Below are positions 1 through 38,286 of a DNA stretch of 38,286 nucleotides, piece by piece. Both the position numbers and the translations under genes were made by a program. Under the pieces are notes generated by a model, which made no database searches, was not told the origin of the DNA, and saw only the letters and a program-made list of their open reading frames with translations. Within the stretch, counting starts at the first letter, position 1; each line of letters begins with the position of its first letter. The stretch is taken from contig JAABSU010000004.1 in the NCBI GenBank assembly GCA_011390265.1, positions 1 through 38,286 on the forward strand. The letters are read 5' to 3'. This DNA comes from Spirulina sp. GTDB taxonomy: Bacteria > Cyanobacteriota > Cyanobacteriia > Cyanobacteriales > Spirulinaceae.

Positions 1-1
1 G

Positions 2-76
2 CCGTTAAAGGTGCCTGAGGGTTTAGATGATTGGCAGATTACCCATCAAACCCTCTTCGATTGGCTCAAGGTTTAG
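2..76 (+). CDS. 3' end of a CDS truncated by the window start (…PLKVPEGLDDWQITHQTLFDWLKV*), family unknown
   Basis: Open frame from base 2 to TAG at 74-76, convergent with the next gene. Confidence 0.5.
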   Translation, partial: PLKVPEGLDDWQITHQTLFDWLKV

Positions 77-82
77 GCGTTT

Positions 83-700
83 TTAGAAACGATAGGCGCG
101 ATCGCCCACCCACAACGTCGCGGGAACCGCATGATTCCCCTTAACCCGCACCTCCACCACCATCGGCGGATCGGTGGGAAAACGGCGGTTAATATCGGCA
201 ATGTGGTCGTTGATTCCGTCTTTTTGATCCTCCGGCATATAGTACCGCTCCAGGCCGTAGGTCACTTGACCATAGTACAATTGCCCCGCTAACGCCACCT
301 CATCAATGGCCAAATCTTTGGGGGGATTCAACCCCACCGCCACCGGCTCCCAAGGGGTCGGAATCCCTTGGTTCATCTCCGTTTCAGGACTCCCCAAGGT
401 GACATAGATCAGCATCGGTTGAAAAGCATTATCTGCATCCGCTTCTAACTCAGCCTTAATCGTCTCCCAACCAGGCAATTTTTCCAGGATTGAAACTTGG
501 GAAATATCGTAATTGAGGGTTTGAGAATAGCCCCGTAACAAATCGTAGGGATCGACGGGGGCAGTTTGGAGAATGACCGGTTCCCCCGCAAAGTAAGTGA
601 TCATCGCTTGGGCAGGAACGCCAACAATTAGGGCAAATTGGGCCAAAAGGGTGACGGCAAAACGCCAGGGGGGGGTAGTGGTGTCCGAGGTTGTGGTCAT
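83..700 (-). CDS. GDYXXLXY domain protein
   Basis: N-terminal TM segment then 'DPYDLLRGYSQTLNYD', matching the GDYXXLXY signature. Confidence 0.85.
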   Translation of the reverse strand: MTTTSDTTTPPWRFAVTLLAQFALIVGVPAQAMITYFAGEPVILQTAPVDPYDLLRGYSQTLNYDISQVSILEKLPGWETIKAELEADADNAFQPMLIYVTLGSPETEMNQGIPTPWEPVAVGLNPPKDLAIDEVALAGQLYYGQVTYGLERYYMPEDQKDGINDHIADINRRFPTDPPMVVEVRVKGNHAVPATLWVGDRAYRF

Positions 701-892
701 GGGAATTGCTGGGGTGGGATGTGGCCTATTTTAGGAGGGCGATCGCCCCCTGTTCCCCCCATGGGTCAATTTCGCGATCGCCACAAACCAAGAAGCGGGC
801 GATCGCCCAATCGATAGAGATGTATTTATCTATACAAACAATAATCAAAAATTCCATGATTGTAGGCCTGAACTATAAAGGAATTGCTAAGA

Positions 893-2587
893 ATGCTGTT
901 GTCGTGGATACGGGCGGTCATTAGCCGTCGCCGCTGGATCAAGTTTGCCTCAGGGATATTGCTGGGGTTTACCCTCTCCCTGGCCTTATTAACTGCCTGT
1001 CAGCCCGCCGCTGACGTGACAGATTCCGCCCCCAGCGTCCCCGATGGAGGAGGATCCGGCGGCACAGTGCGCATCGGCATGACCGCCTCAGATATTCCCC
1101 TCACCGCCGGAGCACCTAACTCCGGGTTTGAAGGAGTGCGTTTCACCGGCATGACCCTCTACGATGCCCTCGTCACCTGGGATTTATCCGTTAGTGATCA
1201 ACCCGCTCCCCTCGTGCCCCAATTGGCAACGGAGTGGTCAGTAGATGAAGCGGATCCTCGCCTGTGGACATTTAAACTGCGGGAAGGAGTCAAGTTTCAC
1301 GATGGTTCAGACTTTAACGCCGATGCGGTGGTCTTCAACTTTGAAAAAATCTTTGATGAAAACGCCCCCCACTACGATGCCCGCCAATCCGCCCAAGTAA
1401 TCGCCCGGCTGCCGGCCTACGAAAGCATTCGCAAAGTTGACGACTACACCGTTGAGATCACCACTAAAACCCCTTCCTCACTGCTGATCAACCAACTGCC
1501 CTTTATGTTCTTCTCCAGCCCCGCCCACTATGAGGCTCTAGGGGAAGATTGGACAGCCTTTGAACAGGATCCCTCTGGAACAGGCCCCTTCATGTTGGAG
1601 GAACTCGTGCCCCGGGAGCGGGCTGTGCTCGTGCCTAATCCTAACTATTGGGATGAAAACCGCATGGCCAAAGCCGACCGCATTGAACTGATCCCAATCC
1701 CCGAAGGCACAACCCGCGCCAATGCCCTGTTAGCGGGACAAGTGGATTGGATTGAAGCCCCGCCAGCGGATACCTTGGCGATGCTGGAAAGTCGCGGCTT
1801 TGAAATTACCAGCAATGGCTACCCGCACCTTTGGCCCTGGCAATTCAGTTTTGCGGAAGGGTCGCCCTGGCTGGATAAACGGGTGCGCCAAGCGGCTAAC
1901 CTTGCCATCAACCGGGAGGAAATCCAAGCCCTTTTAGGGGGCAATATGATTCCGGCCAAGGGGATCTTGCTTCCCGATGATCCCGCCTTTGGGAATCCTG
2001 CCTTTGATGTGCATTATGACCCCGATGCGGCGTTGGCATTGCTGGAAGAGGCGGGCTATGGCCCCGATAATCCGCTGGATGTGAAGGTGTTGATTTCCAC
2101 TTCGGGGTCGGGGCAGATGCAGCCACAGCCGATGAATGAGTTGATTCAGCAGCAGTTGGCAGCGGTGGGGATTAACGTTGATTTTGAGGTGTTGGTGTGG
2201 GAAACGCTCTTTGATAACTGGCGACAGGGGGCGGAACATCCCGACTCTCGCGGTGCCCATGCCACCAATATCACGTTTGCCACCCATGACCCCTTTGCGG
2301 CAATGGTGCGCTTTGTTTACACCGACAGTGCGCCCCCTAACTCCCTCAACTGGGGGTTGTATAGCAATCCGGAAGTGGATGCCTTAATTGAGGAATTGCA
2401 AACCACCTTTGATCCCGAAGCCAATCTTGCTGTTTATCAGCAACTTCATGAAACCTTGGTGGAAGATGCGCCCTTCCTGTTTGTGGCCCATGATGTGGGG
2501 CCGCGGGCGATGCGCAGTGAGGTGGGCGGTTTTGTCCAGGCGAAAAGTTGGTTTCAGGATATTACGCCGGTTTATCTCACGGAATAG
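893..2587 (+). CDS. Peptide/nickel-type ABC transporter substrate-binding lipoprotein (SBP family 5)
   Basis: Lipobox 'LALLTAC'; SBP_bac_5-like 'WTFKLREGVKFHDGSDFNADAVVFNFE'. ORF track starts at TTG 884; ATG 893 is in frame. Confidence 0.92.
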   Translation: MLLSWIRAVISRRRWIKFASGILLGFTLSLALLTACQPAADVTDSAPSVPDGGGSGGTVRIGMTASDIPLTAGAPNSGFEGVRFTGMTLYDALVTWDLSVSDQPAPLVPQLATEWSVDEADPRLWTFKLREGVKFHDGSDFNADAVVFNFEKIFDENAPHYDARQSAQVIARLPAYESIRKVDDYTVEITTKTPSSLLINQLPFMFFSSPAHYEALGEDWTAFEQDPSGTGPFMLEELVPRERAVLVPNPNYWDENRMAKADRIELIPIPEGTTRANALLAGQVDWIEAPPADTLAMLESRGFEITSNGYPHLWPWQFSFAEGSPWLDKRVRQAANLAINREEIQALLGGNMIPAKGILLPDDPAFGNPAFDVHYDPDAALALLEEAGYGPDNPLDVKVLISTSGSGQMQPQPMNELIQQQLAAVGINVDFEVLVWETLFDNWRQGAEHPDSRGAHATNITFATHDPFAAMVRFVYTDSAPPNSLNWGLYSNPEVDALIEELQTTFDPEANLAVYQQLHETLVEDAPFLFVAHDVGPRAMRSEVGGFVQAKSWFQDITPVYLTE

Positions 2588-2693
2588 TTCGTAAAGATGG
2601 GGGCGATCCGCCGACGGATCTGCCCCGATCGCATTGCTCTTGTGGTTTTCCCCCAACCCTCTGATCCCGATCGCCCTAACCCAAGATCTCCCA

Positions 2694-3629
2694 ATGTTTT
2701 TATATATTTGCCGTCGCATTGTTTACACCGTCCCCATTGCCTTAGCGGTGGCGGTGGTGTGCTTTTCCCTAGTGCATTTGGCTCCGGGGGATCCCCTGTC
2801 GGCGGTGATTCCGGCGGATGCCCCGGCTGAAGTGGTGGAGCGGATTGTGAAAGCCTATGGGATGGATCGCCCCTTGCCGGTGCAGTTCTTTTCCTGGTTG
2901 GGACGGGCGATCCAGGGGGATCTAGGGGTTTCGGTGGCGACGGGGCGGCCGGTGGCGGCGGAAATTAGTCGGGCGTTGGGCAGTACGTTTATTTTGGCCT
3001 TCGCGGCGGCTCTGTTGGGTTTCCTCTTTGGCATTTTGTTTGGGACGATCGCCGCCTTTTTGCAAGGACGGTGGAGCGATCGCCTTGTGACCGGCATTGC
3101 CCTGTTTGGCGTATCGGTTCCCCATTATTGGCTGGGGCTGCTGTTGGTGATTATCTTTTCAGTACAGTTGGATTGGTTGCCCTCCTTGGGGGCGGGATCC
3201 GGCTCGTTTATGGATCGTTTCCCCTATTTGATTTTGCCAGCGGTAACGATGAGCTTTATTCCCATGGGCATTGTCACCCGGACGGTGCGATCGACGGTTT
3301 CAGAACTGCTCGGATCGGAGTTTGTCACCTCCCTGCGGGCGCGGGGTTTAAGCAATGTCAGCATTGCCAAGCACGTTGCTAAAAATGCCGCCCCTTCGGT
3401 GTTGGCGGTGATGGGTTTACAGTTTGGCTACCTTTTGGGAGGGTCGATCCTCGTGGAAACCGTGTTTTCCTGGCCCGGCACTGGCTACCTCCTCAATGGG
3501 GCGATTTTCCAGCGGGATATCCCCCTCTTACAGGGAATTATTCTCACCCTCTCGATGTTTTTTGTCGCCCTCAATCTCTTCGTGGATGTGTTGCAAACCC
3601 TGTTTGATCCCCGCATTCGCCGCAGTTAG
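2694..3629 (+). CDS. ABC transporter permease (OppB/DppB-like)
   Basis: 'MFLYICRRIVYTVPIALAVAVVCFSLVHLAPGDP' and permease EAA region; ATG 2694 preferred over 2634. Confidence 0.92.
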   Translation: MFLYICRRIVYTVPIALAVAVVCFSLVHLAPGDPLSAVIPADAPAEVVERIVKAYGMDRPLPVQFFSWLGRAIQGDLGVSVATGRPVAAEISRALGSTFILAFAAALLGFLFGILFGTIAAFLQGRWSDRLVTGIALFGVSVPHYWLGLLLVIIFSVQLDWLPSLGAGSGSFMDRFPYLILPAVTMSFIPMGIVTRTVRSTVSELLGSEFVTSLRARGLSNVSIAKHVAKNAAPSVLAVMGLQFGYLLGGSILVETVFSWPGTGYLLNGAIFQRDIPLLQGIILTLSMFFVALNLFVDVLQTLFDPRIRRS

Positions 3630-3650
3630 GCGGTCTGCCTAGGCCTCGCC

Positions 3651-4598
3651 ATGCCCGTTTGTTTGTTGATCCTTGAGAAAATTGACCCCATGCAAAATGT
3701 GACCTCTCCTTCACCCACCGCCCCCAAGGGTGCGGATGGCGGCAAACTTTCCACCCAATCTCGCGGCTATTGGGCCACGGTTTGGTTGAGCCTGCGGCGG
3801 GATCCTCTGTCTATTGCCTGTGCCACTGTCCTGGTGGGTTTGGTGCTGATCGCGGTGTTTGCGCCCCTGGTGGCTCCCCACAGTCCGGCAGAAAGCACAA
3901 TGGTGAATCGGCTCTTGCCCATTGGCAGCGCGGGCTACATCCTCGGCACCGATGAGTTGGGCCGGGATATGCTGACGCGGCTGATGTATGGGGGGCGGAT
4001 GAGCTTGGTGATGGGGATTTTGCCGGTGGTGATTGCCTTTGGGATTGGCACGAGTTTGGGACTGATGGCGGGGTTTTTCGGGGGTTGGGTGAATACGCTG
4101 GTGATGCGGACGACGGATGTGTTTTTTGCCTTTCCAGCAGTGCTGCTGGCGATCGCCATTTCTGGGGCCTTGGGGCCGGGCTTAGGCAATTCGATGCTGG
4201 CCCTCACCCTTGTATTTATCCCCCCCATTGCCCGCGTGGCCGAAAGTGTCACCACCAGGGTGCGGATGCTGGATTTTGTCGATGCGGCCCGAGCTTCCGG
4301 GGCGCATTCCGTAACGATTATCCGCATCCATGTGGTCAATAACGTCATGGGCACGGTGTTTATCTATGCGACGAGTTTGGTGTCGGTGTGCATGATTTTG
4401 GCGGCGGGTTTGAGTTTTTTAGGCTTGGGGGTGAAGCCGCCCACGCCGGAATGGGGCTTGATGCTGAATACATTGCGACAGTCGATCTATGTGCAGCCTT
4501 GGGTTTCGGTGTTGCCGGGGTTGATGATTTTCATCACCTCCCTCTGTTTTAACCTCCTTTCCGATGGGTTGCGGGGGGCGATGGATTTGAAACGTTAG
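3651..4598 (+). CDS. ABC transporter permease (OppC/DppC-like)
   Basis: 'LGTDELGRDMLTRLMYGGRMSL' DppC hallmark; ATG 3690 is an alternative start. Confidence 0.92.
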   Translation: MPVCLLILEKIDPMQNVTSPSPTAPKGADGGKLSTQSRGYWATVWLSLRRDPLSIACATVLVGLVLIAVFAPLVAPHSPAESTMVNRLLPIGSAGYILGTDELGRDMLTRLMYGGRMSLVMGILPVVIAFGIGTSLGLMAGFFGGWVNTLVMRTTDVFFAFPAVLLAIAISGALGPGLGNSMLALTLVFIPPIARVAESVTTRVRMLDFVDAARASGAHSVTIIRIHVVNNVMGTVFIYATSLVSVCMILAAGLSFLGLGVKPPTPEWGLMLNTLRQSIYVQPWVSVLPGLMIFITSLCFNLLSDGLRGAMDLKR

Positions 4599-4632
4599 CG
4601 CGTCGATTTTTTGAGCAAGGAGTAACAACACC

Positions 4633-5679
4633 ATGGCTGATTTTCTCAAGGTTGAAGGCTTACAAAAATACTTCCCCATTGGCAAAAACCTCTTGGGGCG
4701 GCCGAAACAAGTAGTTAAGGCTGTCGAACAGGTTTCTTTTACGACGGAGCGGGGTCAAACCCTGGGCATTGTCGGGGAATCCGGCTGTGGCAAATCCACC
4801 ACCGCCCGTCTGTTGATGGATTTAATTCCTCCCGATGCGGGGCGCATTACCCTTGAGGGGGAAACCTACGGGAAGGGGCGCGATCGCAAGCCGATTCGGG
4901 ATCTGCGCAAACGGATGCAAATGGTCTTTCAGGATTCCTATGCCTCCCTCAATGCCCGCCTCACCATTGAGGAAAGCATTGCCTTTGGGCCAAAAATCCA
5001 TGGGGTGAGTGAAGGGGCGGCCCGGGCCAAAGCTAGGGATCTCCTTGATCGCGTCGGCCTCGCCCCCGATAACTTCATCCGCCGTTATCCCCATGAACTC
5101 TCCGGGGGGCAACGGCAACGGGTGAATATTGCCCGTGCTCTCGCTATTGATCCTGAAATTGTCATCCTCGATGAGGCGGTATCGGCTCTTGATAAATCCG
5201 TCCAGGCTCAGGTGCTCAACCTCTTGGCGGATCTCAAAGCAGACTATGGCCTCACCTATCTCTTCATTTCCCACGACCTCAACGTCGTGCAGTATGTCAG
5301 CGATAGGGTGATTGTGATGTATTTGGGCCAGGTGGTGGAATCGGGGCCTGCCCATGCCCTCTATGCCAATCCCGCCCATCCCTACACCGCCGCCCTGCTC
5401 TCGGCCCTGCCTGCCCTCCACCCCGAAGACCGCAAAACCCACGCCCCCCTCGAAGGCGATCCCCCGAACCCCATTTCTCCCCCCAGCGGCTGCCGGTTCC
5501 ATCCCCGTTGCCCCCATGCGGAAGCGGTCTGTGCTGAAAAGATGCCGCCTTTAACGGATTTGGGGGAGGGTCGCCATGTGGCTTGCCATCTGCGCATTGA
5601 AGGTTCTGGCTATTCCGCTGTCCGTCCCATTGATGTGGGGGCGATCGCCTCGCCAACGCAGATTACCGCCCCTTCTTAA
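4633..5679 (+). CDS. Oligopeptide ABC transporter ATP-binding protein (OppF-like)
   Basis: Walker A GESGCGKST, signature LSGGQRQR, Walker B VILDEAVSALD, C-terminal oligo_HPY region 'SGCRFHPRCPHA'. Confidence 0.93.
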   Translation: MADFLKVEGLQKYFPIGKNLLGRPKQVVKAVEQVSFTTERGQTLGIVGESGCGKSTTARLLMDLIPPDAGRITLEGETYGKGRDRKPIRDLRKRMQMVFQDSYASLNARLTIEESIAFGPKIHGVSEGAARAKARDLLDRVGLAPDNFIRRYPHELSGGQRQRVNIARALAIDPEIVILDEAVSALDKSVQAQVLNLLADLKADYGLTYLFISHDLNVVQYVSDRVIVMYLGQVVESGPAHALYANPAHPYTAALLSALPALHPEDRKTHAPLEGDPPNPISPPSGCRFHPRCPHAEAVCAEKMPPLTDLGEGRHVACHLRIEGSGYSAVRPIDVGAIASPTQITAPS

Positions 5680-5720
5680 CCCTTGCAAACGCTCCTTTTC
5701 TGCACTGATGGAATTTGATT

Positions 5721-6725
5721 ATGGCTAATATTGTTGAGGTTCGCGATCTATCTGTCACCTTCAAAACATCAGAGGGATTGGTCTATGCCGTCTCTGGGGT
5801 GAATCTAGACCTAGCGGAGGGTAAGACGTTAGCCCTGATCGGCGAGTCCGGCAGTGGCAAAAGTGTGACGATGAAATCGTTGATGCGGCTCCATCCCCCC
5901 CATAAAACGGCGATCGCCGGCCAAATTACCGTCGCGGGGCAGGATGTCCTCAGTTTGGGGGGGAAGGCTCTGGGGGATCTGCGGGGCAAGGAAATTGCCA
6001 TGGTGTTTCAGGAGCCAATGCTGGCCTTTGATCCCGTGTTTACCGTTGGGGATCAGATTGCGGAGGTGGTGGTGCGCCATGAGGGTTGTAGTTATCAGGC
6101 GGGGCGCGATCGCGCTTTGGAAATGATGGAATGTGTGCAAATTCCCTCCCCCCGTAAACGCCTTGATGCCTACCCCCACGAAATGAGCGGCGGGATGCGC
6201 CAACGGGCGATGATTGCCCTGGCCCTCTCCTGTCGCCCCAAGGTCTTACTGGCGGATGAACCAACAACGGCCCTGGATGCAACGGTACAAATTCAAGTCC
6301 TGCTCTTGCTGCGGCAACTTCAGCGGGATTTGGGGATGAGTATGATTTTTGTCACCCATGATGTGGGGGTGGCGATCGAGGTGGCCGATGAGACGGCGGT
6401 GATGTATGCCGGGCGGATTATTGAGCAGGGGCCCGTTGATACGGTGATGACGAACCCGTGGCATCCCTACACCCAGGGCCTCCTGGGGGCCACTGTTTAC
6501 CCCGACATGGATCGGGAAGCGCGGCTCGTGGCCATTCCCGGCGCACCGCCGCAACTGTACCGCCAAATTACCGAATGTGCCTTTGCCCCCCGCTGTCCCC
6601 ACGCCGTTGAGGAATGTCTTCAACCGCTACCGCCCCCGATGGTGATGGGCGATCGCATGGCCCGCTGTGTGCGGTTGCCGGAGGTGGCCCAGTTGGCAGA
6701 GAACGCAGTAACTACGCCCTCTTAA
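5721..6725 (+). CDS. Oligopeptide ABC transporter ATP-binding protein (OppD-like)
   Basis: Walker A GESGSGKS, MSGGMRQR, LLADEPTTALD, 'ECAFAPRCPHA'. Confidence 0.93.
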   Translation: MANIVEVRDLSVTFKTSEGLVYAVSGVNLDLAEGKTLALIGESGSGKSVTMKSLMRLHPPHKTAIAGQITVAGQDVLSLGGKALGDLRGKEIAMVFQEPMLAFDPVFTVGDQIAEVVVRHEGCSYQAGRDRALEMMECVQIPSPRKRLDAYPHEMSGGMRQRAMIALALSCRPKVLLADEPTTALDATVQIQVLLLLRQLQRDLGMSMIFVTHDVGVAIEVADETAVMYAGRIIEQGPVDTVMTNPWHPYTQGLLGATVYPDMDREARLVAIPGAPPQLYRQITECAFAPRCPHAVEECLQPLPPPMVMGDRMARCVRLPEVAQLAENAVTTPS

Positions 6726-6750
6726 GGCGGGTAGGGTTAGGATCTGAACG

Positions 6751-6799
6751 AAAAAAGGATGCAAGGATGGTTCCCACAGAACCGCTCACCTGCATCCTT
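6751..6799 (-). terminator. Rho-independent-type terminator for the DUF4327-like gene (nested hairpin)
   Basis: AAGGATGCA (6755-6763) / TGCATCCTT (6791-6799) perfect 9-bp stem with inner GGTTC-CCACA-GAACC; read on the minus strand it is followed by TTTTTT. Confidence 0.7.
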
Positions 6800-6828
6800 A
6801 CCCGGTGGATCTCTGCAATCCTAGGGAT

Positions 6829-7053
6829 CTACTCTTCGTCTTCGTCCCAGGCTTCCACCAGCAGGATTTCGCTAACAGGATCCTGCATCGCAAAGCCAAA
6901 ATCCAGCAGTTCTTGCTTCCAGTGGCTCCAGTCATCCCCATAGAGGAAGGCAATCTTCCAAATGCTATCGCCGGGTTTGAGGATATTGGAATCCACCAAA
7001 GAACGCACTTTCCGTTGTAACTTCACCATAGGGTGAGCAACTTGTTGAGTCAT
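6829..7053 (-). CDS. DUF4327-like small cyanobacterial protein
   Basis: 'MTQQVAHPMVKLQRKVRSLVDSNILKPGDSIWKIAFLYGDDWSHWKQELLDFGFAMQDPVSEIL'; internal Met at 7053 preferred. Confidence 0.65.
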   Translation of the reverse strand: MTQQVAHPMVKLQRKVRSLVDSNILKPGDSIWKIAFLYGDDWSHWKQELLDFGFAMQDPVSEILLVEAWDEDEE

Positions 7054-7269
7054 ACGCTGTTTGTGATTATTTAATAAATGGTGCAAACTTTTTGTTCTTG
7101 CGCTCCCGATCCCTAGGGTTTCCACTACGAGGAGAGGATCTGTTGGAGGTTCACTGCTTATTCTTTTAGCGCAAAAAGAACCCTAAATGCAAGGGTTTAC
7201 CCTGATCTGGCGAAAATTATTTAGATTTTCTTAAGATTTTCGCTTCCCGCCCTAGGATAGTCAGTTGAT

Positions 7270-7320
7270 GTAGGGGCGAAAAATTTTTGTGCCTCCGGCA
7301 GGCTTACGCCAACGCCCCTC
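7270..7320. repeat. Interrupted copy of the TAGGGGCGAAAAATTTTT…CGCCCCT palindrome carrying a ~24-bp GC-rich insert
   Basis: Left arm TAGGGGCGAAAAATTTTT identical to 8442-8459; GTGCCTCCGGCAGGCTTACGCCAA intervenes before CGCCCCT. Confidence 0.7.
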
Positions 7321-7351
7321 CGCAGATCTAAAGTTCTTGGCTCATCGCGAA

Positions 7352-7391
7352 AGTGGGCTGAAGCCCACTGTGGAACCCGTTTTAACGGGTT
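7352..7391. repeat. Pair of perfect short hairpins in an intergenic region
   Basis: AGTGGGCT-GA-AGCCCACT (7352-7369) and AACCCGTT-TT-AACGGGTT (7374-7391). Confidence 0.75.
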
Positions 7392-7413
7392 TTCGCTCTG
7401 AGGTGGGGTAAAC

Positions 7414-8388
7414 CTAATGCAACGCTGCCAAGGCCTCGGGAGTTAAGCGGGGGCCGTATTGCGTCACCACCTGGGCGGCGGCCCGGGAGGCGAGTCGGCC
7501 CGCTTCGGGGTAGCTCATGCCGTGGGTGATGCCGTAGAGGAAGGCTCCGGCATAGGTATCGCCGGCCCCCACGGTATCGATCGCCTTTACTGGCATTGGC
7601 TCAATCTCGTGTAATTGTTCCCCATCAAAAACGAGGGAACCGGCAGGGCCAAGGGTGAGGGCAAAAGTGCGGGCCAGGGTTTTGAGGTAGGCGATCGCCT
7701 CCTCCCGGTCTTCTACCCCTGCCAACGTCATCGCTTCGGCCTCATTGGCAAAGAGCAAATCCACCCCCGGCCCGATGATCTCCAGCAGACCATCCCGGAA
7801 AAACTTGGCCATATTGGGATCTGAAAGGGAAAAACTGGTTTTCACCCCGGCATCCCGCGCAAAATTCAACCCGGTAATCGCCGCATCTTTGCCCGTGGGG
7901 GATGTGACCAGATAGCCCTCGGTGTAGAGATATTGGGCTTGGGCCAGGGACGTGCTATCAATTTCGGCGGGGGAAATATCCGCACTAATCCCTAAAAAGG
8001 TGTTCATGGTGCGATCGGCATCGGGGGTGACGAAGACTAGGCATTTCCCCGTTACCCCTTCCGTCCGGGGTTGGTGTTGGAGGTTGGTATCCAGGCCACA
8101 TTCCAGCAAGTCGGAGAGGAAAAAACCGCCCGTGGGATCACTGGCCACCTTACAGGCGTAGTAACCTTTGCCCCCCAATTGGCTGAGGGTGACGAGGGTA
8201 TTGGCGGCGGAGCCACCGCTGGCCTTTTTGCACTCCACCCCCTGAAGATGAACCACAATCTCGCTTTGGCGCAGTTCATCCACCAACGTCATCACGCCCT
8301 TTTCAATCTTCAATGCTGCTAACTGCTCTGGTGTAACCTCATATTCCATATCCACCAAGGCGTTGCCGATGCCGTAAACGTCATACAT
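7414..8388 (-). CDS. PfkB-family carbohydrate/adenosine kinase
   Basis: '[36 protein letters not shown]' and C-terminal '[16 protein letters not shown]'. Confidence 0.9.
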
Positions 8389-8441
8389 AAGCCAATTTTA
8401 AAAATTTGCAAGTTTAAGCCTTTGGATGATACCGCGACCTG

Positions 8442-8467
8442 TAGGGGCGAAAAATTTTTCGCCCCTA
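8442..8467. repeat. Perfect 26-bp palindrome (possible terminator/repeat)
   Basis: TAGGGGCGAAAAATTTTTCGCCCCTA equals its own reverse complement. Confidence 0.85.
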
Positions 8468-8492
8468 GAATTGTTCGCCCCCACCGGATGTA

Positions 8493-9365
8493 TCAACCAA
8501 AACGGCGGCGGAGGAGGGGTTGAATCATCAGCAGAACCACCACATCAAAGGCCAACAACACCGCCAACATCACCCCAAAATTGAGATCTCCCCAGGGGGC
8601 CGCCATCACGGGACTGGTGAGCGACCATTGGGCATTGAAATAGATGTAGCGGATCGGCTCGATCGCATAGGTGAGGGGGTTCAATGCCGCCAACCATCGC
8701 AACCAGGGGGCCATGAAGGAGAGGGGGGCGAGGGCGGTGCTGGCGAACAGGAGGGGTAAGTTAGTCACAAAGATCACGGCAATTAATTCAATATGTCCCG
8801 GTAGGGCAAAGGCCAGCCCCAAACTGAGGGCCGTGACCCCTAAAACGATGAGCAGGACAATGAGGGCGATCGCCCCCAACCCCACCACACCGGGCAACCC
8901 CGCCCCCAGAGCCGCACTCGCGCCAATAATCACCACCGTTTGAATAAATGCCAGGGTAATAATGTAGATGGTTGAAGCCGCCACAATCGAATAGCGGGAA
9001 GCCAGCGGCGCGACTAGGAGGCGATTTAAAAACCCAAATTCTCGGTCAAACATCACCGGCAGCCCCGCATTGAGCGCCCCCGAAAACGCCGTAAACACAA
9101 TCACCCCCGGCGCGAGAAATTGGCCATAGTGAACATCAGGGCCAAACAAACTTTGGGGCGCATTGGTAAACAACGCCCCAAACAAAATCAACCACATCAT
9201 CGGTTGAATCACCCCCGCCACCAATGTGGAGGGCCGCCGTTGCAGTTGAATAAATAGCCGCTGGGTGAGGGCAATGGTTTCCTGTGTAAATTCCGCCAGC
9301 GCTCCCGGCTCTGGGGTTGAGCTTACTTTCGGGGCAAGGGTCGTGGGACTGATGGATGGACTCAT
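8493..9365 (-). CDS. ABC-2 type transporter permease (DrrB-like)
   Basis: Multi-TM; 'FIQLQRRPSTLVAGVIQPMMWLILFGALF', 'EFGFLNRLLVAPLASRYSIVAAST'. Confidence 0.9.
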   Translation of the reverse strand: MSPSISPTTLAPKVSSTPEPGALAEFTQETIALTQRLFIQLQRRPSTLVAGVIQPMMWLILFGALFTNAPQSLFGPDVHYGQFLAPGVIVFTAFSGALNAGLPVMFDREFGFLNRLLVAPLASRYSIVAASTIYIITLAFIQTVVIIGASAALGAGLPGVVGLGAIALIVLLIVLGVTALSLGLAFALPGHIELIAVIFVTNLPLLFASTALAPLSFMAPWLRWLAALNPLTYAIEPIRYIYFNAQWSLTSPVMAAPWGDLNFGVMLAVLLAFDVVVLLMIQPLLRRRFG

Positions 9366-9410
9366 GGTTAGGATTTTAAAGGAGGGTTTAAAAGAGAATC
9401 TTTCTGAAAA

Positions 9411-9460
9411 GTCCCCTTTTTTTTACGCCGAAGGCGCATCCCCGAAGGGGCTTAGGGGGA
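9411..9460. repeat. Dispersed repeat, copy 1 (CCCCTTTTT…TACGCCGAAGGCGCATCCCCGAAGGGGCTTAGGGGG)
   Basis: Near-identical to 19770-19817. Confidence 0.8.
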
Positions 9461-9479
9461 TTTAGGGGAATCCTGGCTC

Positions 9480-9515
9480 AAAGTCCCCCTTTTTAAGGGG
9501 GATTGAGGGGGATCT
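9480..9515. repeat. Uninterrupted CCCCCTTTTTAAGGGGG palindrome related to the 9411-9460 element
   Basis: AAAGTCCCCCTTTTTAAGGGGGATTGAGGGGGATC. Confidence 0.75.
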
Positions 9516-9523
9516 TTCCGGAT

Positions 9524-10549
9524 CTAAGTCGTTTTCATCGCTTGTTTTTGTTCTTTCTTAAGATCCCGCGTGCTAGCGGCCGCCAATTCCGCATCCATGA
9601 GCGTGCGACCCGTGGCCGCTAAATAAACATCGTCCAGGCTCGGACGGGCTTGGGCAAGGCTAAAAATTGGCAGACCAATACTTGTCAACGTTTCTTGGAT
9701 TTGGGGCAGGGCATTACTGCCCCGTTGGACAACCAAATTGAGGGAATTCCCTTGAGCCGTATTGACAATCACCGTTTCCACAAAGGGGAGGGCATTGAGA
9801 CTATGCTGGGCTTTTTGGGCTTCCTCCTCCGGCGTGAATTCCCGGAGCCGGAGCGTGATGCGATCGCCCCCCACCTGATCCTTTAACTGGCTTGGTGTTC
9901 CCTCGGCAATGACGCGGCCCCCGTCAATAATGGCGAGGCGATCGGCCAAGGCATCCACTTCCTCTAAATAATGGCTGGTGAGTAAAACCGTCGTCCCGGC
10001 GGCCTTCAATTGGCGCAAAAATTCCCACACCACAAACCGGCTTTCAATATCTAAGCCCACCGTTGGCTCATCGAGAACCAAAAGATCCGGTTGATGGAGG
10101 AGACCGGCGGCAAGGTCAAGGCGGCGGCGGATTCCCCCGGAATAGGTTCCGGTTTTTTGATCGGCGTAGTCGGTGAGGTTAAGGGCGGTGAGTAGTTCTT
10201 GAATACGGTCTTGGGCGATCGCCCGAGGGATGTGATACAGTGCCGCCTGTAGCCTTAGCAGTTCCCGCCCCGTCAGGACTTTATCCAGGGCGACTTCCTG
10301 GGCCACATAGCCCAATCTACGACGTACTTGTTTGGGTTGCTGAATGGCAGAAATACCGCATACTTCAACACGGCCGCTATCGGGTTTAGCGAGGGTACAG
10401 AGACAGCGAATTGTGGTGGTTTTACCGGCTCCGTTGGGGCCCAACAGCCCGAAAATCTCCCCCCGCTCGACGATGAAGGAAATATCTTGCACGGCTGGGT
10501 TTTCCCCGTAGCGTTTTTGCAGATGTTCAATGACAACAGCGGCGGTCAT
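9524..10549 (-). CDS. ABC transporter ATP-binding protein (DrrA/CcmA-like)
   Basis: GPNGAGKTT, YSGGIRRRLDLA, LLVLDEPTVGLD; Met at 10549 is a likely start. Confidence 0.92.
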   Translation of the reverse strand: MTAAVVIEHLQKRYGENPAVQDISFIVERGEIFGLLGPNGAGKTTTIRCLCTLAKPDSGRVEVCGISAIQQPKQVRRRLGYVAQEVALDKVLTGRELLRLQAALYHIPRAIAQDRIQELLTALNLTDYADQKTGTYSGGIRRRLDLAAGLLHQPDLLVLDEPTVGLDIESRFVVWEFLRQLKAAGTTVLLTSHYLEEVDALADRLAIIDGGRVIAEGTPSQLKDQVGGDRITLRLREFTPEEEAQKAQHSLNALPFVETVIVNTAQGNSLNLVVQRGSNALPQIQETLTSIGLPIFSLAQARPSLDDVYLAATGRTLMDAELAAASTRDLKKEQKQAMKTT

Positions 10550-10666
10550 GACGGCACCATGGGTTTGGGACAACGCTCCCCATTTTAAAGGGTTAGGGTG
10601 AGGGCGTGGGGAAAGTAGCGGATTCTCAGATTTCCGGAGATGCGGCCCTAAAAGCTATGCTGAATT

Positions 10667-12238
10667 TTGGCAAAAAAATTGGGGGTGAGCTTGAGCAAAA
10701 CCGAATGGCGTTGGCTGGGGGGATTAACCCTAGCTGCCCTATTTTTGTGGTTGGTGGGCTTGGGCAATGCCCCCCTACGGGATTGGGATGAGGGAACCTA
10801 TGCCGGGGTCGCCCGGGATATGGTGCGATCGCAGGATTGGCTCCATCTCACCCTTTTCGGCCAACCCTTTTGGGCCAAACCCCCCCTAGGGATTTGGCTG
10901 ATGGCCATGGGGTATCAAGTGCTGAGTGGGTTCGGCCCGGAGGCGTTGCAATCCCCAGCCCTCGAATTTGCCTGCCGCGCTCCCTTAGCTATGCTCACCG
11001 CCCTCGGTGTCCCCCTCCTCTACCTCCTCGGCCGGGAACTGTTTCGGAACCAACGGGAGGCGATCTCCGCCGCTGTCGTCTACCTCACGCTCTTGCCGGT
11101 GGTGCGCCATGGCCGCCTCGTCATGCTTGATGGCATGATCAATACGTTTCTGATCCTCTTCCTCTTTTGTTTGGTGAAATCAAAACAGCGGCCCCCCTGG
11201 GCCCTGGGCATGGGGATCGCCCTGGCCGCCATTGCCCTAACGAAGGGGGTTTTGGTGTTGGCTCTGGGGGCGATCGCCCTCGGTTACATCCTCCTCCAAC
11301 GACAATGGCAAGTGTTTAAAAATCCCTACGGTTGGGGGGGAGTGGTGATGGGGGGGGCGATCGTCGCCGCTTGGTATGGTGCCCAATGGCAGGCCCACGG
11401 CTGGGAATTTATGACCTTTCATTTTGGTGGCCATAGTTTTGGTCGCCTCAATACCGCCTTTGAAGGCAATGAGGGGCCGATTTGGTATTACCTACTCGAA
11501 CTCCTGAAATATGCTTGGCCGTGGCTTGTGTTTTTGCCCGCTGCCCTGGCCAACGCAGGACAACAATGGCGCAGCGGCGGATTATTGCCGCTGTGGGGCT
11601 TTGGATTTTTCCTCAGCCTGGTGAGTGTGATGGGGACAAAATTACCCTGGTATGTTTTCCCGGTTTATCCTTTTTTGGCCCTGCTGATTGGCGGCTATGG
11701 GTTAACGGATATCCCACGGCAATTGCGCTATTTTTTCGGGTTTTTAACGGTGGCTAGCTTCGGCGGTGGGGCCTATCTGCTCTGGAGTGATCCGCAAATT
11801 CCCCTCTTGGGGGGGGCGGCGATCGCCCTCGTCACCTTCGCCCTCTGTACCCGATCCCTAAGCCGCCCAAACCCAGATCGCCATTTTTTAATCACCCTCA
11901 GCATCGGGCTATATCTGGGGTTAACGAGTTTCTTTCTCTCCCCCGCTTGGGTGTGGGAGGTGAATGAAGGTTTTCCGGTGCGGGAAATTGGGGCAATGGT
12001 GCAGCGGGAAGTGCCCCCCGGTGCTGTGGTCTATTGGGGTTATCCCCATAGCCGCCCCAGTTTGGATTTTTATGGCGATCGCCCCTTCATTCCCGCCGAC
12101 CTTGCCACCCTCCAAACCCAACAGGCAAATCACTTCATCCTCATCGACGAACCCACCCGCGCCGCTTGGGGGGAATCCCTCGAAATCGTCGCCAGTGCTG
12201 ACGGCTATCACCTAATTGCCCCCCAAATTCAGCAATGA
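10667..12238 (+). CDS. ArnT-like / PMT-family glycosyltransferase (multi-TM)
   Basis: 'LRDWDEGTYAGVARDMVRSQDW…QPFWAKPPLGIWLMA' typical of GT39/GT83; start codon uncertain (TTG 10667 or GTG 10685). Confidence 0.88.
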   Translation: MAKKLGVSLSKTEWRWLGGLTLAALFLWLVGLGNAPLRDWDEGTYAGVARDMVRSQDWLHLTLFGQPFWAKPPLGIWLMAMGYQVLSGFGPEALQSPALEFACRAPLAMLTALGVPLLYLLGRELFRNQREAISAAVVYLTLLPVVRHGRLVMLDGMINTFLILFLFCLVKSKQRPPWALGMGIALAAIALTKGVLVLALGAIALGYILLQRQWQVFKNPYGWGGVVMGGAIVAAWYGAQWQAHGWEFMTFHFGGHSFGRLNTAFEGNEGPIWYYLLELLKYAWPWLVFLPAALANAGQQWRSGGLLPLWGFGFFLSLVSVMGTKLPWYVFPVYPFLALLIGGYGLTDIPRQLRYFFGFLTVASFGGGAYLLWSDPQIPLLGGAAIALVTFALCTRSLSRPNPDRHFLITLSIGLYLGLTSFFLSPAWVWEVNEGFPVREIGAMVQREVPPGAVVYWGYPHSRPSLDFYGDRPFIPADLATLQTQQANHFILIDEPTRAAWGESLEIVASADGYHLIAPQIQQ

Positions 12239-12381
12239 CGCTGAAAAATCCGTCCTTTTACGGATGACGACAGTCGCTTCATTTCTTTTTGTCTCTGGTT
12301 AACGGTAATCCAGACTACACCCCCCCTCAAAAATGTCTGCTACTTTGCGGGAGTTCTGTGTTCTGTCAATTCGGTGTGAGC

Positions 12382-14097
12382 ATGAAATTGAAGAAAAGTC
12401 GAGGAATGATGGTGGGGGCAATGGCCACCGCCTTGAGCTTCGGGTTCAGTCCCGCAGCCCTGGCTAACGAAATGCTTCAACAACTGGAAGCGATTAGTGG
12501 CACAGCCCCGATGGCCCAAGTCCGGGGCGTGGCGGAATTGAGCGATGTTTCCCCCAATGATTGGGCCTATGCGGCGTTGAGTGATTTGGTGCAACGCTAC
12601 AACTGTATTGCCGGTTATCCCAACGGGACATTTAGGGGCGATCGCCCCTTATCCCGCTACGAATTTGCCGCCGGTCTCAATGCCTGTCTCCAACAGATCG
12701 AGCGCCTAATTGCCGAAAGTACCGCCAACTTTGTCAGCCGTGATGATCTTGAAACCATGCAACGGCTGATGGCAGAGTTTGAAGCTGAACTCGCCATGTT
12801 AACAACACGGGTGGACAACCTCGATAGTCGGGTCGCATTTTTGGAAGATAACCAATTCTCCACCACCACCCAACTGCGGGGGAATGTGTTCATGAGTATG
12901 AACCATGCTTGGTCGGGGCGGGATATCCTCGCAGAAGGAGCTACTGCATTTGCCTTGGCTAACCCCCGCCGGGATGCCAATAACATTCCAGTTCGCCGCA
13001 CGATTACCGATAACAGTCAACCAACATTTTCCTATCTAACTTGGCTCAACTTCAGCACCTCGTTTACCGGTAAGGATAATTTAGCAATTCAGCTTGCGGC
13101 TGGCAATGGTGTTGGCCCTGCCAATACCTATGTTTCGACAAATTTATTTAATACCTGGGGGGTGACATTTACCAACCAAGGAACAAACAATAACGCGGTC
13201 ATCCTGCGAGAACTCTTCTATCAATTCCCTGTCAATGACAGCTTGCAATTAGTCGTCGGGCCACGGGTTAATTGGTATCGCTACTTTGATGGCAACCGCT
13301 ACACCAATTTATTCAAAGGGGCAGATAGTTTTAACTCCAGTGGTGGGACGTTAATCAATACCCTAGATCGGGGCGCGGGGGCAGTGGCGTTAGCCCGCTT
13401 GAACAATAAGATTCAGTTCAATATTGGCTATTTAGGGGAAAGCACCGAATTTCTCACCCAACCCGCTTTTAATACCGCCGCTAACCCCTCAGAGGGGCTG
13501 TTTTCAGGAACCTATACCCTCAGCGGTGAACTCACCTTTACCCCCGTTGATGACCTCAATTTGCGGTTTTTATACACGCGATCGCGCCTCAACTCCTTGG
13601 GAGGCTTGATCGGCGCGGGCGGGCAAAGTGAACCCCTCTATGGTTTAGCGGATGATGGCTTTGGGGGCGGTCTCAATGATGCCAATGCAGACACCTATAG
13701 CTTTAATTTCGACTGGCAACCTTTAGAATGGTTGGGTTTATTTGGTCGTTATACCTATGGGAAAACCCATGTGCGCCCGGTTAATACCGGTTTACCTCGG
13801 GGGGTGATTATTGGCCAATCGGTACAAGCGGGGTTAGCGTTCCCAGATTTGGGTAAAGATGGCTCGTTGTTAACCCTGTCTTATTTAATCCCCTTTTCGG
13901 TTATTAGCGGCCGCAGTTTTGTGGTTTCCGGAGCAGGAGATGGGGGAATTCAACACGAGTTTGAAGCAAACTACTTCTATCCCCTCAATAACAGTATTGC
14001 CCTAGTTCCTTCGTTTTTCTGGATTAAAAACCCGAATAACTTTGGAGCAAATCCCGATGTTTATGTGGCCAACTTCCGAGCACAATTTAGTTTTTAA
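12382..14097 (+). CDS. SLH-domain cyanobacterial porin (iron-uptake porin type, OprB family)
   Basis: Signal peptide; 'LSDVSPNDWAYAALSDLVQRYNCIAGYPNGTFRGDRPLSRYEFAAGLNACL' SLH; coiled coil then β-barrel ending …FRAQFSF. Confidence 0.93.
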   Translation: MKLKKSRGMMVGAMATALSFGFSPAALANEMLQQLEAISGTAPMAQVRGVAELSDVSPNDWAYAALSDLVQRYNCIAGYPNGTFRGDRPLSRYEFAAGLNACLQQIERLIAESTANFVSRDDLETMQRLMAEFEAELAMLTTRVDNLDSRVAFLEDNQFSTTTQLRGNVFMSMNHAWSGRDILAEGATAFALANPRRDANNIPVRRTITDNSQPTFSYLTWLNFSTSFTGKDNLAIQLAAGNGVGPANTYVSTNLFNTWGVTFTNQGTNNNAVILRELFYQFPVNDSLQLVVGPRVNWYRYFDGNRYTNLFKGADSFNSSGGTLINTLDRGAGAVALARLNNKIQFNIGYLGESTEFLTQPAFNTAANPSEGLFSGTYTLSGELTFTPVDDLNLRFLYTRSRLNSLGGLIGAGGQSEPLYGLADDGFGGGLNDANADTYSFNFDWQPLEWLGLFGRYTYGKTHVRPVNTGLPRGVIIGQSVQAGLAFPDLGKDGSLLTLSYLIPFSVISGRSFVVSGAGDGGIQHEFEANYFYPLNNSIALVPSFFWIKNPNNFGANPDVYVANFRAQFSF

Positions 14098-14123
14098 TTC
14101 GGATGTAATCTAGCCATCCCTCA

Positions 14124-14151
14124 CCCCTCTGGATATTCAGGGGGGTTTTTT
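14124..14151 (+). terminator. Rho-independent terminator after the porin gene
   Basis: CCCCTCTG-GATATT-CAGGGGGG-TTTTTT. Confidence 0.85.
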
Positions 14152-14195
14152 GATGAGTTTTTTGTTAAAATCAATGCAAATGAACTTGAGGCACT

Positions 14196-14927
14196 ATGGT
14201 TCAGCAACCCCCCACCCTCACCCCACCCCTGATTTATCCCGATAGTGATGGCCAACCGATGTCGGACAATACCGAGCAATTTCAATGGATTGTGATGATT
14301 AAGGAGAATTTAGAAATTCTCTTTGCCGATGATCCCCAGGTGTTTGTGGCGGGGGATCTGTTGTGGTATCCCGTGGAGGGTGACAATAAGCTGCGGGCTG
14401 CCCCCGATGCCATGGTGGCCTTTGGTCGGCCCAAGGGGCGACGGGGTTCCTATCGCCAGTGGGAGGAAGGGCAGATCGCGCCCCAGGTGGTGTTTGAAAT
14501 TCTCTCACCGGGGAATCGTGCCGGGGAGATGGTGCGGAAATTTAAGTTTTATGAGCGGTATGGGGTGGAGGAGTATTACATTTACGATCCCGATCATTTT
14601 GAGTTAACGGGATGGTTACGGGAGGGGAATGAGTTGGAACCCATTGCCTCCATGACGGATTGGCTCAGTCCCCGCTTACAAATCCGCTTCGGTTGGGATG
14701 AAACGGGTTTAACCCTTTATTACCCCGATGGCCAGCGGTTTTTGACTTCCGTGGAATTGCATCGTCGGGCAGTGGAAGCAGAAACGGCATTAGATCAGGA
14801 ACGGACAAGGGCAGAAGCGGCATTGGCTCAGGAACGAGCGAGGGCAGAGCAGGCGGAGGCGGCCTTAGCGGCTTTGCAAGCGAAATTGGCAGCGTTGGGG
14901 ATTGATTCCGGGGGTGAGGAAGCTTAG
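14196..14927 (+). CDS. Uma2-family (putative PD-(D/E)XK) protein
   Basis: 'APDAMVAFGRPKG…PQVVFEILSPGNRAGEMVRKFKFYERYGVEEYYIYDPD'; Ala/Glu coiled-coil tail. Confidence 0.92.
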   Translation: MVQQPPTLTPPLIYPDSDGQPMSDNTEQFQWIVMIKENLEILFADDPQVFVAGDLLWYPVEGDNKLRAAPDAMVAFGRPKGRRGSYRQWEEGQIAPQVVFEILSPGNRAGEMVRKFKFYERYGVEEYYIYDPDHFELTGWLREGNELEPIASMTDWLSPRLQIRFGWDETGLTLYYPDGQRFLTSVELHRRAVEAETALDQERTRAEAALAQERARAEQAEAALAALQAKLAALGIDSGGEEA

Positions 14928-15014
14928 GGCTAAGGCGATCGCAACGAACAGGGCGCGAAAGTTTGTTAAGATTTTCGCGGATTATTTATTTTGCACAGGA
15001 GCAAATTAACCACG

Positions 15015-16301
15015 ATGGGGACAATTAAGGCACTACGGGGGACGCGGGATATTTTGCCGGGGGAAGTGGGCTACTGGCAACAGGTGGAAGCGATCGCCCG
15101 GGGTGTGTTTGGCCATGCCCTCTATAGCGAGGTGCGGCCCCCCATTTTTGAGCAGACGGATTTATTTGCGCGGGGGATTGGCGAAGCTACCGATGTGGTG
15201 GGGAAAGAAATGTATACGTTTAGCGATCGCGGCGATCGCTCCATCACGCTGCGGCCGGAATTTACCGCTGGGGTGGTGCGGGCCTATATTGAACACAATT
15301 TAGGCACAAAGGCTCAGGTGCAACGGCTCTGGTATGGGGGGCCGGTGTTTCGCTACGAACGACCCCAAGCGGGGCGACAGCGGCAATTTCACCAAATTGG
15401 GGCAGAGTTGATCGGCAGTGATGCCCCGGCCGCCGATGTGGAGGTGGTGGCGATCGCCACCAATATCCTCCAACAGTTGGGTTTAAAATCCCTGCGGTTG
15501 GATTTAAATTCTGTGGGCAATGGGAGCGATCGCGCCCAATACCGGGAGGCCCTGATCAACTTCCTCACCCCCCATCAGCAGGATCTCGATGCCGATTCTC
15601 AAGACCGCCTCACCCGCAACCCGTTGCGCATTTTGGACAGTAAAGACCCCAAAACCCAGGCGATCGTTCAGGATGCCCCCCAATTATTGGATTATTTAGG
15701 GGATGAATCCCGCCGCCACTTTGATCAGGTGCAGAGCCTGCTCACTGCTTTAGGGATTGAATATCAGATTAATCCCCGGCTTGTGCGCGGCTTGGACTAC
15801 TACAGCCATACCGCCTTTGAGATTCAGTCCGATGATTTAGGGGCGCAGGCGACGGTGTGCGGTGGGGGGCGTTACGATGGTTTGGTAGGACAGTTGGGGG
15901 GCGCAGCGACCCCGGCGGTGGGTTGGGCCATGGGGGTGGAGCGGTTAATTTTGTTATTGGAGCAATTGCAGGCTGCCCCGGTGCTTGCGCCAGAAATTTA
16001 TTGTGTATCCCAGGGTGATCGCGCCACAGCTCAAGCCCTCGTGTTAGCCCAACAGTTACGGCAGGCAGGGCTACGGGTGGAATTTGACCTCAGCGGCGCG
16101 GCCTTTAAAAAACAATTGAAGCGGGCCGATCGCAGCGGTGCGCCCCTGTGCTTAATTCTCGGTGAAACCGAGGCCGTCCAGGGAACCGTTGGCCTAAAAT
16201 GGCTGCAAACTCAGGAACAGACGAGCCAAACCCAGGCGGATCTCCTCCAAGATGTGGAAACGTTAAAAAAACGTTTAGCTCTGGCAGAATCAACGCCATA
16301 A
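15015..16301 (+). CDS. hisS: Histidine-tRNA ligase
   Basis: '[14 protein letters not shown]', '[24 protein letters not shown]', '[15 protein letters not shown]', '[12 protein letters not shown]'. Confidence 0.96.
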
Positions 16302-16357
16302 TAAGCGGTGTTGGCAAGTAGGTGGTGGTTGGCAGCCTTAAGGGATGAGAAATCGAA

Positions 16358-18931
16358 TTGATGGATACTTGGGAATTTTTACTGCAAAAACAGGGAACGC
16401 GCAATTGGCTGCGGCTTAAATCGGAGAGGCTGGCCATTGCCCCTGATGTCTATCGTATTGCTGCCCAAAACTGCGCACCAGATATCGAGGTTAACCTCCA
16501 GATCATTCATCAAACCGTAGATGCTGGCGGGCAACCGAAACGGCGATCGCAACAACGCACCTGCAACACCAACCCCAAGGGGTTAATGGTGGTGATCCCC
16601 TTCACCGAACTCACCCCCGGCCTGTGGGAACTCCAGATCACCACCCAGTCCGGCGCACCGATGATGCAAACCCTGCGGCTTCAGGTGGAAACCCCGCCAG
16701 AGCCGCCGCGCCCCAAAACCCCCCCCATTGCCTCCCCCGAAACCTTTGCCGCCGCCTTTGCTCCCCCTAGCTCCCCCGATCCAGATCAACCCGCCGCGCC
16801 CTCAGACTTTGATAGCGAAACCGCCCACGGGTTGCTCGAACAGTCGATCAGCAGCTTAGAGCATATTCTCGCCCAAGTCTCTGAGCCTCCCCCCTATATC
16901 GATCCCCCCCCCGTGGCGCAACCCGTAGCCGTGGCCCCCGCCTCCACGGAAACCATTTTTCCCGATGACCCTGAGGCGATCGCCCCTTCCCCGGCCCCCT
17001 CCGATCTCCACCGCATTCAACTGACCATTGCTCTCCTTGAAGATAGTTTTGTCCGGCGGCGGGATGAACCGATTCTGATTTCGGGCCATGTCAACTGTCT
17101 CAACCCTCACCAACCCAACCCCCTCGATCAGGGCTTTGATGGGGTGTTGCGCTACGAATTGCGGGACCCGCAAAGTTTTGATCTGCTCTTAAATGTTGAG
17201 CAGCCCCTCAGCGACGCGACGATCCCCTTAGTCTTCAACTATTTGCTCGATGTTCCCACGGCCTACGCCACCCGCCTGATCCTCGGGGAAGTGATCCTTG
17301 AAGTCTTTACCGAGCAGCAGGGGCGAATGCTGCCCTCTAAACTCACCAGCCAGAGTTTTTCGATCACCGCCAGCCTTGAAGAACTCCTCGATACCGTCAC
17401 TCAGGTTCCCCTACCGGAACCGGAACCGATTCCCAATATCCAACTGCCGCCCACCCAATCCGTGGATTTTGGCGATCTCTGGGCTTCTCCTGGGCAGACA
17501 GCGGAACAGGCCTCTGCCCTGCCGCCACGCCTCAACCGTTCCCCATCCCAACGCCGTAAACCCCTGGATTTGCCCAGCTTTGGCAATCCCCCCCCTCAAC
17601 AGCCACCGTTGGAGCGGGGCCGATGGGACGACAATCCACAGCACAAGCAGCCGCCCCAAACTCCGGCCCTAACCTCCCATCCTGAACCGGAGCCACCGCC
17701 ATCGATTTTTTCCCTGCTTTCTGAAGATGAGGGGCCGCCTCCGCCGTTAACGACGACGGAGGAGGATTGGTTAGGGCTAACGTTTTGGCCAGAACCCTCG
17801 GAGCCGATTCCGGCCATTGCTGCTCCGGCCCCCTCAAGCCTTGACCCCTCAGAGCCAGGAACCTTTGCTGAGGTGAACCCGCCCTTAGATGTTCTGGAGG
17901 GGGAAGAGCCTCGCCCTGGGGATTCGGAGCGAGAGGCGATGATCAATGATGGTGAAGCCTGGGAAGCCGGGCCACTGCCAGAGGCAGAACCCAACGATCC
18001 TGAAGCCAATGGCTGGTTAACAGCGGTGGATGATGCTGATCAATCGGTGGATGCCGCGTTTGCCCAACTTCCACTCCAGGATCGGTTTTGGCAGCAGATC
18101 AATGATTTTGCTCAGGAAGGGCGGAATCTGGGGCTAGATCCCGAAGCGATGGATGATGGGCAAGGGATGGATGAAGCCCAAGCCTCGGCTCAATTTAGCC
18201 CTTGGGTTGATTTGGGGGAAGGCTTGGAGGCGGAATTTACCGCTACGCCGCCCGGTGAGCTTGCCCCGGAGGCGGATCTTGAGCCGGAGGCAGAACCCAC
18301 ACCGCCGCCCCATTGGGGTGCGGTGGAGCAGGCCTTAAGTGCGATCGCCGATGGCACATCCATGGCTGGCAATACGACTACTTGGGATCGGGGAGATTGG
18401 CCGATTCAGGAGTTTGTGGTGGATGAGGAGGAAGAGGAACTCCCGCCGCCATCCCCGAAAGGTATGATGCAACGCCAAAAGGGCTATGACACCTCAGGGC
18501 TACCTTACCCGAAGGAATTATGGCAAACCGCCCAAACCCCAGGGAAAGCGCCCCCTGTTTTCCAGGAACCCACTGCGGTGGCGGCTCCCATTTTGGGGGT
18601 GCAGGGGGGGGAATTGACGGCGGGGGAAATGATTTTGGTGAAAATTAAATTGCCCCCGCAGGAGGGGACGTTTTATGTGAAGCTCTGGGTACAGGATCGT
18701 GAAACGCGGCAATTGCTCGATGGGCCGCGATCGTTTATTGAGTTCACGCCCAATGGGGCGGGGGAGTTGGAAACGATGACGCAGCTAATTGTGCCGTTGG
18801 GAACGCAATCGGTGCGGTTTGAAGCGGTGACGATTAATGTGACGACCCAACAGGAAAGCCACAAAACCCAGTGCGATCGCACTGTCATCCCCCCCAATCT
18901 TCAAGCTTTCAATGATTCAGAGCTATTTTAA
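16358..18931 (+). CDS. Large Pro/Glu-rich protein of unknown function with ordered N- and C-terminal regions
   Basis: Single 857-aa ORF; N-terminal β-rich region, long Pro-rich acidic linker, C-terminal 'GEMILVKIKLPPQEGTFYVKLWVQDRETRQLLDGPRSF'. Confidence 0.8.
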   Translation: MMDTWEFLLQKQGTRNWLRLKSERLAIAPDVYRIAAQNCAPDIEVNLQIIHQTVDAGGQPKRRSQQRTCNTNPKGLMVVIPFTELTPGLWELQITTQSGAPMMQTLRLQVETPPEPPRPKTPPIASPETFAAAFAPPSSPDPDQPAAPSDFDSETAHGLLEQSISSLEHILAQVSEPPPYIDPPPVAQPVAVAPASTETIFPDDPEAIAPSPAPSDLHRIQLTIALLEDSFVRRRDEPILISGHVNCLNPHQPNPLDQGFDGVLRYELRDPQSFDLLLNVEQPLSDATIPLVFNYLLDVPTAYATRLILGEVILEVFTEQQGRMLPSKLTSQSFSITASLEELLDTVTQVPLPEPEPIPNIQLPPTQSVDFGDLWASPGQTAEQASALPPRLNRSPSQRRKPLDLPSFGNPPPQQPPLERGRWDDNPQHKQPPQTPALTSHPEPEPPPSIFSLLSEDEGPPPPLTTTEEDWLGLTFWPEPSEPIPAIAAPAPSSLDPSEPGTFAEVNPPLDVLEGEEPRPGDSEREAMINDGEAWEAGPLPEAEPNDPEANGWLTAVDDADQSVDAAFAQLPLQDRFWQQINDFAQEGRNLGLDPEAMDDGQGMDEAQASAQFSPWVDLGEGLEAEFTATPPGELAPEADLEPEAEPTPPPHWGAVEQALSAIADGTSMAGNTTTWDRGDWPIQEFVVDEEEEELPPPSPKGMMQRQKGYDTSGLPYPKELWQTAQTPGKAPPVFQEPTAVAAPILGVQGGELTAGEMILVKIKLPPQEGTFYVKLWVQDRETRQLLDGPRSFIEFTPNGAGELETMTQLIVPLGTQSVRFEAVTINVTTQQESHKTQCDRTVIPPNLQAFNDSELF

Positions 18932-19713
18932 GCCGGGTCATCCTGAGGATCTGCGGTGTTTTCTTCACCCTCTGGGGGAAGAACTTCAACAGTCACAGCG
19001 GGTTCTGGTGTTTCAGTGCCTTGATCATCAGCGGGCGGCTCAACATCCACAGGGGAACTAACTGCCTCCACTTCCTCAGGGGTTTCGGGCATCGTTTCAG
19101 GATCTGGGGAGGGGGAGATCTCTGGAGCGGCTTCAGGGGTAATTGTGGGTAAAAGCTTTTGTACGGGTAAGCCGATATTGAGAAAATCTTGACGAATTTG
19201 CGCCACGGGGTAATCCGGTGTGGCGGTGAATTTGGCCTCACCCGTGAGCAATAACCCCGCTGTGCTGGCGCTGACCTGCACCATGCCATTGGCCAAAAAG
19301 AGGGCGATCGCCCCCAGCCCAAACCCCAAAACATGGTTGGGAATCGGCGTAACCGCTTGGGCCAACGGGGCAAAACCGTAGATCTGCCCCACTAACCACA
19401 CCATCGGCAGCGCCATGATCACCGCCAGGGGGCCGGTAAACTTACCCTTGATCCGTGTCAACCATTGCCGTTGGGCTAGGCTCAACTGGTTGGGCGGCAA
19501 CACCGCCACCCAGATCCCAAAGGGATTAAAGGGGCGCGTCCATTGCAGCCACACCCAAGGCACCACCGCCACCGTCACCAACAGGAAAATTTCCACCGTG
19601 ACGGGGAGAATCGGCCGCCCCGCCGCCACCCCCAACCATGCCACCCAAAGCCACAGGGGCAGGGCAGCAAAACTGGTCAAATGGAGCCAGAGGTAGGGGT
19701 CACGACGAAACAT
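18928..19713 (-). CDS. Low-complexity-tail membrane protein (cyanobacterial, infB neighbour)
   Basis: 'MFRRDPYLWLHLTSFAALPLWLWVAWLGVAAGRP', several TM segments, Glu/Pro-rich C-terminus; internal Met at 19713. Confidence 0.75.
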   Translation of the reverse strand: MFRRDPYLWLHLTSFAALPLWLWVAWLGVAAGRPILPVTVEIFLLVTVAVVPWVWLQWTRPFNPFGIWVAVLPPNQLSLAQRQWLTRIKGKFTGPLAVIMALPMVWLVGQIYGFAPLAQAVTPIPNHVLGFGLGAIALFLANGMVQVSASTAGLLLTGEAKFTATPDYPVAQIRQDFLNIGLPVQKLLPTITPEAAPEISPSPDPETMPETPEEVEAVSSPVDVEPPADDQGTETPEPAVTVEVLPPEGEENTADPQDDPA

Positions 19714-19769
19714 AAGTAGGAAGTGGGAAGTAGAGTTGATCTGTGGAGGGGCGCAAAATTCTCCCGAAA

Positions 19770-19817
19770 CCCCCCTTTTTCTACGCCGAAGGCGCATCCC
19801 CGCAGGGGCTTAGGGGG
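19770..19817. repeat. Dispersed repeat, copy 2 (CCCCCCTTTTTCTACGCCGAAGGCGCATCCCCGCAGGGGCTTAGGGGG)
   Basis: Near-identical to 9411-9460. Confidence 0.8.
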
Positions 19818-19837
19818 GCAGGGGGGATCTCCTACGG

Positions 19838-22780
19838 TTACACCAAGGTGAGGGTGCGTCGCTTCATCGTCATTTGATAGGACTCAATGCGATCGCCCTC
19901 CTGCCAATCATTGAATTTATCCGTGCCAACGCCGCATTCATAGCCAGCATTGACTTCTCGGACATCTTCCTTCATCCGTTTCAGGGAATCCAGCACGCCG
20001 TTATAGAGCACTGTATCGCCCCGGAGGACACGAATCCGACGGTTACGAATTACCTTGCCCGACAGGACATAGCAACCGGCCACCGAGCCTTTGCCCACTG
20101 GGAACACTGCCCGGACTTCCACCACACCGAGGTGTTCTTCCACCTCTTCCGGTTCGAGCAGACCCTCCATTGCCCCCTGCACATCGTCGAGGAGGTTGTA
20201 GATAATCGTGTATTCCCGAATATCCACCCCTTCGCGATCGGCGGCATTGGCGGCCCCGGAAGCGAGATCGGTATTGAAGCCGATGATCACCGCTCCTGAA
20301 GCAGCAGCCAGATCCACATCGGTTTCGCTGATCTCCCCAGGAGCCGCTAAGAGCATCCGGACTTGTACCTCGTTTTGAGGCAGTTTTTCTAAGGCAGCAA
20401 CGATCGCCTCCACAGAACCCTGCACATCTGCCTTGAGGATCAAATTGAGTTCCTTCAATTGTCCCTCTTGGGCTTGGGCAGAAATACTGCTCAACGTCAC
20501 CCGGCGCGACATCGCCTGTTGCAAACGGTTTTCCCGTCGCTCGGCAGCACGGACATCCGCCACCGCCCGCGCTTCTTTCTCCGTGGGGTAGACCCCGAAT
20601 TCATCCCCAGCGGAGGGGACATCATTCATCCCGAGGATTTCCACGGCAAAGGAAGGCGTTGCCTGTTCGACGCGATCGCCTCGATCATCCACCATCGCCC
20701 GGATTTTACCCAGGGAAGCCCCCGCCACAATACAATCCCCAACGCGGAGCGTACCGTTTTGGATCAACAGCGTTGCCACCGGCCCACGGGATTTATCGAG
20801 GTGAGCTTCAATCACCGTCCCTTTTGCCGAGCGGTTCGGGTTGGCGGAAAGTTCTTCCATTTCCGACACCAGCAGGATCATCTCCAGCAACGTATCGAGG
20901 TTTTCCCCCTTAATCGCGCTAACGGGAACCATGATCGTTTCACCGCCCCATTCTTCGGGGACAAGACCCTGCTCCGTGAGTTCCTGCTTGATGCGATCGG
21001 GTTCAGCTTCCGCTTTATCCACCTTGTTAATCGCCACGATCAACGGCACACCCGCCGCCTTCGCGTGACTGATGGCCTCACGGGTTTGGGGCTGTACCCC
21101 ATCATCGGCAGCCACCACCAAAATGGCGATATCTGTCACCTTCGTACCCCGCGCCCGCATCGCCGTAAAGGCTTCGTGACCCGGCGTATCGAGGAACACC
21201 ACCTGTTGAACCTTGCCGGCATGCTCCACATCCACATGGTACGCACCAATATGCTGGGTAATGCCACCGGCCTCCCCTTGAGCCACCTTGGTTTTCCGAA
21301 TCGAATCCAACAGCGTTGTTTTCCCATGGTCAACGTGACCCATAATCGTCACCACTGGTGGCCGCAATTGGAGATTTTCCAAATCTCCCAGTTCGAGCAT
21401 CTCGCTCTTCGTTGCCGCCGATTCTTTTTCCGGTGTATCCACTTCAATCCCCAATTCCTGGATCACCTTCATACAGGTTTCCATATCCAAGGTTTGGGTG
21501 ATATTGATGGCGATCCCCTTGGTGAAGAGATTGCGAATAATTTCCGTCTCTGGGATTTTAACCAGCTCCGAAAGCTCCCGCATACTCATGCTGCCGGTGA
21601 GCGTGACAATCTCGGGGGTTTTCGCCACTGCCTTTTGGTCGCGAGGATTGCGACCACTGGCAGCAGCCTGCTCGCTCCGACTTTCTTTGCTGGGCCGGCT
21701 GGGCTTGCGGCCCTTGGGCATGGGAGGGCTGCTGGTGGGCTTGGGTTGGTTGGGCTTGGGTGGCCGAGCAATGGAAATGCTCACAGCCGTGGGTTCTTCT
21801 TCCACATCCTGCTGATCGATGTCGAAATCTTCATCGTCTTCAATCAGGAGGGGCTTACGCTTGCCCTTAGTCCCGGCTTTAGCCTTGACGGCCTTGGCTT
21901 TATCCGGATTATCCTCTTCCTCATCCTCCCATTCTTTGCCTTTACGGATATTGGCGGGACGCTTGGGTTTCGCCTGGGGCCGTTCCGGCGGGGCGAGCAG
22001 GGTTTTCGCGGGCGCATCATCGAGAGTGAGGTTTTCATCCTCATCGTCGAGATCCGGGCTTTCCGGTTTGGACTTGGGCTTCACCAATTGCACCACATCC
22101 GCTTTTTTGAGGCGGGGCGGTTGTGCTAACGCCGGAATGGAGGGGACATTATTGTCCCCAGTGGGTCGCCGTGATTCCCGTTTGGGTGCGCCAGACTTCA
22201 CCGGTTTAGCGGCAGGAGTCGCGGAGCCAGGGGCTTCGGGGCTAGGGGTACGGGCCACCTTGTTTTTCCTGGGCCGGGGCGGAGGAGAAAGGAGTTCAAG
22301 GGAACTTTCTTCCTCCGGCGGGGGCGGGGCAGGGGGCTTACTGGCTTTGGGAGGGGCGGCTTTGGGCGCAACCGCATCCGTTGCCGTGTTGACCGGACTG
22401 CCGGGCTTCATGGGCCGGGCAGGGGGGGCAACGAGGCGATTGTCTCCGCCGGATTCTCCGGGGGGCTTCCTGACCTCGGTAGGTTGGGATCGGGGCGCAT
22501 CGCCCTCCGAGGAGGGGCCATGGCGCACGATCCTTTGAATTTGGGGCTTACTGGGGGGGCGCTCCGGTGCTTTAGCCCGATGGACTCCCACCCGATTCGC
22601 CCCTTTCTTCCCATATTTGTTGTGAGCCTCGGCCCGGATCTGGGCCACCTCTTCTTCAGTAATGGTGCTGCTATGGCTTTTAACCGCGATGTTGAGGGTT
22701 TCACAAATCGCCAGCAAATCCCGATTTTCTAAATCGAGTTCTTTCGAGAGTTCGTAAATTCTAGTTTTTCCGTTGTTCAT
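19838..22780 (-). CDS. infB: Translation initiation factor IF-2
   Basis: '[41 protein letters not shown]', [16 protein letters not shown]; long Pro/Lys-rich N-terminus. Confidence 0.97.
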
Positions 22781-22911
22781 CCACTATGCCCCGTGCGTAT
22801 CGTCAGGTATGGTCAATTTTTTAGTTTGGGTTGGGTTGGGTTGAGGGTGTTAAAGTTTCTGTTCTGTCACAGCGGTTGAGGTTGAAAACAATGCTTATTT
22901 ATCTATCCTAG

Positions 22912-23199
22912 TCAGTCCTGGGGATTGTTGACCGTTGGATCGGGTGGGATGGGGGGGGTGAGCCGCTGCCAGAGGTGGTTGTAAATCACATCGGGAACTT
23001 GAGTTTTGAGCGATCGCCCCAAACGATTTTTCTTTTGGGCAATCTGCAAACAACGCACCTGAGGACAGAGGTAAGCAGATCTCCCCATACCCCGATCCAA
23101 TTGTACCGTCCCCGTGGGATGGAGACGGACAATCCGCCAAAATTCAGCTTTTGTTCCGGTTTTACGGCAGGCTAAACAGCGCCGATGATTGGGTGGCAT
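22912..23199 (-). CDS. YlxR-family (DUF448) protein
   Basis: 'HRRCLACRKTGTKAEFWRIVRL…GRSAYLCPQVRCL'; located between nusA and infB. Confidence 0.88.
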   Translation of the reverse strand: MPPNHRRCLACRKTGTKAEFWRIVRLHPTGTVQLDRGMGRSAYLCPQVRCLQIAQKKNRLGRSLKTQVPDVIYNHLWQRLTPPIPPDPTVNNPQD

Positions 23200-23243
23200 C
23201 GTTTAGCTCCTCCCGCTAATACCGAGGAATCATTGGCATCATT

Positions 23244-24470
23244 TTACTCCTCTTCCAAGGCAAGGGGGGGAGGCTCAGGGTCGGGGCTGGCTTCCGGGAC
23301 TAATGCCGGTTCAGGCTGGGGTAATGCCTGATCGGCACGGTAGCGAACGGTGTCTTTGATGTCAATTTTCCACCCCGTCAACCGGGCCGCGAGCCGCACG
23401 TTTTGCCCCTCTTTGCCAATGGCTAAACTGAGTTGATCCTCCGGCACTAACACAAGGGCTTGACGCTCTTCTGGGTCGATTAAAAACACCTCATCCACCC
23501 GCGCCGGGCTGAGGGCGTTGGCAATGTAGGTGGCAGGGTCGGGAGACCAACGGATCGCGTCGATTTTTTCCCCCCGCAGTTCGTTGACCACCGCTTGAAT
23601 CCGTGAACCCCGAGCGCCAATACAGGCCCCCACCGGATCCACATCCCGCTCTAGGGTATCAACGGAAATTTTCGTCCGCGGCCCCACATGGCGAGAGGGG
23701 GGGTTGGCTTCCCGGGCGACGGCGACAATCCGCACGATTTCCTCTTCAATTTCTGGTACTTCCGTGGCAAACAGTTCCACCACCAACCCGGCAGCAGCCC
23801 GGGATACGATCAGTTGCGGCCCCCGATGTACGCCTTCGCGGACTTTTTTCAAATAGACCTTAAACGTGGCGTTGACGCGATAGGTGTCGTTGGGGAGTTG
23901 TTCCCGTTTGGGCAGTTCCGCTTCAACTTCCGGCTTGCCGAATTCGCTATTCACCGCCATGATCACTGATTGCCGCTCAAAGCGCAGCACTTTGGCTTGA
24001 ATGACCTGATCTTCGATGTCTTTAAACTCATCTTGGATCAGTTTGCGTTGCTGATCTCGGAGTTTTTGCAACAGGACTTGCTTGGTTTGGATGGCGGCCA
24101 TGCGCCCAAACTCTTGTTTATCGGGGGTGACATCGAGGACAACGGAATCCCCCACCTGGGCTTCGGAGGTGACTTCCTGGACTTCCTGAAGGGCAATATG
24201 ATGATCGGTGTCTTCGATTTCTTCGACAATGATTTTTGTGGAGAGGACGCGGAAGCCCTCTTCATCCACATCGAGTTCTACTTCAAAGTTTTCAAAATAG
24301 TCTTCTCCAAAGACTTGTTTTTTGTCCATGATCTGGGAGCGGCGGTAGCGCTCGTAGCCTTTAAGCAGGGCTTCTCTGAGGGCTTCCCGCACCGCATCTT
24401 CAGGGAGACGGTGTTGGTTACTAATTTCGGTGATCATCTGGCGCAGGCCAGGCAGGTTAACAAGGGACAT
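23244..24470 (-). CDS. nusA: Transcription termination/antitermination protein NusA
   Basis: 'VGPRTKISVDTLERDVDPVGACIGARGSRIQAVVNELRGEKIDAIRW', 'LSLAIGKEGQNVRLAARLTGWKIDI'; Met at 24470. Confidence 0.96.
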   Translation of the reverse strand: MSLVNLPGLRQMITEISNQHRLPEDAVREALREALLKGYERYRRSQIMDKKQVFGEDYFENFEVELDVDEEGFRVLSTKIIVEEIEDTDHHIALQEVQEVTSEAQVGDSVVLDVTPDKQEFGRMAAIQTKQVLLQKLRDQQRKLIQDEFKDIEDQVIQAKVLRFERQSVIMAVNSEFGKPEVEAELPKREQLPNDTYRVNATFKVYLKKVREGVHRGPQLIVSRAAAGLVVELFATEVPEIEEEIVRIVAVAREANPPSRHVGPRTKISVDTLERDVDPVGACIGARGSRIQAVVNELRGEKIDAIRWSPDPATYIANALSPARVDEVFLIDPEERQALVLVPEDQLSLAIGKEGQNVRLAARLTGWKIDIKDTVRYRADQALPQPEPALVPEASPDPEPPPLALEEE

Positions 24471-24491
24471 AGGGAAACGTTGAAACTCCAA

Positions 24492-24962
24492 TTACATCGC
24501 TTCGGCATGGTCGTCCAATTGGACTGTGGCGATCGCCTGCCGAGGGATAGCGATCGTTTTACCTTTCTGGCTGAGGTAGACGTTTTGCTCGTCCCGACGT
24601 TGGAGACGGCCAGACCAAAGGGTTTTACCCTGATGGGGGGTGTGTGCTCTGACGACAACGGCAAAGCCTTTGAAGGAGGTAAATTCCCGGTCGGTGGTGA
24701 GTTCATTGGGAACGCCAGGGCTGGAAATTTCGAGGACATAGGCCCCCGCAATTAAGTCTGTGGCATCCAAGGCTGCTTCCAATTCCCGACTCATCTGTTC
24801 ACAGTCGCTTAAGCTCGTGTCTCCCTGAGGGTTACGGATATCAATCCGGAGGATAGGGGGGCTGTTGCTGGTTTGGAACACTGCCCCGGCCACTTCTAGG
24901 CCCAAGGCGCTGGCCACAGGGGTCGCGAGGTCTAAAAGTTCGGGGATCAGCGGGTGAGTCAT
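24492..24962 (-). CDS. rimP: Ribosome maturation factor RimP
   Basis: 'LRIDIRNPQGDTSLSDCEQMSRELEAALD…YVLEISSPGV'. Confidence 0.94.
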   Translation of the reverse strand: MTHPLIPELLDLATPVASALGLEVAGAVFQTSNSPPILRIDIRNPQGDTSLSDCEQMSRELEAALDATDLIAGAYVLEISSPGVPNELTTDREFTSFKGFAVVVRAHTPHQGKTLWSGRLQRRDEQNVYLSQKGKTIAIPRQAIATVQLDDHAEAM

Positions 24963-25150
24963 GGGAAATTACCAATAAAAAAAGCGGGCTAGACCCACTT
25001 CTGCAAAGACAGTTTGATCTTGACAGGGGCGAAGTCCCCAAAAATTTGGGCACTTCTCTCCTCCATCATAATGGACAGGTTGTTTTTGTGGCAATTCGAC
25101 AGGCCCTGCTCTCAAGAGACGGGAATTTTTAAAACCCTTAACCCTAATGG

Positions 25151-26446
25151 ATGATGAGTGATTTTGATTTGGTGATTCGCGGCGGGGGCCTCTGGCTGGC
25201 TCCGCTGGGGGGCGATGGGTACGCTAACGCGGATCGCTCCCCGGTGATGGATGTGGGGATTCGGGGCGATCGCCTCGTGGCCATTGCGCCCCAACTCCCC
25301 GGTACAGGCCGGGTGGAAATTGATGCGGGCGGGAAATTAGTCTCCCCTCCCTTTGTGGAATCCCATATTCATCTCGATTCGGCCCTGACGGCGGGCCAGC
25401 CGAGGGTGAATGAGAGTGGGACGCTGTTTGAGGGGATCCAAATTTGGGCGGAGCGTAAGCCCTCGTTAACGGTAGAGGATGTGGAGGAGCGGGCGATCGC
25501 CACACTCAAAACCCAAGCCCAGCAAGGGGTACTCTATGTCCGCAGTCATGTGGATGTCAGTGAACCCAACTTGACGGCCCTCAGAGCTTTGTTAGCGGTT
25601 CGGGAAGCCGTGCAGGACTGGATCACGCTCCAGATCCTCGCCTTCCCCCAGGATGGCCTCTACGGCGATCCTCGCAATGCGGAACTTTATCAGGAGGCGA
25701 TCTCCCTAGGGGTAGATGTGTTAGGTGGCATCCCCCACTACGAGTTAACCCGCGAAGCGGGCGTGCAGTCCGTCGAGCAAATTTTTAATTGGGCGGTGCA
25801 AAAAGACCGACTGATCGACCTCCATTGTGATGAAATCGACGATCCCCAATCCCGATTTTTAGAAGTGATGGCCGCCTGCGCCATCCGCCACGACATCGGC
25901 CCCCGTGCCACCGCCAGCCACACCACCGCCTTCGGCTCCTATGAAAACGGCTACGCCAACAAACTGATGGGCTTTCTCCAACGGGCCAAGCTCAATTTCA
26001 TCGCCAACCCCCTGATTAACATCACGCTCCAAGGCCGCACCGACACCTACCCGAAACGGCGGGGGATTACGCGGGTCAAGGAGCTATGGCAAGGGGGTTT
26101 AAACGTCAGCTTGGGCCATGACTGCATTCAAGATCCTTGGTACAGCCTTGGCACGGGGAATATGCTCGATGTGGCCAGTATGGCGATCCATTGCTGCCAC
26201 ATGACCGGCCAGCAAGAAATGGTCGCCTGCTACGACATGATCACCTATGGGGGAGCGCAGACGCTCCAACTCCAAAATTATGGTTTGGCGGTGGGGAATC
26301 CTGCGGATCTGATCATTCTCGATGCCGCCGATCCCATAGCAGCCCTCCGCCAACGGGCCACAATTACCACCGTGATCCGCAGGGGCAAAATTCTCGCTGA
26401 AACGCAACCCGCCGTTACGGCTTGGCATGGCATCCCAATCCCCTAG
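25151..26446 (+). CDS. Cytosine-deaminase-like amidohydrolase
   Basis: 'PFVESHIHLDSALT', 'YVRSHVDVSEPNLTAL', 'IDLHCDEIDDPQSRFLEVMA', 'ATASHTTAF', 'VSLGHDCIQDPWYSLGTGNML'. Confidence 0.9.
   Translation: MMSDFDLVIRGGGLWLAPLGGDGYANADRSPVMDVGIRGDRLVAIAPQLPGTGRVEIDAGGKLVSPPFVESHIHLDSALTAGQPRVNESGTLFEGIQIWAERKPSLTVEDVEERAIATLKTQAQQGVLYVRSHVDVSEPNLTALRALLAVREAVQDWITLQILAFPQDGLYGDPRNAELYQEAISLGVDVLGGIPHYELTREAGVQSVEQIFNWAVQKDRLIDLHCDEIDDPQSRFLEVMAACAIRHDIGPRATASHTTAFGSYENGYANKLMGFLQRAKLNFIANPLINITLQGRTDTYPKRRGITRVKELWQGGLNVSLGHDCIQDPWYSLGTGNMLDVASMAIHCCHMTGQQEMVACYDMITYGGAQTLQLQNYGLAVGNPADLIILDAADPIAALRQRATITTVIRRGKILAETQPAVTAWHGIPIP
25211..25241. repeat. In-CDS copy of the GRCGATRGRTACGCTAAYGCGGATCGCYCC repeat
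   Basis: GGCGATGGGTACGCTAACGCGGATCGCTCCC matches 33076-33106 at 26 of 31 positions; encodes 'GDGYANADRS'. Confidence 0.7.
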
Positions 26447-26525
26447 AAGAACATACAGCCTTTACTTTGACGATTGGCTATAGTTTTCTCATTACTTTAA
26501 ACCATTAACAGTTATTAATTGCATC

Positions 26526-27713
26526 ATGATTCGCCAGGTTGAAATTCGAGGCTTTAAGTCTATTTATCATGCCACCCTTGAACTCGGTCGCGTTAACAGC
26601 TTCATTGGAGCTAATGGTGTTGGTAAAAGCAATCTACTCGAAGCATTGGGTGTGTTGGGGGCAGCAGCCAACGGCGTAGTTGATGATGAAAGTCTTTTGC
26701 GGCGGGGCGTTCGGGCGGGGTTGCCTCGGTTGTATAAAAGCTCTTTCGCATCCGATCGCACTCCGCCCCATATCACGATTGAGGCGACCAGTTCGGCCAA
26801 TGCTGTTTACCGCGTTTCCTTATTGAATCCAATTGAATCACCCGAACCTGCTTGGTCTTATAAAACTGAGGTTCTTCACGACGGAGAAATAGATATTATT
26901 TCTGATGGGGTTCGCAATAAGAAAAACCTGAATGCTCAAGCAGGACTTGCTGCTTTACAGTTAGTGAACTTGACAACTGATAACCCTGCTGCACAACTGA
27001 TGCAAAGACTCCAGGAGTTTGCAATTTATTGCCCGAATACCCCCACATTGCGCGGCATTTTACCCGACCAGCAATCTCGTTCGCCCGTTGGCTTGAGTGG
27101 TGGACAGTTAGCCGGTGGGTTCGCTACATTGCGGCAACATTTGGAATCCCAAGGAGAGCAAGGTGAAGCTGTTTTGGAGCAAGTGCTAGAACTGATTGAT
27201 TGGGTTGCTGACATTGAAACCACCAGCTACGGGGCTAACCTGCTCTCGCCTAAAGTGCCACGAACTAAGCAAATTTTGAAATTTAGCGATCGCTTCATGC
27301 AAAAAAGCCGCAACGAACTCACGGCCTATGATGCCAGTGAAGGTGCACTCTATGTGTTGTTCACCGCGCTGCTGTGCCTCCTGCATCAAGCACCTAAAAT
27401 ACTGGCGATTGATAACCTGGATCAGGCTCTCAATCCCCGCTTACTCCAGGCGTTGATCGCTCGGATCGCAGCTTGGCTAGAATACAATGCCCCAGACCGA
27501 CAACTTCTGTTCACCGTCCATAACCCCGCCGCTTTGGATGGTTTAGATCTAGCTGATCCTGAAGTGCGCCTATTTGCCGTAGAACGCAACAGCAAGGGGC
27601 AAACCGTGATCAATCGCCTCACCCTCACGCCCCAACTGATGGCACTCAATCCACAGTATCCCCTCTCTCGTTTGTGGCTGATGGGACATTTAGGAGCTGT
27701 GCCCAATGTCTGA
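26526..27713 (+). CDS. AAA_21/AAA_15 (RecF/OLD-like) ATPase, component A of a candidate two-gene system
   Basis: Walker A 'GANGVGKSN', 'ASEGALYVLFTALL' signature-like helix, Walker-B-like 'KILAIDNLDQALNPR', switch 'LLFTVHNPAAL'. Confidence 0.88.
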   Translation: MIRQVEIRGFKSIYHATLELGRVNSFIGANGVGKSNLLEALGVLGAAANGVVDDESLLRRGVRAGLPRLYKSSFASDRTPPHITIEATSSANAVYRVSLLNPIESPEPAWSYKTEVLHDGEIDIISDGVRNKKNLNAQAGLAALQLVNLTTDNPAAQLMQRLQEFAIYCPNTPTLRGILPDQQSRSPVGLSGGQLAGGFATLRQHLESQGEQGEAVLEQVLELIDWVADIETTSYGANLLSPKVPRTKQILKFSDRFMQKSRNELTAYDASEGALYVLFTALLCLLHQAPKILAIDNLDQALNPRLLQALIARIAAWLEYNAPDRQLLFTVHNPAALDGLDLADPEVRLFAVERNSKGQTVINRLTLTPQLMALNPQYPLSRLWLMGHLGAVPNV

Positions 27714-28416
27714 AGAATTACGCATTGCGCTCATCGCTGAGGGGCCGACGGATTACGAAGTGATTCAAGCCGCCCTCAAAGCCATTTTATCCAACCCTTT
27801 CATTCTGATCCCATTGCAACCAGAATCCACTCAGCCAAGGCTGGGAGGGGGTTGGAGTGGCGTACTGAAATGGTGCTACGAAGCCCATCAGCGGCACAGC
27901 GGCCCATTGCACGAAGATCCCACTTTGGTCAGCTTTGATCTGCTCATCATCCATGTTGATGCCGATGTCGCCTGTAAGCAGTATTCAGACTGTGGTAACA
28001 CCGTCGAAACTTGGGCGCAGGAAAACGCTTGGCAAAAACTCCCCTGTGTGATGCCCTGTCCACCCGTGTCTGATACGGTGGATGCTTTAGGAGAAGTCGT
28101 CAAAAGTTGGCTAAGACCAGTAGAATTGGGCGATCGCTCCCTCCTGTGCCTACCTGCTCAATCTTCAGGAACCTGGTTAGCGGCCGCTCTGCTGAATCTG
28201 AATCATCCACTGCTTGCCCAAGTTGAATGCAATCCTCATGTGGAGTCAAGGTTGGCAGGGCTATCCAAAGCGCAACGCATTAAGAAAACGCTAAGAGAGT
28301 ACCGGACTCATGCCCCAAAGATTACCCAACAATGGCAACAGGTCAAGCAAATCTGTTCCCAAGCAGAACAATTTGAGTCCATGATTTTGAGCATTGGCGA
28401 TCGCCCCACCCCTTAG
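27706..28416 (+). CDS. TOPRIM/DUF4276-like protein, component B of the candidate two-gene system
   Basis: 'RIALIAEGPTDYEVIQAAL' (Glu motif) and 'FDLLIIHVDADVACK' (DxD motif); ATG overlaps the ATPase stop by 8 nt. Confidence 0.75.
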   Translation: MSEELRIALIAEGPTDYEVIQAALKAILSNPFILIPLQPESTQPRLGGGWSGVLKWCYEAHQRHSGPLHEDPTLVSFDLLIIHVDADVACKQYSDCGNTVETWAQENAWQKLPCVMPCPPVSDTVDALGEVVKSWLRPVELGDRSLLCLPAQSSGTWLAAALLNLNHPLLAQVECNPHVESRLAGLSKAQRIKKTLREYRTHAPKITQQWQQVKQICSQAEQFESMILSIGDRPTP

Positions 28417-28428
28417 ATGGAAAGCTCT

Positions 28429-28446
28429 CGCCTTAGGGCGTTTTTT
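28429..28446 (+). terminator. Terminator of the ATPase-TOPRIM operon
   Basis: CGCC-TTAG-GGCG-TTTTTT; loop contains the stop codon of the convergent ferredoxin gene. Confidence 0.7.
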
Positions 28447-28657
28447 GCAGATCTGGCCGCTCCTCCGGGAGAATCGCCCCCGTCACGGGACAGACCTGTA
28501 AGCAGATGGCGCAATCAATACAGGTTTGAAAATCAATCCAATACCAATCGGTTCCGAGGGCATTTTTACTGGGGCCGGGATGGATACAGGCTACGGGGCA
28601 GGCGGCCACACAGTCCGCCACCCCTTCACAAACATCGGTGACAATGGTGTGGGGCAT
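28433..28657 (-). CDS. 4Fe-4S ferredoxin family protein
   Basis: Two CxxCxxxCP-type motifs: 'CEGVADCVAACPVACI' and 'CIDCAICLQVCP'. Confidence 0.93.
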   Translation of the reverse strand: MPHTIVTDVCEGVADCVAACPVACIHPGPSKNALGTDWYWIDFQTCIDCAICLQVCPVTGAILPEERPDLQKTP

Positions 28658-28672
28658 GGTTTTTACATTTGT

Positions 28673-28689
28673 TTACAATCCAATTGTAA
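28673..28689. promoter_or_regulatory. Candidate operator dyad upstream of the ferredoxin gene
   Basis: TTACAAT-CCA-ATTGTAA perfect 7-bp dyad, 16 bp from the ferredoxin ATG. Confidence 0.45.
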
Positions 28690-28766
28690 GGCTTTACTGG
28701 ATAAGCCTGCTCAGGTGTAAAGCCTTTCTAGTTGGGTCGTTATGCCGTGGCGATCGCTCCACGGTG

Positions 28767-29225
28767 CTATTGCCTCTCGATAATTTTCTGGTGCTGCTGA
28801 ATTGATATCGCAATCTTACGCATTAATTGCTGATCCCGCTTCAGATCGAGTGGAGGCGCACTTTTCCAATCGTAAAACCATACTGGTTTGCGCCGCTTCT
28901 CTTCTGGCTCGGTTGCGAACCTGGGAAACACATGGGTGTGTAGCGCCGCTTCACTATTGCCCAAGATCTCGTAATTGATCCGAACTGCGCCAGTAACCTC
29001 AAGCAAAGCATCACCTAAAACCGTCATGTCTTGCAAGAAGCTTGTGCGTTGCGCCATTGTTAAAGCGTTCAGGCTTGGCACAACTGGATCGGGTAGTAAA
29101 AGTGAATAACCCGGCAAAAACTGCACATCGCCAAGCACAACCCAGCCTAATGAAACCCGACAAATCACGGCTGGATTGATTCCTTGACGTGCTTCCTTAA
29201 CCCGATGATGAATTAGAGTAGACAT
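28767..29225 (-). CDS. HIT-superfamily-like hydrolase
   Basis: 'INYEILGNSEAALHTHVFPRF' HxH motif. Confidence 0.7.
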   Translation of the reverse strand: MSTLIHHRVKEARQGINPAVICRVSLGWVVLGDVQFLPGYSLLLPDPVVPSLNALTMAQRTSFLQDMTVLGDALLEVTGAVRINYEILGNSEAALHTHVFPRFATEPEEKRRKPVWFYDWKSAPPLDLKRDQQLMRKIAISIQQHQKIIERQ

Positions 29226-29250
29226 TCCAAGTTTTAGTTAGATGTCCACT

Positions 29251-29919
29251 TTAAGCTACAATTTCAACGATTGTCCCAATCTGCACAAAGTCATAAAGCT
29301 CATTAATATCTTGATTTTTAAGCGATGGACAGCCCCATGTCCAATTTTCTCGACGATCAATCATGGCATCACTACCGACCGGCACGCCATGAATCCCAAT
29401 TTCACCGCCAATGGTACTATACCAGGGGATTTTACCCTTTTGTTTTGCGAGATTATGTTTGCACTCGGATTGCGCGTTAGGATAGTCAAGCCAAAGAAAT
29501 TTTGACCAACTGGGATGGGGATATTTGTCCTTGATTCTCAAAATGCCTTCGGGGGTTTTGAGATCTCCTTCCCGCTGTTTATCGCCGACTAAATTACCAA
29601 ACACGACTGGATAAGATTTTACGGGTTTTTGGTTGTAGTAAACGGTCAAACGGTACTGATTTTTTTCGATCAGAATGGAGATTTGGCGGCGATCAAAATT
29701 CGCGGGCAGTAGTTGGTCTAAGGCTTGATCGGTATTTATGAATGTGTTTGGAACCTGATGCAGGGTGGCATCGGCGGGACAAACAATCGGCCGGGTGAGG
29801 GAGAGGAGTTGAACAATCGGGGGGATAAACCCTCGATGAACGGCCAATTTATAGATCAACCCCAAGCCTACCGCTACAATGATAGCCAACCGGAATTTTG
29901 ATGACTGAAGATATTGCAT
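29251..29919 (-). CDS. L,D-transpeptidase (YkuD) family protein
   Basis: 'YPVVFGNLVGDKQREGDLKTPEGILRI…IGIHGVPVG…WTWGCPSLKNQDI'. Confidence 0.85.
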   Translation of the reverse strand: MQYLQSSKFRLAIIVAVGLGLIYKLAVHRGFIPPIVQLLSLTRPIVCPADATLHQVPNTFINTDQALDQLLPANFDRRQISILIEKNQYRLTVYYNQKPVKSYPVVFGNLVGDKQREGDLKTPEGILRIKDKYPHPSWSKFLWLDYPNAQSECKHNLAKQKGKIPWYSTIGGEIGIHGVPVGSDAMIDRRENWTWGCPSLKNQDINELYDFVQIGTIVEIVA

Positions 29920-30025
29920 AGGTTAATCCCCTTGATTTTTTCAAAAGCATAGCTCAATGGCGTGAGGAATTACTATTAGTGATAATTCTGTGCGGATTCG
30001 TAAGCTTCCCATTCAAGGAAGTGAC

Positions 30026-30111
30026 ATCTAACGACCCAAGCTCAGGAACCCGGCCCACGGGACACGCGGATTGCAAACGTAAGCGAGGTTCGCTGTAGCG
30101 CAGGGCTAGCT
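30026..30111 (-). other. attC-like integron recombination site (candidate)
   Basis: On minus: AGCTAGC…GTTAGAT ends (right end matches GTTRRRY); arms GCT[A]CAG[C]GAACC / GGTTCCTGAGC pair over 11 bp with two extrahelical bases on one arm; abuts the upstream ORF's stop codon. Confidence 0.5.
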
Positions 30112-30392
30112 CACATGTGTTTGGTTCGGCGAATGATATAAAGCGACCGGGCTGCTGAAGCAATCATTAATAGTAAGAACAGGACATGAAAACCACCCAC
30201 AACTAAAAGTCCCAATCCGAGGTGCAACCAATTCAGAAGTGCCGCTAGTCCCCATGCACAAAGGGGAAAAAGTGGAATGCCAGGGAGAATGGATGTGCCG
30301 CCAAAGTCACCTCTCGCCGCACGCTGTAAAATACAGACTGGTATCCAGAACAACCAGACAACGAAAAGGAAGATGGGCAGGAGGATGGCCAT
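30111..30392 (-). CDS. Small membrane protein, cassette-like ORF
   Basis: 93-aa ORF with 2-3 hydrophobic segments; stop directly adjoins the attC-like element. Confidence 0.6.
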   Translation of the reverse strand: MAILLPIFLFVVWLFWIPVCILQRAARGDFGGTSILPGIPLFPLCAWGLAALLNWLHLGLGLLVVGGFHVLFLLLMIASAARSLYIIRRTKHM

Positions 30393-30478
30393 GATGCGTG
30401 ATGTCCGTTAAAGATGGAGTTAAACTTCATCGGCTACGCTTGCATTTAACTGAGCGTTATTTCGCCGCTTCTAGATTT

Positions 30479-30658
30479 TTATATTCTCTCAATAGGTCGA
30501 GTTGCAACATTCTAAAATTCAATACAATTTTGAGAAGAGATTTGTAGTTTATGTCCATTTTGACGTAGTTCTCGAACAGCGGTTCTAATCAAGGGATGAA
30601 GAGGGTGAGAGCGATCTGCGAATCGCAAAAGAACGTTTGTATCTACCAAATAAAGCAC
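30479..30658 (-). pseudogene. PIN-domain (VapC-like) toxin remnant with an in-frame TAG and missing C-terminus
   Basis: GTG start 30658: 'MLYLVDTNVLLRFADRSHPLHPLIRTAVRELRQNGHKLQISSQNCIEF*NVATRPIERI*'. Confidence 0.75.
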
Positions 30659-30660
30659 AA

Positions 30661-30933
30661 TCAGGGATGCTCCTCATAAATTCCTGCTCGACTCACAGAA
30701 TAATCTGACAGGCAAGGTATGGTGGTTCCAATATACCTTTGAAATTCGTCTGCTAGACAATCAGCAATCGCCTCAAATTCTTCATTTTCTTGAAGAAGAT
30801 CATTACTGAATGGTCGCGAAGTCAGGTGCTTTTCATCCCAAGCTAGAAATTCAACAAAATCGAGAACTTCCAGGATTTTGATCTCAGATAGAGAGTGGAG
30901 CTTGCGCACGATTTCGGCAATTAATGTTTCCAT
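30661..30933 (-). CDS. DUF2281/VapB-like antitoxin
   Basis: 'METLIAEIVRKLHSLSEIKILEVLDFVEFL', directly upstream of the PIN remnant. Confidence 0.7.
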   Translation of the reverse strand: METLIAEIVRKLHSLSEIKILEVLDFVEFLAWDEKHLTSRPFSNDLLQENEEFEAIADCLADEFQRYIGTTIPCLSDYSVSRAGIYEEHP

Positions 30934-31047
30934 GGTTTCTCCTTTTGGATTTCTGGGGGTTGCGAGTTCAGTAGCAACAATATTAGGAACAATCACGGAT
31001 TGGTGAAGCTTACATTCCTCAGGCCAAGAGAAATTATGTTAGTAATC

Positions 31048-31104
31048 GGTGCGTCAGACATAATTCAACCTCTCATATCATCATTGATTCTGTCTGACAC
31101 ACCC
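31048..31104. repeat. Long imperfect inverted repeat (REP/MITE-like)
   Basis: GGTGCGTCAGACA…TGTCTGACACACC (12 of 13 paired), extendable inward through AATTC/GATTC. Confidence 0.75.
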
Positions 31105-31126
31105 TACAATTCTTCCTTGTTTTATT

Positions 31127-31849
31127 TCAGTTCCACGAATATTTGATTGGGTTTGCGGCCCCTCTCTTACGATACTCATCAGGAATCTTTTTTCCTACAT
31201 ATTCTTGTTGTATTTCAAGAGGTGCTTCTCTCCCAACAAAGCCATATCGGCCTTCGATAGTCTCTCTACCGGGGAAGTTATCAATGGTAGCAGGCAACCA
31301 TTTTTCAGCAGTGAATGCCCCAACAATCATTCCTTGCACAGTCGCTAATATAAGTTCTGCTTGCTCTGCCTTATTCATGTTCAGTCTCCATGCAAACCTT
31401 GTCGCCTCATAGAGCGATCCCTCCAACGCACTTCTATTCACACTTATCAAAATAACTCGGTGCCTAAACTCGGCTGTTTCAGCGAGGTATCTTTTTATGA
31501 TCTCCTCCGCGTGCATCACACCAAATTCACTATTTCCATGCCCGTCAGCGATATTCGACAAGCCCGGATAGGCATCTATCAAGGCTGCTTCGACCTCTAA
31601 CGCTGTTGTTTCGTCCATCCCATGGCGGTGTATGACGTGTGCTACATCAAATCCTGCAACCTGAATAGCTCTAATTCGTTTCATTTTCTCACTTAGATTG
31701 TCACCCTCAATTTCCCCCGCAGCATGGGAAAAAACGCGGTTTCCTTTCCCTTTACCAACGTAAAATGTCTCTCCATTCCGTGGATCGATCAGTCGATAAA
31801 CATAATATTGCAGTTTTTCTATGATTTCTGGTTTAAATTTTGAGACCAT
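31127..31849 (-). CDS. GIY-YIG nuclease domain protein (LEM-3-like/COG3680-like)
   Basis: 'YYVYRLIDPRNGETFYVGKGKGNRVFSHA'. Confidence 0.85.
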   Translation of the reverse strand: MVSKFKPEIIEKLQYYVYRLIDPRNGETFYVGKGKGNRVFSHAAGEIEGDNLSEKMKRIRAIQVAGFDVAHVIHRHGMDETTALEVEAALIDAYPGLSNIADGHGNSEFGVMHAEEIIKRYLAETAEFRHRVILISVNRSALEGSLYEATRFAWRLNMNKAEQAELILATVQGMIVGAFTAEKWLPATIDNFPGRETIEGRYGFVGREAPLEIQQEYVGKKIPDEYRKRGAANPIKYSWN

Positions 31850-31955
31850 TATTAATTAGGTGACGATTAGTTTCCTAAGTAGATCAGGGTGAATTTCGCA
31901 AACTATTGTAACGAAAGCTGGATTTCAGTTTATATCTAATGTTTTGCTGGCACTG

Positions 31956-32033
31956 TAGCACATGAATGTCAAGGTTTCACAAATTGCTAGATCTAGCATA
32001 TACAAAACTTATTTTTTGGGTTAAAATCCTTAA
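31956..32033 (+). repeat. ~78-bp direct repeat, copy 1
   Basis: TAGCACATGAATGTC…ATTGCTAGATCTAGCATATACAAAACTTATTTTTTGGGTTAAAATCCTTAA; pairs with 32980-33056. Confidence 0.85.
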
Positions 32034-32082
32034 CAGAATAAGGCTTTAACAAATAAGGCTCTTTAACAGAGAAGGCTTTTTT
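32032..32082. repeat. Three imperfect ~17-bp tandem repeats
   Basis: AACAGAATAAGGCTTT / AACAAATAAGGCTCTTT / AACAGAGAAGGCTTTTTT. Confidence 0.8.
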
Positions 32083-32131
32083 AGGTTTGCTTCACCGCCA
32101 ACTGAAATCTTTTCATCATAAACATTCAGTT

Positions 32132-32455
32132 TTAGGCACAAGAAACAGTCTGAACTTTGATATCTACACGCAACTCTTTACGAAGGACATTGAGAATAGT
32201 AGTTAGGTTATCCATTGTAGGATTACCTTTTGCAGATAACATCCGGTGAAGACTTTTGCTTGGTTTAGATGTTTCAATAGCCAGCTCCTCAAAGCCTACG
32301 GTTGCATTTACAAGATCTCTTAATATGAGTCTTGCAGTTTCTGGTTCACCGTTGAGGAAAAGAGAAACAGCTTCATCAAGTAGAGCTGCTGCAAATTCAG
32401 GATCTCGTTGAACTCGCGCATTAATTGTTTCTTTGAAGTCTCTTGTTAATGCCAT
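32132..32455 (-). CDS. HigA-like antitoxin (HTH)
   Basis: 'LVNATVGFEELAIETSKPSKSLHRMLSAKGNPTMDNLTTILNVLRKEL'. Confidence 0.8.
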   Translation of the reverse strand: MALTRDFKETINARVQRDPEFAAALLDEAVSLFLNGEPETARLILRDLVNATVGFEELAIETSKPSKSLHRMLSAKGNPTMDNLTTILNVLRKELRVDIKVQTVSCA

Positions 32456-32460
32456 GATCT

Positions 32461-32832
32461 TTACCTCTTCTTTCTTTTCTTGCTTTTAGTTTCTTCTTGT
32501 GTCGCTGTTTTACTAGCCTTTTTCTTTCGTCTTTTATATTCTTGGTACAGTTCTCTAGCTTGCTTAATATCTGACTCCTGACCTTTTTTAGTGCCACCTC
32601 AAAATAGGACAATGAGCTGTTTACCATCTTGAGCCAAGTAAATCCGATACCCTGGCCCCCAATTAATTTTGTACTCGCCGATTCCATCGAACCACTTGAT
32701 GCTGGATGTGTTACCTAGCTCTAGACGAGACTTAGCCACTGCCACCTTTGCAGCGGCTCTAGCATCCAGACTATCGAACCATTTCTGATAAGGATTTGAG
32801 TCATCTTCTCTAATGTATTCCTGGACTTTCAT
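32461..32832 (-). pseudogene. HigB/RelE-like toxin interrupted by an in-frame TGA (32599-32601)
   Basis: 'MKVQEYIREDDSNPYQKWFDSLDARAAAKV…YRIYLAQDGKQLIVLF*GGTKKGQESDIKQARELYQEYKRRKKK…*'; frame stays open for 45 codons after the TGA. Confidence 0.8.
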
Positions 32833-32841
32833 ACTAGATTG

Positions 32842-32870
32842 ATAGTAACTTATACGTTACCAACTGTCAA
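32842..32870 (-). promoter_or_regulatory. Promoter/operator of the higBA-like module
   Basis: Minus strand TTGACA-17 nt-TACTAT with dyad GTAAC-N6-GTTAC (32845-32860) in the spacer. Confidence 0.65.
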
Positions 32871-32979
32871 GAGCAATGTCTGAGCAGTGTATGTGTACTC
32901 AAATTAATCAGAAAATGACTACCTGTCTAACCGCCTTAATGTGTGGAAAAGCCGGAACTTCCACACATTGGCGGGATTC

Positions 32980-33056
32980 TAGCACATGGATATCGATGTG
33001 TCCAAGATTGCTAGGGATAGCATATACAAACTTCTTTTTTGGGTTAAAACCCTTAA
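32980..33056 (+). repeat. ~78-bp direct repeat, copy 2
   Basis: TAGCACATGGATATC…ATTGCTAGGGATAGCATATACAAACTTCTTTTTTGGGTTAAAACCCTTAA. Confidence 0.85.
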
Positions 33057-33075
33057 AGGATTTGTTACATTGAAG

Positions 33076-33106
33076 GACGATAGATACGCTAATGCGGATC
33101 GCCCCA
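33076..33106. repeat. Second copy of the GRCGATRGRTACGCTAAYGCGGATCGCYCC repeat
   Basis: GACGATAGATACGCTAATGCGGATCGCCCCA; overlaps the annotated start of the TPR ORF. Confidence 0.7.
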
Positions 33107-33922
33107 TCCCCCGGAGTGTTTGTGCGTCTTTCTCAACTGCTGATTTCCCTCTTGCTCACCCTCACCCTCCTCACCGGCTGGATCGCCCCCGCCCAAGGGG
33201 CCATCACCCTGGCGGATTTAGAAGCGGGGGAGGCCCTAGCGGGAGAGGCGATCGCCGCCCTCGAACAAGGCAATTTTGAGCAAGCCGAAACCCTTTGGAG
33301 CCAACTGATCGAGCAATTCCCCACCAATCCCGCCGTGTGGAGCAATCGCGGTAATACCCGCCTCAGTCAAAACCATATTGATGCCGCCATTGCTGATTTT
33401 AATGAGGCGATCGCCCTCGCCCCCGATGCCCCCGACCCCTACCTCAACCGAGGCATTGCCTACGAAGCCTTGGGGGATTGGACTAAAGCTATTGCGGATT
33501 ATGATCAAGTACTAAGCCTCAACCCCGAAGATGCGATCGCCTATAACAATCGCGGCAATGCCAAAGGGGGCCAAGGGGATTGGCCAGGGGCGTTGGCAGA
33601 TTATCAAGGGGCGATCGCCCGCCAGCCTCAATTTTCCATGGCCCAAGCCAACTATGCCCTCGCCCTCTACGAAGTCGGCCAAGATCAAGCCGCCCTCAAA
33701 GCCATGCAATCCTTAGCCCGGAAATATCCCATGTTTCCCGATATGCGAGCCGCCCTCACCGCCATCCTCTGGGGGATGAACCGCCAAGGGGAAGCGGAAA
33801 GCCATTGGGTCGCCGCCATTGGTTTAGATGGTCGGTATCAAAATCTTGACTGGGTGCGGGAGATTCGCCGCTGGCCGCCCCGCATTACCCAGGATCTTGA
33901 GCATTTCCTGACGTTGGAATGA
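33092..33922 (+). CDS. Secreted/periplasmic TPR-repeat protein
   Basis: Signal peptide 'LLISLLLTLTLLTGWIAPAQG'; repeated 'NRGNTRLSQNHIDAAIADFNEAIALAPDAPDPYLNRGIAYEALGDW' units. Confidence 0.9.
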   Translation: MRIAPSPGVFVRLSQLLISLLLTLTLLTGWIAPAQGAITLADLEAGEALAGEAIAALEQGNFEQAETLWSQLIEQFPTNPAVWSNRGNTRLSQNHIDAAIADFNEAIALAPDAPDPYLNRGIAYEALGDWTKAIADYDQVLSLNPEDAIAYNNRGNAKGGQGDWPGALADYQGAIARQPQFSMAQANYALALYEVGQDQAALKAMQSLARKYPMFPDMRAALTAILWGMNRQGEAESHWVAAIGLDGRYQNLDWVREIRRWPPRITQDLEHFLTLE

Positions 33923-34000
33923 AAAATTAAAGTCTGGGCTTCTTAATCTCTTCTTTAGCGGCGATTGAAAGGAATCACGGTACGTTAAAACTAAAGGCAG

Positions 34001-34018
34001 GTGTTTGCAGGCAAACAC
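34001..34018. promoter_or_regulatory. Perfect inverted repeat in the gnd leader
   Basis: GTGTTTGC-AG-GCAAACAC, about 35-50 bp before ATG 34053. Confidence 0.5.
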
Positions 34019-34052
34019 TGCCATTGCTATAGATGAGGCGATCGAGAAGTTT

Positions 34053-35474
34053 ATGACAAAACGAACCTTTGGTGTGATTGGCCTAGCCGTCATGGGGGAA
34101 AATCTTGCCCTGAATGTGGAAAGCCGGGGCTTTCCCATTGCCGTGTACAACCGCACAGGCTCAAAAACTGAGCAATTCATGGCCGAACGGGCCCAAGGGA
34201 AAGATGTGAAAGCAGCCTATTCCCTGGAAGAACTTGTCAAGATCCTCGAACGACCCCGCAAAATCCTCGTGATGGTTAAAGCGGGTGCCCCTGTGGATAA
34301 GGTGATTCAAGATCTTATCCCCCTCCTGGAGCCAGGAGACATGATCATCGACGGCGGCAACTCCCTCTATGAAGACACCGAACGCCGCACCGGGGAACTG
34401 GAAGCCGCCGGCCTCGGTTTTGTGGGCATGGGAGTGAGTGGGGGCGAAGAAGGAGCGCTCAAAGGCCCCAGCCTCATGCCGGGGGGAACCGCCAGCGCCT
34501 ATAAGGAACTGGAGCCAATTCTTGTTAAAATTGCTGCCCAAGTGGATGATGGCCCTTGCGTGGCTTACATTGGCCGCGGTGGGGCGGGGCACTACGTCAA
34601 GATGGTGCATAACGGCATTGAGTATGGCGATATGCAACTGATTGCCGAAGCCTACGATCTGCTCAAATTGGGGGCTGGGTTAACTAACCCGGAACTTCAT
34701 GAAGTCTTTGCCCAGTGGAATACTACCGATGAACTCAACTCGTTCCTGATTGAAATCACCGCTGATATTTTCACCCAGATCGATCCCGAAACGAATCAGC
34801 ATTTGGTGGATTTGATCCTGGATTCGGCGGGCCAGAAGGGCACGGGGCGATGGACGGTGATGTCTGCGTTGGAGTTGGGTGTGCCGGTGCCGACGATGTA
34901 TGCAGCAGTGAATGCGCGGATTATGTCTTCCTATAAGGAGGAGCGGGTGGCGGCTTCCCAGCAGATTACCGCTCAGGTGGGGACGTTTGGCGGCGATAAG
35001 GCGACGTTTGTTAACCAAGTCCGCGATGCCCTCTACTGCTCGAAAATGTGCTCCTATGCTCAGGGGATGGCGTTGCTCCGTAAGGCTTCGGCGGAATATA
35101 ACTATGGGTTAGATCTGGGCGAAAGTGCCCGGATTTGGAAAGGGGGCTGTATTATTCGGGCGGGTTTCCTGGATAAAATCAAGGCGGCCTTTGCTGACAA
35201 TCCTGATCTCCCCAATTTACTGCTGGCTCCAGAATTCAAACAAAGCATTTTGGATCGGCAAGCGGCTTGGCGGACGGTGTTGGTGACGGCCAATGATTTG
35301 GGCATTCCGATTCCGGCCTTTAGTGCGTCGTTGGATTATTTCGATAGTTATCGGCGCGATCGCCTCCCCCAAAACCTCACTCAAGCCCAACGGGATTACT
35401 TCGGGGCGCACACCTACGAGCGCACCGATAAACCGAGGGGTGAGTTTTTCCACACCCAATGGATGGCGGATTAA
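34053..35474 (+). CDS. gnd: 6-phosphogluconate dehydrogenase (decarboxylating)
   Basis: 'GVIGLAVMGENLALNVESRGF', 'GMGVSGGEEGALKGPSLMPGG', 'VKMVHNGIEYGDMQLIAEAY'. Confidence 0.96.
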   Translation: MTKRTFGVIGLAVMGENLALNVESRGFPIAVYNRTGSKTEQFMAERAQGKDVKAAYSLEELVKILERPRKILVMVKAGAPVDKVIQDLIPLLEPGDMIIDGGNSLYEDTERRTGELEAAGLGFVGMGVSGGEEGALKGPSLMPGGTASAYKELEPILVKIAAQVDDGPCVAYIGRGGAGHYVKMVHNGIEYGDMQLIAEAYDLLKLGAGLTNPELHEVFAQWNTTDELNSFLIEITADIFTQIDPETNQHLVDLILDSAGQKGTGRWTVMSALELGVPVPTMYAAVNARIMSSYKEERVAASQQITAQVGTFGGDKATFVNQVRDALYCSKMCSYAQGMALLRKASAEYNYGLDLGESARIWKGGCIIRAGFLDKIKAAFADNPDLPNLLLAPEFKQSILDRQAAWRTVLVTANDLGIPIPAFSASLDYFDSYRRDRLPQNLTQAQRDYFGAHTYERTDKPRGEFFHTQWMAD

Positions 35475-35483
35475 ATCCGGAAA

Positions 35484-35504
35484 GAAGTGAGAAGTGAGAA
35501 GTGA
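35484..35504. repeat. Three tandem GAAGTGA heptamers in a polypurine tract
   Basis: GAAGTGAGAAGTGAGAAGTGA, followed after ~20 bp by a pyrimidine-rich block. Confidence 0.8.
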
Positions 35505-35790
35505 GGGAGAATAATAAACTTGCCTCTCTCCTCTCTTCTCTACCCTCTTTTCTCCTGTTGAACCCATACCTTTGCCTTGCGGTCTTAACAAAAAAGGGGT
35601 TCATCATTAGTGCTTGCTATTGATCGCGTTACGAGTTACGAAATCGGACTCAGTTCCTGAAAAGAGGATGTTAGCTTGAGGATAATCTACTGAGTTGACA
35701 ATGGGCTGCGGTGTTGACCGATAAACTCAAGGGCTGATGCTGTTGGAGGAGCGGACTCAACGAACAATCACGGTGCTGAAGGCTCAAGAT

Positions 35791-35813
35791 AAAGCTTACC
35801 CCTAAGCTTTTTT
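35791..35813 (+). terminator. Rho-independent-type terminator in the leader of the secreted-protein gene
   Basis: AAAGCTTA-CCCC-TAAGCTTT-TTT perfect 8-bp stem, 33 bp upstream of ATG 35846. Confidence 0.7.
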
Positions 35814-35845
35814 GATGATTCTAGTCTTGATGAAATGGAGCAATT

Positions 35846-36373
35846 ATGAAATTGAACTCATCCCAGATCGTTAAAAGTATTTCCTCTTTGAGTGCGATCG
35901 CCCTCAGCATTACTGTCCTGGGTTTGCCCGGTTTAGCCAGTTTTGCTCAAGATTATCCCGACTACAGTGCTGAACCGCTCTTTGGTACATTAAACCTTGA
36001 TGCAGGCTTTACCCCAGATCCCCAAACTGTGGATATGTTGGCCGGGGGAACTGATAATGCCAGTAATTTCAACTTAGGGCCAAATTGTGTGGGCTATGTT
36101 GCTGCCGCACAACCCGATCTTCGCCTCAATTACGCAGCGGGAGGTTTTGAAATTCTCAGTATTTATGTTAATTCAGAGGTGGATACCACATTGGTGATTA
36201 ATGGCCCCGATGGATCTTGGTATTGTAGTGATGATGATGACACAGAAGGATCGCTAAATCCCCGTGTTGTGTTTAGTTACCCCCGTTCAGGACGGTATGA
36301 CATCTGGGTGGGAACTTTTCACGATGAAGTTCACCCCGCACAAATCCAAATTAGTGAAACTTGGGCTCCGTAG
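35846..36373 (+). CDS. Secreted protein of unknown function
   Basis: Signal peptide ending near 'LASFAQ'; conserved-looking 'NSEVDTTLVINGPDGSWYCSDDDD…SGRYDIWVGTF'. Confidence 0.75.
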   Translation: MKLNSSQIVKSISSLSAIALSITVLGLPGLASFAQDYPDYSAEPLFGTLNLDAGFTPDPQTVDMLAGGTDNASNFNLGPNCVGYVAAAQPDLRLNYAAGGFEILSIYVNSEVDTTLVINGPDGSWYCSDDDDTEGSLNPRVVFSYPRSGRYDIWVGTFHDEVHPAQIQISETWAP

Positions 36374-36381
36374 ATGAAGCC

Positions 36382-37752
36382 CTACTTTCCAATACAGAAG
36401 CGGCTGAAAATTTGATCCAGCACTGATTCCGTAACATCTTCCCCGGTGATTGTGCCGAGGGCTTGGATGGCACTGCGCAGATCAATCGTCCAAAAATCGA
36501 GGGGGAGGGGAGTGGCGATCGCCTCCTCCACATGGATTAAGGCCCGTTGAGCAGCGGTGAGGGCAGCAGCTTGGCGCTGGTTAATGGCAATATCCAGGTC
36601 GGCAATTTGGGTTTTGCCCTGGTGGACATGGGCGAGGATTGCGGTTTCCAGTTGATCAATGCCCGTTTGAGCCGTGGCGGTGGTGGCGACAATGGCGGTA
36701 ATTTCTGAAGGATAGGCTACCCCTTGGGGGTCAGCAAGATCGCTTTTATTAATCACCAAAATTAAGGGGCGGTGCTGGATCTGGGCGTAGATTTCCGCCT
36801 CTGCCGCCGTCCAACCCTGTTGCGCGTCGAGGGTGAACAGGATTAAATCCGCCTCCGCTGCGGCTTGGCGCGATCGCCTCACCCCCATTTTTTCCACCTC
36901 ATCTCCCGTCTCCCGAATCCCCGCCGTATCCAACACCTGCACCGGAATCCCCCCCACCGTCAGGCTCGATTCCACCACATCGCGGGTCGTACCGGGAAGA
37001 TCCGTAACAATGGCGCGATCGCTCCGACTCCAGGCATTTAACAGGCTCGACTTCCCCACATTGGGCTGACCCACAATCGCCACCTTCAACCCACTACGGA
37101 GCAATTCCCCCCGATCCGCCGTGGCTAAAATTTGCGCCACCTGCTCCCGGACGGCGGCCACTTGAGCGGCGATCGCCCCTTCATCCAAAGGCGGCAAATC
37201 CTCTTCAAAATCAATACGGGCCTCCACTTCCGCCAAAATAGCCAAACATTGGCCCCGCAATTGGCGAATCGGTTGGGCTAACTTGCCCCGCAGGCCCGCA
37301 AGGGCCATCTGAGCCGCCTGGGGGGAGCCGGCCCCCACCAAATCCGCCACACTTTCCGCCTGGGTGAGATCTAAACGGCCATTGAGAAACGCCCGCAGCG
37401 AAAATTCCCCCGGCTCCGCTAACCGCGCCCCCGCCTGCAAACACAATTGCAACACCTGTTGCACCGGCATTATCCCCCCGTGACAGTGAAACTCCACCAC
37501 ATCCTCACGGGTAAAGGAACGGGGGGCCAACATCAACAGCAATAGCGCCTCATCCACCATCACCCCGGTTTCGGGATTGCGGATCGAGCCGTAGAGAATG
37601 CGGTGAGTTTCCCAAGGTTGCGTTCCCGGAGCATGGAAGAGTTGACGGGCGATCGCCACCGCCCCCTGGCCCGAGAGCCGCACAATGCCAATACTGCCCT
37701 GATGGGGAACCACCGCCGAAGCAATGGCGGCGATCGTTTCACCCTGTTGCAT
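36382..37752 (-). CDS. mnmE: tRNA uridine-5-carboxymethylaminomethyl(34) synthesis GTPase MnmE
   Basis: '[14 protein letters not shown]', '[34 protein letters not shown]', C-terminal 'FCIGK'. Confidence 0.96.
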
Positions 37753-37918
37753 AATCCTACCGAGATCAAAAAACCCTTTCCATTCTAGGGAAGGGGGGTG
37801 AACATCGGTGCAAATTAACGTAGGTCGGGCCACCATCCTGCTGAACTTGCAGGGTTTTCGCCATTCCTACGAGAATCTACGGATGCTCCCCAAGGGACAT
37901 CATCCTATACTGAAATTG

Positions 37919-38075
37919 AACCATGATTAAACCCACCAACTAAGCACAACGGTCTACCCACAGACCATCAGAGTTAGTTTGCGCATCTTCCCTAATTTTG
38001 TAACAAGTCGAAGTAAACTTGTTTCTTCCATCCCGATACCCTAAGACCCAAACTGCTTAGTTGGGGTTTTTTTTT
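37919..38075 (+). ncRNA. Candidate structured small RNA or riboregulator
   Basis: TATACT -10 (37906-37911); GGTCT-ACCCAC-AGACC, AACAAGT-N8-ACTTGTT hairpins; 10-bp long-range pair CCAACTAAGC (37936-37945)/GCTTAGTTGG (38055-38064); terminator at 3' end. Confidence 0.55.
38046..38075 (+). terminator. Rho-independent terminator
   Basis: ACCCAAACT-GCTT-AGTTGGGGT followed by eight more T. Confidence 0.8.
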
Positions 38076-38227
38076 GCCCTTTGCCCCCGAGACAAAAGCG
38101 GCAGATGGATAATCCGCCGCTGGGGGGTGAGAGCGAGACTCAAATCCTGGAAATATGGAGAGGCGATCGCTCCATCAATCCCGATCAAGCTCAAAGCGTC
38201 GCTATGCTGCAATTAAACCCAAAACCC

Positions 38228-38257
38228 TTGGCACAAAACCCAAAAGCGGTTTATAAT
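38228..38257 (+). promoter_or_regulatory. Strong sigma70-type promoter near the window edge
   Basis: TTGGCA (38228-38233)-18 nt-TATAAT (38252-38257). Confidence 0.65.
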
Positions 38258-38286
38258 GTGCCTAGCTGTGATTAAACCCAAACCCC

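Follow-up and report, generated by a model that had tools for sequence, protein, structure and literature searches.

A mobile gene pair of the candidate anti-phage family PDC-M31 encodes an ABC ATPase without the Walker-B glutamate and a likely TOPRIM-type partner

The Spirulina sp. DNA analysed here (38,286 nucleotides in its entirety, hereafter the window) carries a two-gene operon which, judged by profile matches to both of its proteins, is a member of PDC-M31, a candidate anti-phage family already catalogued in PADLOC-DB. We favor, with moderate confidence, the view that M31 is a mobile operonic two-protein anti-phage system, probably abortive, in which the ATPase M31A would restrain the TOPRIM-type nuclease M31B until a trigger is received. 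The one feature that in our opinion merits specialist attention is the loss of the Walker-B glutamate throughout the M31A family, which is described here for the first time. The following features are referred to below:

25096-28428, no strand assigned: segment comprising a cytosine-deaminase-like amidohydrolase gene, M31A and M31B, missing at the same site in the same-genus genome G787
25151-26446, + strand: cytosine-deaminase-like amidohydrolase, sharing the variable rimP-fdx gap with the M31 pair
26447-26525, + strand: AT-rich leader (30% GC), probable promoter region
26526-27713, + strand: M31A open reading frame, 395 aa
27706-27713, + strand: 8-nt overlap of the M31A stop with the M31B start
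27706-28416, + strand: M31B open reading frame, 236 aa
28424-28439, + strand: terminator-like hairpin followed by a T-run, 3' of M31B
31127-31849, - strand: PD-T4-3 (GIY-YIG), a full-length defence gene that is not part of the module (PADLOC PDLC04031, E 1.4e-117; Pfam LEM-3 GIY-YIG)
32132-32832, - strand: RelE/ParE-type toxin (TIGR02683, E 1e-14) with an antidote-like gene downstream (TIGR02684, E 0.004)

Both reading frames and their overlap were found exactly where the first-pass annotation had placed them, and the genome holds a single M31 copy. The overlap probably couples translation of the two genes. The leader, also pointed out earlier as AT-richer, is indeed low in GC compared with the window as a whole (53.6%), and it contains no match to the sigma-70 consensus. 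The hairpin behind M31B resembles a terminator, with such sites occurring at chance frequency in the surrounding region.

The first-pass annotation had considered that membership in a named family could not be decided. The pair can in fact be assigned: M31A matches PADLOC PDC-M31A with an E-value of 4.4e-193 (1-395 of 395) and M31B matches PDC-M31B with an E-value of 5.1e-105 (1-229 of 233). The PDC class reportedly originates from a 2024 preprint by Payne et al., in which a guilt-by-embedding approach was used. PMC12988326 describes PDCs as putative candidates that were identified by guilt-by-embedding and are unpublished, and two other PADLOC candidates, PDC-M63 and PDC-S04, were inactive when tested in a native host (PMC12409345), so that the label alone is weak. 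A literature search yielded no paper naming PDC-M31 or DUF4276 and no wet-lab evidence for any PDC-M31. The window pair resembles PDC-M31 over the full or nearly full length of both proteins, embedding in restriction-modification operons was seen independently in its relatives, and no difference from the family was found, the Walker-B change being common to all members sampled. Because the family is already listed, the locus, though genuine, is an unexceptional representative of a class of candidates.

To assess how widely the pair occurs, we searched 386 cyanobacterial and 399 proteobacterial genomes as well as GTDB contigs, plasmids and phage records. The distribution is sporadic, with matches in 11 cyanobacterial and 11 proteobacterial genomes; no close relative was found in viral contigs, and the Enterobacter copy has no DNA relative in E. 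coli genomes. A comparison of both proteins was feasible for 24 pairs, whose sources were cyanobacteria, proteobacteria, one plasmid and one gut scaffold. M31A lies directly upstream of M31B in every pair, with a spacing between an 8-nt overlap and a 3-nt gap in 23 and a 23-nt gap in the remaining one. Moreover, the pairwise distances of the two proteins are strongly correlated (r = 0.94; none of 9999 permutations gave as high a value). Several copies lie among housekeeping genes and the ABC head of M31A resembles RecF, RecN and SMC, as would be expected of an ATPase/nuclease pair that serves DNA repair or housekeeping and takes no part in conflict; however, given the sporadic distribution, the differing sites within one genus and the absence of the pair from most family relatives searched, we regard that explanation as very unlikely.

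Comparison with same-genus genomes showed that the pair is mobile. The rimP-side homology is separated from the fdx-side homology by 17 bp in G787 and by 3.3 kb in the window; rimP in G787 directly adjoins the ferredoxin gene, behind which the TPR gene follows at once. The 4.4-kb block between the ferredoxin and TPR genes of the window, which includes PD-T4-3 and the toxin-antitoxin pair, is likewise missing at this site, and M31B was found nowhere in G787, the genome being 81% complete. In G788, the pair occupies a different site, beside a gene that by eye resembles ubiD. The deaminase-like gene shares the variable gap of the window pair, and its close homologues (64-72% identity) sit elsewhere in other family members; it is thus not a fixed partner of M31. 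Decayed copies were also encountered: in G066 (L029:9117-9824) M31B carries a premature stop and M31A remains open, and in G286 (L030:8980-9263) only fragments of both genes persist. No flanking repeats marking an element boundary were recognized. The empty site, the alternative site and the decayed copies together indicate that the pair is accessory and easily lost. The broken M31B next to an open M31A is what one would expect if M31B were the costly component, and this, together with the translationally coupled arrangement and the presence of one copy on a conjugative plasmid, fits a toxin-antitoxin-like or island-maintenance module in which M31A restrains M31B and loss of the island frees it. 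However, a single loss of this kind is weak evidence, the ABC architecture of M31A is common to immune ATPases, and some copies cluster with defence genes; we consider such a module quite improbable.

M31B is likely a DUF4276-like protein of the TOPRIM type and a putative metal-dependent nuclease. Both hallmarks recognized in the first reading, IAEGPTD (E12, D16) and LLIIHVDADVA (D85, D87), are present, and the four acidic residues are invariant across 24 members, as are C57 and W157; the motifs are therefore not a product of chance. The glutamate that had been put forward for mutation, E98, has to be replaced by E12, position 98 having no conserved Glu. In the AlphaFold2 model (16 homologues; pLDDT 86, pTM 0.86), the N-terminal part consists of a strand (5-10) followed by E12, a helix (14-27), a strand (32-38) and a helix (49-63), and the later part of a strand (79-83) followed by D85 and D87, a helix (121-136) and a strand (145-148). 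This order of elements and the placement of the acidic residues, with an invariant Glu after strand 1 and an invariant DxD after strand 3, are those of TOPRIM domains. Profile-profile comparison connected M31B to DUF4276 (score 74.7, E 1e-10, 200 columns), compared with a maximum score of 16.7 in 100 column-shuffled controls, and gave no significant match to RloB or OLD-TOPRIM; that to DUF4435 was also not significant, in a weak comparison because the DUF4435 alignment comprised only 5 sequences. We take DUF4276 to be grouped with the TOPRIM domains. The window protein itself matches neither Pfam DUF4276 nor any other Pfam family, and weak Pfam DUF4276 matches were obtained for 4 of 18 members (best E 0.0055). 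Single-sequence searches of Pfam, NCBIfam and PDB, and a profile search of PDB, returned nothing useful. A Foldseek search of the model against PDB and BFVD gave no match, TOPRIM or other, at an E-value of 0.001; the insignificant top ranks were UDP-glucose dehydrogenases in PDB and giant-virus proteins on the viral side, and the highest probability among the BFVD hits listed, 0.84, belonged to an RloB-like protein and was likewise insignificant. Thus, among the families initially proposed for comparison, DUF4276 was matched and RloB, DUF4435 and AriB were not, and the TOPRIM fold, which found no significant structural counterpart, appears likely from the motifs, the predicted topology and the DUF4276 match.

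As M31B would be a distant DUF4276 protein, the nearest relative of the pair is the HEC-01 type, in which an ATPase is likewise followed by a DUF4276-type protein. M31A matches HEC-01A with an E-value of 3.4e-25, far below its match to the M31A model, and M31B matches HEC-01B with an E-value of 0.004 over 23 residues only; direct HMM comparison of M31B with HEC-01B and Pfam DUF4276 did not place the pair in HEC-01. The two types differ in that M31B stays below Pfam DUF4276 significance and in that the ATPases found beside DUF4276 retain the Walker-B Glu. More broadly, ATPases related to M31A adjoin 28 of 30 DUF4276, 15 of 15 RloB and 2 of 5 DUF4435 loci sampled, so that M31 can be viewed as one lineage in a large class of ATPase plus TOPRIM systems; in PADLOC, one of the DUF4276 proteins at these loci matches HEC-01B and one of the RloB proteins matches AbiLii.

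The parallel with PARIS drawn in the first reading holds at the level of this broad class but not for the second protein, which matches no AriB, RloB or DUF4435 model. PARIS also consists of a split ABC ATPase and a TOPRIM-type protein, and AbiL of an ATPase and a small TOPRIM-like partner; M31A matches AriA with an E-value of 1e-17, more weakly than the M31A and HEC-01A models, and AbiLi, also weakly, with an E-value of 1e-19. Furthermore, three copies are embedded in type I restriction-modification operons or border on them, where guarding restriction would make sense. M31 could accordingly be imagined as a divergent PARIS or AbiL in which detection of an anti-restriction protein, for instance Ocr, makes the ATPase set free a nuclease of the DUF4435 or RloB type. 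M31B, however, has no match to AriB or AbiLii even at an E-value of 1, none of the profiles tested relates it to AriB/DUF4435, profile-profile similarity is significant for DUF4276 rather than for DUF4435 or RloB, and the Walker-B Glu is retained in the ATPases beside RloB and DUF4435. We hold this explanation to be unlikely; as a matter of family membership it is disfavored, and both PARIS and AbiL were rejected on the M31B partner. Gabija and OLD nucleases likewise combine an ABC ATPase with TOPRIM, and GajA (BcGajA), a functional relative, is reported to lack ATP hydrolysis and to be subject to inhibition by nucleotides (PMC10568477); in these, however, a single chain carries both domains, and Gabija has the GajB helicase in addition. 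Membership was rejected on gene layout, as M31 comprises two separate reading frames and no helicase lies next to the window pair.

M31A is an OLD/RecF/SMC-type ABC ATPase. The motifs listed in the first-pass annotation were all recovered, namely the Walker A motif GANGVGKS (residues 28-35), the signature DASEGALY (269-276, with SEG at 271-273) and the switch TVHNP (330-334), which contains the H-loop His332. The protein matches Pfam AAA_21 (E 8e-20) and AAA_15, and its model (pLDDT 82) shows an ABC head with the retron/Septu PtuA ATPases and the SMC and RecN heads as best PDB matches. The Walker B motif reads IDNLD, with Asn297 where the catalytic Glu is expected. Among the 24 M31A proteins, this position is Asn in 23 and Ser in one, and the Walker-A Lys and H-loop His are fully conserved. 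In contrast, Glu was found at the corresponding position in 45 of 45 comparator ABC ATPases, gene neighbors of DUF4276 (29, one of which, L061, resembles an ordinary ABC transporter), RloB (14) and DUF4435 (2), and in 7 of 7 OLD proteins with a readable Walker B. The comparators were added onto the existing M31A alignment, and since their Glu falls in clear DE or EE motifs, we consider the register safe. In ABC ATPases generally, loss of the Walker-B Glu slows or stops hydrolysis and ATP binding persists. The substitution thus predicts that M31A works not by rapid hydrolysis but by being occupied by ATP and changing its conformation, and we infer from the sequence that it may serve as an ATP-occupancy sensor restraining M31B, although a substitute catalytic base elsewhere, for example the near-invariant D299, may stand in.

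Under the favored two-protein anti-phage reading, a dimer of M31A would bind ATP and keep M31B inactive in a complex. A trigger caused by the phage, which might be nucleotide loss, inhibition of a neighboring restriction system or the binding of a phage protein to M31A, would free or activate M31B, whose E12/D85/D87 site would bind Mg2+ and cleave nucleic acid, possibly host tRNA or DNA, and so stop the infected cell. In a more specific and rather speculative version, to which we give clearly less credence, ATP or dATP occupancy would itself be the signal because M31A permanently lacks the Walker-B Glu: an ATP-locked clamp would hold the nuclease off until sprung by a phage that depletes the nucleotide or disturbs a neighboring restriction complex, and M31 would stand beside PARIS and HEC-01 as their hydrolysis-free counterpart. 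A candidate immune ABC ATPase family without its catalytic glutamate is a testable oddity, and, if confirmed, M31 would bear, as a further case, on whether immune ATPases of the OLD type act as motors or sense nucleotide occupancy, the latter having been suggested for GajA. PDC-M31 itself gains a DUF4276/HEC-01 relative, conserved candidate catalytic residues, a repeated association with type I restriction-modification in separate genomes and a CBASS neighbor on a plasmid.

The neighboring toxin and nuclease genes remarked on in the first reading proved to be real, PD-T4-3 lying 2.7 kb downstream of the window pair. A recognized defence system stands beside M31 in 6 of the 24 pair loci, as a plain count, whereas the remaining loci mostly have ordinary gene neighbors. 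The split ATPase/TOPRIM-type defence module originally proposed is well supported by the pairing, the mobility, the defence neighbors and the PADLOC match, the sensor and effector roles and the anti-phage activity being putative. On a conjugative Enterobacter plasmid (L010), the pair adjoins a complete CBASS gene set (SAVED effector, cyclase, E1-E2 and JAB), and in L032 it abuts a long CRISPR-type repeat array with a 60-nt period. Type I restriction-modification genes, confirmed by Pfam, surround or adjoin the pair (AB) in three loci, arranged as hsdM-hsdS-AB-ATPase-hsdR in Hydrogenophaga (L008), hsdM-XisH-AB-hsdR in Elainella (L041) and hsdR-hsdM-hsdS-AB in L039. The position between hsdM or hsdS and hsdR in the former two, and the adjacency in L039, would also suit an accessory or regulatory component that belongs to type I restriction-modification, is engaged in DNA-end or conflict processing and occurs alone as well; however, most copies, including that of the window, have no adjoining hsd gene and one lies beside CBASS, which makes this a doubtful interpretation that we do not expect to hold.

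Additional genes were observed next to some pairs. On an unannotated gut scaffold (L011:483-4256), a 1257-aa protein with HD-CE and an HSP90-like ATPase, which has no PADLOC match, is encoded directly upstream of an M31-like pair and is a possible defence partner. The 397-aa protein encoded between M31B and hsdR in Hydrogenophaga (L008:8860-10053) belongs to no Pfam or PADLOC family, shows an ATPase-like P-loop by eye and is possibly a further embedded gene. Finally, in Elainella, XisH, identified by Pfam, and a gene that by eye is XisI-like (L041:7631-8371) separate the M31 pair from the hsd genes.
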